This document shows positions 1 to 64,000 of a stretch of 64,000 nucleotides of DNA, piece by piece. The notes beneath the pieces were generated by a model. It saw nothing but the letters and a program-made list of their open reading frames with translations. It was not told the origin of the DNA and ran no database searches. Source of the DNA: Solimonas fluminis (GTDB taxonomy: Bacteria > Pseudomonadota > Gammaproteobacteria > Nevskiales > Nevskiaceae); the NCBI RefSeq assembly GCF_002930645.1, contig NZ_PSNW01000005.1, forward strand, positions 62,001-126,000, in the 5' to 3' direction. The position numbers were made by a program, and so were the translations under genes. Every line of letters starts with the position of its first letter. Position 1 is the first letter of the stretch.

Positions 1-1
1 A

Positions 2-1315
2 CTCGGCGCGCCGCTGGGCCTGTCCGCCGGTGCCATGGCCATACCCCTGGCGGCGCTGGAAGCCGAGGGCTACGTCATGCGGGGCGATTTCGAGGGCGCC
101 GGCGAAGAGCAATGGTGCGAGCGCCGCCGCCTGGCACGCATCCATCGCTACAGCCGCGACAAGCGCCGCGCCGAAATCCAGCCGGTGTCGCCGGCGGCCT
201 TCCTGCGCTTCCTGTTCGACTGGCAAGGCCTGGCCGGCGGCGAGCGCCGCGAAGGCGCGCCCGCGCTGGCGCTGGTGCTGTCCCAGCTCGAGGGATTTCC
301 GGCTGCCGCCAGCGCCTGGGAGTCGGAGATTCTGCCCTCGCGCATGCATCACTACGAACCCGCCTGGCTGGACCAGCTCTGCGCCACGGGCCGGACCATC
401 TGGCAGCGCCTGCCCAGCGGCGACGGCAGCAACCGCAAGGCGGCACCGGTACGGGCCACGCCGATCGTGCTGCTGCCGCGCGAGCAGGCCGCGCACTGGC
501 AGGCCGCGGCCGATCACGACCCCGACCTCTCCGGCGCCGCCCACGCGGTGCTCGACGCGCTGCGCACCCACGGCGCCTCCTTTTTCGTCGAGCTGGTCGC
601 CGACTCGGGCCAGCTGCGCAGCCAGGTGGAACAGGCCCTGGGCGAACTGGTGAGCCATGGCCTGGTCACCTCCGACGGCTTCGCCGGCCTGCGCGCGCTG
701 ATCGCCCCGGCCGAGATGAAGGCCCGGCGACTGCGCCGCGGCGGCCTGCAGGCCGCCTTCGCCAATCTCGAAGGTGCCGGCCGCTGGTCGCTGGCAAGGC
801 CGCGCCGCGCGGCGGAGACGCCGGAGCCGGAGGCGCGCGCCGAGCACATCGTGCGCGTGCTGCTGCGCCGTTACGGCGTGGTGTTCCGCAAGCTGCTGGA
901 ACGCGAGCCCTCGCTGCCGCCCTGGCGCGAGCTGTTCTATCTACTGCGCCGCCTGGAAGCGCGCGGCGAGGTGCGCGGTGGGCGCTTCGTCAGCGGCTTC
1001 TCCGGCGAGCAGTTCGCCTTGCCCGAGGCCGCCGGCAGCCTGCGCCGCCATCGCGAGGACGCCGACGCCGCGCTGGTCACGATCTCCGCCTGCGACCCGC
1101 TGAACCTCACCGGCATCCTGCTGCCGGGCGAGCGCGTGCCGGCCACGCCCGGCAACCGCGTGCTGTTCCGCGGCGGCGTGCCGGTGGCCTGCCGGGTCGG
1201 CGGCGAGACGCGCTATCTGGCGCAGGCCGACATCGGGCTGCACGGTGAATGGAAGAGCCGCCTGGTGCGCCGCGTCGATCGCAGCGGGGACGCCGCTACG
1301 GCGGCGAAGCCGTGA
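2..1315 (+). CDS. lhr: Lhr-family ATP-dependent helicase, C-terminal part (5' end outside window)
   Basis: The reading frame is open from the first bases of the window, so this is the C-terminal 437 residues of a larger protein. Lhr (large helicase-related) proteins are superfamily 2 DNA helicases of about 1400-1500 residues linked to DNA repair. The motor domains would lie upstream and are not visible. What is seen is the C-terminal winged-helix/beta-barrel accessory region, ending in the stretch DPLNLTGILLPGERVP and GNRVLFRGGVPVA, which is typical of the Lhr C-terminus. The 3' end overlaps the convergent gene by 20 bp. No frameshift is visible. The family call rests on recognising the tail, so it is good but not complete. 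Confidence 0.8.
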   Translation, partial: LGAPLGLSAGAMAIPLAALEAEGYVMRGDFEGAGEEQWCERRRLARIHRYSRDKRRAEIQPVSPAAFLRFLFDWQGLAGGERREGAPALALVLSQLEGFPAAASAWESEILPSRMHHYEPAWLDQLCATGRTIWQRLPSGDGSNRKAAPVRATPIVLLPREQAAHWQAAADHDPDLSGAAHAVLDALRTHGASFFVELVADSGQLRSQVEQALGELVSHGLVTSDGFAGLRALIAPAEMKARRLRRGGLQAAFANLEGAGRWSLARPRRAAETPEPEARAEHIVRVLLRRYGVVFRKLLEREPSLPPWRELFYLLRRLEARGEVRGGRFVSGFSGEQFALPEAAGSLRRHREDADAALVTISACDPLNLTGILLPGERVPATPGNRVLFRGGVPVACRVGGETRYLAQADIGLHGEWKSRLVRRVDRSGDAATAAKP

Positions 1316-2588
1316 CGAAGCTGAAGCTGTACGGCCGCGCCAGCGCCACGCCGCGGTAGTCCCTGGCCTTCGTCGTCACCACCGCGGTGTAGCGCTCGCC
1401 CGGGCGCAGCGGTTCCTGCAGGCGCAGCTTCACGGCATTGGCGTAGTCGCGCTGCCAGCTGCCCGCCTCCACCACGCCCTTGACGCGGCGACCCTTGTCG
1501 TCGAACAGGCAGAACGTGCCCGGCAGCTCCAGGCTCGCCGGGTCCATGCTGCTGCTGAAGAACACGTGCAGCCAGCGGCTCTCGGTCCAGGACTCGCGCG
1601 CCGGCTCCAGCACCACGTCCAGCGCGCCATGGCCGGGGTAGCTGCCGATCACGGCCGGCGGCAGCGGCCGGGCCGGATCGCCGGTCAGCAGGTCCCAGAG
1701 CTGGCGGTACATGCCCGCCACGGCGTAGCCGCTCTGCACCACCCCGCCCGGCGCGGTGTAGTAGTTGGCCGCCGCCCAGGGCATCTGCAGGCGCATGCGC
1801 GTCACCTCCAACGGCGCGGCGACGCTTTCGGCTTGCACCAGCACGCGCGTGAAGAGGCTGCCGCGCTCGATGGCCTGGGCGTTGACGCCCTGCTCCGGAC
1901 GATTGCGCCGGTAGACCTCCACCAGGTCCGAGGTCGGCGGGAATACCAGCGTCGGCGCGTTCAGCACCAGGCGCCGCTCGGCGATGTTGACCATGTCCAT
2001 CGCGTATTCGATGGCGTTCATCGGCGTGGCGCCGTAGATCTGCTTCAGCGGATCGAGGATCGCCGCCGGCAGCTGCGGCACGAGCTGGCCGATCCATTCC
2101 ACCGAGTTCGGCGTCTCGCCGCGGTGGCGCACCTCGGGCTCGAACTGCGCATCCCAGGTCTGGTCGGTGAAGCCGTGCGCGGCATTGCCGAAGGCGAACG
2201 CGATCAGGTGGCCGCAGCGGTCGGTCAGCAGGTTCAGGTCGATCAGGCCCAGCGGCGGGCGCCGCAGGATCGCCGCGCGGACTTCGCCGCTGCAGCCGGT
2301 CTCTCGCAGGTACTGGATGAACTGGATGGTGAAATCGCCCCAGTGCGCGCGCTCCGCCATGTCGCGGTCGGCCGCCACCAGCGCCCCGGAGCCGTAGCCG
2401 CCGTCCGGGAAGATCGCGCCGGCCAGCAGCGCCGGGCGATGCGCCGTGAGGATGGTCTTGAGCGCTCCATCCTCCAGCGCGTCGCGGCCGAAATCCGCCA
2501 TCGAGGCATGGGTGGCCATGCCGGCGGCCTGGACGGAACCCAGGGACAGGAGCAGCAGCAAGGCGATCAGGCGCATCGGAATCGTCAT
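1296..2588 (-). CDS. Secreted zinc-dependent phospholipase C-like protein
   Basis: A 430-residue exported protein. The N-terminus (MTIPMRLIALLLLLSLGSVQA) is a Sec signal peptide. The following region, with THASMADFGRDAL, HRPALLAGAIFPDGGYGS and HLIAFAFGNAAHGFTDQTWD, has the spaced histidines and aspartates of the bacterial zinc-dependent phospholipase C/S1-P1 nuclease fold. The last ~110 residues (HVFFSSSMDPASLE to PYSFSFVTASPP) look like a bacterial Ig-like domain of the Big_5 type. Its start lies one base beyond the stop of a tiny lipoprotein gene, so the two are probably cotranscribed and translationally coupled. Substrate unknown; lipid hydrolysis at the cell surface is inferred from the family. 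Confidence 0.65.
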   Translation of the reverse strand: MTIPMRLIALLLLLSLGSVQAAGMATHASMADFGRDALEDGALKTILTAHRPALLAGAIFPDGGYGSGALVAADRDMAERAHWGDFTIQFIQYLRETGCSGEVRAAILRRPPLGLIDLNLLTDRCGHLIAFAFGNAAHGFTDQTWDAQFEPEVRHRGETPNSVEWIGQLVPQLPAAILDPLKQIYGATPMNAIEYAMDMVNIAERRLVLNAPTLVFPPTSDLVEVYRRNRPEQGVNAQAIERGSLFTRVLVQAESVAAPLEVTRMRLQMPWAAANYYTAPGGVVQSGYAVAGMYRQLWDLLTGDPARPLPPAVIGSYPGHGALDVVLEPARESWTESRWLHVFFSSSMDPASLELPGTFCLFDDKGRRVKGVVEAGSWQRDYANAVKLRLQEPLRPGERYTAVVTTKARDYRGVALARPYSFSFVTASPP

Positions 2589-2744
2589 TCAGCAGCAGCC
2601 GTCTTCCAGCCGGCGCACGCGCTCCAGCTCGGCACGCGCCGCCGCCTCGGCATCGTCGCCCTGGGCGGAGGCACCGGGTGCGTCGGAGGAGTGGCAGGCG
2701 GCCAGCAGGGCCGCCGCCAGGAACAGGGCGGCAAGGCGGGTCAT
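2589..2744 (-). CDS. Small lipoprotein, 51 aa
   Basis: The protein starts MTRLAALFLAAALLAAC, a signal peptide with a lipobox (LLAAC) so Cys17 would be lipidated. The mature part is only about 35 residues, acidic and Ala/Glu-rich, ending RVRRLEDGCC with two terminal cysteines. An earlier in-frame start would add 47 residues ahead of the signal peptide and is therefore rejected. It ends exactly where the phospholipase-like gene begins, which suggests a two-gene operon. No family is recognised; it may be an accessory of the secreted enzyme. The terminal CC pair is conspicuous for such a short protein and could bind metal or form a disulfide. Confidence 0.6.
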   Translation of the reverse strand: MTRLAALFLAAALLAACHSSDAPGASAQGDDAEAAARAELERVRRLEDGCC

Positions 2745-2890
2745 CGGCGCAGTCTGGTATGGGCGGGTGTCGCCAGGATGACGGGGCCCGCGCGGGATCG
2801 TCACTGGGAAAGATGGCTCCGCCCCCCGGATGCCTGTCGTCGTTTGCAAACGACCTTCCATCCGCCTCCATGGCCAGTTGCACACAAGCT

Positions 2891-2922
2891 CCGTGTAAGT
2901 TTTGTCCTACAACATCAATAAG
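2891..2922 (+). promoter_or_regulatory. Upstream element shared with the paralogous gene at 9741-10664
   Basis: CCGTGTAAGTTTTGTCCTAC (2891-2910), then seven bases and ATAAG (2918-2922), 11 bases before the ATG at 2934. The reverse strand upstream of the paralogue carries CGTGTGTAGTCTTTTGCCTAC, six bases and ATAAG in the same order. The ATAAG may be part of a -10 hexamer. Conservation between paralogues whose coding DNA has diverged suggests a kept regulatory site; the regulator is unknown. Confidence 0.45.
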
Positions 2923-2933
2923 AGACGGCTTAC

Positions 2934-3911
2934 ATGTCAGCCCAAGTCCCCAAGGCCCGCAAGATCACCTGCATCGGTTTCGACTGGCGCGCGGAGGTTT
3001 CGCTGAAGGAAACCCTGGCGCTGCTGCGCGGCAAGACCCGCGAGGCCTGGCAGTACAGCGACGAGCTGACCGCCGACGTGGTGGTCTACGAGACCCATAA
3101 CGTCTTGGCCCAGGCCATGGTCCGCCGCAGCGCGGCCGAGAACACCGGGCGGGTGTTCTTCCCCTCCAGCAGCGAGGACGACAGCGTCCTGACGCTGCGC
3201 TATCCCTTCGGCGCCAGCCGCCTGGTCGCCTGCCTCGACAGCGCCTCGCTGCAGCTCCAGGGCCGCGTGCCGGCGACGGAACAGGCCGAGGCCCCGAGCC
3301 TCTGCCAGCGGCTGGATGACGCGCTGCGCGCGCCCGGCACGCTGGCGGTATCGATCCGCGCCGGCGACCAGCAGGGATGGCTGCGGCTGCCGGAACGGGA
3401 GCTGCACTGGTCGCAGCCGCTGGGCGTCGACGAGATCGCCGGCCTGCTGTCGGGTGAGGTCGAAGTGGAAGCCCTGGGGCCGACCGAAGGCGCCGCGCTG
3501 CGCCGGCTGGAAGCCGCCGCGCGCCACCCGGCCCCGGCGGAGGGGCTGCTCTGGGCCATCGGCATCGCGCGTTCCAAGGGCTCGCTGCTGCCGCGCCTGG
3601 ACATCGCGCGCCCCTGCCGCCTGCGCCGCTGGCCCGATTTCGGCGCCATCGGCCGCCGCAGCCTCGACATCCGCTGCGCCTCGCTGCTGACGCAGCGTGA
3701 ACTGGCCCCCTCGCACCTGGCGATGATGGCCGGCATCCCGCTGGGAGTGCTGGGCAATTTCCTCAATGCCTGCGCCCTGGTCGGCGTACTGGAGCCCGGC
3801 AAGGCGCTGCCCGCCGCCGCCCCGGCACCGCAGGCCCATGCGCTGCCCCAGGAATCCGGCCTGGGCAGCGTTCTGCGTCGCATCCGCACGGCCCTGGCCA
3901 TCGGGCAATAA
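2934..3911 (+). CDS. Uncharacterised protein of GTPase/Roadblock module (copy A)
   Basis: A 325-residue soluble protein with no signal peptide or membrane helix and no family I can name. Residues 10-120 (KITCIGFDWRAEVSLKETLA onward) look like an alpha/beta fold; CIGFDW, VVVYETHN and YPFGASRL are conserved with the copy at 9741-10664. The C-terminal third contains WPDFGAIGRRSLDIRCASLL followed by a helical segment ending GVLGNFLNACALVGVLE, which reads like a winged-helix domain. It opens an operon with the GTPase (one base between stop and next start) and two Roadblock proteins, so it is probably an effector, scaffold or regulator of that GTPase. This role is inference from context only. A proline/alanine-rich tail (residues ~295-315) is probably disordered. 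Confidence 0.8.
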   Translation: MSAQVPKARKITCIGFDWRAEVSLKETLALLRGKTREAWQYSDELTADVVVYETHNVLAQAMVRRSAAENTGRVFFPSSSEDDSVLTLRYPFGASRLVACLDSASLQLQGRVPATEQAEAPSLCQRLDDALRAPGTLAVSIRAGDQQGWLRLPERELHWSQPLGVDEIAGLLSGEVEVEALGPTEGAALRRLEAAARHPAPAEGLLWAIGIARSKGSLLPRLDIARPCRLRRWPDFGAIGRRSLDIRCASLLTQRELAPSHLAMMAGIPLGVLGNFLNACALVGVLEPGKALPAAAPAPQAHALPQESGLGSVLRRIRTALAIGQ

Positions 3912-3912
3912 C

Positions 3913-4464
3913 GTGCGCGAGTACAAGCTCCTGTTTGCCGGGCCGATGGGCGCCGGCAAGACCACCGCGATCGCCGCCATCAGCGATGCCGCGCCGGTGC
4001 GCACCGAGGCGGTCAACAGCGACCGCGTGCAGCACTCCAAGGAGCTGACCACGGTCGGCTTCGACTACGGCGAGATCGCGCTCGACGGCGGCGACCGCCT
4101 GCGCCTCTACGGCATGCCGGGCCAGGACCGCTTCGACTTCATGTGGAAGGTGGCCAGCGAAGGCGCGCTGGGCGTGGTGCTGCTGTCCGACAATTCGCGG
4201 CCCGAGCCGCTGAAGGACCTGGCGCTCTACGTCGAGTCCTTCCGCGCCATGGCGGAGCGCGGCGCCATGGTGATCGGGATCGGGCGGCTCGGCTCGGGCC
4301 ACACCAGCGTCGAGTCCTACACCGCCTGGCTGGCCGGACAGGGCCTGTCGCTGCCGGTGTTCACCGTCGACGTGCGGCGCCGTGACGACGTCCTGCTGCT
4401 GCTCGACGCCCTGCTCTACCAGATCGAGGCCGCCCGTCTGCTGGCGGACACGCCCCATGCTTGA
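3913..4464 (+). CDS. Small Ras-like GTPase (MglA/COG2229-like)
   Basis: A 183-residue single-domain small GTPase. G1/P-loop GPMGAGKT is at residues 10-17; the switch I threonine lies in ELTTVGFDYG; the switch II motif is YGMPGQDRF, with Gly in place of the usual Asp and followed by the Gln expected in this bacterial family. A canonical NKxD (G4) motif is not visible. In Myxococcus-type systems MglA-like GTPases mark a cell pole and control motility or secretion machinery, with Roadblock proteins as activating partners. The GTG at 3913 is chosen because it follows the upstream stop by one base and leads straight into the KLLFAG strand. The 3' end overlaps the next gene by 8 bases. Confidence 0.85.
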   Translation: MREYKLLFAGPMGAGKTTAIAAISDAAPVRTEAVNSDRVQHSKELTTVGFDYGEIALDGGDRLRLYGMPGQDRFDFMWKVASEGALGVVLLSDNSRPEPLKDLALYVESFRAMAERGAMVIGIGRLGSGHTSVESYTAWLAGQGLSLPVFTVDVRRRDDVLLLLDALLYQIEAARLLADTPHA

Positions 4465-4852
4465 CGATACCCAGCTCGAACCCATTCCCGCGCACTTCGG
4501 TGGCGCCCTGGACCGCCTGCTCGCCACGGTGCCCGCACTGACCGGTGCCGTGCTGTCGCGCAGCGACGGCTTCGAGGTGCTGAGCCGCACGCGCGCCGAG
4601 GTGCCGGTGTCGCGCCTGTCGGCGCTGTCCAGCTCGATGGTGGCCCTGAGCCAGGCCGCGCTGCGCGAGGTCGGCATGCACGGCGGCGGCGGCAGCGTGC
4701 TGGTGGAAGGCCAGGACGGAAAGCTGCTGCTGCTGGAGGTGCCGCTGCGCGGCCAGCCGATGGTGCTCGCCGCCATCGGCGGGCCCGACCTGATCACCGG
4801 AACCCTTCTGTGGGCCGCCCGCGACTGCGTGCGGCAACTGATCCAACCCTAA
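4457..4852 (+). CDS. Roadblock/LC7 domain protein 1
   Basis: 131 residues covering a single Roadblock/LC7 fold: an N-terminal helix (FGGALDRLLATVPAL), the TGAVLSRSDGFEVLSRT strand pair, a central helix (VSRLSALSSSMVALSQAAL) and the closing strands KLLLLEVPL and MVLAAIGG. Roadblock proteins such as MglB bind small GTPases and stimulate GTP hydrolysis or act as exchange factors. The ATG at 4457 lies inside the end of the GTPase gene (8-base overlap), which implies translational coupling and probably matched amounts of the two partners. No membrane segment. Confidence 0.85.
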   Translation: MLDDTQLEPIPAHFGGALDRLLATVPALTGAVLSRSDGFEVLSRTRAEVPVSRLSALSSSMVALSQAALREVGMHGGGGSVLVEGQDGKLLLLEVPLRGQPMVLAAIGGPDLITGTLLWAARDCVRQLIQP

Positions 4853-4880
4853 ACCCCCGAAAACAACGGAGTACAACAAG

Positions 4881-5240
4881 ATGAGCAACCTTCAAGAATC
4901 CCTCGACAGCTTCCTCGGCCTGGACGGCGGCTTGTGCAGCGCCCTGGTCGATGCCAACAGCGGCATGATGCTGGGCCAGTCCGGCAGCGGCGTGGACCTG
5001 GAGCTGGCCGCGGCCGGCAACACCGAGGTGGTGCGCGCCAAGCTGAAGACGATGAACTCGCTGAAGCTCAACGACAAGATCGAGGACATCCTGATCACGC
5101 TGGGCAAGCAGTACCACATCATCCGCCCGGTGGCGTCCAAGCCCGGCCTGTTCTTCTACGTGGTGCTGGACAAGACCAAGTCCAACCTGGCCATGGCCCG
5201 CCGCAAGGTGCAGGACGTGGAAGCCGCGCTCTCCATCTGA
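4881..5240 (+). CDS. Roadblock/LC7 domain protein 2
   Basis: 119 residues, a second, shorter Roadblock-like protein: LGLDGGLCSALVDANSGMML, a helix with NTEVVRAKLKTMNSL, then DKIEDILITLGKQYHIIRPV and LFFYVVLDKTKSNLAMAR. It differs clearly from the preceding Roadblock protein, so the operon encodes two paralogous but non-redundant partners, which could form a heterodimer or act at different steps of the GTPase cycle. A GGAG ribosome-binding site lies at 4867-4870. It is the last gene of the module and is followed by a strong terminator. Confidence 0.8.
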   Translation: MSNLQESLDSFLGLDGGLCSALVDANSGMMLGQSGSGVDLELAAAGNTEVVRAKLKTMNSLKLNDKIEDILITLGKQYHIIRPVASKPGLFFYVVLDKTKSNLAMARRKVQDVEAALSI

Positions 5241-5257
5241 GCGCTGCAGCGTTGGGA

Positions 5258-5294
5258 GAAGGGGCCTGGCTCGCGCAGGCCCCTTCTTCTTTCC
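5258..5294 (+). terminator. Rho-independent terminator of the GTPase/Roadblock operon
   Basis: An 11-bp perfect stem, GAAGGGGCCTG at 5258-5268 pairing with CAGGCCCCTTC at 5276-5286, with a 7-base loop, followed by TTCTTT. It lies 18 bases after the last stop codon and also separates the operon from the convergent AsmA-like gene. Confidence 0.85.
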
Positions 5295-5315
5295 CGGCCC
5301 AGCTTCTTTTCCGCC

Positions 5316-8656
<3,341 letters not shown>

Positions 8657-8716
8657 CTATGCTGCGGACGGCACGCGCCCATTCCGGCGCGCGAGCGCAA
8701 AAAACCAGGAGGAAGG

Positions 8717-9613
8717 ATGCAGCCTGCGGATCCGGTCACCACGGTATTCATGCCGATTGCGCTGGGCGTGATCATGTTCGGCCTCGGCCTGTCGCTGCGC
8801 GTCGCCGACTTCACCCGCGTGCTGAAGTATCCCAAGGCCGTGGTGGTGGCGCTGGCCTGCCAGGTCATCCTGCTGCCGCTGGCCTGCGTCGCCATCGCGC
8901 ACCTGTTCGGCCTGGCGCCGGCGCTGGCGGTGGGCCTGATGCTGCTGGCGGCCTCGCCCGGCGGCACCTCCGCCAACCTCTACAGCCACCTCGCCCACGG
9001 CGACGTCGCGCTCAACATCACGCTGACTGCCGTCAACTCGGTGCTGGCGATCCTGACGCTGCCGATCATCGTCAACCTGTCGCTGCAGCACTTCATGGGC
9101 GAGGGCCAGACCCTGCCCCTGCAGTTCTCCAAGGTCGTGCAGGTGTTCACGATCGTGCTCGCGCCGGTGGTGCTGGGAATGGCGCTCAACGCCCACCTGC
9201 CGAAGCTTGCCGCCCTGCTGAGCAAGCCGGTGAAGCTGCTGTCGGTGCTGTTCCTGCTGACCGTGATCGGCCTGGCGCTGTTCAAGTCGCGCGGCGACAT
9301 CGGCGGCTTCGTGGCGGCCGTGGGCCCGGCCTGCCTGGCCTTCAACCTGCTGAGCCTGGCCGTGGGCTACGGCGTGCCCCGGCTGCTGAAGATGGAGGAG
9401 CGCCAGGCCATCGCCATCGGCATGGAGATCGGCATCCACAACGGCACGCTGGCCATCGCCATCGCGCTGTCGCCGCTGATGCTGAACAACCAGGAGATGG
9501 CGGTGCCGGCGGCGGTCTACGGCGTGATGATGTTCTTCACTGCCGCGGCCTTCGGCTACTGGGTGAACCGCAAGAGCCGCGCGGCGGGTTCTGCCGCCGA
9601 TACGGCGTTGTGA
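8717..9613 (+). CDS. Bile acid:sodium symporter (BASS) family transporter
   Basis: 298 residues, almost entirely hydrophobic, with about nine to ten membrane helices. The family marks are visible: LMLLAASPGGTSANLYSHLAHGDVALNITLTA (the SPGGxxSN/T segment of the crossover helix), followed by NSVLAILTLP, and later GMEIGIHNGTLAIAIA. BASS members import organic anions such as bile acids, pantothenate or keto acids together with sodium. The ATG at 8717 has a strong AGGAGGAAGG site. It diverges from thiC; BASS proteins have been linked to thiamine precursors in some genomes, so proximity to the TPP-controlled gene is suggestive, but its own leader lacks a riboswitch. Confidence 0.85.
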   Translation: MQPADPVTTVFMPIALGVIMFGLGLSLRVADFTRVLKYPKAVVVALACQVILLPLACVAIAHLFGLAPALAVGLMLLAASPGGTSANLYSHLAHGDVALNITLTAVNSVLAILTLPIIVNLSLQHFMGEGQTLPLQFSKVVQVFTIVLAPVVLGMALNAHLPKLAALLSKPVKLLSVLFLLTVIGLALFKSRGDIGGFVAAVGPACLAFNLLSLAVGYGVPRLLKMEERQAIAIGMEIGIHNGTLAIAIALSPLMLNNQEMAVPAAVYGVMMFFTAAAFGYWVNRKSRAAGSAADTAL

Positions 9614-9651
9614 TTAAAAGTACAACATAGCTTCTTTATTATATCAAAGAA

Positions 9652-9673
9652 GGCGGCGCCGGTCGGCGCCGCC
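9652..9673 (-). terminator. Terminator downstream of the paralogous gene (minus strand)
   Basis: A 9-bp stem, GGCGGCGCC at 9652-9660 with GGCGCCGCC at 9665-9673, and a 4-base loop. On the minus strand it is followed by TTCTTTGATATAAT, a T-rich tail, as for a Rho-independent terminator. It lies between two convergent genes. Confidence 0.65.
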
Positions 9674-9699
9674 AAGCCCCACTCTTTGATCACGGGTCT

Positions 9700-9740
9700 G
9701 CCGACGCCCTGGCCGTCGCTGCGGCGGCCAGGGCGTCGGC
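9700..9740. repeat. 16-bp perfect hairpin abutting a stop codon
   Basis: GCCGACGCCCTGGCCG (9700-9715) pairs perfectly with 9725-9740 around a 9-base loop. It begins immediately after the TAG of the minus-strand gene. No T tract follows, so it may protect the 3' end of the message rather than terminate; the T-rich hairpin at 9652-9673 is the likelier terminator. Confidence 0.6.
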
Positions 9741-10664
9741 CTAGAACAGCTCGCCGGCCCGCGGCATTGCGGCCGCGAGTTCCGCCGGCACGCCGTCCAG
9801 CAGGCCGCAGAGTGCCGCGGCATTGAGGAAATTGTTGGCCACCTCCGGAGGGATGCCGGCGGCACTGGCCAGCTGCACCGGCGTCATCGCCGCCTGCAGC
9901 AGCAGCGCGCTGCAGCGCAGGTCCGATTTGCGGCTGCCCACGCTGCCGAAATCGGGGCGGCGGCGCAGGCCGTAGGCACGGCCCTCGCCCAGCCGCCGCA
10001 GCAGGCGGCCTCCGGAGGTCGCCACGCCCACCGCCCACAGCGCGGTCTCCCAGGGATGCTGCTGCGGCGTGATCGCCTGCAGCTTGCGCAGCGCGCCGTA
10101 GTCGTCGGCCCGCAGGATCTGGATCTCCACGTCCGGCGCCAGCAGCCGGGCGATCTCGTCGCCGCCCAGCGGCAGCGGCCAGCGCAGCGCCGCCTCCGCC
10201 GGCAGCAGCAGGCCGCGGCGCTCGCCGGTCAGCAGGGCCACGCCGCGCACGCCGGGACTGCGCAGCGCCTCATCCAGGCGCTGGCAGAGGCTGTCCCGCG
10301 CCGGCTCGCCGCGCGGCGCCGGCAAGACCTCGGAGGCATGGTCCAGACAGCGGATCAGGCGGCTGGCACCAATGGGATGACGCAGGCGGCGCTGGGCCTC
10401 GGCGGTTTCGCCGTCGCAGGGCAGGAACAGCTTGCGCGGCGCGGACGGCGGCTCGCGGCGTTCCAGCGCCTGCGCCAGCTGGTTGCCCGGCTCGTAGATC
10501 ACCACGTCCGCCGCGGCCAGCCCGTCGCCGAAGTCCCAGGGCTCGCGGGTCCTGCCGCCCAGCAGCGCCAGCGTCGCGCGCAACGAGCGCTCTGCCTGCC
10601 AGTCGACACCCAGGCAGGCGAGCCGGCGACGCGGAAGCGGCGGCTTGGGGCTCAGGAGGGACAT
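9741..10664 (-). CDS. Uncharacterised protein of GTPase/Roadblock module (copy B, paralogue)
   Basis: 307 residues, clearly homologous over its whole length to the protein at 2934-3911: shared blocks are CLGVDWQAERSLRATLALL, ADVVIYEPGNQLAQAL, GASRLIRCLD, SLCQRLDEALRSPG, LWAVGVA and NNFLNAAALCGLLD. The same alpha/beta N-terminus and winged-helix-like C-terminus (RRRPDFGSVGSRKSDLRC) are present. Unlike copy A it stands alone, with no GTPase or Roadblock gene beside it. Its upstream region resembles that of copy A. It may compete with, replace or regulate copy A in the GTPase module; this is inference. No membrane segment or signal peptide. Confidence 0.8.
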   Translation of the reverse strand: MSLLSPKPPLPRRRLACLGVDWQAERSLRATLALLGGRTREPWDFGDGLAAADVVIYEPGNQLAQALERREPPSAPRKLFLPCDGETAEAQRRLRHPIGASRLIRCLDHASEVLPAPRGEPARDSLCQRLDEALRSPGVRGVALLTGERRGLLLPAEAALRWPLPLGGDEIARLLAPDVEIQILRADDYGALRKLQAITPQQHPWETALWAVGVATSGGRLLRRLGEGRAYGLRRRPDFGSVGSRKSDLRCSALLLQAAMTPVQLASAAGIPPEVANNFLNAAALCGLLDGVPAELAAAMPRAGELF

Positions 10665-10678
10665 GCGTCAGCCTTTTG

Positions 10679-10710
10679 CTTATAGAAGAGTAGGCAAAAG
10701 ACTACACACG
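10679..10710 (-). promoter_or_regulatory. Upstream element of copy B matching that of copy A
   Basis: On the minus strand: CGTGTGTAGTCTTTTGCCTAC (10710-10690), six bases, then ATAAG in CTATAAG, about 15 bases before the ATG. Same order and nearly the same spacing as the element at 2891-2922. TATAAG would serve as a -10 hexamer with GTGTAG 17 bases upstream. Function inferred only from conservation. Confidence 0.45.
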
Positions 10711-10778
10711 GCGGTGGATAAGTCGGCCGGACCGGAGGACCGGCGGTACAGGAACGGGCGATGGCCGGCTAGCGGCCG

Positions 10779-11186
10779 CTACTGCCAGCCCACCACCTCG
10801 TAGCCCTTGTCGGCCAGGCAGCGGTTGACGTAGCTCATGTAGACCGGGCTCGGCTGGTTGCCGCGGAACAGGCCGCGCACCAGGCCGGTGGCGGCGCCCG
10901 CCGCGGCGCCGGCACCCACACCCCGGCCGACGTTGCCGTAGACCGCCCCCGCGGCCGCGCCGCCGACGCTGCCCATCACAGCGCCGCCGGCGGTGGAGCG
11001 CGCCACGTCGCCGCCGCCGCGGCTGAGATCGGCGGAATCGGCCTGCTGGATGCAGGCCTGCACGGCCGCTTCCTGCGCCGGCTTGCCGGCGAGCTGGGAA
11101 GTGGCATTGGGGTAGATCACCGGGCGGGCCGTGGCGCAGCCGGCGAGGAACAGGACGGGGAGCAGCAGCAGGGCTTGGCGTGGCAT
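10779..11186 (-). CDS. Glycine-zipper lipoprotein
   Basis: 135 residues. Signal peptide MPRQALLLLPVLFLAGC with lipobox LAGC, so the cysteine at residue 17 is lipidated. The centre (GGAVMGSVGGAAAGAVYGNVGRGVGAGAAAG, split over residues ~65-100) is a glycine-zipper segment of the kind found in outer-membrane-associated lipoproteins. A C-terminal YVNRCLADKGYEVVGWQ segment resembles the end of small envelope lipoproteins. It is monocistronic, with no clear partner. A cell-envelope role is inferred from the family; nothing more specific can be said. Confidence 0.75.
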   Translation of the reverse strand: MPRQALLLLPVLFLAGCATARPVIYPNATSQLAGKPAQEAAVQACIQQADSADLSRGGGDVARSTAGGAVMGSVGGAAAGAVYGNVGRGVGAGAAAGAATGLVRGLFRGNQPSPVYMSYVNRCLADKGYEVVGWQ

Positions 11187-11239
11187 GAGGGGTCTCCGCG
11201 CTGGGTCACCCTGATCCTACCATTGCCCTATCCCCGAAC

Positions 11240-11270
11240 CGTTCGCCCTGAGACTGTCGAAGCAGGAACG
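11240..11270. repeat. REP-like intergenic palindrome
   Basis: CGTTCGCCCTGAGACTGTCG (11240-11259) and the closing GGAACG form an imperfect inverted repeat of the kind CGTTCGYCCTGAG...GTCGAAG seen dispersed in many proteobacterial genomes. One copy only in this window. It lies between two minus-strand genes. Confidence 0.5.
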
Positions 11271-11327
11271 ACCCAGAGATGCGCAGTGCCATCCATGGCG
11301 CGACTTCGGCTGCCCAATCCAGCTCCT

Positions 11328-11380
11328 GCCCGGCCATCCCTGGCCGGGCTTTCGGCGAGGCGGATGTCCATCGGACATCC
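11328..11380 (-). terminator. Two adjacent hairpins after the ferritin-like gene
   Basis: GGATGTCC/GGACATCC (11362-11380, 3-base loop) and GCCCGGCCA/TGGCCGGGC (11328-11349, 4-base loop) lie just downstream of the minus-strand stop at 11383. Neither has a good T tract, so a terminating role is uncertain. Confidence 0.35.
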
Positions 11381-11382
11381 AC

Positions 11383-12582
11383 TTATCTCGCCTCGACCTT
11401 GTACGCCGCGATGTCCCGGATCAGGTCCTCGCCGCTGAGCTGGGTGGCGTTCTTGCCGCCGAGGAAGCTGGTCAGCCCGGACTTGTCGTAGTGCGCCTTG
11501 ATGCGGTCGCTCATCAGGCCGATGTATTCCAGGTTCGGGATCAGGCGCAGGAACATCAGGTGGCGGAAGGCCGCCATCGACGGCGCGTTCATCACCACCT
11601 CGTCCCAGTCCTTCAGCGACAGCTTGTGCTCGAACCACTCGTAGTACAGCTCGTGCGACAGGAAGCGGTTGCGCATCAGCAGCGCCACCTCGTAGGCCCA
11701 GTCCTCGCGCTCGCGGCGCTCGGCCTCGGACAGCTCCTGCGAGATATGCGCCTTCAGCGCCAGAACGCCGTAGTGCACATGGCGCGCCTCGTCCTGGATC
11801 ACGTAGCGCAGCAGCTGCTTCAGCAGCGGCTCGCGGGTGAAGTTGTACATCGTCCCGAAGGCCCCGAGCGCCAGGCCCTCCACCATGATCTGCATGCCGA
11901 GGAATTTCACGTCCCAGCGCGAATCGGTCAGCAGGTCGTCGAGGATCACGAACAGGTTGTCGTTGACCGCGTAGACCTTCTGCAGCTTGGTGTCGAGGTA
12001 GCGCAGGAACACCTCCAGGTGACGGCCCTCGTCCATCACCTGCGTGGCGCCGTAGAGCTTGCCGTCCAGCCACTGCACCGACTCGGTGACCTGCGCCGCG
12101 GCATAGAGCGCGCCCTGCTCGCCGTGCATGAACTGCGACAGCGTCCAGGACGCCATGTCCGCGGCGAAGCGCAGCTTCTCCTTCTGGTTCAGGCGGATGC
12201 CCTTGGCCGCCAGGCCCTCGAACGGGGGATAGTCCAGCGGCATCACCGGCTTGTCCGGATCTTCCGGGTCCACGCTGGTGCTCCAGTCCAGGTCGCGGTC
12301 GCCGTTCCACTGGTTGGCCACGGCGCGCCGGTAGAGCTCGTACATCTCCGGGAAGTCGCCCTGGTAGGTCAGGTCGAAATGCGCCGCATGGCCGGACACC
12401 ATCGGCACCGCATCGCCGTGGCGTGCCTTGCCCAGCACCAGGCCGCGCACCGCCGAGGGCGCCATCGAGGCTGCCACCTTGAGGTTGCCGACCGAGGCCA
12501 GCACGTTGAGGTTGTCGAAGGTGCTGTAGATCTGGTTCTGCGCCTTCAGCGGCAGTCCGTTGAGCATGCGATCGAGCATCAT
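11383..12582 (-). CDS. Ferritin-like superfamily diiron protein
   Basis: 399 residues, soluble and mostly helical. Two ExxH-type iron-ligand motifs typical of ferritin-like diiron proteins are visible: DEGRH at residues 184-188 and DEARH at 264-268, each within a long helix (DEGRHLEVFLRYLDTKL; DEARHVHYGVLALKAHI). This pattern occurs in ribonucleotide reductase small subunits, AurF-type N-oxygenases and related oxidases. It is followed downstream of, and separated by only 18 bases from, a ferredoxin reductase gene that could supply electrons, so an oxygenase or desaturase activity is plausible. Substrate not identifiable. ATG at 12582 has GAGGG seven bases upstream. Confidence 0.75.
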   Translation of the reverse strand: MMLDRMLNGLPLKAQNQIYSTFDNLNVLASVGNLKVAASMAPSAVRGLVLGKARHGDAVPMVSGHAAHFDLTYQGDFPEMYELYRRAVANQWNGDRDLDWSTSVDPEDPDKPVMPLDYPPFEGLAAKGIRLNQKEKLRFAADMASWTLSQFMHGEQGALYAAAQVTESVQWLDGKLYGATQVMDEGRHLEVFLRYLDTKLQKVYAVNDNLFVILDDLLTDSRWDVKFLGMQIMVEGLALGAFGTMYNFTREPLLKQLLRYVIQDEARHVHYGVLALKAHISQELSEAERREREDWAYEVALLMRNRFLSHELYYEWFEHKLSLKDWDEVVMNAPSMAAFRHLMFLRLIPNLEYIGLMSDRIKAHYDKSGLTSFLGGKNATQLSGEDLIRDIAAYKVEAR

Positions 12583-12600
12583 GGGAAATCCCTCTGAAGG

Positions 12601-13677
12601 TTATGCCGCGACGGACAGCGGTCCCGTGGCGCAGGCCGAACAGGCCAGGGTGAAGCCCGCCGCGCGTTCCTCCGGCGACAGGCAGTTGGGTTCGCTGAGG
12701 GCGACCTCGCCCTCCAGCACCTGGAGCTTGCAGTGCGCGCAGCCGCCGACCATGCAGCTGAACGGCAGGGCCAGGCCCTCGCGCAGGCCGGCCTCCAGGA
12801 TGCTTTCGCCGGGCCGCTGGGTGACCACGCGGCCGGACTGCTTGAACAGGATTTCCTGCGGCTCGGTGGGCCGCTCGGCCAGCCTGGGCGCGGCCAGGAA
12901 ACGCTCGTGGCGGACGCGCGCCGCCGGCACGCCGGCCTGGCGCAGCACCGATTCCGCCGCCTCCATCAGCCCGGCAGGACCGCAGAGGTAGAACATCGCG
13001 GCGGCGTCCGTGCCCAGCAGCGCCGCGATGCGCGCGCCGTCGAGCCGGCCGCGCTCGCCCGTCCAGCCGGCCGCGGGCTGCGACAGCACGTGGACCAGCC
13101 GCAGCGCGGGATGCGCCTGCGCCAGCTCCCGCAGGCGCTCCGCGAAGATGATGTCCGCCTCGCTGCGGCTGGCATAGACCAGCCGGATGTCGCGCCGCGG
13201 GTCGCGCGCCAGCGCGGTCTCGACCAGGCTGATCACCGGGGTGATGCCGCTGCCTCCGGCCAGGAAGCGCAGCGGCCCGCTACCCTCCTCCAGCAGGAAA
13301 TCGCCCGTGGGGCCGAGCAGGCGGTAGCGGCTGCCCACCTGCAGGGCTTCGTGGACATGCGAGGACACCCAGCCGCCGGGCACCAGCTTGATGGTGCAGG
13401 CCAGTCCGCCGCCCTCGGGCGCGCACAGCGAATAGGCGCGGCGCACCACCTGGCCGTCGATCTCGAAGCAGTGGGTGAAGTACTGGCCGGCGCGAAAGTC
13501 CGGCACCACGCCGTCCTCCGGCTCCAGCACCAGGGTCAGGGTGTCCGCGGTTTCGCGCCGCAGTCCGGCGACGCGCACCGGCCGCGGCGCCTGCCCCGGC
13601 TGGGCCGCGCCCCAGCGTTTCGAAGGTCCTTCACCGCGCGGTATCAGGATCCGCCGCGGCCTGCCGAGTGCGAACAT
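12601..13677 (-). CDS. Ferredoxin reductase with FAD, NAD and [2Fe-2S] domains
   Basis: 358 residues. Order of domains: N-terminal FAD-binding barrel (residues ~35-135, with RAYSLCAPEG for the flavin), NAD(P)-binding domain (FLAGGSGITPVISL, YLCGPAGLM) and a C-terminal plant-type [2Fe-2S] ferredoxin with ligands in CMVGGCAHC and CSAC. This is the architecture of PaaE/HmpX-type reductases that feed oxygenases and desaturases. It precedes the ferritin-like gene in the same direction (18-base gap), which supports an electron-transfer pair. The N-terminal ~30 residues before the barrel are basic and of unknown role. Cytosolic. Confidence 0.88.
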   Translation of the reverse strand: MFALGRPRRILIPRGEGPSKRWGAAQPGQAPRPVRVAGLRRETADTLTLVLEPEDGVVPDFRAGQYFTHCFEIDGQVVRRAYSLCAPEGGGLACTIKLVPGGWVSSHVHEALQVGSRYRLLGPTGDFLLEEGSGPLRFLAGGSGITPVISLVETALARDPRRDIRLVYASRSEADIIFAERLRELAQAHPALRLVHVLSQPAAGWTGERGRLDGARIAALLGTDAAAMFYLCGPAGLMEAAESVLRQAGVPAARVRHERFLAAPRLAERPTEPQEILFKQSGRVVTQRPGESILEAGLREGLALPFSCMVGGCAHCKLQVLEGEVALSEPNCLSPEERAAGFTLACSACATGPLSVAA

Positions 13678-13753
13678 CGTTCACCCCGAGTCTGTCTCCT
13701 CGGGTCCAGCTTGCGGGCGATGCTGCAGCTTGTCAAACGGTCGGTTAATTCGA

Positions 13754-14602
13754 TTACCCAGGGTCTTCCGGGCGCCCGGCCAGGACGGCGTTCACGTAGC
13801 CCGGCCGCAGGGTCTTCAGCGGATGGGACGCCGTGACATGGCCCATGAACGGCGGATGGATGCTGTAGCCCAGCAGGCCCTGCAGCCGCGGCGACATCGA
13901 TGCCGCCCGCGCCGCCGGCACGCCCAGGAAATAGTTCTCCTGCGTGCGCGCCCAGGGTTCGCAGTACTGGTTGGAAAAGGCCAGTCGCGGCGCGGCACTG
14001 CGGTTGGCGCCGCCGCGGTGCAGCAGCGTGCCCAGGAACACCACGCAGGCACCGGCCGGCATCACCGTGGGCTTCAGCTGGCGCTCCAGCAGGGGGTTGG
14101 CCTGCGCGTCGGCGTCGAAGCCGTCGTAGCTGCCGGCGAGGGTGGCATCGCTCCAGTCGTGGCTGCCGGGAATGATCTCGGTGCCGCCGTTCTCGGCGGT
14201 GAAGGCATCCACCGCCACGATGGTGCTGAGGCTGATCGCCGGCCGCGGGCGCGGGATCGGGTAGAAGCTGTCGTCGCTGTGGATCGGCTGCGGCGTCTCC
14301 CCCGGGTGGATGCAGATCGCCTGGCTGGCGGTCAGCAGGAAGCCCGGCATGAGGAAGCGCTCCAGGATCGCCATGATCCGCGCGTCCTCGGTGATGCGCT
14401 CGAACACCGCGCCGCGCGCCACCAGGGTATAGACGCGCTCGGTGCGGTAACCCTCGAAGTTGTTGCGCCCCTGGTGGCTGCCGAGGAAGGGCGCCAGGCC
14501 CTCCCGCACGGCCCGCAGGGCCGCGGCGTCGAGGAAGTCCGGGATGATGCTGTAGCCCTCGCGCCGCAGCGCCTGTTCGTGTGCGTCGACGTCGAAGGCC
14601 AT
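13754..14602 (-). CDS. Phytanoyl-CoA dioxygenase (PhyH) family protein
   Basis: 282 residues, the usual length of bacterial PhyH proteins. These are Fe(II)/2-oxoglutarate dioxygenases that hydroxylate lipids or small metabolites. The iron-binding HxD is H108-S-D110 in QPIHSDDSF; the distal histidine is in FLGTLLHRGGANRS, followed by the arginine expected to bind 2-oxoglutarate. A conserved GGTEIIPGSHDW block is also present. It lies upstream of the reductase/ferritin-like pair on the same strand (76-base gap) and downstream of the NUDIX gene (8-base gap). Substrate unknown. Confidence 0.85.
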   Translation of the reverse strand: MAFDVDAHEQALRREGYSIIPDFLDAAALRAVREGLAPFLGSHQGRNNFEGYRTERVYTLVARGAVFERITEDARIMAILERFLMPGFLLTASQAICIHPGETPQPIHSDDSFYPIPRPRPAISLSTIVAVDAFTAENGGTEIIPGSHDWSDATLAGSYDGFDADAQANPLLERQLKPTVMPAGACVVFLGTLLHRGGANRSAAPRLAFSNQYCEPWARTQENYFLGVPAARAASMSPRLQGLLGYSIHPPFMGHVTASHPLKTLRPGYVNAVLAGRPEDPG

Positions 14603-14610
14603 GGCCGCCC

Positions 14611-15138
14611 CTATCCCCTGCCCTGGAAGTACAGCGCCGCGTAGATGCGCGGCTCCACCTGGAAACCCTCGGCGCGCTTGCGCTCGAGCCAGCCATGCAC
14701 CTCGCGCAGGGGCACGCGGTGCACGGTGATGTCCTCGCCCTCCACCCCGCCGCCGGCGTGGACACGGGTCAGGCCGGTGATCTCCACCAGGTGCAGCTGC
14801 TCGGAGGTCATCCCCGCGGCCACCGGGCCGCTGGCCAGGATGCGCGCGGCGCTGCCGCGGTAGCCGGTTTCCTCTTCCAGCTCGCGCAGCGCCGAGGCCT
14901 CCACCGCCTCGCCCTTGAAGCCCTCGTCGTCGCCGATCATGCCGGCCGGCAGTTCGATGGTCCGTGCATGCAGCGGCAGGCGATACTGCTCGACCAGCAG
15001 CAGCTCGTCCTCCGGCGTCACCGCCAGGATGAAGGCGGCTCCGCTGGAGTTGGTACGCTCGACATACTCCCAGTGCCGATCCTTCAGCAGGCGCAGGAAG
15101 CGGCCTTCGTGGAGGGTCTCGATCTTCGCCTCGCTCAT
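14611..15138 (-). CDS. NUDIX hydrolase, ADP-ribose pyrophosphatase-like
   Basis: 175 residues with a complete Nudix box, GEAVEASALRELEEETGYRG, preceded by RTIELPAGMIGDDE. The context (ILAVTPEDELLLVEQYRLP before the box) is that of the NudF/ADP-ribose pyrophosphatase group, which hydrolyses nucleoside diphosphate sugars. The ATG at 15138 overlaps the rlmJ stop in ATGA, giving a translationally coupled pair. Longer in-frame extensions into rlmJ are rejected. The exact substrate cannot be read from sequence. Confidence 0.85.
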   Translation of the reverse strand: MSEAKIETLHEGRFLRLLKDRHWEYVERTNSSGAAFILAVTPEDELLLVEQYRLPLHARTIELPAGMIGDDEGFKGEAVEASALRELEEETGYRGSAARILASGPVAAGMTSEQLHLVEITGLTRVHAGGGVEGEDITVHRVPLREVHGWLERKRAEGFQVEPRIYAALYFQGRG

Positions 15139-15959
15139 GCCGCGGCAGCCTCCCAGGCTTCCACCAGGTGTTCGGCGCGCGGCCCCTGCGCCAGTTCGCG
15201 GGCCAGCCATCGCAGCGCCGGTTCCATTTCCGACGCCCAGCCGTAAGGCGGGTTCAGTACGCAGAGGCCGCAGGCGCGCATCTGGCCCTCCGCCTCCGCC
15301 CCGTTGTGCAGCTGCAGGTCCACCCCGGAGCGGGGGTGCTCGCGCATCAGGCGGCGGCGGAAGCGGTCGGCCTCGTGGCGGTTCTTCACCGGGTACCACA
15401 CCGCGTGGACGCCGCCGGCGAAGCGGGCGCTGGCCTTCTTCAGGTAGGCCGAGATGGCGTCGAACTCGTCCGGCCGCTCGAACGGCGGATCGACCAGCAC
15501 CAGGCCGCGCTTCTCCGGTGGCGGCAGCAGGGCATGGCTCTCGTAGCCGTCGCGCTGGTGCAGCTGGGCGCGCGGGTCACCGCCGGCATGGGCCTTGAGC
15601 TGCGCGAACACCGCCGGCACCTTCTCGCAGGCCGCCACGCGATCCTGTTCGCGCGCACAGGCCAGGCCCAGCAGCGGCGAGCCCGGGTAGCGCCCGCCGA
15701 AGCCACGGACGAGCTCCAGGTAGTCGCGCACCGGCGCCGGCAGCCCCGTCGCGTTCGCCAGCCGGCCGATGCCGTCCCGGTACTCCCCGGTGCGCTCCGC
15801 CGCCTCGTCGCCGAGATCGTAGAGGCCGCTGCCCGCATGGGTATCGAGCAGCCGCCAGGGCTTGTCCTTGCGGCTCAGGGCGCGCAGCAGGCCGCAGAGC
15901 AGGACGTGCTTGAAGACGTCGGCGAAATTGCCGGCGTGGTATCGGTGTTGGTAATGCAT
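15135..15959 (-). CDS. rlmJ: 23S rRNA (adenine-2030-N6)-methyltransferase RlmJ
   Basis: 274 residues, matching RlmJ. The N-terminus MHYQHRYHAGNFADVFKHVL is characteristic, the SAM-binding motif is in LLDTHAGSGLYDL and the catalytic DPPF motif in LVLVDPPFERPDEF. RlmJ methylates N6 of A2030 in 23S rRNA. The gene overlaps the NUDIX hydrolase by four bases and is separated from the porin gene by a terminator, so it begins its own transcription unit. Confidence 0.95.
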   Translation of the reverse strand: MHYQHRYHAGNFADVFKHVLLCGLLRALSRKDKPWRLLDTHAGSGLYDLGDEAAERTGEYRDGIGRLANATGLPAPVRDYLELVRGFGGRYPGSPLLGLACAREQDRVAACEKVPAVFAQLKAHAGGDPRAQLHQRDGYESHALLPPPEKRGLVLVDPPFERPDEFDAISAYLKKASARFAGGVHAVWYPVKNRHEADRFRRRLMREHPRSGVDLQLHNGAEAEGQMRACGLCVLNPPYGWASEMEPALRWLARELAQGPRAEHLVEAWEAAAA

Positions 15960-15990
15960 GCCGCCAGTGTAAGGCCCCGGCGACGCCCAA

Positions 15991-16025
15991 GAAAAAGCCG
16001 CGGCACCCGGTGGGGTGGCCGCGGC
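15991..16025 (-). terminator. Rho-independent terminator of the porin gene
   Basis: On the minus strand GCCGCGGC (16025-16018) pairs with GCCGCGGC (16004-15997), then TTTTTC. It lies about 50 bases after the porin stop and before rlmJ. Confidence 0.85.
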
Positions 16026-16076
16026 GGGGAATGCCGGCGCGATGAGGGGGAGAGCGCCGGAGGTCGGGGACCGGAA

Positions 16077-17219
16077 CTAGAAGGCGTACTTGGCGGCCAC
16101 CTGCAGGCGGTCGAGGCTGCCGTCGGCGCCGCTTTCCACCTCGCGCTCGGCACGCCGGTACTCGACGCCGACGGTGATCTTCGGCACCGGCGAGTACAGC
16201 AGGTTGAGGCTGGCGCTGTTGACGCTCTTGGTGACGGCATCGCTGGTCAGGGCCACGTCGTGGTCGGCGCGCAGCATCGACACGGTGGCGGTGCTGCGCC
16301 ACTTGTCGCTCCAGACGTGGCGGTAGGCGATGTAGGCCGCGTAGGCCGAGAAGGCCTCGAGGTCGCCGGAGGCATCCACCGCGGCGTCGTTGACCGTGTT
16401 GATGGCGATGTAGCGGCCGATGCCGTCGCCGCCGCTGACGGTGAAGCGGATGTCGTCGCGCCCCACCGGAATCTTGCCGGCCAAGCTCAGGCCGTAGCCG
16501 ACGTCGCTGCCGGCGCCGTCCTGCTTGAGCTGGCGCACCACGCTGGCGATGGAGAACTGCCCGCCGCCGGCCTCGAAGCGGTAGCGCGCCGAGGCATCGG
16601 GAATGGTGTTCTGGTCGGTGGTGTTCTGCGTGCCCGTGCCGGTGGTCACGGTGGTCTCCGGGTTCTCCACCGACACGTCGAAGCCGCCGGCGGTGTAGCG
16701 CACCAGCGGCTGGCGCACGAAGGGCGTACCGTCGGTGGGGAAGGCGACGAAGTCCAGCGTCTCCGGCAGCGCCACCAGGTTCTGGAAGGTCGACCAGTCC
16801 TGGCCGATCAGCCAGTTGTCGATCGTCAGGTAGGCACGGCGCAGGCCGATGTTGTAGGCATTGGTGACACGCTCGTTGCCGGCGCCCGGATTGACGATGA
16901 AGTCCATCTCCAGGTAGCTGCCGAGCTTGTAGCCCTCGACCAGCGTGTCGGTCTTCAGGAACAGCCGCGTTTCCTTGGCGTGCATGTCGAAGTAGGAGCT
17001 GCTGCCGCCGGCCGCGCCCGATACCGGGATCGCGCCGGGTGCGTAGAAATCACGCGCGGAGCCCTGCGCCACGCTGCCCTCGCTGAAGCGCGAGTACATG
17101 GCGTCCACCTTGATGTAGCCCCCCAGCGTCAGGTTGGTATCCCCGAGCTTGAAGTCGACCGCCTGGGCCATGGGGGACATCGCTGCGGCGGCCAGCGCCG
17201 CGATTGCCGTCTTGTTCAT
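16077..17219 (-). CDS. DcaP-like trimeric outer-membrane porin
   Basis: 380 residues from the ATG at 17219, chosen because AAGGAG lies eight bases upstream and the signal peptide MNKTAIAALAAAAMSPMAQA follows directly. The mature protein begins VDFKLGDTNLTLGGYIKVDAMYSRF and ends in the outer-membrane signature KYAF with terminal Phe. The blocks FYAPGAIP, MHAKETRLFLKTDT and LGSYLEMDFI fit DcaP-type channels, which admit dicarboxylates and other negatively charged molecules. It diverges from the sensor kinase operon and is preceded by a sigma-54-type promoter and tandem dyads, so it is probably controlled by the neighbouring two-component system. Confidence 0.85.
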   Translation of the reverse strand: MNKTAIAALAAAAMSPMAQAVDFKLGDTNLTLGGYIKVDAMYSRFSEGSVAQGSARDFYAPGAIPVSGAAGGSSSYFDMHAKETRLFLKTDTLVEGYKLGSYLEMDFIVNPGAGNERVTNAYNIGLRRAYLTIDNWLIGQDWSTFQNLVALPETLDFVAFPTDGTPFVRQPLVRYTAGGFDVSVENPETTVTTGTGTQNTTDQNTIPDASARYRFEAGGGQFSIASVVRQLKQDGAGSDVGYGLSLAGKIPVGRDDIRFTVSGGDGIGRYIAINTVNDAAVDASGDLEAFSAYAAYIAYRHVWSDKWRSTATVSMLRADHDVALTSDAVTKSVNSASLNLLYSPVPKITVGVEYRRAEREVESGADGSLDRLQVAAKYAF

Positions 17220-17289
17220 CTCCTCGCTCCTTTGCACCGGGATGGCTCTTGTGTTTCGTCAGGCACGGGGCCTGCGTTGTGATGGAGGG

Positions 17290-17305
17290 GGCAACGGCCA
17301 TGCCA
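17290..17305 (-). promoter_or_regulatory. Sigma-54-type promoter of the porin gene
   Basis: Minus strand TGGCATGGCCGTTGCC matches the -24/-12 consensus TGGCACG-N4-TTGCW, with GG and GC separated by exactly 10 bases. The predicted transcript starts near 17279, about 60 bases before the porin ATG at 17219. Confidence 0.75.
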
Positions 17306-17383
17306 TCCCCCGGAGGAGACGGAAAATCCCGCCGCAACAAGCACTTGACCCTTCGAGGAACAACGGCGGCGGGAACCGGGGAT

Positions 17384-17419
17384 GTCACCGAAGGTGACGG
17401 TGGCGTTACCGTAGGTAAC
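17384..17419. promoter_or_regulatory. Tandem 15-bp dyads, putative NtrC-type regulator (enhancer) sites
   Basis: Two perfect palindromes, GTCACCGAAGGTGAC (17384-17398) and GTTACCGTAGGTAAC (17405-17419), with centres 21 bp apart (two helical turns). They lie roughly 105-140 bp upstream of the predicted porin start and just before the kinase operon. The same arrangement is found at 24791-24826 before the actP operon. Confidence 0.75.
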
Positions 17420-17451
17420 AAACGGGCATACTGGATCGCAGGAGGAAAGGC

Positions 17452-17640
17452 ATGCGCAAGAACGAAGACGGCCAGGGCCGCGGCGATCAGGCCCTGGTGC
17501 TGTTCCTGCTCGCGGCCGGTGCGCTGCTGTCGCCGGCGCTGCAGCTGTGGGTGGCGCCCGGCATGCCCTGGTGGACGCTGTATGCGGTCTGGGGCGCGAT
17601 CATCGCCCTGGCGGCGCTGGCGCAGCGGCAGGATCCATGA
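17452..17640 (+). CDS. Small membrane protein, 62 aa, first gene of the kinase operon
   Basis: 62 residues with two predicted membrane helices (QALVLFLLAAGALLSPALQL and WTLYAVWGAIIALAAL), charged N-terminus and a short polar tail. A strong GGAGG ribosome-binding site precedes the ATG, and the stop overlaps the kinase start in ATGA, so it is translated with the kinase. Small two-helix proteins of this kind accompany SLC5-type transporters (DUF485/DUF4212-like partners), so it may be the subunit of the kinase's transporter domain; that is inference. Confidence 0.75.
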   Translation: MRKNEDGQGRGDQALVLFLLAAGALLSPALQLWVAPGMPWWTLYAVWGAIIALAALAQRQDP

Positions 17641-20549
17641 CGCCCGAGCTCTGGCAGCTGTTCCTGGCGGCGCTGGTCTACCTCGGCGCCCTGTTCCTGG
17701 TGGCCTATGCCGCGGAGAACGGCTGGATTCCCGCCCGCGTCGCGCGCCATCCGCTGACCTACACGCTGTCGCTGGGCGTCTACGCCACCACCTGGAGCTT
17801 CTACGGCAGCGTCGGCTTCGCGCAGAACCAGGGCTATCTCTTCCTGACCATCTACGTCGGCGTGACGCTGGCCTTCCTGCTGGCGCCGGTGCTGCTGCAG
17901 CCGCTGCTGCGGCTGGTGCGCGACTACCAGCTCACCTCGCTCGCCGACCTCTTCGCCTTCCGCTACCCGAGCCGCTGGACCGGCACCCTGGTCACGCTGT
18001 TCATGCTGGTCGGCATCCTTCCCTACATCTCGCTGCAGATCCAGGCCGTGGTGACCTCGGCGCAGGTGCTGACGCAGGAGGTGCCGCCCGGCGTGCTGGC
18101 GCTGGTGTTCTGCGTCACCGTGACGCTGTTCGCGGTGCTGTTCGGCGCACGCCAGGTTACGCCGCGCGAGAAGCACGAGGGCCTGGTGGTGGCCATCGCC
18201 TTCGAGTCGCTGATCAAGCTGGTGGCGCTGCTGGCGACCGCGGCCTTCGCCGTGTTCGGCGTCTTCGGCGGGCCCGCGGGCCTGGACGAATGGCTGCGCG
18301 CCAACCCGCAGGCAGTGGAGCAGCTGCATGCGCCGCTGCGCGAGGGTGCGTGGAGCACGCTGCTGCTGCTGGCCTTCTCCGCGGCCTTCCTGCTGCCGCG
18401 CCAGTTCCACATGATCTTTACCGAGAACATCGAGCCCGGCGCCCTGCGCACCGCCAGCTGGGCCTTCCCGCTGTTCCTGCTGCTGCTGAACCTGGCCATC
18501 CCGGTGGTGCTGTGGTCCGGCCAGAAGCTGGGCATGGACGGCGCCGCCGACTACTACGCGCTGCGCCTGGCGCTGCAGGAGCCCAGCGGCTGGCTGACCT
18601 ACCTGACCTTCATCGGCGGCATCTCCGCCGCCAGCGCCATGATCATCGTCGAGAGCCTCGCGCTGGCGGCGATGTGCCTCAACCACCTGGTGCTGCCGCT
18701 GTGGCTGCGCGGCCGCCGCCCGCGTTCCGGCACCGACTTCTACGGCCACCTGCTCTGGGGCCGGCGCCTGTTGATCGCCGTGGTGATCTTCACCGGCTAC
18801 GGCGCCTATCTCGCGGTGGGCGACAGCCGCGGCCTGGTGCAGCTCGGCCTGATCTCCTTCGTCGCGGTCACGCAGTTCCTGCCGGCCGTGGCGGCCATGC
18901 TGGCCTGGCCGCGCGCCACGCGTGCCGGCTTCATCGCCGGGACCAGCGCGGGCATGACGGTGTGGTTCCTGGTGCTGGTCCTGCCGCTGATCAGCGGCCG
19001 GCCCTCGCCGCTGGCGGACTGGCCGCTGCACCAGAGCGGCATCTGGACCTTCGTGAGCTTCTGGTCGCTGGCCGCCAACCTGCTGCTGTTCATCGGCGTG
19101 TCGCTGCTCACGCGGCCCACGCCCAAGGAGCAGGCGGCCGATCGCGCCTGCCGCCTCGATGCCGCACTGCTGCTCAGCCCGCAGCCGCGCGCCGCGGGCG
19201 TGGCGGCGCTGCGCGAACGTGTCGCCGGCGCGCTCGGCCCGGACACGGCGGCGGCGGAGATCGAACGCGCCCTCTCCGATCTCAAGCTGGGCGCCGACGA
19301 ACGCCGGCCGCGGCAGCTGCATTTCCTGCAGGAGCGCCTGCAGCGCAACCTCTCCGGCCTGGTCGGCCCGCAACTGGCGCGCGAACTGCTCGGCGCCACG
19401 ACCGCCGCCGGCAGTGCCGGCCCGCTGGTGGAAGAAGAGCTGGAGCACTCGCAGGACCGCCTGCGCGGCCTCGCGGCGGAGCTCAACCAGCTGCGCCGCT
19501 TCCACCGGCAGATCCTGCAGGACCTGCCGGTGGGCGTCTGCTCGCTGGGGCTGAACCTGGAAGTGACGATCTGGAACGAGCGCATGGCCGAGCTCTCCGG
19601 CCTGCCGGCCGACGCCGTGCTTGGCAGCCGCGTGGACCAGCTGCCCGCGCCCTGGGCTCGATTGTTCGGCGACTTCCTGGAGAGCGCGCAGCAGCACCGC
19701 TACAAGCTGCAGCTGGCCCTGGACGGCAAGCGCCGCTGGCTCAACCTGCACAAGGAGGACATCGGCGCCGGGGTGGACGATGCCGCCGCCGGCCTGGTGC
19801 TGCTGGTGGAGGACCTCACCGAACAGCAGCAGCTGGAGGCGGAGCTGGCCCACAGCGCGCGCCTGGCCTCGATCGGCACCCTGGCCTCCGGCGTGGCGCA
19901 CGAGATCGGCAATCCGCTCACCGGCATCACCTGCGTGGCGCAGAACCTGCGCGACGAGGACGACGCCGCGGAACGGCAGTACGGCATCGAGGAAATCCTC
20001 AAGCAGTCGCGCCGCATCAGCGACATCGTGCAGTCGCTGCTGACGTTCGCCCGGCCGGCGGTGCAGGAATCGCGCACCCTGGTGCGCCTGGACCTGGCGG
20101 CGCTGGTGGTGGAGGCGATCCGCCTGGTGCGGCTGTCGCCCACCGCGCGCGACATCGCCTTCGACAGCCGGCTGGCGCCGGAACTGTGGATCGAGGGCGA
20201 TCCGGCGCGCCTGACGCAGGTGCTGCTGAACCTGCTGGGCAACGCCGCCGACGCCTCACCGCCCGGCGGCCGGGTGGAGATCCGCGCCGCGCGCGGTGCG
20301 GGCTCGGTGACGCTGGAGGTGCAGGACTGGGGCAGCGGCATCCCCGAGGCCCTGCGCGAGCGCGTGTTCGAGCCCTTCTTCACCACCAAGGATCCGGGCC
20401 GCGGCACCGGACTGGGCCTGCCGCTGGCCTACCGCATCGTCAGCGACCACGGCGGCAGCATCGGCGTCGACAGCCGCGAGGGCGCCGGCTCCACCTTCAC
20501 CGTGCGGCTGCCCGCCGCACCGGATTCACTGGCCACGGTACTGACATGA
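17637..20549 (+). CDS. SLC5 transporter-PAS-histidine kinase fusion (CrbS-like sensor)
   Basis: 970 residues. Residues ~1-500 form a sodium:solute symporter (SLC5) domain with about 13 helices ([52 protein letters not shown]). After a coiled linker comes a PAS-like domain (~640-740, [19 protein letters not shown]), then a HisKA domain with phospho-acceptor His755 in [12 protein letters not shown], and an HATPase domain ([32 protein letters not shown]). CrbS/MxtR-type sensors govern acetate use through acs and actP, both nearby. The ATG at 17637 overlaps the preceding stop. Unlike classical CrbS no separate STAC domain was recognised. Confidence 0.9.
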
Positions 20550-20661
20550 GACAGCCTCCAATGGCGCTTTCCAGGCATGGTTTACATCCGGACCCACGTC
20601 GACTCGCGACGCTGGGATCCCCGCGCTTTGCGCGGAGGCCCTCCACGCTGCTCGCGACGTC

Positions 20662-20665
<4 letters not shown>
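20546..20665 (+). CDS. Possible 39-aa linker ORF between kinase and regulator
   Basis: A small frame starting [19 protein letters not shown]. Its ATG overlaps the kinase stop (ATGA) and its own TGA overlaps the regulator ATG (ATGA), so ribosomes could pass through all three frames. The product is Arg/Pro-rich with no recognisable domain. Most of the frame is an imperfect inverted repeat centred on CCGCGCTTTGCGCGG, so the ORF may be a by-product of a small inserted element that happens to keep translational coupling. Confidence 0.35.
20597..20660. repeat. Imperfect long inverted repeat between kinase and regulator genes
   Basis: Centre CCGCGC-TTT-GCGCGG, with outer arms approximately GTCGACTCGCGACGC and GCTGCTCGCGACGTC, giving an extended imperfect hairpin. 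It is REP/MITE-like in form. Only one copy is seen in this window. Confidence 0.45.
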
Positions 20666-21993
<1,328 letters not shown>

Positions 21994-22103
21994 GCCGCGC
22001 CGTCCGCCCGGCGGCCTTGCGGCACCGCAGGCCCGGCACAGGGCCTGCATCCAGCCCCGGGGCGGCGGCAGAATCGCCGCATCGCCCTTCGCCGGAAACA
22101 CCC

Positions 22104-22907
22104 TTGCCGACCACGCCGCGCCGTCTCGCCCTCCTGCTGCTGGCCTTGCTGGCCCTGCCGGCCCTGGCCGCGCCCGATGGCGCGCGCTGGGAGTGCCGGA
22201 CGCGCGACAGCGCCGGCGACTGCATCGGCCTGTCCACCTATACCCAGCCGGACGGGACGCGGCTCTCCGGCCTGCGCAGCAAGCTGGACGGCAAGCCGGG
22301 CTGGCATGGCCTGCTGGTGCGCTACCAGCCCAACGGCGAACGCAGCGAATGCATGGCCGACGCCGAAGGCCGCTGCCAAGTCCCGGTCCGCGCTGCGCCG
22401 CCGGACAACCGCCGCGACGTCGTCCGGCCGCTCCCGGTCGCCGCCGCCGCGAAGGGGCGCCCCCAGCCGGCCGACGCCGGCGGCGAGCGCCTCGAATGCG
22501 AGCGCGATGCGCGCGGCGCCTGCAACGGCGCGGCGACGCTGTGGTTCCGCAGCGGCGGCCGCCTGCAGGGCCGCCTGGTGCCCGGGGACCGGGGACCGGT
22601 CTGGCAGGGCCGCCTGGTGCGCCACTACCCGGGCGGCGACCGCGAGGAATGCGACACCGCACCCAGCGGCGCCTGCGAAGGAGAGACCACCTACACCTAT
22701 GCCGACGGCACGCGCCTGCAGGGCCGCAAGGTCCTGCGGGACGAGCAGTCGCGCTGGACCGGCGAAGTGGTGCAGATCTTCACCAGCGGCAAGCGCATGC
22801 GCTGCGACGCCGGGCGTGAACGGCTCTGCGAGGAGGACACCCAGATTCCGGTGGACGAACGCGGCAAGCCACTGGGACGGATTCCGCGGTCGATGGCCCG
22901 CCGTTGA
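22104..22907 (+). CDS. Secreted MORN-like triple-repeat, cysteine-rich protein
   Basis: 267 residues from a TTG at 22104, the only in-frame start directly before the signal peptide LPTTPRRLALLLLALLALPALA. The mature part holds three diverged repeats of about 60 residues: W/L-EC, D-x-G-x-C, then TYTQPDGTRLSGL / LWFRSGGRLQGRL / TYTYADGTRLQGR (MORN-like strands), and a V-R/QYxxxGxRxEC close. Each repeat keeps paired cysteines, which suggests disulfide-linked periplasmic units. MORN repeats bind membranes or act as scaffolds. An upstream ATG would overlap the regulator gene and lose the signal peptide. Function unknown. Confidence 0.6.
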   Translation: MPTTPRRLALLLLALLALPALAAPDGARWECRTRDSAGDCIGLSTYTQPDGTRLSGLRSKLDGKPGWHGLLVRYQPNGERSECMADAEGRCQVPVRAAPPDNRRDVVRPLPVAAAAKGRPQPADAGGERLECERDARGACNGAATLWFRSGGRLQGRLVPGDRGPVWQGRLVRHYPGGDREECDTAPSGACEGETTYTYADGTRLQGRKVLRDEQSRWTGEVVQIFTSGKRMRCDAGRERLCEEDTQIPVDERGKPLGRIPRSMARR

Positions 22908-22981
22908 GGCAGAATGGCGGCAGACAGCGCGAACCGGCCCCGCCATGAGCGGCAACCGGTCGATATCCGCCCAGGAGAACC

Positions 22982-23473
22982 ATGAAACCGATCTTCATCG
23001 CCGGCCTCGCCGCCCTCTGCCTGGTCAGCACCGGCTGCAGCAGCCTCGGCGGCGCGCGAGCGCCCGCCAAGCAGACCCACAACCTGCGCATCTCGCCGGG
23101 GACCGGCGCCAACCTGTTCTTCTGCTTCCCCGGCAAGCCGCAGTGGCAGTACGTGGGCGCGGCCGATCCCAGGGCCGGGCGCGGCGCCACCACCCCGGGC
23201 GGCGCACCGCTGGCCTCCACGCTGGACTTCGACGTGACCACCGCCAGCGTGGTCTACCTGCGCATGGACCTCGGCGACGTGCTCGGCGACCCCGAGGCGG
23301 CCACCGCCACCGGCCATCGGCATGCCGTGGCGATCCGCCTGACGCCGGGACGCCAGTACCAGCTCGACTGGCAGGTCAGCGCCGACCTCAGGACCACCAA
23401 GGGCCGGCTGATCGACATCGGCAACCAGCTGATGACGGAGGCCGTGCCCATCACGCGCAACATCTGCCGCTGA
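22982..23473 (+). CDS. Uncharacterised lipoprotein, 163 aa
   Basis: Signal peptide MKPIFIAGLAALCLVSTGC with lipobox VSTGC, mature start CSSLGG. The rest has alternating strands (HNLRISPGTGANLFFCFPG, STLDFDVTTASVVYLRMDLG, RQYQLDWQVSADL), suggesting a small beta-sandwich exposed in the periplasm or at the surface. Ribosome-binding site AGGAG precedes the ATG. It follows the MORN-like gene by 75 bp on the same strand and ends at a terminator, so the two may form an operon. No family recognised. Confidence 0.7.
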   Translation: MKPIFIAGLAALCLVSTGCSSLGGARAPAKQTHNLRISPGTGANLFFCFPGKPQWQYVGAADPRAGRGATTPGGAPLASTLDFDVTTASVVYLRMDLGDVLGDPEAATATGHRHAVAIRLTPGRQYQLDWQVSADLRTTKGRLIDIGNQLMTEAVPITRNICR

Positions 23474-23486
23474 AGCGGCGAACCCA

Positions 23487-23520
23487 CGAAGAAGGGCCTG
23501 CTCGCGCAGGCCCTTCTTCG
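23487..23520. terminator. Bidirectional terminator
   Basis: A 14-bp perfect stem, CGAAGAAGGGCCTG (23487-23500) with CAGGCCCTTCTTCG (23507-23520), loop CTCGCG. It separates the convergent lipoprotein and beta-barrel genes. Its core and loop nearly repeat the terminator at 5258-5294. Confidence 0.75.
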
Positions 23521-23537
23521 TGCCGCCAGCGTCGCGC

Positions 23538-24269
23538 TCAGAAGCGGTAGTGCAGGCCCAGGCTCAGCACCGGCCAGAACTTGAAGTCCTCGGAGTCGTC
23601 CTCGAGGTTCTTCACTTCGTTCTGCAGTTCGGTCTGGAACAGCGGGTTGCTGGCCGCGTCGAAGCTCTCCGCCGGGTCCGTGGGATCGCAGTCCGGGTTG
23701 GCCGTGGCGTCGCAGGCCCGGCCGGAGGCGGCCAGCGCCACATCCGGCGACTGCGTGAACATCACGCCCAGGTCGAAGCTCACGCCGAAGCCGGTGGCAT
23801 TGGTGGTACCGCCCCAGCCGATGCCCAGGTAGGGCGCGGTCGAGCCCAGGTCGATGCCGCCGTCCAGGCGCAGGTCGTCGCCGCGGTACTCGCGGTCGCC
23901 CACCTCGAAGGTCTCGGTGTTGTTGCGGGTCCGCGCGTCCAGGTCCAGCTCCGGGGCGCTGGTGTAGAGTCCGGCGCTGATGCGGAAGCCGCCGGCGAAG
24001 GGCTTGTAGTCCACCATCAGCGAGGCGGCGCTGATCTTCAGGTCGGCGTCGTAGTCGATGCCGTCTTCCTCGTAGCTGTCGCTGTAGGAACCGAAGTTGT
24101 AGCCGGCACGCAGGTCGAAGAAGCGGTTGAGGCCGTAGGTGTAGTCGATGCCGATGCCCGCGGTACCCAGCCGCAGGCCCAGGCCGCCGTGCCGGGCCAC
24201 CTCGTCCGCCTGCGCCATGCCCGGCGCCATCAGCATCAGCAGGACCATGGCGGTCTTCTTGTTTCGCAT
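23538..24269 (-). CDS. Outer-membrane beta-barrel protein
   Basis: 243 residues. Signal peptide MRNKKTAMVLLMLMAPGMAQA, then amphipathic strands (LGLRLGTAGIGIDYTYGLN, FFDLRAGYNFGSYSDSY, ISAASLMVDYKPF, FRISAGLYTSAPEL, APYLGIGWG, GFGVSFDLGVMF) and a terminal LSLGLHYRF ending in Phe, the outer-membrane barrel signature. It resembles the OmpW/Ail-like small-barrel group broadly. A loop of about 45 residues with two cysteines (CDATANPDC) precedes the last strand. Probably monocistronic. Cargo or partner unknown. Confidence 0.75.
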   Translation of the reverse strand: MRNKKTAMVLLMLMAPGMAQADEVARHGGLGLRLGTAGIGIDYTYGLNRFFDLRAGYNFGSYSDSYEEDGIDYDADLKISAASLMVDYKPFAGGFRISAGLYTSAPELDLDARTRNNTETFEVGDREYRGDDLRLDGGIDLGSTAPYLGIGWGGTTNATGFGVSFDLGVMFTQSPDVALAASGRACDATANPDCDPTDPAESFDAASNPLFQTELQNEVKNLEDDSEDFKFWPVLSLGLHYRF

Positions 24270-24447
24270 GTTGTCGTATCTCCCTTGGTGAATGATGCCC
24301 GGCGCGCAGCGGCACGCCCGCGCCGGACGCTAACAAACGATGGTGGATGCACCTGCCCCCCAAGCAGGGGATTCCCCGGTCCTGCGCGCGCAGGCCGCGC
24401 CCGGTGGGCCGGGTGCTCTGCGTCAGGGGAAAACGCCCCGGCGGCCG

Positions 24448-24669
24448 CTAGGCGGCGTCGGGCGTAATGACCTTGGCCGTGCCGGCCTCGGTCATGTCGA
24501 AGATGCGGCAGCGCGGCGCCAGCGTGCGCACCAGGCTGATCGCATGGATGCATTCGACGCGGTGCGCGTAGGTTTCAGCCCCGCGGGCGATGGTCTGGTT
24601 GTCGCCCGCCTGGAAGGTCCAGTACCACCGGCCTTCCGTATCCCGGTGAATCTCGAAATCTGCCGCCAT
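24448..24669 (-). CDS. DUF1508 (YegP-like) small protein
   Basis: 73 residues with the DUF1508 fold pattern: FEIHRDTEGRWYWTFQAGDN followed by AETYAHRVECIHAISLV. YegP-type proteins usually carry two such repeats; this one has one. The C-terminal part (RCRIFDMTEAGTAKV) lacks the usual ...VYDLTA consensus. No partner gene; it lies between a barrel gene and the actP promoter region. Function of the family is unknown. Confidence 0.7.
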   Translation of the reverse strand: MAADFEIHRDTEGRWYWTFQAGDNQTIARGAETYAHRVECIHAISLVRTLAPRCRIFDMTEAGTAKVITPDAA

Positions 24670-24790
24670 AGTCCCTTTCAGCCTGCCTGGTCGTGCGGAC
24701 GCTGCATGGGCGCCCGGATATCGTCACATTTTATTCTGTCCGGCCCTGACAGGCGCCACCTCGTCCGGATCTAGCAGGATCGCCCCCGGC

Positions 24791-24826
24791 GGCACGCTTC
24801 GTGACAACGGCGTTACGTCCCGTAAC
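24791..24826. promoter_or_regulatory. Tandem dyads upstream of DUF485-actP, matching those at 17384
   Basis: An imperfect dyad GGCACGCTTCGTGAC (24791-24805) and a perfect one GTTACGTCCCGTAAC (24812-24826) have centres 21 bp apart, identical to the pair beside the kinase operon. A further half-site GGTAAC lies at 24841-24846. They sit about 80-116 bp upstream of the predicted sigma-54 start. Confidence 0.72.
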
Positions 24827-24880
24827 AGGCCAGGAACCCCGGTAACGTCTCATCTCATTGTTTTTTCTCGATATCCCGGC

Positions 24881-24896
24881 TGGCATCCTAACTGCT
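24881..24896 (+). promoter_or_regulatory. Sigma-54-type promoter of DUF485-actP
   Basis: TGGCATCCTAACTGCT has the -24 GG and -12 GC separated by exactly 10 bases. Predicted start near 24907. This lies downstream of an in-frame ATG at 24899, so translation should begin at the ATG at 24947, which has a strong GGAGGAG site. Confidence 0.65.
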
Positions 24897-24946
24897 CCAT
24901 GAAAAGCACAAGCAGCATCCAGCTGCCCGCGCACGGAGGAGAAACG

Positions 24947-25264
24947 ATGCCCACTGAACTGCTGGAGCGGATCGGCCGCGATCCGCATTACCTGGAACTG
25001 ACCCGCAAGCGCTCGCGCCTGGCCTGGGTCCTCACCGCCATCATGCTGGCGGTGTACTACGGCTTCATCCTGCTGATCGCCTTCGCGCCCGACGTCCTGC
25101 GCCAGCGCATCGGCGACGGTGCCACCACGCTGGGCTTCCCGCTCGGCATCGGCGTCATCCTCACCGCGATCCTGCTGACCGGCATCTACGTCTGGAAGGC
25201 CAACGGCGAGTACGACCGCCTGACCGCCCGCCTGCACGAGAAAGTCGGGGGAGGCCAGCCGTGA
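24947..25264 (+). CDS. DUF485 membrane protein, partner of acetate permease
   Basis: 105 residues with two membrane helices ([22 protein letters not shown] and [24 protein letters not shown]), the N-terminal [19 protein letters not shown] and tail [12 protein letters not shown] typical of DUF485/YjcH. YjcH is always encoded beside actP. The ATG at 24947 (GGAGGAGAAACG before it) is preferred over one 48 bases upstream, because the predicted transcript starts after that earlier ATG. The stop overlaps the actP GTG in GTGA. Confidence 0.9.
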
Positions 25265-26919
25265 ACCTGCGCAAGCTCCTCGCCGCCTCCGCCGCGGCCC
25301 TCGCCCTGCCCGCCCATGCGGCCGGTGCCCTCGAAGGCGCCACCACCAAGTCCGAGATCAACCCCATCGCCATCGCGATGTTCCTGGTGTTCGTCGGCCT
25401 GACGCTGTTCATCACCAAGTGGGCGGCCGGACGCACCAAGTCGCGCGCCGACTTCTACGCCGCCGGCGGCGGCATCACCGGCTTCCAGAACGGACTGGCG
25501 ATCGCCGGCGACTACATGTCGGCGGCCTCGTTCCTGGGTATCTCGGCGCTGGTGTTCGGCTCCGGCTTCGACGGCCTGATCTACTCGATCGGCTTCCTCG
25601 TGGGCTGGCCGATCATCATGTTCCTGATCGCCGAACGGCTGCGCAACCTCGGCAAGTTCACCTTCGTCGATGTCGCCGCCTACCGCCTCGGCCAGACGCC
25701 GATCCGCACGCTCGCCGCCTCCAGCACGCTGGTGGTGGTCGCCTTCTACCTGATCGCGCAGATGGTCGGCGCCGGCCAGTTGATCAAGCTGCTGTTCGGC
25801 CTGGACTACTCCACCGCGGTGGTGATCGTCGGCGTGCTGATGGTGGTCTACGTCACCTTCGGCGGCATGCTCGCCACCACCTGGGTGCAGATCATCAAGG
25901 CGGTGCTGCTGCTGGGAGGCGCCAGCTTCATCGCCTTCATGGTCATGCGGCACGTCGGCTTCTCCTTCGACCGCATGTTCACCGAAGCCATCGCGGTCCA
26001 TCCGAAGGCCGACGCCATCATGGGCCCCGGCGCACTGGTGAAGGACCCGATCTCGGCGATCTCGCTGGGCCTGGCACTGATGTTCGGCACCGCCGGCCTG
26101 CCGCACATCCTGATGCGCTTCTTCACCGTGAAGGACGCCAAGGAAGCGCGCAAGAGCGTGTTCTACGCCACCGGCTTCATCGGCTACTTCTACATCCTGA
26201 CCTTCATCATCGGCTTCGGCGCCATCATCCTGGTGGGCTCCAACAGCATCTACCTGGATGAAAAGGGCGGCCTGCTCGGCGGCAACAACATGGCCGCCGT
26301 GCACCTGGCCCACGCGGTGGGCGGCGAAGTGATGCTGGGCTTCATCTCGGCAGTGGCCTTCGCCACGATCCTGGCGGTGGTCGCTGGCCTGACGCTGTCC
26401 GGCGCCGCCGCGGTATCGCACGACCTCTACGCCCACGTCTTCGCCCGCGGCAAGGTCGACGACGCCAAGGAGTTGAAGGTCTCGCGCATGGCGACACTCG
26501 CGCTGGGCGTGGTGGCGATCCTGCTCGGCATCGTGTTCGAGAAGCAGAACGTCGCCTTCATGGTGGGCCTGGCCTTCGCGGTCGCGGCCAGCACCAACTT
26601 CCCGATCCTGATCCTGTCGATGTTCTGGAAGGGCCTGACCACGCGCGGCGCCGTGATCGGCGGCGGGCTCGGCCTGGCCACCGCGGTGACGCTGACCGTG
26701 CTCGGCCCCGCCGTATGGGTGAAGGTGTTCGGCTACGCCGAACCGATCTTCCCCTACGACGCTCCCGGCCTGTTCTCGATGACCGTGGCCTTCGTCGGCT
26801 GCTGGCTGTTCTCGGTGCTCGACAGCTCCGCGCAGGCAGCACGCGAGGCGGCGCTGTTCGAGGGCCAGCTGGTGCGCTCGCAGACCGGCATCGGCGCCAG
26901 CGCGGCCTCGTCGCACTGA
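25261..26919 (+). CDS. actP: Cation/acetate symporter ActP
   Basis: 552 residues, SLC5 family, about 13-14 membrane helices after a cleavable signal-like segment ([20 protein letters not shown]). Family blocks: [51 protein letters not shown], and [24 protein letters not shown]. ActP takes up acetate, glyoxylate and similar acids with sodium. GTG start at 25261 overlaps the DUF485 stop. Together with acs downstream and the sigma-54 promoter upstream it forms an acetate-scavenging unit under probable control of the 17.6-22 kb two-component system. Confidence 0.95.
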
Positions 26920-26924
26920 ACCAT

Positions 26925-26960
26925 GCCAAGGCCCCGGCGCTCTTGCGCCGGGGCCTTGGC
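26925..26960. terminator. 16-bp hairpin between actP and acs
   Basis: GCCAAGGCCCCGGCGC (26925-26940) pairs perfectly with 26945-26960, loop TCTT. Very stable, but the plus strand lacks a T tract afterwards, so termination is probable but not certain; it may instead stabilise the actP message. Confidence 0.55.
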
Positions 26961-27106
26961 GCAACGAGCTGGCGGGCATCCGCCCTCCTACTGACTCAAG
27001 GACATGAACGATGGACTTGGATACGGCTTCATGCCATAAGAACGCCCCGGACCGCGTAGCGTCCACCCGTGACAACGACATCGCAACCAGCTCTGCGGAG
27101 ACAGGC

Positions 27107-29071
27107 ATGAGTTCCGACAACATCGCATCCGTCCTAACCGAGAACCGCGTATTCCCGCCGCCGGCCGAGTTCGCCGCGCGGGCGCGCCTGAATGCGGAGA
27201 AACTCGCCGCGCTGCACGCCGAGGCGCAGGCCGACCACACCGGATTCTGGGCCGGCCTGGCGAAGAAGAACCTCGGCTGGCAGACGCCGTTCACGCAGGT
27301 GCTGGACGACAGCGCCGCGCCGAACTACCGCTGGTTCACCGACGGCAAGCTCAATGCTTCCGCCAACTGCCTGGATCGCCACCTGCTGGCGCGGGGCGAC
27401 AAGATCGCGATCCGCTTCGAGGGCGAGAAGGGCGACACCCGCAACTACACCTACAAGCAGCTCCACGCCGAGGTCTGCAAGCTCGCCAACGTGCTCAAGG
27501 CCCAGGGCGTGAACAAGGGCGACCGCGTGGTGATCTACATGCCGATGGCGCCCGAGGCGGTCATCGCCATGCAGGCCTGCGCCCGCATCGGCGCGATCCA
27601 CTCGGTGGTGTTCGGCGGCTTCTCCGCCAGCTCGCTGAAGGACCGCATCGAGGACACCGGCGCCCGCCTGCTGATCACCGCCGACGGCGGCCACCGCGCC
27701 GGCAACATCGTGCCGCTCAAGAAGGTCGCCGACGAGGCACTCGCCGCCGGCTGCAAGACCATCGGCAAGGTCATCGTGCACCAGCGCACCAGCCATGGCG
27801 TGGACATGCAGGCCGGCCGTGACCTGTGGTGGCACGAGCTGATGGACACCGCCTCCGAGCGCTGCGAGCCGGAATGGGTCGAGTCCGAGCACCCGCTGTT
27901 CCTGCTCTACACCTCCGGCTCCACCGGCAAGCCCAAGGGCATCCAGCATTCCACCGGCGGCTACCTGCTGGGCGCGACGATGACCACGCAGTGGGTCTTC
28001 GACATCCGCGACGACGACGTCTTCTGGTGCACCGCCGACGTCGGCTGGATCACCGGCCACTCCTACGTCGCCTATGGCCCGCTGGCCAACGGCGCGACGA
28101 TCCTGATGTACGAAGGCGCCCCGACGATTCCCGATGCCGGCCGCTTCTGGAAGATCTGCCAGGACCACGGCGTGACCATCTTCTACACCGCGCCCACCGC
28201 GATCCGCGCGCTGATGAAGCTGGGCGAGGAATGGCCCAACAAGTACGACCTGTCGAAGCTGCGCCTGCTGGGCAGCGTCGGCGAGCCGATCAATCCCGAA
28301 GCCTGGATGTGGTACCACCGCGTGATCGGCAAGGAGCGCCTGCCGATCGTGGATACCTGGTGGCAGACCGAGACCGGCGCCATCATGATCGCGCCCGTGC
28401 CCGGCGCCATCACCACCAAGCCCGGCTCCTGCACCAAGCCCCTGCCCGGCATCTGCGTCGAGGTGGTGGACGAGGCCGGCACGCCGATCAGGGAACAGGA
28501 TGCCGGCGGCTACCTCGTCGTCTCCAAGCCCTGGCCGTCGATGCTGCGCACGGTCTGGGGCGACAACGAGCGCTACATCAAGACCTACTGGGGCCAGTTC
28601 CAGAACAAGTACTACGTCGCCGGCGACTCCACCCATCGCGACGCCGACGGCTGCTACTGGATCATGGGCCGCGTCGACGACGTGCTGAACGTCTCCGGGC
28701 ATCGCCTGGGCACCATGGAGGTGGAGAGCGCCCTGGTCTCGCACCCGCGCATCGCCGAAGCCGCCGTGGTCGGCCGCCCGCACGAGGTCAAGGGCGAAAG
28801 CGTCTTCGCCTTCGTCATCGCCAAGGGCCCCCGCCCGACCGGCGAGGAAGCCGACAAGCTGGCCAAGGAACTGCGCGACCACGTAGCCAAGGAGATCGGC
28901 GCGCTGGCCAAGCCGGACGACATCCGCTTTGCCGACAACCTGCCCAAGACCCGCAGCGGCAAGATCATGCGCCGCCTGCTGCGCTCCATCGCCAAGGGCG
29001 AGGAGATCACCCAGGACACCAGCACGCTGGAGAACCCTGCGATCGTGGCGCAGCTCAGCGGCAAGGCCTGA
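27107..29071 (+). CDS. acs: Acetyl-CoA synthetase
   Basis: 654 residues, full length. Activates acetate to acetyl-CoA through acetyl-AMP. Motifs: AMP-binding loop [28 protein letters not shown], and the C-terminal [13 protein letters not shown], whose Lys619 is the residue acetylated in related enzymes to switch off activity. The ATG at 27107 follows GGAG and gives the usual N-terminus; an earlier in-frame ATG at 27011 would add 32 unlikely residues. It lies after actP and a strong hairpin. No convincing sigma-54 site or dyad was found directly upstream, so it may depend on read-through or its own promoter. Confidence 0.97.
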
Positions 29072-29080
29072 GGATCGTCC

Positions 29081-29250
29081 TGCCTCTCCCTCCGGGAGAG
29101 GTCGCGCCGAAGGCGCGGGCGAGGGAGTCGCGAGCAACAAGCAACTGCACGCACTTGTTGCTCGCGCCCCTCACCTCGGCAACTGCTCCCTGCGTTGCCC
29201 TACCTCGGGCATCCATGCCCTCGCCCTCCCCTCTCCCGAAGGGAGAGGGG
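29081..29250. repeat. Cluster of three REP-like hairpins
   Basis: Three inverted repeats in 170 bp: CCTCTCCC-tcc-GGGAGAGG (29083-29101), GCGAGCAACAAG/CTTGTTGCTCGC (29130-29165) and CCCCTCTCCC-gaa-GGGAGAGGGG (29228-29250). The CTCTCCC-type ends with GC-rich filler are a common dispersed intergenic element in high-GC gamma- and betaproteobacteria. It lies between the convergent acs and FecR genes and may also terminate both. Confidence 0.65.
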
Positions 29251-29259
29251 CTTGGGGGC

Positions 29260-29994
29260 CTAGTACTCCCGCCGCGGCCCCTTGTACTGCCCCGCCTCCA
29301 GCTTGAACGGCACCTCGCGGCCCACCAGCGCCTCCAGCGTCATCAGTTCCAGGTCGGTATGCCACTGGAAGGAGGCGGGAACGATGCGGCGGCCGTTCTG
29401 CGGCTTGGCCAGCACGTAGCGCGGCGCATCGTGGTGCCGCGCCACGATCTCCTCGCGCACCGCCGGATCGTCGCCGGCCTCGATCTGCACGCGGCCATAG
29501 CAGGTGCAGACATAGGTCTTCTCCGGGTCGGCCTCGAAGTAGACGCCGGTGCCGCGGATGCCGATGGTGGCGGTCGGCGTGTACACCGACAATTCACGTT
29601 CGCGCCGGCCGAATACCGTCAGCATGGCGCCGCTGACCAGGCGGAAGAACTGGCGCGCGGCGCGGCCGGCATCCAGCTTCAGCTCCGAATCGCCGCGCAG
29701 GATCAGGGCATCCTGCCCGACCACCGCAACCAGGCTGGCACCCTTGCCGGTCTTCACGTGATCCTCGGGACCGATCGGGGTGTCGCGGCTTGCGGGCCGG
29801 CCGTTGACCAGCACCTCGCCCTGCATCGAGAAGATCGAGCGCCCCTGCGGAAGCTTGCCGGGCAGTTCGCCGAGCACACCGGCCAGGGCCTGGGTCTGCC
29901 AGCCGCTGCCGCCGGCCAGCAGGCCCAGGGACAGGGCCTGCAGCAGGAACTCCCGGCGGGAATCGTCGGCTTCGTCGTCAGCTTGCGGCTTCAT
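29260..29994 (-). CDS. FecR-domain protein with Tat-type signal
   Basis: 244 residues. The N-terminus contains SRREFLLQALSLGLLAGG, a twin-arginine export motif. The body is a FecR domain: QGEVLVNGRPASRDTPIGPEDHVKTGKGAS, ILRGDSELKLD, and TATIGIRGTGVYFEAD. FecR-like domains are periplasmic sensory or peptidoglycan-associated modules. No sigma factor gene lies beside it, so a classical FecI/FecR role is unlikely. It diverges from a beta-barrel gene (94 bp apart), suggesting a joint envelope function. Two cysteines in TYVCTCYG are notable. Confidence 0.8.
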   Translation of the reverse strand: MKPQADDEADDSRREFLLQALSLGLLAGGSGWQTQALAGVLGELPGKLPQGRSIFSMQGEVLVNGRPASRDTPIGPEDHVKTGKGASLVAVVGQDALILRGDSELKLDAGRAARQFFRLVSGAMLTVFGRRERELSVYTPTATIGIRGTGVYFEADPEKTYVCTCYGRVQIEAGDDPAVREEIVARHHDAPRYVLAKPQNGRRIVPASFQWHTDLELMTLEALVGREVPFKLEAGQYKGPRREY

Positions 29995-30088
29995 GGTCTT
30001 CCCCCGTCAACCGTCCCAGTTCAGCATGCCCTGGCCGCGGCCACCAGTATCTGGTTCACAATGGCTCCCGGGGAAACAGGGGGAATCC

Positions 30089-30916
30089 ATGGGCAAGAGG
30101 CCGATCGCCGTGCTGGGCCTGAGCTGCTGCGCCGCGCTGGCGCCGGCACGGGCCGCCGACTTCTCCGGGGAGTTCGCGCTCGGGCAGGACAGCAACGTCG
30201 CCAACGTGCGCGAGGGCGGCCGGGAACGCAGCGACCGCTTCGCCCTGCTGGCCGCGGGCGTCGACCGGCCCTGGCGCCTGTCCGACTCCAGCACGCTGCT
30301 GTGGCGGCCGCAGCTGGAAGCCCAGCAGTTCGACGACTGCCGGGGCCTGTCCAGCCTGCAGCTGGGCCTGCAGGCCCGCTGGCTCTACCGGCCCGGCGCC
30401 GGGTTCCACGTGCCGGTGCTGGAGCTGCTGGCCGGCGCCACGGCCTGGGAGTTCGACAGTCGCCTGCGCGACGGCGCGCAGTACCGGTTCGGCGTCTTCG
30501 CCAGCGCCCCGCTCACCACCCGCATCGGCCTGCGCGCCGGTGCGCAGCTGCGCCAGCGCCGCGCCGACTCGGCCGTGTTCGACACCGATGTCCGCATGCT
30601 CGGCGCCGACCTCGACTGGGAGCTGCGCCCGGGCAGCACGCTGTACCTCGGCTACCAGCATCTGGACGGCGACCTGGTCTCCACCGCCCCCACCGCCCCC
30701 GCCGCGTCCGACGCCGTGGCGCCGGACGATGTCTTCGACGGCGAGACCGCCTTCCGCCTGGACTCGCGCGCCGACATCGGCACGCTGGGCCTGAACCACG
30801 CCCTGTCGCCGCAACTGGCGCTGGACCTGCAGGGCCGCGGAATCCGAGCCCGCGCCGAGACCGGCGCGCGCTACGAGCGCCGCCAGTTGCTGCTCAGCCT
30901 GCTGTGGCGCTGGTGA
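30089..30916 (+). CDS. Outer-membrane beta-barrel protein divergent from FecR gene
   Basis: 275 residues from ATG 30089 (AGGGGGAA upstream). Signal peptide MGKRPIAVLGLSCCAALAPARA, then barrel strands (ADFSGEFALGQDSNVANV, STLLWRPQLEAQQFD, GLQARWLYRPG, YRFGVFASAPLT, LGADLDWELRPGSTLYLGYQHLDG) and a terminal QLLLSLLWRW ending with an aromatic residue. It resembles the C-terminal barrel part of surface assembly modifiers and other DUF-type barrels. The FecR neighbour suggests that the pair senses or exports a cell-surface substrate; inference only. Confidence 0.65.
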   Translation: MGKRPIAVLGLSCCAALAPARAADFSGEFALGQDSNVANVREGGRERSDRFALLAAGVDRPWRLSDSSTLLWRPQLEAQQFDDCRGLSSLQLGLQARWLYRPGAGFHVPVLELLAGATAWEFDSRLRDGAQYRFGVFASAPLTTRIGLRAGAQLRQRRADSAVFDTDVRMLGADLDWELRPGSTLYLGYQHLDGDLVSTAPTAPAASDAVAPDDVFDGETAFRLDSRADIGTLGLNHALSPQLALDLQGRGIRARAETGARYERRQLLLSLLWRW

Positions 30917-30971
30917 GCGCCGAGCAGCGGCTATTTTTCCAGTCGCCGCAAGCCCTTGCGTGATCCCTGCA

Positions 30972-31025
30972 TTGACAGCCCGGGCACTTGCTCCTAACTT
31001 CAATGAACAACGTTCAGTTTTGAAC
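30972..31025 (+). promoter_or_regulatory. Promoter and tandem-palindrome operator of the pspA operon
   Basis: -35 TTGACA (30972-30977), 17-base spacer, -10 TAACTT (30995-31000). Immediately after, TGAAC-AAC-GTTCA (31004-31016) and GTTCA-GTTT-TGAAC (31012-31025) share the middle arm, giving overlapping perfect palindromes over the predicted start site. Placement suggests a repressor operator. Confidence 0.65.
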
Positions 31026-31044
31026 GGACACGGAGGAGACGTTC

Positions 31045-31737
31045 ATGCCGAGCCTGCTTCATCGCATCCGCAGCCTGGTCACCGCCCAGGCCCACCACCA
31101 GATCGACGGGATCGAGAATCCGCAGGTGATGGCCGCCCAGGTGCTGCGCGAACTGGGCGACGACCTGCAGCAGTCCAACCAGGCCCTGGTGGTCTCGCTG
31201 GGCGCCGAGAAGCAGCTGCAGCGCCAGCGCGAGACCGCCGGTGCCGAGGCCGCGGACTGGGAGCAGAAGGCCGAGCGCCTGCTGCAGTCCGGCGACGAAA
31301 TCCGCGCGCGCGGCGCCCTGGAGCGTGCGGTGCAGGCGCGCAGCCGCTCGCAGGCGCTGGAGACCCCGCTGGCGGCGGCGCAGCGCGCCACCGCGCGGCT
31401 GCGCGAGCAGGTGCAGCGCCTGAAGGCCGAGCTGGAGACCGCGCACGGCCGGGCCGCCGTGATCAACGCCAACCAGACCGCCGCCACCGCCCTGGGCAGC
31501 GCCGCGCGCGCCAGCGACAGATACACCCGCGCCATGGACCGCGCGCAGCAGATGGACCGCCTGTCGCAGAAGGCCTCGCGCTACGAATCCGAGGCCGAGG
31601 CGGCGGCCGAACTGCTGAACGAGGACGGCCGCTTCGAGCGCGAGGTCGCCCAGGTCGACCTGGCGGCGGCAGTCGATGCCCGCCTCGCGGAACTGAAAGC
31701 GCGCCTGGCCGGCCGTACCGCCGTGCCCGACAATTGA
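31045..31737 (+). CDS. PspA/IM30 family protein
   Basis: 230 residues, almost wholly alpha-helical coiled coil. N-terminus MPSLLHRIRSLVTAQAHHQID with the amphipathic membrane-binding start, then ENPQVMAAQVLRELGDDLQQSNQAL and long Glu/Arg/Gln-rich helices. PspA/IM30 proteins form ESCRT-III-like assemblies that protect the inner membrane under stress. GGAGGAG lies before the ATG. It heads a group with a tiny membrane protein and a YiaAB protein. No pspF or pspBC nearby, so regulation probably rests on the operator at 31004-31025 rather than the enterobacterial circuit. Confidence 0.85.
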   Translation: MPSLLHRIRSLVTAQAHHQIDGIENPQVMAAQVLRELGDDLQQSNQALVVSLGAEKQLQRQRETAGAEAADWEQKAERLLQSGDEIRARGALERAVQARSRSQALETPLAAAQRATARLREQVQRLKAELETAHGRAAVINANQTAATALGSAARASDRYTRAMDRAQQMDRLSQKASRYESEAEAAAELLNEDGRFEREVAQVDLAAAVDARLAELKARLAGRTAVPDN

Positions 31738-31748
31738 TCAATGTTCAT

Positions 31749-31886
31749 ATGAGCACCCCGCGTTCGCCCGAAGGCTTTTCGCCGCTGCGCGCCGCCCGCC
31801 TGCTGCTGGCCGCCGCGGCGATGGCCTTCGTCTTCGCCCTGCCAGGCAGCCTGCGCCTGGCGCAGGAACTGCTGCACCTGATCTGA
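31749..31886 (+). CDS. Tiny membrane protein, 45 aa
   Basis: 45 residues with one hydrophobic helix (AARLLLAAAAMAFVFALPGSL) followed by an amphipathic end (RLAQELLHLI). It lies 11 bases after the pspA stop and 9 bases before the next gene, which supports reality despite its size. The ribosome-binding site is weak, so translational coupling with pspA is likely. It could be a membrane partner of PspA, as PspB or PspD are elsewhere; no homology is recognised. Confidence 0.5.
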   Translation: MSTPRSPEGFSPLRAARLLLAAAAMAFVFALPGSLRLAQELLHLI

Positions 31887-31895
31887 GAACCGCAC

Positions 31896-32186
31896 ATGGA
31901 TACGACCGACAACTTCGACTCCACCCGCCTGGACTCGCCGGGCTGGATCTTCTTCGTCAAGGCCTCCTTCGCCTGCGCGCTGGGCGGCATGGTCTTCGGC
32001 CTCACCGTGATGCCGGTGGAGATCTGGATGCGCGGCTACATGATCCTGGGAACCCTGTTCCTCACCGGCGCCACCTTCACGCTGGCCAAGACGCTGCGCG
32101 ACCAGTTCGAGGCCAACAAGCTGATCAACAAGGTGGCGCAGGCGCGTACCGAGAAGCTGCTGAAGGAATACGGCATCCAGAACTGA
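31896..32186 (+). CDS. YiaAB two-helix domain protein
   Basis: 96 residues. Two membrane helices in the YiaA/B pattern: WIFFVKASFACALGGMVFGLTVMPVEIW and RGYMILGTLFLTGATFTLAKTLRDQFE, followed by a charged helix KLINKVAQARTEKLLKEYG. The family is often found beside pspA-like genes. Probably in the pspA operon (9-base gap from the preceding ORF). Role in membrane stress is inferred from neighbours. Confidence 0.8.
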   Translation: MDTTDNFDSTRLDSPGWIFFVKASFACALGGMVFGLTVMPVEIWMRGYMILGTLFLTGATFTLAKTLRDQFEANKLINKVAQARTEKLLKEYGIQN

Positions 32187-32201
32187 AGAAGGAACAGCCC
32201 C

Positions 32202-32996
32202 ATGAGGCCGCTGATCATGCTCGCCCTGCTGCTGGCGGCCCTGCCGGCCGCCGCCGGTGCCGGACAACCGGTGGTGCTGCTGCACGGACTGGCGCGCAGC
32301 GCCGCGTCGATGGAACCGATGGCGCAGGCGCTGCGGCGCGAGGGTTACCAGGTCTGCAACATCGACTATCCCTCGCGCGCGCACGACGTGACGGAGCTGG
32401 CGCACGATCACGTGGCGCCGCAGGTCGCGCGCTGCTTTCCGGGCGAGGTCCGGCCCATCCACTATGTGACGCATTCCATGGGAGGCATCCTGGTGCGCCA
32501 GCTGGCAGCCACCGGCGAAGCCGGCCGCATCGGCCGCGTGGTAATGCTGGGGCCGCCGAACCAGGGCAGCGAGATCGTCGATCGTGCCGCGGGCTGGCCG
32601 CTGTTCCGTCACTACGGCGGTCCGGCCGGAGGCGAGCTGGGAACCGGCGAGGGCTCCGCGGGGCGGCGTCTCGGCCCCGCGCCGTTCGAGCTGGGCGTGA
32701 TCGCCGGCGACCGCTCCTGGAACGTCCTGCTGTCGCTGGTGATCCCCGGCCCGGACGACGGCAAGGTCGCGGTGACGCGTACCCGCCTGGACGGCATGCA
32801 GGACTTCCTGCTGCTGCCGACCAGCCACCCGTTCATGATGCGGCAGCCGGAAGCGCTGCGGCAGACCCTGCACTTCCTGCGGCAGGGTCGCTTCGATCGG
32901 GAACGGGACCGGCGTCAGGACCGCCGGACCGCCTTCGCGCGCGAGGACGCGGCACCGAAGAACGCCGCGATCATCTCCTCGCAGTACAGCCGGTAG
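32202..32996 (+). CDS. Secreted alpha/beta-hydrolase (lipase-like)
   Basis: 264 residues. Signal peptide MRPLIMLALLLAALPAAAGA. Alpha/beta hydrolase fold: VVLLHGLARSAASMEPMA (oxyanion strand), nucleophile elbow THSMGG with the catalytic serine, and GPPNQGSEIVD as in triacylglycerol lipases/esterases. The catalytic acid and histidine are probably in the GPDDGKV and TSHPFMM segments. It closes the pspA-yiaAB group (15-base gap). The last ~27 residues overlap the convergent TetR gene by 82 bp and are basic, perhaps an extension. Likely periplasmic or secreted. Confidence 0.8.
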   Translation: MRPLIMLALLLAALPAAAGAGQPVVLLHGLARSAASMEPMAQALRREGYQVCNIDYPSRAHDVTELAHDHVAPQVARCFPGEVRPIHYVTHSMGGILVRQLAATGEAGRIGRVVMLGPPNQGSEIVDRAAGWPLFRHYGGPAGGELGTGEGSAGRRLGPAPFELGVIAGDRSWNVLLSLVIPGPDDGKVAVTRTRLDGMQDFLLLPTSHPFMMRQPEALRQTLHFLRQGRFDRERDRRQDRRTAFAREDAAPKNAAIISSQYSR

Positions 32997-33550
32997 TCGC
33001 TGCTGCGTCCGCCCCAGCTCAGCTTGCCGCTGACCGCCAGGGAACAGATGCCATGGATGCCCCCCCAGAACGTGGTCGCCCGCAGGCGCAGGGATTCGGC
33101 CTTGAGCCGGGGCTCCAGCATCGCCAGCGTGGCTTCCACCAGCTCGAACAGGCGGCGGATGCGTGCGTCGGCACTGGGGCGCGGCTTCATCTCCTCCGGC
33201 AACTGGTGCTCGAACAGCAGGCGCCAGCGATGGGGATTGCCGGTGGCGAACTCGATATAGCCCCGCGCCATCGCGCCGAGCCTCTCCCGCGGGTCGTCCA
33301 ATGGCTCGATGCGGTCGCGCAGCGACAGGTAGATGGCATCGGCGGTGCGCTCGTTGAGCGCGGCCAGCAGGTCGTCCTGGTTCTGGAACAGCAGGTAGAG
33401 GTTGCCGACGGTATAGCCGATGGCCTGCGCGACCTTGCGCATGCTCAGCTCGTCGATGCCCTCCCGGACCAGGATCAGTTCCGCCGCCGCGATCGCCATG
33501 TCGCGCTGCTGCTCGCGGGTGTGGAGATTGCGTCGTCCCATGGGCCGCAT
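32915..33550 (-). CDS. TetR/AcrR-family transcriptional regulator
   Basis: 211 residues. N-terminal TetR helix-turn-helix: QQRDMAIAAAELILVREGIDELSMRKVAQAIGYTVGNLYLLFQNQDDLLAAL. The C-terminal ligand domain contains FEHQLPEEM and TFWGGIHGICSLAVSGKL, as in the WHG subgroup. Starts at 33550 and 33541 are both possible (MRPMGRR or MGRR). It diverges from the membrane protein gene at 33607 with a 23-bp dyad, TGGACA-N11-TGTCCA, between them, so it probably represses that gene and itself. The 3' end overlaps the lipase gene. Confidence 0.9.
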   Translation of the reverse strand: MRPMGRRNLHTREQQRDMAIAAAELILVREGIDELSMRKVAQAIGYTVGNLYLLFQNQDDLLAALNERTADAIYLSLRDRIEPLDDPRERLGAMARGYIEFATGNPHRWRLLFEHQLPEEMKPRPSADARIRRLFELVEATLAMLEPRLKAESLRLRATTFWGGIHGICSLAVSGKLSWGGRSSDYRLYCEEMIAAFFGAASSRAKAVRRS

Positions 33551-33554
33551 TTTG

Positions 33555-33585
33555 TGGACAAAACTGATCGCTGTCCATTTATAGT
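33555..33585 (+). promoter_or_regulatory. TetR-type operator overlapping a promoter
   Basis: Dyad TGGACA (33555-33560) and TGTCCA (33572-33577), 11 bases apart, followed by TATAGT (33580-33585) as a -10 element for the plus-strand gene; the left arm would overlap the -35. Position and shape fit the divergent TetR gene. Confidence 0.5.
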
Positions 33586-33606
33586 GGGAACAGGGGGAAT
33601 CACGAC

Positions 33607-34251
33607 ATGACAGGACAGGCAGTGCCCGCGGGCCGCATCCCGATGGCGGTCAAGCTCGGCTACACGCTGTTCATGGCGGTGCTGGTGCCGGTGTACTGGC
33701 ATCACTACGGCCCGGCCAACTTCCTCTATTTCTGCGACGTGGCGCTGTTCCTGACGCTGGCCGCGGTCTGGACCGGACAGCCGCTGCTGGCCTCCCTGCC
33801 GGCGGTCGGCATCCTCGCCTCGCAGGGCCTGTGGCTGCTGGACTTCGCCTTCGAGTTGGCCGGCGGGCAACTCACCGGCATGACCGCCTACATGTTCGAC
33901 GAGGCGCGCCCCCTGTACCTGCGCGGCCTGTCGCTGTTCCATGGCTGGCTGCCGATCCTGCTGCTGTACCTGGTGATGCGCCTCGGCTACGACCGCCGGG
34001 CGCTGTGGCTGTGGACGGCGCTCGCCTGGGCCCTGGTATGGACCTGCTTCCTGTTCCTGCCGCCGCCGTCGGCGGACCACGGCATCGGCCCGGTGAACAT
34101 CAACTACGTCTGGGGTTTCAGCGATACCGAGCCGCAGGGCTGGATGCCCCCGCTGGCCTGGGTCTTCACCGAGATGGCCGCGCTGTTGCTGCTGCTGTAC
34201 CTGCCGGTGCACGCCCTGCTGCGCCGCTACATGCCGGCGCCGCGCCGCTAA
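33607..34251 (+). CDS. Uncharacterised integral membrane protein
   Basis: 214 residues with about six membrane helices (LGYTLFMAVLVPVYWHHYG, FLYFCDVALFLTLAAVW, LLASLPAVGILASQGLWLLDFAF, ILLLYLVMRLGY, LWTALAWALVWTCFLFL, WVFTEMAALLLLLYLPVHALL). Conserved-looking polar positions include PVYWHHYGPANFLYFCD. Such proteins are found as hypothetical membrane proteins in many proteobacteria, with no assigned role. Control by the divergent TetR regulator is likely. AGGGGGAA upstream of the ATG. Confidence 0.75.
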   Translation: MTGQAVPAGRIPMAVKLGYTLFMAVLVPVYWHHYGPANFLYFCDVALFLTLAAVWTGQPLLASLPAVGILASQGLWLLDFAFELAGGQLTGMTAYMFDEARPLYLRGLSLFHGWLPILLLYLVMRLGYDRRALWLWTALAWALVWTCFLFLPPPSADHGIGPVNINYVWGFSDTEPQGWMPPLAWVFTEMAALLLLLYLPVHALLRRYMPAPRR

Positions 34252-34285
34252 ACTGTCGGCCACAGAACGACGAGACGGGAACACG

Positions 34286-36169
34286 ATGAGCCAGGACAGC
34301 CAGTTCAGCCTGCTGCGGCAGCGCCGCTTCGGACCGTTTTTCCTGACCCAGGCCCTGGGCGCGTTCAACGACAACGTCTTCAAGAACGCCCTGGTCATCC
34401 TGGTGACCTTCGGCATTGCGGGATTGGCCCAGGAGCAGGTCAGCTTCTACGTGAACCTGGCGGCGGTGCTGTTCATCCTGCCCTTCTTCCTGTTCTCCGC
34501 CACCGCCGGCCAGCTGGCCGAGAAATACGAGAAGTCGCGCCTGATCCGCGGCATCAAGCTGCTGGAGATCGGCATCATGCTGCTGGGTGCCGTCGGCCTG
34601 TGGCTCGGCAGCATCCCGCTGCTGCTGGGAGTGCTGTTCCTGCTGGGTTTCCAGGCGGCGCTGTTCGGCCCGGTGAAGTACGCCATCCTGCCGCAGCACC
34701 TGCGCGAGGAAGAGCTGGTCGGCGGCAACGCCTGGGTCGAGGCCGGCACCTTCCTGGCGATCCTGCTGGGCACGGTGCTGGGCGGCTGGCTGGTGGCGCA
34801 GCCCGGCGGCACCCACTGGGTGGCGGCCGTGGTGGTGGCGCTGGCCCTGGCCGGCTACGCCGCCTGCCGCGCGATCCCGCCCGCCGCGCCAGCGGCGCCG
34901 GAGCTGCGCATCAACTGGAACCCGCTGACCGAGACCCTGCGCAACCTGCGCTTCATGCGGACCAATCGCACGGTGTTCCTGTCGGTGATGGGCATCTCCT
35001 GGTTCTGGCTCTACGGCGCCGCCTTCCTGTCGCAGATGCCGACCTACGCCAGCCAGGTCCTGGGCGGCGATCCCTCCGTGGCCACGCTGCTGCTGACCCT
35101 GTTCTCCGTCGGCATCGGCGCCGGCTCGCTGCTCTGCGAACGCCTCTCGGGCCACAAGGTGGAGATCGGCCTGGTGCCGCTGGGCTCCATCGGCCTGACG
35201 CTGTTCGGCATCGACCTGTACCTGGCCCATCCGGGCATGGCGACGGCCACCGGCCTGACCGCGCAGGCCTTCCTGGAGCAGCCCGGCGCCTGGCGCGTGG
35301 TGGCCGACCTGGTGCTGATCGGCATCTTCGGCGGCTTCTACATCGTGCCGCTGTATGCGCTGATCCAGACCCGCTCGGAGCCCTCGCACCGCTCGCGCAT
35401 CATCGCCGGCAACAACATCCTCAACGCCCTGTTCATGGTCGTGGCCGGCGCCCTGGCCGTGGGCCTGTTCAAGGCGGGCCTGACGATCCCGGAGCTGCTG
35501 CTGGTGGTGGCGCTGATGAATGCGGCGGTGGCCGTGTTCATCTACTCGCTGGTGCCCGAGTTCATGATGCGCTTCCTGGTGTGGCTGCTGACGCGCACGC
35601 TGTACCGCATCGACCAGCGCGGCATGGAGCACATCCCCGACGAGGGCGCGGCGGTGATCGTCTGCAACCACGTCAGCTTCGTCGATGCCCTGATCCTCGG
35701 CGGCAACATCCGCCGGCCGGTGCGCTTCGTGATGTACCACAAGATCTTCCGCATCCCGGTGCTGAACTTCATCTTCCGCACCGCCCGTGCCATCCCCATC
35801 GCCCCCGCCAGGGAGGACGAGGCCCTGATGCACAAGGCCTTCGAGGACATCGCCGCCGCGCTGGCGGCCGGCGACATCGTCGGCATCTTCCCCGAGGGCG
35901 GCCTGACGCCGGATGGCGAGATCCAGGGTTTCCGCCCGGGCATCGAGCGCATCATCGAGCGCAGCCCGGCGCCGGTGGTGCCGATGGCCCTGAGCGGTCT
36001 CTGGGAAAGCATGTGGTCGCGCCGCGACAGCCGCCTGCGGCGCATGCGCCTGCCGCGGCGCCTGCGCGCCCGCATCGGCATGAGCGCCGCCCCGGCCGTG
36101 CCGGCGGCGGAGGCCCGCGCCGCGGCGCTGGAGCAGGCGGTACGGGAGCTGCGCGGCAGCCATCCGTGA
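34286..36169 (+). CDS. LplT-like MFS transporter fused to PlsC acyltransferase
   Basis: 627 residues. Residues ~1-410 form an MFS domain like the lysophospholipid flippase LplT (FFLTQALGAFNDNVFKNALVIL, GFQAALFGPVKYAILPQHL). Residues ~430-620 are a PlsC-type acyltransferase with the HX4D motif in CNHVSFVDAL and FPEGGLTPDG. The fusion resembles the E. coli LplT/Aas pathway that imports lysophospholipids and re-acylates them, but lacks the AMP-binding acyl-ACP synthetase part of Aas. Inner membrane. Appears monocistronic. Confidence 0.88.
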   Translation: MSQDSQFSLLRQRRFGPFFLTQALGAFNDNVFKNALVILVTFGIAGLAQEQVSFYVNLAAVLFILPFFLFSATAGQLAEKYEKSRLIRGIKLLEIGIMLLGAVGLWLGSIPLLLGVLFLLGFQAALFGPVKYAILPQHLREEELVGGNAWVEAGTFLAILLGTVLGGWLVAQPGGTHWVAAVVVALALAGYAACRAIPPAAPAAPELRINWNPLTETLRNLRFMRTNRTVFLSVMGISWFWLYGAAFLSQMPTYASQVLGGDPSVATLLLTLFSVGIGAGSLLCERLSGHKVEIGLVPLGSIGLTLFGIDLYLAHPGMATATGLTAQAFLEQPGAWRVVADLVLIGIFGGFYIVPLYALIQTRSEPSHRSRIIAGNNILNALFMVVAGALAVGLFKAGLTIPELLLVVALMNAAVAVFIYSLVPEFMMRFLVWLLTRTLYRIDQRGMEHIPDEGAAVIVCNHVSFVDALILGGNIRRPVRFVMYHKIFRIPVLNFIFRTARAIPIAPAREDEALMHKAFEDIAAALAAGDIVGIFPEGGLTPDGEIQGFRPGIERIIERSPAPVVPMALSGLWESMWSRRDSRLRRMRLPRRLRARIGMSAAPAVPAAEARAAALEQAVRELRGSHP

Positions 36170-36238
36170 CATCGTGCCTTTACCTGCAAAAGGGCCGCGT
36201 CGGACAATAGCCCTCCGGGGAGCCTGCATTCAGCGAAC

Positions 36239-36565
36239 ATGGCGAAGATCGTCAGGAAAACACGCGAGGGCACGGAAGAAATCGAGTTGGGTTCTTTCCA
36301 GCTGACAATGGATCCGCCGTCCGGGAGGCCCCGCCGCGCCATGGCGATATCATCCTGATCGGCCTGCAGCGCCTGGATTTCGTCGATCCATAGGCCTCGC
36401 GCGCACGCCGCCGCAAAGGCCCCGCTGCGGCGGCCGCCTACCGCTGGTGACAGCTCCGGCGGTCCCGCCACCGCCCGCCGCAGCGGCCAAGCCGACCGCT
36501 GCTACGCCACCGCCCGGGAGGCGATGTCCGAACGGGTCCGCGACCTGGCATTCCTGATCGCGTAA
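36239..36565 (+). pseudogene. Decayed duplicate of the downstream FHA-domain gene
   Basis: Three fragments match the intact gene at 36814-37857. It begins MAKIVRKTREGTEEIELG (intact: MAKIIRKSGASTEEWPLG), stops at 36356; a shifted frame gives GDIILIGLQRLDFVD (intact: GDVIYIGAQRLEFHD), stopping at 36391; the original frame resumes near the end with QADRCYATAREAMSERVRDL and ends FLIA (intact: MPDRCHSSADAVIGELARTV and FLFV). Most of the FHA core, the Pro-rich linker and the central part are deleted. It lies between the LplT-PlsC gene and the intact copy in the same orientation, so it is a tandem duplicate in decay. Confidence 0.8.
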
Positions 36566-36813
36566 GCTTGCCGCCGTCGGCGTCAGAAGCTGACCAATTT
36601 TGTCAGTGGCGGCTCGCCCCGGCCCCGCCCCGCCCAGGGAGCGCGGGAGGCGCGAATCTTGCACGGGGGGGCTCCAGAAGAATCCGGCCCGCCGCGGGGC
36701 CGGGGGCCGACCCATATCGGGGGATGGGGTAGGCCCATCCATTGCATGTGTCCCCGTGCCTGCCGACAATGTCACAACGAGGATTCGCACCCGTACCAGG
36801 ACCCAGGACCGAG
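36566..36813. other. Intergenic region upstream of the FHA gene
   Basis: About 250 bp between the decayed and intact FHA genes. It contains the inverted repeat CTGACcaattttGTCAG near 36585-36602 and GC-rich low-complexity stretches. No gene is supported. The FHA promoter is presumably here, but no clear hexamers stand out. Confidence 0.4.
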
Positions 36814-37857
36814 ATGGCAAAGATCATCCGCAAGTCAGGCGCCTCGACCGAGGAATGGCCGCTGGGCCAGACGTCCCTGTCGATCGGCCGCCGGCCGGAT
36901 AACCACATCGTGCTGCCCGACACGTTCGCGTCGGGTCGTCACGCCATGATCGGCTACGTCAACGGCCGCTATTTCGTCGAGGACCTGAAGAGCAGCAACG
37001 GCACGATCCTCAACGGCCAGCGGATCAGCCGCGCGCCGCTGAAGAACGGCGACGTCATCTACATCGGCGCCCAGCGCCTCGAATTCCACGACCAGAGCGC
37101 CAGCGTGGCCGCCGCAGCCGCGGCCGACACCATGGCCACCACGATCATGCGCGCCCCGGTGGTCCAGGAGCCGCCGCCGGACTCCACCCTGCCGCTGACC
37201 GGCGTGTCCGCCGTGCCGGTGCCGCCGCGCCCCTCGGCCGCTGCCGAGCCGGGCACCGAACCGCTGCTGATCCCGGCCCTGAGCGCCGTGCTGGCTCCGC
37301 CGCCCGCACCGCCACCGCCACCCCCGCCGCCACCGGTGGCCGCCGCCCCGCCGCCGCCCAAGGCGCCGCCGCCGGCCAGCCTGCCTTCGTCGCCGATCGC
37401 CGGCTTCAACTTCATCCTGCCCGAGCTCGGCACGCCCAAGCCGGCGGAGCCCGCAGCGCCCCCGTCGGTTGCCGACCCCCTGGAGGGCATGGCCCGCTCG
37501 ATCCGGGCGCACCGCGAACGCGAGCAGCAGGACAAGCAGGAGAACGAGGCGAAGCTGCGCGCCGAGTGGGAAAAGATCGTGAGCTACAGCGAGACGCTGC
37601 AGGCCAAGCTCAAGGACGACCCGCGCATCCGCTACTTCAACGTCTCGCGCCGCAGCGGGGAGGTCGCGATCCGCGTGCAGCCCGACCCCAAGCTGCCGCA
37701 GCAGTCCATCGTGCTGAGCCAGGAGCATCCGGACCACAAGACCGGCGTGATCTCCGGGGTCTGGCTGCGCATGACCGGCATGCCGGACCGCTGCCACAGC
37801 AGCGCCGACGCCGTCATCGGTGAACTGGCCCGCACCGTGGCCTTCCTGTTCGTCTGA
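36814..37857 (+). CDS. FHA-domain protein with proline-rich linker
   Basis: 347 residues. N-terminal FHA domain (residues ~20-90): SIGRRPDNHIVL, SGRHAM (Arg/His of the phosphothreonine pocket), SSNGTILNG. A 100-residue Pro/Ala-rich linker (APPPAPPPPPPPPPV region, ~155-200) follows. The C-terminal ~100 residues begin with a charged helix (REREQQDKQENEAKLRAEWEK) and continue as an alpha/beta domain, RIRYFNVSRRSGEVAIRVQ to VAFLFV. FHA domains bind phosphothreonine partners; no Ser/Thr kinase or secretion genes are visible here. ATG 36814 follows a weak GACCGAG. A degraded copy lies just upstream. Confidence 0.88.
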   Translation: MAKIIRKSGASTEEWPLGQTSLSIGRRPDNHIVLPDTFASGRHAMIGYVNGRYFVEDLKSSNGTILNGQRISRAPLKNGDVIYIGAQRLEFHDQSASVAAAAAADTMATTIMRAPVVQEPPPDSTLPLTGVSAVPVPPRPSAAAEPGTEPLLIPALSAVLAPPPAPPPPPPPPPVAAAPPPPKAPPPASLPSSPIAGFNFILPELGTPKPAEPAAPPSVADPLEGMARSIRAHREREQQDKQENEAKLRAEWEKIVSYSETLQAKLKDDPRIRYFNVSRRSGEVAIRVQPDPKLPQQSIVLSQEHPDHKTGVISGVWLRMTGMPDRCHSSADAVIGELARTVAFLFV

Positions 37858-37882
37858 ACCCGGGCCGGCTTCAGCGGCAACG

Positions 37883-37910
37883 AAAAACGGCGCCCTCGGG
37901 CGCCGTTTTT
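37883..37910. terminator. Bidirectional Rho-independent terminator
   Basis: AAAAACGGCGCC (37883-37894) pairs with GGCGCCGTTTTT (37899-37910), loop CTCG. T-rich ends on both strands; serves the convergent FHA and MoxR genes. Confidence 0.9.
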
Positions 37911-37929
37911 CGTGCTGCGGGCCGTTGCC

Positions 37930-38769
37930 CTATGAACGCCTCGCCATGAAGGCAACGCGTTCGAACAGATGCACGTCGGCTTCGTTCTTCAGCAGCGCGC
38001 CGTAGAGCGGCGGCAGGCTCTTCTTGGTCGAGGCATCGTGCAGCACGGCCGGATCGATGTCCTCGGCCAGCAGCAGCTTCAGCCAGTCCAGCAGCTCCGA
38101 GGTGGAAGGCTTCTTCTTCAGGCCCGGGATGTCGCGCAGGCCGAAGAACACCTCCATCGCTTCCTTGATCAGGTGCTTCTTCAGTCCGGGGAAATGCACG
38201 TCGACGATCTGCTGCATCGTCTCCTTGTCCGGGAAGCGGATGTAGTGGAAGAAGCAGCGGCGCAGGAAGGCGTCCGGCAGTTCCTTCTCGTTGTTGGAGG
38301 TGATGATGATGATCGGACGGTGCTTGGCCTTGACGTTCTCGCGCGTCTCGTAGACGTAGAACTCCATCTGGTCGAGTTCGCGCAGCAGGTCGTTGGGGAA
38401 CTCGATGTCGGCCTTGTCGATCTCGTCGATCAGCAGCACCGGCGCCACGTCGCTGTCGAAGGCCTCCCAGAGCTTGCCCTTGATGATGTAGTTGCGGATG
38501 TCCTTCACCGACTCCTGGCCGAGCTGCGAATCGCGCAGGCGCGACACCGCGTCGTACTCGTAGAGGCCGTGCTGGGCCTTGGTGGTGGACTTGATCGCCC
38601 AGTCGATGAAGGGGCGGCCCAGCGCCGCGGAAATCTCGCGCGCCAGCTGCGTCTTGCCGGTGCCGGGCTCGCCCTTGACCAGCAGCGGGCGCTGCAGCGT
38701 CACGGCGGCGTTCACGGCCATCATCAGGTCGTTGGTGGCGACGTAGGTATCGGTACCCTGGAAGCGCAC
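37930..38769 (-). CDS. MoxR-family AAA+ ATPase
   Basis: 279 residues from GTG 38769 (GAGGA seven bases upstream), giving the usual MoxR start VRFQGTDTYVATNDLMMAVN. Walker A GEPGTGKT (33-40), Walker B VLLIDEIDKAD, sensor region ITSNNEKELPDAFLRRC and the C-terminal lid. MoxR proteins act as chaperone-like ATPases, usually with a von Willebrand factor A protein; no such gene is adjacent here. The upstream neighbour on the same strand is the SNF2 gene, 120 bases away. The longer frame upstream has no good start. Confidence 0.9.
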   Translation of the reverse strand: MRFQGTDTYVATNDLMMAVNAAVTLQRPLLVKGEPGTGKTQLAREISAALGRPFIDWAIKSTTKAQHGLYEYDAVSRLRDSQLGQESVKDIRNYIIKGKLWEAFDSDVAPVLLIDEIDKADIEFPNDLLRELDQMEFYVYETRENVKAKHRPIIIITSNNEKELPDAFLRRCFFHYIRFPDKETMQQIVDVHFPGLKKHLIKEAMEVFFGLRDIPGLKKKPSTSELLDWLKLLLAEDIDPAVLHDASTKKSLPPLYGALLKNEADVHLFERVAFMARRS

Positions 38770-38888
38770 GGGGCAGTCCTCGAAATTGCGTAAGGAGCGC
38801 AGTTTAAAGGATGGCGGGCCCGGGCGTTGCCACCCGCCACGGGGGGGTAATCCGGCGTTCCGGCCCGGCCGCGCGGGCGAAGCCCGGC

Positions 38889-41099
<2,211 letters not shown>

Positions 41100-41117
41100 G
41101 GTCGCGACCCGTGGTCC

Positions 41118-42296
41118 TCAGCCTTTGGCGCGCTGTTCCAGGATCTCCACCGCCGGCAGCTTCTTGCCCTCGAGGAACTCGAGGAAGGCGCCGCCGCCCG
41201 TGGAGATGTAGTCGATGCGCTCGGCCACCTTGAACTTGTCGATCGCCGCCAGCGTGTCGCCGCCGCCGGCCAGCGAGAAGCCCTCGGCCGCCGCAATGGC
41301 CTCGGCGATGGCCTTGGTGCCGCCGGCGAAGCTGTCGTATTCGAACACGCCCACCGGGCCGTTCCAGACGATGGTGCCGCAGGACTTCAGCAGCGCCGAG
41401 AGCTTCTTGCGGGTCTTGGGGCCGATGTCGAGGATCATCTCGTCGGATTCCACCTCGTCGGCATCGCGCACTTCGGCATGCGCCTCGGCGGAGAACTCGG
41501 AGGCCACCACCACGTCTTCCGGCAGCGGGATGTCGCCGCCGCGGGCCTGGATCTTGGCCAGGATCGCGCGCGCCTTCTCCAGCATGTCCGCCTCGTGCAG
41601 CGACTTGCCCACCGGCTTGCCCATGGCGGCCAGGAAGGTGTTGGCGATGCCGCCGCCGATGATCAGCTGGTCGGCCACGTCGGCGAGGTTCTCCAGCAGG
41701 TCCAGCTTGGTCGAGACCTTGCTGCCGCCGACGATCACGGCCAGCGGCTTCTTCGGCGTCGCCAGGGCCTTGCCCAGCGCATCCAGCTCGGCGGCCAGCA
41801 GCGGGCCGGCACAGGCCACCGGCGCGAACTTCGCCACGCCGTGGGTGGAGGCTTCCGCGCGGTGCGCGGTGCCGAAGGCGTCCATCACGTAGACGTCGCA
41901 GAGCGACGCCATCTTCTTCGACAGCGCCTCGTCGTTGTCCTTCTCGCCCTTGAGGAAGCGGGTGTTCTCGCCCAGCGCGATCTGGCCCGGCTCCATGGCG
42001 ATGCCTTCGATCCAGTTGGAGACCAGCGGCACGGTCCGTTCGAGCTTCTCCGACAGCCAGGCGGCCACCAGGGTCAGCGAGGCCTCGGGGTCGAACTTGC
42101 CGGCCTTGGGGCGGCCCAGGTGCGACACCACCAGCACCGAGGCACCCTTCTCCAGCGCCAGCTTCAGCGTCGGCAGCGAGGCACGCAGGCGCGCGTCGGA
42201 GGTGATGCGGCCATTGGAGATGGGCACGTTCAGATCCTGGCGGATCAGCACGCGCTTGCCGGCGAGGTCCAGGTCGGACATGCGAAGGACGGTCAT
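41118..42296 (-). CDS. pgk: Phosphoglycerate kinase
   Basis: 392 residues, full length. Transfers phosphate between 1,3-bisphosphoglycerate and ADP in glycolysis/gluconeogenesis. Motifs: [42 protein letters not shown], and the nucleotide-binding [10 protein letters not shown] with a terminal [17 protein letters not shown]. It follows gap by 100 bp, with a hairpin in between, and is followed directly by the SNF2 gene. Confidence 0.98.
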
Positions 42297-42341
42297 TATC
42301 TTTTACTCCGTGAGGCGGAAGACGTGGGCGGGAGATCCAAG

Positions 42342-42381
42342 AAAAACGGGAGGGGGAGTCTTGCGTCTCCCCGCTCCCGTT
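42342..42381 (-). terminator. Hairpin between gap and pgk (terminator or attenuator)
   Basis: On the minus strand AACGGGAGCGGGGAG pairs with CTCCCCCTCCCGTT, followed by TTTC. It would terminate part of the gap transcripts before pgk, allowing unequal expression. Confidence 0.7.
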
Positions 42382-42396
42382 CTCGTCTCCGGATGC

Positions 42397-43410
<1,014 letters not shown>

Positions 43411-43445
43411 TTAGTACAGACTGCGGCCATACCCGCAGGTTTCGG

Positions 43446-43477
43446 TTGAAAAACAAAGGGGCGCCTCGCGGCGCCCC
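43446..43477 (-). terminator. Terminator after tkt
   Basis: Minus strand GGGGCGCC-gcga-GGCGCCCC (43477-43458) followed by TTTGTTTTT. Lies between tkt and gap, so gap probably also has its own promoter. Confidence 0.85.
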
Positions 43478-43482
43478 CTCCA

Positions 43483-45489
43483 TCATTTGCCCAGCAGAGC
43501 CGTGACCTTGGCCACGACGTTATCGACCGTGAAGCCGAAGTGTTTCATCACGGCGGCCAGCGGCGCGGACTCGCCGTAGGTGTCCACGCCGAGGACCTCG
43601 CCCTCGTCGCCGACGAAGCCGGCCCAATACAGCGACACCCCGGTCTCGATCGCCAGGCGCTTGCGCAGGGCCTTGGGCAGCACCGATTCGCGGTAGGCGG
43701 CGTCCTGGCGGCGGAAGATCTCCGCGCAGGGGACCGACACCACGCGGACATGGACGCCCTGCTCGGCCAGCTTCTTCGCCGAGTCCACGGCGAGCTGCAC
43801 CTCCGAGCCGGTGGCGATCAGGATGCCCTGGGCGGCGGCGGCCGGCTCCCACAGGACATAGCCGCCGCGGCGGGCGTCGGTGAAATGCGATTCCGGATGC
43901 GCCTGCGGCACCAGGTTCTGGCGCGTCAGCGCCAGCGCCGAGGGGCCGTCCTTGCGCTCGATGGCATCCTGCCAGGCGATGGCGGTCTCGAACTGGTCGG
44001 CGGGACGCCACACGTTCAGGTTCGGGATCAGGCGCAGCGACGCGACGTGCTCCACCGACTGGTGGGTGGGGCCGTCCTCGCCCAGGCCGATCGAGTCGTG
44101 GGTGTAGACGAAGATGCTGCGGATCTTCATCAGCGCGGCCATGCGCACCGCGTTCCTGGCGTAATCGCTGAAGGTCAGGAACGTGCCGCCGAAGGGAATC
44201 AGGCCGCCGTGCAGGGCGACGCCGTTCATGATCGCCGACATGCCGAACTCGCGCACGCCGTAGTTCACGTAGTTGCCGTCGAGGCTGCCGTGGCGTACGG
44301 CCTTGTGGCCCTTGAAGTCGGTGCAGTTGGATTCGCTCAGGTCGGCCGAGCCGCCGAACAGTTCCGGCAGGCCCGCGGCCAGCGCGTCCAGCACGTTCTT
44401 GGAGGCCTTGCGCGTGGCCACCGGCTTGTCGAACTTCGCGGCCTCCGCCAGCGTCGCCGCGGCGGTCGCGGCCCAGTTTGCCGGCAGCTCGCCCTTCATG
44501 CGGCGCTCGAAGTCGGCAGCGTCCTCGGGGAACTTCTCGGCATAGGCGCGGAAGGCCTGGGTCCAGGCCTGCTGGCGCTGCCTGCCCTTCTCCAGCGCGT
44601 TCCAGCCGGCGCGGATCTCGTCGGGGATCTCGAAGGGCGCGTGGGTCCAGCCCAGCTTCTCGCGCACCAGCTTGATCTCGGCCTCGCCCAGCGGCGCGCC
44701 ATGGCACTTCTCCTTGCCCTGCAGGTTCGGCGAGCCGAAGCCGATGATGGTCTTGCAGCAGACCAGGGTCGGCTTGTCCTGCGTGGCGCGGGCGGTATCG
44801 ATGGCCTTCTTGATCTCGGCCGGGTTGTGGCCGTCGACGTTGCGGATCACCTGCCAGCCGTAGGCCTCGAAGCGGCCCGGCGTGTCGTCGCGGAACCAGC
44901 CCTCGACCTCGCCGTCGATGGAGATGTTGTTGTCGTCGTAGAACACCACCAGCTTGCCCAGGCCCAGGGTGCCGGCCAGCGAGCAGGCTTCATGGCTGAT
45001 GCCTTCCATCAGGCAGCCGTCGCCGGTGAAGACGTAGGTGTAGTGGTCGACCACGCTGTGGCCGTCGCGGTTGTAGCGCGCGGCGAGCACGCGCTCGGCC
45101 AGCGCCATGCCCACGGCATTGGCCAGGCCCTGGCCCAGCGGGCCGGTGGTGGTTTCCACGCCCGGGGTGATGCCGTACTCCGGATGGCCGGCCGTCTTGG
45201 AGTGCAGCTGGCGGAAATTCTTCAGCTCCTCCATCGGCAGCGGGTAGCCGGTCAGGTGCAGCAGCGCGTACAGCAGCATCGAGCCGTGGCCATTGGACAC
45301 CACGAAGCGGTCGCGGTTGGCCCAGCTGGTGTCGGCGGGGTTGTGGCTCAGGTAGTCGTTCCAGAGCACTTCGGCGATGTCCGCCATGCCCATCGGCATG
45401 CCGGGATGGCCGGAGTTGGCTTTTTGCACGGCATCCATCGCCAGGGCGCGGATGGCATTGGCGAGTTCGAAGCGGTTCGTCGCGGGCAT
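43483..45489 (-). CDS. tkt: Transketolase
   Basis: 668 residues from ATG 45489 ([21 protein letters not shown]). Thiamine pyrophosphate enzyme of the pentose phosphate pathway. Motifs: [21 protein letters not shown], the TPP-binding [14 protein letters not shown] and [15 protein letters not shown], and the catalytic region [19 protein letters not shown]. An alternative TTG nine codons earlier is less likely. No strong ribosome-binding site is seen. Heads tkt-gap-pgk but with a terminator behind it. Confidence 0.98.
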
Positions 45490-45591
45490 GGGAAGCGGCG
45501 GCCTGAAGGGAAACAAAAAGGGCGCATATTTTCAGGGTTTGCGCGCGCCGGGGCAAGGAAACGGCGGCGGCAACCGTTATCCAGGGCACAA

Positions 45592-45623
45592 AAAAGCCCG
45601 GCGGCAGGCGCCGCCGGGCTTTT
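45592..45623. terminator. Bidirectional terminator before tkt
   Basis: AAAAGCCCGGCGGC (45592-45605) pairs with GCCGCCGGGCTTTT (45610-45623), loop AGGC. Ends the minus-strand DUF6351 gene. Confidence 0.9.
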
Positions 45624-45634
45624 CGATCAAGGGT

Positions 45635-48082
45635 TTACTGCGCCTTGCCGGACCGCGCGGCCCACCATTTGAGGGAGTGCGGGGCTTCCAGCCGCTCGCC
45701 GCCCAGGGACGGGTACAGCAGGCTGTGCTCGACGTCCTCGGCCGCCGGCTTCGTAAAGTCGCAAACGCCGTCCGGGAAGATCGCCCGGACCTCGGCGACC
45801 TGCGCCTCGCTGAGCTTGCCGGCGTAGTCGGCCGGGTCCACCGGGCGCAGCTGGCAGCGGATGATGTCGTCGGTCATCGGCATGCCGGCCACCATGCGCG
45901 GCGTCCGGGTCACCGGCAGCGCCAGCGAGCAGACCCCGAGCCCGGAGCCGTCGTTGTTGTAGAACTCCGGCAGGTCGACGCGCAGCGGGACGTTGACGTC
46001 GAACTCGGGGATCAGGTCGTGCAGGGGTCCCAGCTGGGGCAGCAGCGGCAGCTGCGCCAGGCCCAGCGGCAGCAGGATCGCATCCGGCAGCTCCAGGCGG
46101 CCGCCGATGGTGCCGAACACGCAGCGATCGGCCGCCGCGGCCGGCTTGGCCGCGATCACGGCCGCCATGTGGTCGCCGCCGTATTCCGGCCGCTGCAGGG
46201 CCTCCAGCCACTGCTCCATCACCGGGTAGCCGTCGGCCTGGGTCACGACGCCGCGCCACAGGCCCTGGGTCGTCACCTGGCCGGTCTGCTTCTGCAGGCG
46301 CGAGCGCACGATGAACGGGCGCACCGCCTCGTGGATGTTGGCCACCGGGATCAGGTCCAGGTAGGGCGCATGATCCAGCACCGGCGTCTCCGCCAGGGCG
46401 CCGCGGCCGATGACGCCGCCGACCTGGTACGCGACCTTGGCCATCCGCTCGTTCATGCGCATGCGCTGGGCCACCGGCTTGCCGTCGATGTTGAAGCCGC
46501 CGATGTTGCGGTTGACGTCGAGAAACTCCTCGGCGCTGATCGTGCCCGCCAGCAGCGCCCCCAGGCCGTACTGCACGCCGGTATTGTCCAGCGGGCGGTT
46601 GGCGTAGCCGGTCTCCGGATCACGTCCGAAGATGTTGACGTTGGCGTCCTGCACCGTGCAGCGCACGCCCTTGAGGTTGGGACCGTTGGGATTGTCGGGG
46701 CCGCGGTAGCGGTCCTCCTCCGGCACCGGGCCGCAGCCGGTCTCGGGATTGAGCAGGTCCAGGAAGGCATCGACCCAGGACTGGCAGATGGCGTTGAGCG
46801 GGTTGCCCACCAGCAGGTTGTGGCCGTTGACCGCCGCCTGCTTGCCCACGCTCCAGTCCAGCGAGCTGTTCTCGTAGTAGTGCTGCAGCAGGCCGCAGTC
46901 CGCCACCGTCATCGCCGTGGTCAGGATGTCGGCGAAGGTCGCGGTCGGCATCGCGCCGCTGAGCACGCCCGGCAGGTTGTTGGCGAGGTTGTACTGCTGC
47001 AGCGCCGCGCCCGAGCCGTTGGTGCCGATCATGAACCGCACCGGGCCGTACTTCTCGGTGATGTGCTCCTTCATCAGCATCGCCGTCTCGGCGCTGATCA
47101 GCGGATTGCAGTGGTTGCCGAACGCGCTGAGCGTGTTGTGGATCACCAGGTCGCCCTTGCCGAGGCGGTCGGCGATGCCCACCAGGTTGATCAGCAGGTT
47201 GTCGGCCGAGATCTCGGTCAGCGCCAGCGCACCGAGCACCAGGTTGGGATCGCTCCTGCCCTGCTGGTAGCCGACGCCGCAGGATTCGCCGAAGACATAG
47301 TAGACGTGGCCGTCCCACAGCGCCGCCTCGAAGGGCGCCTCGGGACCGCGGGCATGCGGATCGTCCAGCACCGCCAGGCGTGCGATGCCGCGGTTGATCG
47401 TGGAGGTCTCCATGCGCACGACGAAGGGAACGGCGCGGCCGTCCTTGGTCTCGGTCATGATCACGTCGCCCGGATAGGGGGCGTAGGGATCGGCCAGCTC
47501 GCTGAAGCCCTGGTTGGTCACCGAGCGGTAGAACCACTTGTACTGCGTGACGATCGAGCAGTTGGCGTCGATCGGCGCGCCGAGGCCGTTGTCCTCGGTG
47601 CGGCAGATGAAGGGTTTCTGGTGCGGGCCCGACAGCACCGGGCCGGTGATCGGGTGGTTGATCACGGTCAATTCGGCGCGGCGGACGCCGGCCTCGCCGC
47701 TGACGGTGGCCGCCAGGCGGTTGGCGCCCTTCTTCAGGCCGGTGACCAGGCCACGCACCTCGCCGCCCTCCGCGCGGGCGAAGGCCGCGCTGACGTCGGC
47801 CCCGTTGCGCGTCACCTTGAAGGTATCGCCCGCGGCCAGTCCGCGCAGGCCCAGCAGCACGTCGCCGTCGGTCACCGCGTCGGGCAGGGTCGAGAGCGTG
47901 ATCATCTCGAACTGGCCCGGTTCCAGCGGCGGCGTGGCGCGCGTGTGGTAGTCGGCCTCGACCAGGTTGGTGCCGCCGCTGCTGCCGCCCTCGCCGTCCA
48001 CCGATCCGGAACGGCCGGTACAGCCGGCCAACGCCCACAGCAGCGCCGCGCACAGTGCCGTGCGCCTCGTCAGGGCCTTCAT
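45635..48082 (-). CDS. DUF6351-family secreted lipoprotein
   Basis: 815 residues. Signal peptide with lipobox: MKALTRRTALCAALLWALAGC, then a Gly/Ser-rich linker. An N-terminal Ig-like segment (ITLSTLPDAVTDGDVLLGLRG, VSGEAGVRRAELTVINHP) precedes a large alpha/beta-hydrolase-like region (GHVYYVFGESCGVGYQQG, FMIGTNGSGAALQQYNLAN) that fits DUF6351 proteins, thought to be related to tannase/feruloyl esterase-type hydrolases. TNGSGAA could be a nucleophile elbow. A polymer- or ester-hydrolysing role is inferred. AGGAGAGAG precedes the ATG. Stands alone with its own terminator. Confidence 0.75.
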   Translation of the reverse strand: MKALTRRTALCAALLWALAGCTGRSGSVDGEGGSSGGTNLVEADYHTRATPPLEPGQFEMITLSTLPDAVTDGDVLLGLRGLAAGDTFKVTRNGADVSAAFARAEGGEVRGLVTGLKKGANRLAATVSGEAGVRRAELTVINHPITGPVLSGPHQKPFICRTEDNGLGAPIDANCSIVTQYKWFYRSVTNQGFSELADPYAPYPGDVIMTETKDGRAVPFVVRMETSTINRGIARLAVLDDPHARGPEAPFEAALWDGHVYYVFGESCGVGYQQGRSDPNLVLGALALTEISADNLLINLVGIADRLGKGDLVIHNTLSAFGNHCNPLISAETAMLMKEHITEKYGPVRFMIGTNGSGAALQQYNLANNLPGVLSGAMPTATFADILTTAMTVADCGLLQHYYENSSLDWSVGKQAAVNGHNLLVGNPLNAICQSWVDAFLDLLNPETGCGPVPEEDRYRGPDNPNGPNLKGVRCTVQDANVNIFGRDPETGYANRPLDNTGVQYGLGALLAGTISAEEFLDVNRNIGGFNIDGKPVAQRMRMNERMAKVAYQVGGVIGRGALAETPVLDHAPYLDLIPVANIHEAVRPFIVRSRLQKQTGQVTTQGLWRGVVTQADGYPVMEQWLEALQRPEYGGDHMAAVIAAKPAAAADRCVFGTIGGRLELPDAILLPLGLAQLPLLPQLGPLHDLIPEFDVNVPLRVDLPEFYNNDGSGLGVCSLALPVTRTPRMVAGMPMTDDIIRCQLRPVDPADYAGKLSEAQVAEVRAIFPDGVCDFTKPAAEDVEHSLLYPSLGGERLEAPHSLKWWAARSGKAQ

Positions 48083-48173
48083 TGCTCTCTCCTCCCGCTC
48101 TATTGAAATGTGAAGCTTTCGTTATGGCACCAACATAGCGCCTGAGCCCGGGTTCGGAAATGAGCGGAAATTA

Positions 48174-48506
48174 CTAACTGCGGGGCGCGGCGTCCCCTCT
48201 GCCCCGCGGCGGGTGCGTGGCGCGGAACACCAGGTACACCATCCAGGGGAACACGAAGCTCCACCAGCCGATCGCATCGGCCAGCGGAAATTCCGCCATC
48301 TGCGGATCGCCCAGGTAGCGCTGCAGTCGCACCCAGGCATAGAGCCCGACGAACAGCCAGCACAGCTGCGTGGCGGCCAGCCACAGCAGCCGCGACCACC
48401 AGCGCGCGCTCGGGTGGAACAGGATCAGCAGCGGCGGCAGGAACAGCAGCAGCGCATTGAGCAGCCCGCGCGGCGCCAGCGGGAACAGCTGCGACAGCAG
48501 CTCCAT
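48174..48506 (-). CDS. Small integral membrane protein, 110 aa
   Basis: 110 residues with three membrane helices ([51 protein letters not shown]) and a polar tail rich in Arg/Gly. Its ATG overlaps the stop of the thioredoxin-fold gene (TGATG), so the two are translated together. No family recognised. It might anchor or serve the thioredoxin-like protein at the membrane. Confidence 0.7.
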
Positions 48507-49069
48507 CAGGAGCCCTTCCGGAACTTGATGCTGCAGCCGAGGCTGGGCTGCTGCCCGCCCGGCACCGGGCGGCCGGCCAGCAACGCCTCCAGCGCGGCGC
48601 GCAACTCGGCCCCCGTCACCGGCCGGCCGTTGCCCGGCGTGGAGTCGTCGAGCCGCCCGCGGTAGGCCAGCCTCAGGCCGGCGTCGAACAGGAAGAAGTC
48701 CGGGGTGCAGGCCGCCTCGTAGGCGCGGGCCACGTCCTGGCTCTGGTCGTAGAGGTAGGGAAAGGGATAGCCCAGCGCCCGCCCGGCCTCGGCCATCCGG
48801 TCCGGCGCGTCCTCCGGGTAGGCCAGGGCGTCGTTGGAGGAGATCGCGACGAAGCCCACGCCGCGCCCCTGGTAGTCGCGCGCCAGCCGCAGCAGCTCGG
48901 CGTTGACGTGCTTCACGTAAGGGCAATGATTGCAGATGAACATCACCAGCGTGGCGTACTCCGCCCGGACGTCGGACAGGCCCAGGGACTGGCCGCCGAG
49001 GGTGTCGGGCAGGCTGAAGTCCGGCGCGGGGGTGCCCAGGGCGAGCATGCTGGAGGGAGTCGGGGCCAT
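48506..49069 (-). CDS. Thioredoxin-fold (AhpC/TSA-like) protein
   Basis: 187 residues. [20 protein letters not shown] is the peroxiredoxin/TlpA-type start, and the active-site region is [18 protein letters not shown] with Cys46 and Cys49. The CNHCPYVKH pattern marks a widespread thioredoxin-family group of bacterial peroxiredoxin-like proteins. No signal peptide, so cytosolic. Downstream a small membrane protein is coupled to it. Divergent from metK. Confidence 0.85.
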
Positions 49070-49246
49070 TTTCGGCTCTTGGGTCTTCGGATCCGGGCGA
49101 TTCGGGTGAGGCTTTTGTGCAAGATTAGCCGCGCCCGGGCCCCGAATTCATCCCTATGGCGGGCTTGCCCCGCAGGCTTTACAATATCCGCTCATCCGCA
49201 TAAACGGATTGAGACTCCCGTTTACCCCATTCCGAGGGCTGCACCG

Positions 49247-50464
49247 ATGTCCGAATACCTGTTTACCTCCGAGTCCGTTTCCGAAGGCCATCCGGACAAG
49301 ATGGCGGACCAGATCTCCGACGCGATCCTGGACGCGATCCTGGCGCAGGACCCGCGGGCGCGCGTCGCCTGCGAAACCCTGGTGAAGACGGGCGTGGTGG
49401 TGCTGGCCGGCGAAGTCACGACCAGCGCCAACATCGACGTCGACGCCATCGCGCGCGGCGTGGTCAACGGCATCGGCTACAGCAACACCGAGGTCGGCTT
49501 CGACGGCCACACCTGCGGCGTGCTCAACATCATCGGCAAGCAGTCCCCGGACATCGCCATGGGCGTCGACGGCACCGCCAAGAAGGCCAAGGCCGCCGAG
49601 GACATCGGCGCCGGCGACCAGGGCCTGATGTTCGGCTACGCCTGCAACGAAACCAGCGCGCTGATGCCGGCCCCGATCTTCTACGCCCACCGCCTGGTCG
49701 AGCAGCAGGCCAAGATCCGCAAGGCCAAGAAGGGCGGACTGCCCTGGCTGCGCCCGGACGCCAAGAGCCAGATCACGCTGCGCTACCGCGACGAGCAGGT
49801 CGTCGGCATCGACGCCGTGGTGCTGTCCACCCAGCACGATCCGAGCATCAAGCTCAAGGACCTGCGCGAGGCCGTGCTGGAGGAGATCATCAAGCCGGTG
49901 CTGCCGGCGAAGTGGCTGACCAAGTCCACCAAGTTCCACATCAACCCGACCGGCAACTTCGTGATCGGCGGCCCGGTGGGCGACTGCGGCCTGACCGGCC
50001 GCAAGATCATCGTCGACTCCTACGGCGGCTGGGCCCGCCATGGCGGCGGCGCCTTCTCCGGCAAGGATCCGTCCAAGGTCGACCGCTCGGCCGCCTACGC
50101 CGCGCGCTACGTCGCCAAGAACATCGTCGCGTCGGGCCTGGCCGACCGCTGCGAGGTGCAGGTGAGCTACGCCATCGGCGTGGCCGAGCCGACCTCGATC
50201 ATGGTCACCACCTTCGGCACCGGCAAGGTTTCCGACGAGGCCCTGGAGAAGCTGGTGCGCCGCCACTTCGACCTGCGCCCGGGCGGCATCATCAAGATGC
50301 TCGACCTGATCCACCCGATGTACCAGGCCACCGCCTCCTACGGCCACTTCGGCCGCAAGCCCTACGAGTTCAAGGGCACGGACGGCAAGAGCCACACCGC
50401 CTTCTCCTGGGAGAAGACGGACAAGGCCGAAGCCCTCGCCTCCGATGCGAAGAAGCTGAAGTAG
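49247..50464 (+). CDS. metK: S-adenosylmethionine synthetase
   Basis: 405 residues. Makes SAM from methionine and ATP. Motifs: [20 protein letters not shown], the flexible [12 protein letters not shown] loop, and the C-terminal [22 protein letters not shown] (split). ATG 49247 follows GAGGG. Upstream, an imperfect hairpin CTCATCCG/CGGATTGAG lies near 49190-49214, but no known SAM riboswitch is recognised. Forms the methyl cycle group with ahcY and metF. Confidence 0.98.
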
Positions 50465-50474
50465 GCCGCAACGA

Positions 50475-50505
50475 GGAGAGGCGGCGCCCGCCGCCTCTCC
50501 TTTTT
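50475..50505 (+). terminator. Terminator between metK and ahcY
   Basis: GGAGAGGCGGC (50475-50485) pairs with GCCGCCTCTCC (50490-50500), loop GCCC, then TTTTT. Strong Rho-independent terminator 10 bases after metK. Confidence 0.92.
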
Positions 50506-50525
50506 CATCGATACCGGAGTCACCC

Positions 50526-51965
<1,440 letters not shown>

Positions 51966-52040
51966 AGTGCTGAGTGCTGAGTGCTGAGTTCTAAGTAGAA
52001 ATCTCGCCACTCAGCACTTAGTCCTCAGCACTGAGCACTG
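51966..52040. repeat. AGTGCTG-type repeat and inverted repeat between ahcY and metF
   Basis: Direct repeats of AGTGCTG (three copies in 22 bases from 51966) are followed by an inverted arm with ACTCAGCACT and CTCAGCACTGAGCACT near 52010-52038. The arms form a long imperfect hairpin. The element fills the whole ahcY-metF gap. Confidence 0.7.
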
Positions 52041-52045
52041 TCTTT

Positions 52046-52909
52046 ATGGGCCAGGAAATCACCTTCTCGTTCGAGCTGTTCCCGCCGCGCACGCCGGAGG
52101 GCTGGCAGAAGCTGCCGGCGCTGGTGCAGAAGCTGGCGTCGGTACGGCCGGCGTTCTTCTCCGTCACCCACGGCGCCGGCGGTTCCGACCAGCACGGCAC
52201 CTACGAGGCGATCATGCAGGTGGTGGAGCACAGCGGCATCGAGGCCGCACCGCACCTGACCTGCGTCGGCTCCACCCGCGACAGCATCGCCGCCCTGCTG
52301 CAGCGCTATCGCGAGGCGGGCGTCAGGCGCATCGTCGCGCTGCGCGGCGACCTGCCGCCGGACCTCCAGCCCGGCGAGGCGCCGGGCGAGTTCCGCTACG
52401 CCAGCGAACTGGTGGGCTTCATCCGCGAGCGCCACGGCGATCATTTCCGCCTGGAGGTCGCCGCCTACCCCGAGATGCATCCCCAGGGCATCACGCCGGC
52501 GCAGGACTTCGAACACTTCCGCCGCAAGGCGGAGGCCGGCGCGCATGCGGCGATCACGCAGTACTTCTTCAACGCCGACGCCTACTTCGACTTCGTCAAC
52601 CGCTGCGAACAGGCGGGCCTTTCGCTGCCGGTGATCCCCGGCATCATGCCGATCACCAACTTCGCCCAGCTGGCCCGCTTCTCCGCCGCCTGCGGCGCCG
52701 AAATCCCGCGCTGGATCCGCCTGCGCCTGGAGCAGCTGCAGGACGACAAGCCGGCGCTGCTGGACTTCGGCCTGGACGTGGTGACGCAGCTGGCCCGCAC
52801 GCTGCTGGACAACGGCGCCCCCGGCCTGCACTTCTACACGCTGAACCAGTCGGAGCCGACGCTGCGGCTGTGGAAGAACCTGGCGCTGCCGATGCCGTTG
52901 GCAGCCTGA
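52046..52909 (+). CDS. metF: 5,10-methylenetetrahydrofolate reductase
   Basis: 287 residues. Flavoenzyme that makes 5-methyl-THF for methionine synthesis. Motifs: ITFSFELFPPRTPEG with the catalytic Glu, HLTCVGSTRDSI, ALRGDLPP, and the KAEAGAHAAITQYFFN segment. The ATG at 52046 directly follows the repeat and has no ribosome-binding site, so translation may depend on the structure upstream. Completes the SAM cycle with metK and ahcY. Confidence 0.97.
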   Translation: MGQEITFSFELFPPRTPEGWQKLPALVQKLASVRPAFFSVTHGAGGSDQHGTYEAIMQVVEHSGIEAAPHLTCVGSTRDSIAALLQRYREAGVRRIVALRGDLPPDLQPGEAPGEFRYASELVGFIRERHGDHFRLEVAAYPEMHPQGITPAQDFEHFRRKAEAGAHAAITQYFFNADAYFDFVNRCEQAGLSLPVIPGIMPITNFAQLARFSAACGAEIPRWIRLRLEQLQDDKPALLDFGLDVVTQLARTLLDNGAPGLHFYTLNQSEPTLRLWKNLALPMPLAA

Positions 52910-52996
52910 ATTGAAGTCTGGGGAGCCATCCATGGCGGGACTTCTGTCACATGATTTGTCCCCTGCCCGGCCCTCATGGCCCGGCGTCCGGCAACG

Positions 52997-53023
52997 CAGG
53001 CAATGCCCTTCAGGCATTGCCTG
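52997..53023. terminator. Hairpin after metF
   Basis: CAGGCAATGCC (52997-53007) pairs with GGCATTGCCTG (53013-53023) with a 5-base loop. No T tract, so possibly an mRNA-end structure rather than a true terminator. Confidence 0.5.
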
Positions 53024-53044
53024 AGCGCGTAGCCTCACCCTGAA

Positions 53045-53638
53045 ATGCTGCTGCTCGCCGCCCTGGTCTTCGCCGGCCTGAGCGTCGCCACCGCCTGGCT
53101 GGAACAGGCGCTGCACCGGAACACCCGTGAAGAGGCCCTGCGCCTGTGGGGCGAATGGTTCCTGCTGCCGCTGGCGCGCGTGTTCTGCCTGATGGCCTTC
53201 ATCGTGCTGGCCGGCGCGTCGCTATACGGCTTGCGCGACATCCCCTCCCCGGCCGAGCTGCTGGCCCAGGCCCCGGGCCGTACCGACCGGCTGATCACCT
53301 GGCTGTTCTTCACCGGGTTGCTGCTGCCGGCCGTTCCGCTGCTGCGGCGCGTGCCGGGCCTGGTGCTTCCGCTGCAGGGGGGCGCGGGCGTGGCGCTGGT
53401 CTTCACCTGGCTGGCCGCGGCGGCGGATTTCGGCGGCGCGCGCCTCTGGCCCGACCTGCCGACGCTGCTGATGCTGGCCGCCCTCTCCGGCTTCGCGATG
53501 GCCTGCGCCCATCTGCTGACGCAGGCGGTGCAGGACGAGGTGCGGCGCCAGGAGGCCTACGACCTGCTGCTGCTCTGGCTGCAGCTGCCGCTGCTGGTGG
53601 CCTACGGCCACTGGCTGGGGCGTCAGCTTCCGGCCTGA
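53045..53638 (+). CDS. Uncharacterised membrane protein
   Basis: 197 residues with about five membrane helices (MLLLAALVFAGLSVATAWL, VFCLMAFIVLAGASLYGL, ITWLFFTGLLLPAVPLL, GVALVFTWLAAAADFG, LLMLAALSGFAMACAHLL). A conserved-looking acidic/basic segment QDEVRRQEAYDLLLLW lies near the end. No family recognised. It overlaps the convergent Popeye-like gene by 16 bp. Confidence 0.65.
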   Translation: MLLLAALVFAGLSVATAWLEQALHRNTREEALRLWGEWFLLPLARVFCLMAFIVLAGASLYGLRDIPSPAELLAQAPGRTDRLITWLFFTGLLLPAVPLLRRVPGLVLPLQGGAGVALVFTWLAAAADFGGARLWPDLPTLLMLAALSGFAMACAHLLTQAVQDEVRRQEAYDLLLLWLQLPLLVAYGHWLGRQLPA

Positions 53639-54279
53639 GCGGCGGCGCGCCGCAGCTTCTCGATCATGTCGTGCCCCAGCACGCTCTGCAGGCGCGTCCA
53701 GAGCTGCGGCTGGCGCTGGCGGATCTCCTGCAGGCGCGCCACCGGCCAGGCCTGCAGCCGCACCGGGCCCAGGGCATCGACGTCGGCGCTGGTCGGCTCG
53801 CCGGTCAGCAGGCTCATCTCGCCGGCGAAGCTGCCGGCCGGCAGGGCGGCGATCTCGCGCCCCTGCCGCCGCACCCGCGCCTGCCCGGACACCAGGTAGA
53901 GCAGTTCGGCGGGATGGCTGCCGTCGGCGATCAGGCGCCCCTCGGCCTCGCGGCCCTGGCCCTCGTTCCAGAAGCGCAGGAACTCCTGCGCCCCCATCGC
54001 CGCGAAGTCGCGGCGATGGATCCCGGCCAGCGCCTCCGGCAGCTTCACGGCACGGCGCTCGCGCAGGATGCGCAGCACCCAGACCGCGTTGATCACCACG
54101 AACAGGCTGTTCCAGAACGTCATGCCGGCCAGCCCATGGGTCCAGGCATACAGGGCCAGGTTGGACTGGGCGCAGACCAGCACCGCGCGCAGCCACAGGA
54201 TGTCGCGCGCCAGCAGGGCCACCAGCATCAGCGCATAGCCGATGTGGACGAACAGGTCGGGCGTCCAGTGGATGTTCAC
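53623..54279 (-). CDS. Membrane cyclic-nucleotide-binding (Popeye-like) protein
   Basis: 218 residues. Three N-terminal helices (DLFVHIGYALMLVALLARDIL, LRAVLVCAQSNLALYAW, FWNSLFVVINAVWVLRIL) precede a cyclic-nucleotide-binding domain (~100-200) with a phosphate-binding cassette FAGEMSLLTGEPTSADV and strands LLYLVSGQARVRRQG. This is the layout of bacterial Popeye-domain proteins, relatives of animal POPDC. cAMP or cGMP is the probable ligand. Overlaps the upstream secreted protein gene by four bases (ATGA). Confidence 0.75.
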   Translation of the reverse strand: MNIHWTPDLFVHIGYALMLVALLARDILWLRAVLVCAQSNLALYAWTHGLAGMTFWNSLFVVINAVWVLRILRERRAVKLPEALAGIHRRDFAAMGAQEFLRFWNEGQGREAEGRLIADGSHPAELLYLVSGQARVRRQGREIAALPAGSFAGEMSLLTGEPTSADVDALGPVRLQAWPVARLQEIRQRQPQLWTRLQSVLGHDMIEKLRRAAAQAGS

Positions 54280-55223
54280 GGATCGAGGATACGCCTGGCG
54301 CGCAGCACCGGGGTGGGAACGCCCTCCGGCGCCACCACCACGCTGCGGCCGTCGGGCTCGATCGCCATCGCCTCCAGCCCGCCGAGCTTCGGCAGCGGCC
54401 AGCTGCGCGGCGGCCGCACCAAGGCCTCCGCCCAGCCCTCGCCCGGCCGGCGGTCGAAGCAGAACAGGCGGCTGTAGCTGATCATGGCCAGGCGCAGGCC
54501 GTCGCGGGACAGGTCCATGGCGGTCACCGATACCCGGCCTCGCGGTGCCGACAGTGGTGCGGCCAGCGGCTGCTTGGCCGGCACCGGCAGCTGCAGCGTC
54601 GCCAGCCGCTCGGCAGTCTGCACGCCGGGCCCGGCATCCAGCGGCAGGCGATAGAACCCGACCTGCGGCGCCCCCTTCTCCACCACCAGGATGGACCCGC
54701 CCTCGGCATCGACCGCCAGGCCCTCGGCGTCGCGCGGGCCGTCGGGATAGCGGAAGTCCAGCCGCCGCAGCGGCTTCACCCGGCTGGCATCCAGGGCCGG
54801 CTCGGGCAGCAGGTAGACCGTCGCGGTATCGCGAAAGCCGAAGTTGTCGCCGGTGTCGGCGATCGCCAGCCAGCTGCGGCCGTCGCGCTCGTAGAGCGCG
54901 ATGTCCTCCCAGTCGATGGCCTCCGCTCCTTCGACCTCGACGCGGGCAATGACCTCGCCGCGACGATTGAAGGCGAACAGCCGCGGCCCGTCGCCGCTGT
55001 CGTTGTGGCCCCAGTAGATGCCCGGCCAGCGCCGCGAGGCGGCCAGCCCGGAAAGCTCCGGCAGCTCGACGTCGCTGACCGTGGCCAGGGGCTCGAACGC
55101 GGGTTCAGCCGCACCGGCGCCTGCGGAAGGCCCCACCGCGCACAGCAGCAGGCTCAGCAGGACGATCCGTGCGAATTTATCTAACGATTTGCATACGCCG
55201 GACCACTTGTTACTTGAATTCAT
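54276..55223 (-). CDS. Secreted beta-propeller-like protein
   Basis: 315 residues. Signal peptide IVLLSLLLCAVGPSAGAGA, then repeated propeller-type blades: LPELSGLAASRRWPGIYWGHNDSG, AIDWEDIALYERDGRSWLAIADTGDN, DAEGLAVDAEGGSILVVEKG, and a final GGLEAMAIEPDGRSVVVA. The GHNDSG and IADTGDN motifs recall the esterase-like phytase/SdiA-regulated propellers. Translationally coupled to the Popeye-like gene downstream. Substrate unknown. Confidence 0.65.
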   Translation of the reverse strand: MNSSNKWSGVCKSLDKFARIVLLSLLLCAVGPSAGAGAAEPAFEPLATVSDVELPELSGLAASRRWPGIYWGHNDSGDGPRLFAFNRRGEVIARVEVEGAEAIDWEDIALYERDGRSWLAIADTGDNFGFRDTATVYLLPEPALDASRVKPLRRLDFRYPDGPRDAEGLAVDAEGGSILVVEKGAPQVGFYRLPLDAGPGVQTAERLATLQLPVPAKQPLAAPLSAPRGRVSVTAMDLSRDGLRLAMISYSRLFCFDRRPGEGWAEALVRPPRSWPLPKLGGLEAMAIEPDGRSVVVAPEGVPTPVLRARRILDP

Positions 55224-55523
55224 GAGCGCAAGTTGCTGCTGAAGCAGGAATTTATCGAAACATCCACAAAATCTGTGGATAAGTGTGTGGGCAATATTCG
55301 CGTCATTGCCCTAAGTAGCCACGGTGCTTGGCATTTTTACCCTCGGGCCAGTTTGTATCCACTCCGCATCCCATTTTGCGATCAATGACTTGCGTGATTC
55401 TTGCAGCATTCTTGCAGAAAAAAGTCGCCACCAAGGGCCTCGTGGCAGGGGGGCGCGGCTGCTGTGCATAAGGGAACGCGGCCTGACCGGAAAACGCCCC
55501 ACCGCTCCCGCTAAACTGCCCCC
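55224..55523. other. AT-richer intergenic region with DnaA-box-like sites
   Basis: 300 bp of lower GC between divergent genes. It contains the palindrome ATCCACA-aaatc-TGTGGAT (55262-55280), a perfect DnaA-box match TGTGGATAA (55274-55282) and another, TGTGCATAA (55463-55471). No ORF is supported. thiD and the propeller gene must have their promoters here. No TPP riboswitch elements were found before thiD. Confidence 0.5.
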
Positions 55524-56288
55524 ATGAATCCCATCCGCACGCCCTGCGTCCTGTGCCTGTCCGGGCACGACCCCACCGGCGGTGCCGGCCTGACCGCGGA
55601 CACCGAGGCGATCGGCGCCCTGGGCGGCCACGCGCTCGGCGTCATTACCGCCAACACCGTCCAGGACACCTCCGACGTCCGGCGCGTGGCGGCCGTTCCG
55701 CCGATCCTGATCGCCGCGCAGATCGAAGCCCTGGCGGCCGACTGCCGCATCGACGCGATCAAGATCGGCCTGCTGGGCGATGCCGCCCAGGTCGACCCCA
55801 TCCTCGACTGCATCCGCCGGCTGCGGGTTCCCGTGGTGCTGGACCCGGTGCTGAGGGCCGGCGGCGGCGCCCATCTGGTGCGCAGCGAACTGCTGCTGGC
55901 CCTGAAGGAACGCCTGCTGCCGCAGGTCACGGTGCTGACCCCGAATGCCGCCGAAGCCCGCCTGCTGGGCGGCGGCGAGGACGGCGCCGCCCTGCTGGCC
56001 ACCGGCCTGGCCCACCTGCTGGTGACGCGCGGCGACGAGCCCGGCGGCAACGTGGTCAACACCTGGTACCAGGCCGGCCGGGCGCCGCGCGACTTCGAAT
56101 GGCCGCGCCTGGCGCAGCGCTTCCACGGGGCCGGCTGCACGCTGGCCGCCGCCATCGCCGCGCTGCTGGCCGCCGGCAAGCCGGTGGCCGAGGCCCTGGA
56201 ACAGGCGCAGGCCTATACCCATCGGGCCCTGTCGCGCGCCTATCCCGTCGGCGGCGGGCGCCTGATCCCCGGGCGGCGTGCCGCATGA
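55524..56288 (+). CDS. thiD: Hydroxymethylpyrimidine/phosphomethylpyrimidine kinase
   Basis: 254 residues. Phosphorylates HMP and HMP-P in thiamine synthesis. Motifs: LCLSGHDPTGGAGLTADTEAI, GVITANTVQDT, VLDPVLRAGGGA, VTVLTPNAAEARLL and HGAGCTLAAAIAA. Its product feeds ThiE, whose gene overlaps by four bases (ATGA). thiC is 47 kb away under a riboswitch; this operon has no riboswitch in view. Confidence 0.95.
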   Translation: MNPIRTPCVLCLSGHDPTGGAGLTADTEAIGALGGHALGVITANTVQDTSDVRRVAAVPPILIAAQIEALAADCRIDAIKIGLLGDAAQVDPILDCIRRLRVPVVLDPVLRAGGGAHLVRSELLLALKERLLPQVTVLTPNAAEARLLGGGEDGAALLATGLAHLLVTRGDEPGGNVVNTWYQAGRAPRDFEWPRLAQRFHGAGCTLAAAIAALLAAGKPVAEALEQAQAYTHRALSRAYPVGGGRLIPGRRAA

Positions 56289-56929
56289 AGCACCTGCCGC
56301 CCCTGTCCGCGCCGCTGCGCGGCCTGTACGCGATCACCTCCGAAGCGATCTGCCGCTCGCCGGACCGGCTGGTGGCCGCCGCCGCCGAAGCCCTGGCCGG
56401 CGGCGCGCGCCTGCTGCAGTACCGCGACAAGTGGCACGACGCCGCCACGCGCGAGCGCAACGCCCATGCCCTGCGCGGTCTCTGCCACGAGTTCGGCGCG
56501 CTGTTCATCGTCAACGACGACCCGGCCCTGGCGGAGGCAGTGGATGCCGACGGGGTGCATGTCGGTGCCGCCGACGCCCCGCTGGCCGAAGCGCGCCGGC
56601 GCCTGGGGCCGCGCGCGATCATCGGCGTCAGCTGCTCCAACTCGCTGGAGCGCGCCCGGGCCGCCGCCGCCGCCGGGGCCAGCTACGTCGCCTTCGGGCG
56701 CTTCTTCGAGTCCGGCACCAAGCCCGACGCGCCGCAGGCCGACCTGGCCCTGCTGCGCCGCGCGCGGGCCGAGATTCCGCTGCCGATCTGCGTGATCGGC
56801 GGACTGCTGCCGTCCAATGCCGGCCCGCTGGTCCAGGCCGGCGCCGACATGGCGGCGGCCGTGGAAGGCGTGTTCGGCGCCCCGGACATCGAGACCGCCG
56901 CGCGGGAGTATTCACGCCTGTTCGGCTAG
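56285..56929 (+). CDS. thiE: Thiamine-phosphate synthase
   Basis: 214 residues, TIM barrel. Joins HMP-PP and thiazole phosphate. Motifs: [72 protein letters not shown] and [15 protein letters not shown], near GGL at the phosphate site. ATG 56285 overlaps the thiD stop. The usual Q-x-RxK block is QYRDK, intact. Confidence 0.93.
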
Positions 56930-56993
56930 ACTCTCGCTCCCTCATTCCCAAGGGCCTGCACCCTTTTTGCAGCAGGCCTTGCAGACCGCCGCC

Positions 56994-58277
<1,284 letters not shown>

Positions 58278-58290
58278 GCCTCGATAGGTC

Positions 58291-60288
58291 ATGAGCGAAT
58301 ACGTCCAGCTGCTGTACGACTGGATCAACGCCCACCCGACCTGGGCACAGATCCTGCTGTTCCTGGTGACGCTGGCCGACGCCATCTTCATCCTCGGCGC
58401 CTTCGTGCCGGCCGGCGTCGCGCTGTTCGCCATGGGCGCGCTGATCGCCCTGGGCTCGCTGGACCTGTGGACCACGGTGCTGATCGCCGCGGCCGGCGCG
58501 CTGGCCGGCGACGCGCTGTCGTTCTGGCTGGGCCGCCGCTACGGCAACCGCCTGTTCGAAGGCCGCCTGATGCAGCGCTACCCGGAGGCGCTCAACAATG
58601 CGCGCCGCTTCTTCGATCGCCACGGCGGCAAGGGCGTGATGCTGGCGCGCTTCCTCGGGCCGGTGCGCTCGGTCACGCCGGCGCTGGCCGGCGCCGCCAG
58701 CATGCCGGCCTGGCTGTTCCTGCTGACCGACGGCATCGCCGCGCTGGCCTGGGCCCTGGCGTACATCCTGCCGGGCGTGGTGTTCGGCGCCTCGCTGGGC
58801 CTGGCGGCGGAAGTCGCCGGCCGCCTGGCCCTGCTGATCCTGCTGATGGCCCTGTTCGTCTGGCTGGTGATCGCCCTCACCGGCCTGGTCATCGGCCAGC
58901 TGCAGAAGCGCGCGGAGGACTGGATCGGCGCGCTGCTCGACTGGAGCCGCCGCCATCGTCGCCTGGGCCGCTTCGGCGCCGCCCTGGCCGATCCCGACCA
59001 GCCGGAGACGCCGGTCCTGGCGCTGATGGCACTGGCGCTGCTCGCCCTCGGTGGCGCCTTCCTCTACTTCTGGGCGGCGCCCGGCATCAGCCCCGATCCC
59101 AAGTCGATGGACGTCGCCGTGTTCCAGGCGCTGCGCGAACTGCACACACCCTGGGGCATCGCCCTGGCCCAGGCCCTGCTGCAGCTCGGCGAATGGCCGG
59201 TATACCTGCCGCTGGCGGTGATCGTGTTCCTGGCGCTGCTGATCGCGCGCAAGGGCCGCGCCACCGCGCACTGGCTGGGCGCGCTGGGTTTCGCCGCGCT
59301 GATCTCCGTGGGCCTGTACCTGGTGCCCAAGATCCCGCCGCCGTTCCGCCAGTTCGGCAGCTTCGAGCCCTCCGGCTACCACGCCGTGGACCTGGTGCTG
59401 ACCACCGTGATCTATTCCTTCCTGCCGGTGCTGCTGGCCACCGGCCGCCGCACCGGCACGCGCGTGATGATCTACGGCGTCAGCGCCGCGCTGGTGCTGC
59501 TGATCCTGCTGGCGCAGCTCTACCTGGGCGTGCAGTGGTGGAGCATCGCCGTGTTCTCGCTGGCCATCGGCGTGATCTGGACCGCGCTGCTGGGCCTGGG
59601 CTACCGCCGCCACCAGCCCGAGAAGGTCAGCGGCCGCCGCTTCGTGCTGCCGGTGCTGTCGGTCTTCGTGCTGGCCGCCAGCCTGCAATGGTCCGACGAC
59701 CGCGCGCTGGCGCAGGAGCCGCTGCCGCAGCGCACGCTCAGCATCGTGCAGATCGAGGACTGGGCCCGCTCCGGCTACCAGAAGCTGCGCTCGCAGCGCC
59801 AGAACCTGTTCGGCCGCGAGCGCCAGCCCTTCAACCTGCAGTGGGCCGGCAACCTCGACCGCATCGAGGCGCAGCTGCGCGCCCAGGGCTGGCAGGAAAC
59901 GGCCCCGCTGGGCCTGCAGAACGGCCTGCGCTGGCTGGCGCCGGACACGCCGGTGGAGCAGCTGCCGGTGCTGCCGCAGGTCAACGCCGGCCGCCACCAG
60001 GCCCTGGTGCTGCGCTACCCGCTGCCCGGCGACGACACGCGCCAGTACCTGCTGCGGCTCTGGCCCACCGGCTACAAGACCAGCCGCGGCGAGCCGATCT
60101 GGATCGGCTACATCGCCGAGCAGCAGGCCCGCAGCGTCTACCGCCTGCTGCGCTATCCCGTCTACCTGCGCAACCCCGTGCCGCTGCCGCAGCTGCTCGG
60201 CCAGCTGCCGGGCACGCGCGTGCTCGGCGCCGGCGCGGTCTGGCGCCTGAAAACCGACGAACCACCGACCGAGCCCCCTCATGGCTAA
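58291..60288 (+). CDS. DedA-PAP2-LssY triple-domain membrane protein
   Basis: 665 residues. DedA domain (residues ~15-200; FVPAGVALFAMGALIALG, GDALSFWLGRRYG, FLGPVRSVTPALAGAA), PAP2-like domain (~245-440), and LssY C-terminal domain (from ~475; QRTLSIVQIEDWARSG). DedA members carry lipids such as undecaprenyl phosphate; PAP2 is a phosphatase fold. The PAP2 signature is damaged: PSGY-H replaces PSGH, and LYLGVQWWSIA replaces the usual LYLGVHW-SD, losing the catalytic His and Asp. So the middle domain is probably not an active phosphatase. Overlaps ftsY by 8 bp. Confidence 0.85.
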   Translation: MSEYVQLLYDWINAHPTWAQILLFLVTLADAIFILGAFVPAGVALFAMGALIALGSLDLWTTVLIAAAGALAGDALSFWLGRRYGNRLFEGRLMQRYPEALNNARRFFDRHGGKGVMLARFLGPVRSVTPALAGAASMPAWLFLLTDGIAALAWALAYILPGVVFGASLGLAAEVAGRLALLILLMALFVWLVIALTGLVIGQLQKRAEDWIGALLDWSRRHRRLGRFGAALADPDQPETPVLALMALALLALGGAFLYFWAAPGISPDPKSMDVAVFQALRELHTPWGIALAQALLQLGEWPVYLPLAVIVFLALLIARKGRATAHWLGALGFAALISVGLYLVPKIPPPFRQFGSFEPSGYHAVDLVLTTVIYSFLPVLLATGRRTGTRVMIYGVSAALVLLILLAQLYLGVQWWSIAVFSLAIGVIWTALLGLGYRRHQPEKVSGRRFVLPVLSVFVLAASLQWSDDRALAQEPLPQRTLSIVQIEDWARSGYQKLRSQRQNLFGRERQPFNLQWAGNLDRIEAQLRAQGWQETAPLGLQNGLRWLAPDTPVEQLPVLPQVNAGRHQALVLRYPLPGDDTRQYLLRLWPTGYKTSRGEPIWIGYIAEQQARSVYRLLRYPVYLRNPVPLPQLLGQLPGTRVLGAGAVWRLKTDEPPTEPPHG

Positions 60289-61204
60289 CGACTCCGCCAT
60301 CGGCCGCTTCCGCGCCCGCCTCAACAAGGGCGACTCCTGGCTGACGCGCGACATCGGCAGCTTCTTCAAGGCCGACGTCCTCAGCCCCGACGCGCTGGAG
60401 GAACTGGAGACGCGGCTGCTGCTGGCCGACGCCGGCGTCGAGGCCACGCAGTGGCTGGTCGAGCGCCTGCAGGCCGACATCAACCTCGGACGCATCAAGA
60501 ACGAGAAGCAGCTGCGCGCCTCGCTGAAGAAGGCCCTGGTCGAACTGCTGGCGCCGATCGCCAAGCCGCTGCAGATCCCACCCTTCATCAAGCCCTACAT
60601 CCTGTTCGTGGCCGGCGTGAACGGCGTGGGCAAGACCACCACCATCGGCAAGCTGGCGCTGCGCCTCAAGCGCGAGGGCAAGTCGGTGATGCTGGCGGCC
60701 GGCGACACCTTCCGCGCCGCCGCGGTGCAGCAGCTCGAGACCTGGGCCCAGCGGGTGGACGTGCCGATCCTGGCGCAGGGCGAGGGCGCCGACTCCGCCA
60801 GCGTGATCTACGACGCCGTGCAGTCGGCCAAGTCCCGGGGCGTGGACGTGGTCATCGCCGACACCGCCGGGCGCCTGCACACGCAGAGCCACCTGATGGA
60901 GGAACTGCGCAAGATCAAGCGCGTGCTGCAGAAGCACGACCCCTACGCCCCGCACGAGGTGCTGCTGGTGGTGGATGCCACCACCGGCGGCAACGCCCTG
61001 ACCCAGGCCATCCAGTTCCACGAGGCGATCGGCCTCACCGGCCTGGCCATCACCAAGTTGGACGGCACCGCGAAGGGCGGTATCCTGCTGGCGATCGCGC
61101 GGCGCATGGCCCTGCCGGTCCGCTTCGTCGGCCTCGGCGAGGCGGCGGAGGACCTGGAGCCGTTCGACGCCGAGGCCTACGCCGAGGCCCTGATCGGCGA
61201 ATAG
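60281..61204 (+). CDS. ftsY: Signal recognition particle receptor FtsY
   Basis: 307 residues, lacking the long acidic A domain of E. coli FtsY. N domain then SRP-type GTPase: GVNGVGKTTT (112-121), LAAGDTFRAAAVQQLE, VVIADTAGRLHTQSHL, TKLDGTAKGG and the C-terminal FVGLGEAAEDLEPFD. Receives ribosome-SRP complexes at the membrane. Start overlaps the preceding gene by 8 bp, and the next gene is ftsE, the standard order. Confidence 0.98.
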   Translation: MANDSAIGRFRARLNKGDSWLTRDIGSFFKADVLSPDALEELETRLLLADAGVEATQWLVERLQADINLGRIKNEKQLRASLKKALVELLAPIAKPLQIPPFIKPYILFVAGVNGVGKTTTIGKLALRLKREGKSVMLAAGDTFRAAAVQQLETWAQRVDVPILAQGEGADSASVIYDAVQSAKSRGVDVVIADTAGRLHTQSHLMEELRKIKRVLQKHDPYAPHEVLLVVDATTGGNALTQAIQFHEAIGLTGLAITKLDGTAKGGILLAIARRMALPVRFVGLGEAAEDLEPFDAEAYAEALIGE

Positions 61205-61239
61205 GCCGCGGGGCGCGGCCACCACAACGACATGCCGGC

Positions 61240-61957
<718 letters not shown>

Positions 61958-61968
<11 letters not shown>

Positions 61969-62911
61969 AGAGAGCCTCCAGGTCCAGCCGCTGCCCCTGA
62001 TGCAGCGGCTGACCCAGGAACATACCCGCGTCTTCTTCTTCTCGCTGGGCAAGCTCGGACGCAATCCCGTGGGCACGCTGCTGACCGCCCTGGTGATCGG
62101 CGTGGCCCTGGCGCTGCCGGCCGGCATGCACGTGCTGACGCAGAACCTCAGCAAGATCTCCTACAGCTGGCAGGACTCGCTGCAGCTGTCGCTGTTCCTG
62201 AAGGATTCGGTCAGCACCGAGCGTGGGGCCGCACTGGCCCGCGAGATCCGCGGCCGTCCCGGCGTGCAGGCCACGCGCTACATCTCGCGCGAGCAGTCGC
62301 TGGCCGAGTTCCGCAGCCAGTCCGGCTTCGGCGATGCCCTGGACGTGCTGCAGGACAACCCCCTGCCGGCGGTGATCGCGGTGACGCCGGAGCGCGGCCG
62401 CAACAAGCTGCAGGTGGAGGTGCTGCTGGGCGAACTGACCCGGCTGCCGGAAGTGGACCTGGCCAAGCTCGACCAGAAATGGCTGGAGCGGCTCTACGCC
62501 ATCCTCGGCATCATCGACCGGGCGGTGTTCATCGTCGGCCTGCTGCTCGGCATCGCCGTGGTGGTGACCGTGGGCAACACCATCCGCCTGGACATCGAGG
62601 CGCGGCGCGAGGAGATCAGCGTGATGAAGCTGATCGGCGCTCCCGACAGCTTCATCCGCCGGCCCTTCCTCTATACCGGCTTCTGGTACGGACTGGCCGG
62701 CAGCGTGTTCGCGCTGGTCCTGGTCCTGGCCGGCACCCTGGCCCTGTCCGGGCCCAGCGAGACCCTGGCCTCGCTGTACGACAGCAGCTTCACCCTCAGC
62801 GGCCTGTCCTTCGGCTCCAGCCTGCTGCTGCTGCTGACCGGCATCGTGCTGGGCTGGATCGGCGCCTGGATCACCGTCTGGCGGCATCTGGCCGACATCC
62901 AACCCCAGTAG
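61958..62911 (+). CDS. ftsX: Cell division membrane protein FtsX
   Basis: 317 residues. Four membrane helices, with a periplasmic region between the first two (KISYSWQDSLQLSLFLKDSVS to VDLAKLDQKWLERL), and GAPDSFIRRPFLYTGFWYGL at the end. Start is GTG at 61958, within ftsE. Acts with FtsE. Followed by the rpoH leader. Confidence 0.95.
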
Positions 62912-62969
62912 CCTTGTAAATCATGTACTTAGCCCCACTGGGGGCGAAATCCGGAACTTCCAGGGGGGC

Positions 62970-62996
62970 TTAGCACTCCAATCCGCCGAGTGCTAA
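62970..62996. promoter_or_regulatory. CIRCE element (HrcA operator) upstream of rpoH
   Basis: TTAGCACTC (62970-62978), exactly nine bases, then GAGTGCTAA (62988-62996): a perfect CIRCE palindrome, the target of the heat-shock repressor HrcA. It lies 28 bases before the rpoH ATG. This predicts HrcA control of the sigma-32 gene. Confidence 0.95.
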
Positions 62997-63023
62997 CATG
63001 GCCTCAACGAAGGGAGTGAACGC

Positions 63024-63905
<882 letters not shown>

Positions 63906-63927
63906 CGCCAGGCCGCGAGCGAATCCG

Positions 63928-63956
63928 GGCCCGCGCCATGCGCGGGCCTTTTCTTT
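63928..63956 (+). terminator. Terminator after rpoH
   Basis: GGCCCGCGC (63928-63936) pairs with GCGCGGGCC (63940-63948), loop CAT, then TTTTCTTT. Confidence 0.92.
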
Positions 63957-63973
63957 AGGCGCCAAGGAACCCC

Positions 63974-64000
63974 ATGGCGGACGACAAGGCCACCAGGCTG
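63974..64000 (+). CDS. Start of a gene cut by the window end
   Basis: ATG at 63974 with AAGGA upstream; only MADDKATRL is visible. Nothing can be said of its function. Confidence 0.5.

Follow-up and report, generated by a model that had tools for sequence, protein, structure and literature searches.

We found that rpoH of Solimonas fluminis, the gene for the heat-shock sigma factor, is preceded by a perfect CIRCE palindrome, the predicted site of the repressor HrcA, and that this palindrome shares bases with promoter-like elements of two kinds. Comparison with relatives indicates that the register of CIRCE is fixed relative to one rpoH promoter and probably to a second, so that RpoH made under everyday conditions and under envelope stress could both be controlled by one repressor. 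Judging from sequence, we consider it fairly probable that CIRCE here functions as an HrcA operator within the rpoH promoter region, where HrcA would block a housekeeping and a sigma-E promoter at one site.

The CIRCE site before rpoH and the predicted HrcA targets of the genome

The window, that is, the whole stretch of 64 kb that was analysed, comes from a genome (G000) assembled to 4.67 Mb in 34 contigs. It contains a single CIRCE site at up to 3 mismatches, TTAGCACTC-CAATCCGCC-GAGTGCTAA, which has 0 mismatches over the 18 specified arm positions. The features of the locus are as follows.

60281-61204, strand not given: FtsY, upstream of FtsX (NCBIfam match)
61958-62911, + strand: ftsX, upstream of rpoH (NCBIfam TIGR00439, 364 bits against a cut-off of 255)
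62970-62996, no strand: CIRCE operator (predicted HrcA site), a perfect 9-9-9 palindrome, kept before rpoH in the family and the class
63012-63016, + strand: GGGAG, ribosome-binding-site-like by its sequence
63024-63905, + strand: rpoH, heat-shock sigma factor of 293 aa (TIGR02392 equivalog, 394 bits against a cut-off of 323.1; sigma-70 regions 2 and 4)

A sequence-only reading of this DNA had placed a perfect CIRCE at 62970-62996 before rpoH; the position, the match of all 18 arm positions and the identity of RpoH hold, and its distance of 28 bases to the sigma-32 start counts to the A of the ATG, 27 bases lying between the end of the palindrome and the start codon. An ABC-ATPase-like frame between FtsY and FtsX is, by its translation alone, taken for FtsE. 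The gap between ftsX and rpoH also holds an inverted repeat, GCCCC-N3-GGGGGC, at 62932-62945; similar repeats occur at the equivalent place in genus mates, most clearly in G001 and G002, and a terminator scan around the repeat found none.

Chance can be ruled out as the origin of the rpoH site, since CIRCE at up to 3 mismatches appeared in 0 of 100 dinucleotide shuffles of the window and CIRCE appeared in 0 of 2440 base shuffles of the rpoH upstream stretches of the class sample described below.

The genome also carries the repressor that such a site would need, and the absence of an hrcA gene, which the sequence-only reading had named as one of the findings that would speak against it, is not what we found: the single hrcA match, on contig G000:C33, is intact and full-length (TIGR00331, 317.4 bits against a cut-off of 197.2), its DNA-binding and C-terminal Pfam domains both exceed their cut-offs, and a grpE-like frame, read from translation, follows it. 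A genome-wide search for other CIRCE sites, also proposed in that reading, returned one more at up to 3 mismatches, before groESL, and the two sites, rpoH and groESL, are the only ones at this threshold. The groESL site has 2 mismatches, with the left arm TTAGCAGCC, and lies 72 bases before groES; the rpoH site alone is perfect genome-wide. The pair recurs, before rpoH and groES, in three genus mates, so that both sites are present in 4 of 4 genus genomes.

HrcA/CIRCE had been said usually to govern groESL and dnaK. The groESL half of this statement stands, but the hrcA-grpE side is without the operator: no CIRCE was found at the hrcA-grpE locus of this genome (L003, 3660 bases), where the best candidate has 6 mismatches, and none upstream of hrcA in 20 of 20 stretches from the family, with 6-9 mismatches at best (the hrcA start was not located in L347, L353 and L358). 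Since CIRCE at the hrcA operon is a frequent but not a constant feature, the membership of this genome in the HrcA/CIRCE regulon stands.

A second RpoH-like sigma factor is encoded elsewhere (L150, G000:C32:169423-170214). It is 51% identical to RpoH and reaches 279 bits to TIGR02392, below the cut-off of 323, and no CIRCE lies within 400 bases upstream of its gene. Second, less similar rpoH copies in G009, G017, G040, G051, G052 and G055 likewise have no CIRCE upstream.

Conservation of the rpoH site in the family and the class

In the family, hrcA was found in 57 of 58 genomes, the exception, G012, being 79% complete, and RpoH was matched in 56 of 58. Three genomes were left out: G022 and G053, where no protein matched RpoH at 1e-60, and G054, whose RpoH lies at a contig end with no DNA upstream of it. 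In all of the 55 genomes that could be tested, the main rpoH is preceded by the CIRCE arms. In 53 of them, at 54 sites (G023 has two copies), the spacer is 9 bases long and CIRCE has up to 4 mismatches, and two genomes of one genus, G032 and G033, have perfect arms around an 8-base spacer before rpoH (L127, L340), a natural spacing variant. Exactly two CIRCE sites at up to 3 mismatches are found in 44 of the 58 genomes. Recent ancestry alone is an unlikely cause of this conservation, because the bases further upstream are free to vary (in the CIRCE-aligned rows of the family, no base from -60 to -18 is common to much more than half) and because the class sample holds one genome per family.

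That sample comprised 132 gammaproteobacterial genomes, of which 10 without an RpoH match at 1e-85 were dropped, giving 122 rows; the genome of this window was left out, G087 was counted twice, and kinship was handled by the one-per-family sampling alone. CIRCE at up to 4 mismatches and within 350 bases of the RpoH match was present in 83 of 91 hrcA-positive rows versus 5 of 31 hrcA-negative rows. The presence of the rpoH site thus tracks hrcA across the class. The five hrcA-negative rows with a site (G138, G122, G168, G175 and G071) may reflect recent loss of hrcA or a missed gene; eight hrcA-positive rows are without a site, and one of these, G154, retains a decayed site whose spacer is 8 bases long.

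Larger and differently chosen sets were also searched. Across 370 class genomes, 277 of which have hrcA, the composite GGAACTT-N9-TTAGCACTC-NAA-N6-GAGTGCTAA at up to 3 mismatches was present in 138, and the reversed pattern in 0. All but one of the composite-bearing genomes have hrcA (137 of 138, the exception being G138), an overlap that tests CIRCE and not its interlock with a promoter. The composite loci read, 30 from the 138 matching genomes, all adjoin rpoH, 29 of them in matching orientation. One further composite, in G119 (L339, G119:C8:46500-49500), sits before clpB, of which the first 498 residues were read, and rpoH of G119 is without CIRCE.

Among 80 named rpoH loci, CIRCE at up to 4 mismatches was found in 18, at 19 sites, and none was found at this threshold in the other 62, which include Enterobacterales, Vibrio and Halomonas. 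Of the 80, Fontimonas thermophila (Nevskiaceae, Gammaproteobacteria according to NCBI) has the closest RpoH, with 75% identity. Catenovulum sp. 2E275 (L017) has a tandem pair of CIRCE sites before rpoH, 34 bases apart.

These distributions bear on whether the rpoH site might be a relic, with HrcA no longer mattering for rpoH in this species. We regard this as improbable: the rpoH site is perfect, as against two departures at the groESL site, all four genus genomes keep both sites, and 26 of 31 hrcA-negative rows are without CIRCE, so an unused site does not persist long.

Promoter-like elements overlapping the palindrome

The sequence-only reading was right about the site and the gene, but it had missed the overlapping promoter-like elements, which carry the mechanism. 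These are the following.

62953-62959, + strand: GGAACTT, -35 of sigma-E type, 10 bases before CIRCE; in register in the family and at most class sites
62977-62981, + strand: TCCAA, -10 of sigma-E type; TC closes the left arm of CIRCE, and CAA fills spacer positions 1-3
62970-62975, + strand: TTAGCA, possible housekeeping -35, 18 bases from TAACAT; 4 of 6, weak in this genome, and TTGGCA in some relatives
62991-62999, + strand: TGC-TAACAT, proposed extended -10; TGCTAA is the end of the right arm and CAT the flank
63006-63007, + strand: A,A, possible housekeeping transcription start, proposed from a small conservation bump, with A at the equivalent of 63007 in 43 of 88

Sigma-E recognizes GGAACTT and TCnnA separated by 16-17 bases. 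The element before rpoH, GGAACTT-N17-TCCAA at 62953-62981, fits this pattern, with a spacing of 17 versus 16 in most relatives. Within this genome alone, the pattern has 2 matches versus 4 for its reversed form and is not rarer than the control; the significance of the sigma-E promoter therefore rests on its conservation. The sigma factor itself is present: RpoE scores 295.2 bits against a cut-off of 236.15, and the gene after rpoE has an RseA N-terminal domain (27 bits against a cut-off of 24), although a search of this RseA-like gene against NCBIfam at 1e-10 gave no match. A GGAACTT lies between rpoE and the RseA-like gene (L338, at about 1212, - strand) and is a possible sigma-E promoter whose -10 fits TCnnA poorly.

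The family alignment shows a conspicuous GGAACTT at -16 to -10, then TC at the end of the left arm and mostly YAA in the spacer. Indeed, all 54 of the 54 family sites with a 9-base spacer have an in-register -35 at up to 2 mismatches, at a distance from CIRCE of 9 bases in 46 and of 10 in 8. The genome of this window has no match to the stricter composite because its own distance is 10, one base off. Across the class, the -35 (up to 2 mismatches, 8-10 bases from CIRCE) is found at 60 of 88 rpoH sites, while any three neighbouring distances away from this peak account for at most 6 of 88. In both sets the bases upstream of the -35 are not conserved. An A at the third spacer base is present at 56 of the 60 class sites with the -35 and at 12 of the 28 without it (P 5e-7); the -35 thus covaries with the last A of the -10, as a promoter predicts.

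When 430 bases were scanned for the whole sigma-E promoter, 52 genomes had it in register, and there were 11 occurrences at other positions. Of these 11, 7 lie 24-36 bases before CIRCE, at sites where the promoter may have been displaced upstream instead of lost. An in-register -35 was missing from 28 of the 88 class sites; 7 of the 28 have such an upstream sigma-E-like promoter, and the other 21 show none nearby, so that the overlap is common, not universal. At the 19 sites of the named loci, no in-register -35 was found in Pseudoalteromonas and in two tubeworm endosymbionts.

As a control we used 24 groESL operators, 4 from the genus and 20 picked among the family matches listed, all of them with groES downstream on the same strand. 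They have the palindrome and the repressor in common with the rpoH sites, but differ in the left arm and in the type of promoter. The left arm TTAGCAGCC, a conserved two-base departure from the palindrome, is present in 23 of the 24 sites read, and 22 of 24 have CTTGA[AT], a sigma-32-like -35, at 28-29 bases upstream of the palindrome. The in-register sigma-E -35 was absent from all of them (0 of 24), which rules out GGAACTT as an extended HrcA contact. The motif TGCTAAnAT was absent as well (0 of 24). HrcA's two targets are thus paired with different promoters, and neither feature is needed by HrcA.

That motif would mark the second promoter. The most conserved bases outside CIRCE lie directly 3' of the site and read A/T, A, T (the T at 1.38 bits), giving, with the right arm, TGCTAA[A/T]AT. 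In this genome the sequence is TGCTAACAT, which resembles the extended -10 TGnTATAAT, with A second and T sixth in the hexamer. The final T of TGCTAAnAT is present at 78 of 88 class rpoH sites versus none of the groESL sites (P 8e-17), and TGnTAnnnT at 77 of 88. The mirrored position of the left flank has the matching base at 16 of 88 class sites; this lack of conservation argues that the final T is not a plain HrcA contact, and a flank preference of HrcA is an unlikely explanation of TGCTAAnAT, which has no mirror image on the left and is missing from the 24 groESL sites. The T is also kept at 24 of the 28 class sites without a sigma-E -35. On the other side of the site, the third base of the left arm departs from the palindrome 27 times among the 88 class sites, versus 2 for the mirrored base of the right arm; the drift is mostly to G, giving TTGGCA (25 of 88 relatives), which is nearer to TTGACA, the -35 expected 16-18 bases from the -10. 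In this genome TAACAT and TTAGCA each match 4 of 6; most of the class has a stronger -10 than TAACAT, and a consensus scan of 62700-63100 found no sigma-70 promoter. On these sequence grounds we are less sure of the housekeeping half than of the sigma-E half.

The failure of the simple scan to pass a sigma-70 promoter, and the retention of CIRCE at the 28 class sites without a sigma-E -35, would both suit a plain HrcA operator that blocks transcription from promoters further upstream, as a roadblock or by general occlusion, the promoter likenesses being unused. We find this unlikely, though it retains some weight, because it leaves unexplained the fixed register of GGAACTT, the covariation of -35 and -10, and the occurrence of TGCTAAnAT at rpoH but not at the 24 groESL sites.

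An operator interlocked with promoters is also, to our mind, far better placed than a role of CIRCE as a hairpin of the rpoH mRNA that acts in stability or thermosensing. The palindrome would be present in any transcript started further upstream, and CIRCE is known to affect mRNA stability in Bacillus. However, both proposed starts lie inside or after CIRCE and would yield transcripts without the hairpin; moreover, the arms are conserved in sequence and not merely in pairing (bases four to six of the left arm in 88 of 88), and the presence of the site tracks hrcA. A hairpin role is, therefore, highly improbable.

A possible HrcA gate on RpoH supply

In Bacillus subtilis, CIRCE stands at groE and dnaK, and the activity of HrcA is tied to GroE, its cofactor. 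The predicted operator before rpoH would resemble that system in being an HrcA operator near the transcription start of a heat-shock operon, but in B. subtilis CIRCE controls chaperone genes directly, with no sigma-32 tier below. If the cofactor role of GroE extends to S. fluminis, then with GroE to spare HrcA would be active and sit on the palindrome, and rpoH transcription would be low. Bound HrcA would cover the -10 of the sigma-E promoter, probably its start, and the housekeeping promoter from the -35 to the extended -10. Upon protein-folding stress or shortage of GroE, HrcA would become inactive, releasing groESL and rpoH together; with envelope stress in addition, free sigma-E would drive its own promoter at rpoH. 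The supply of RpoH would then be high only with HrcA off, and highest with sigma-E also on, which would tie it to both GroE sufficiency and envelope stress.

One published observation may count against this model. During nitrogen starvation of Xylella fastidiosa, according to a review, the hrcA transcript rises more than 4-fold and that of rpoH 2-fold (PMC11764788); the two rising together is not what simple repression would give.

Control of RpoH is best known from E. coli, the textbook case of the heat-shock response, where it acts mostly after transcription. The E. coli genome, used as a control, gave no hrcA match. In Enterobacter, Citrobacter and Klebsiella, GGAACTTGTGGATAAAATCACTGTCTGA precedes rpoH; this GGAACTT-N16-TCTGA element, 141-146 bases before the start of the RpoH match, we take to be the sigma-E promoter P3 of E. 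coli, and no CIRCE at up to 4 mismatches was found at these loci. P3, which depends on sigma-E, is thus a promoter of the same kind as that proposed at the CIRCE-bearing rpoH genes, but stands without CIRCE in the enteric loci. G124, which has no hrcA, shows a degraded CIRCE beside a sigma-E promoter. The enteric and G124 patterns fit, but do not prove, a decay of the operator after loss of hrcA. Loci without CIRCE do not generally show such a bare remnant: a bare sigma-E promoter was found at 11 of 18 picked named loci and in 6 of 34 class rows.

These patterns allow a wider proposal: that one 27-base palindrome is both operator and promoter core, the left arm giving the start of the sigma-E -10 and the housekeeping -35 and the right arm the extended -10; that HrcA gates both inputs to rpoH; that this arrangement is ancient in Gammaproteobacteria; and that the palindrome decayed upon loss of hrcA, leaving a bare sigma-E promoter in some lineages, with E. 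coli P3 a remnant. We advance it tentatively, with somewhat less than even confidence in the whole.

RpoH of Geobacter sulfurreducens was reportedly the subject of an experimental study by Ueki and Lovley in 2007. Earlier, in 2004, a CIRCE before rpoH of that species, at position -51, had been predicted (PMC545781, Table 8). As far as the available portion of that paper goes, the likeness is close, with a perfect CIRCE shortly before rpoH, hrcA present and CIRCE also at groESL; G. sulfurreducens differs in that its hrcA-grpE-dnaK-dnaJ genes also have CIRCE, and no overlap with a sigma-E promoter or an extended -10 is described in that portion (PMC545781). A CIRCE before rpoH is therefore not new in kind. 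In the open literature searched, PMC545781, in its available portion, was the only source found to place CIRCE before rpoH, and no account of an interlock of CIRCE and promoter at rpoH was found, Permina and Gelfand 2003 and Ueki and Lovley 2007 lying outside that scope.

The hierarchical link from HrcA to RpoH proposed in the sequence-only reading, by which a loss of HrcA would be predicted to raise RpoH, is thus of a known kind, but it is likely to exist here, given the presence of hrcA, the family-wide site and its tracking of hrcA. To that link the present analysis would add a precise wiring, in which the state of GroE acts through HrcA on rpoH and sigma-E acts on rpoH directly, and a possible explanation of how enteric rpoH came by its bare sigma-E promoter. 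For much of the hrcA-bearing Gammaproteobacteria, the data suggest a transcriptional gate on RpoH supply, set by a chaperone-sensing repressor whose site overlaps an envelope-stress promoter.
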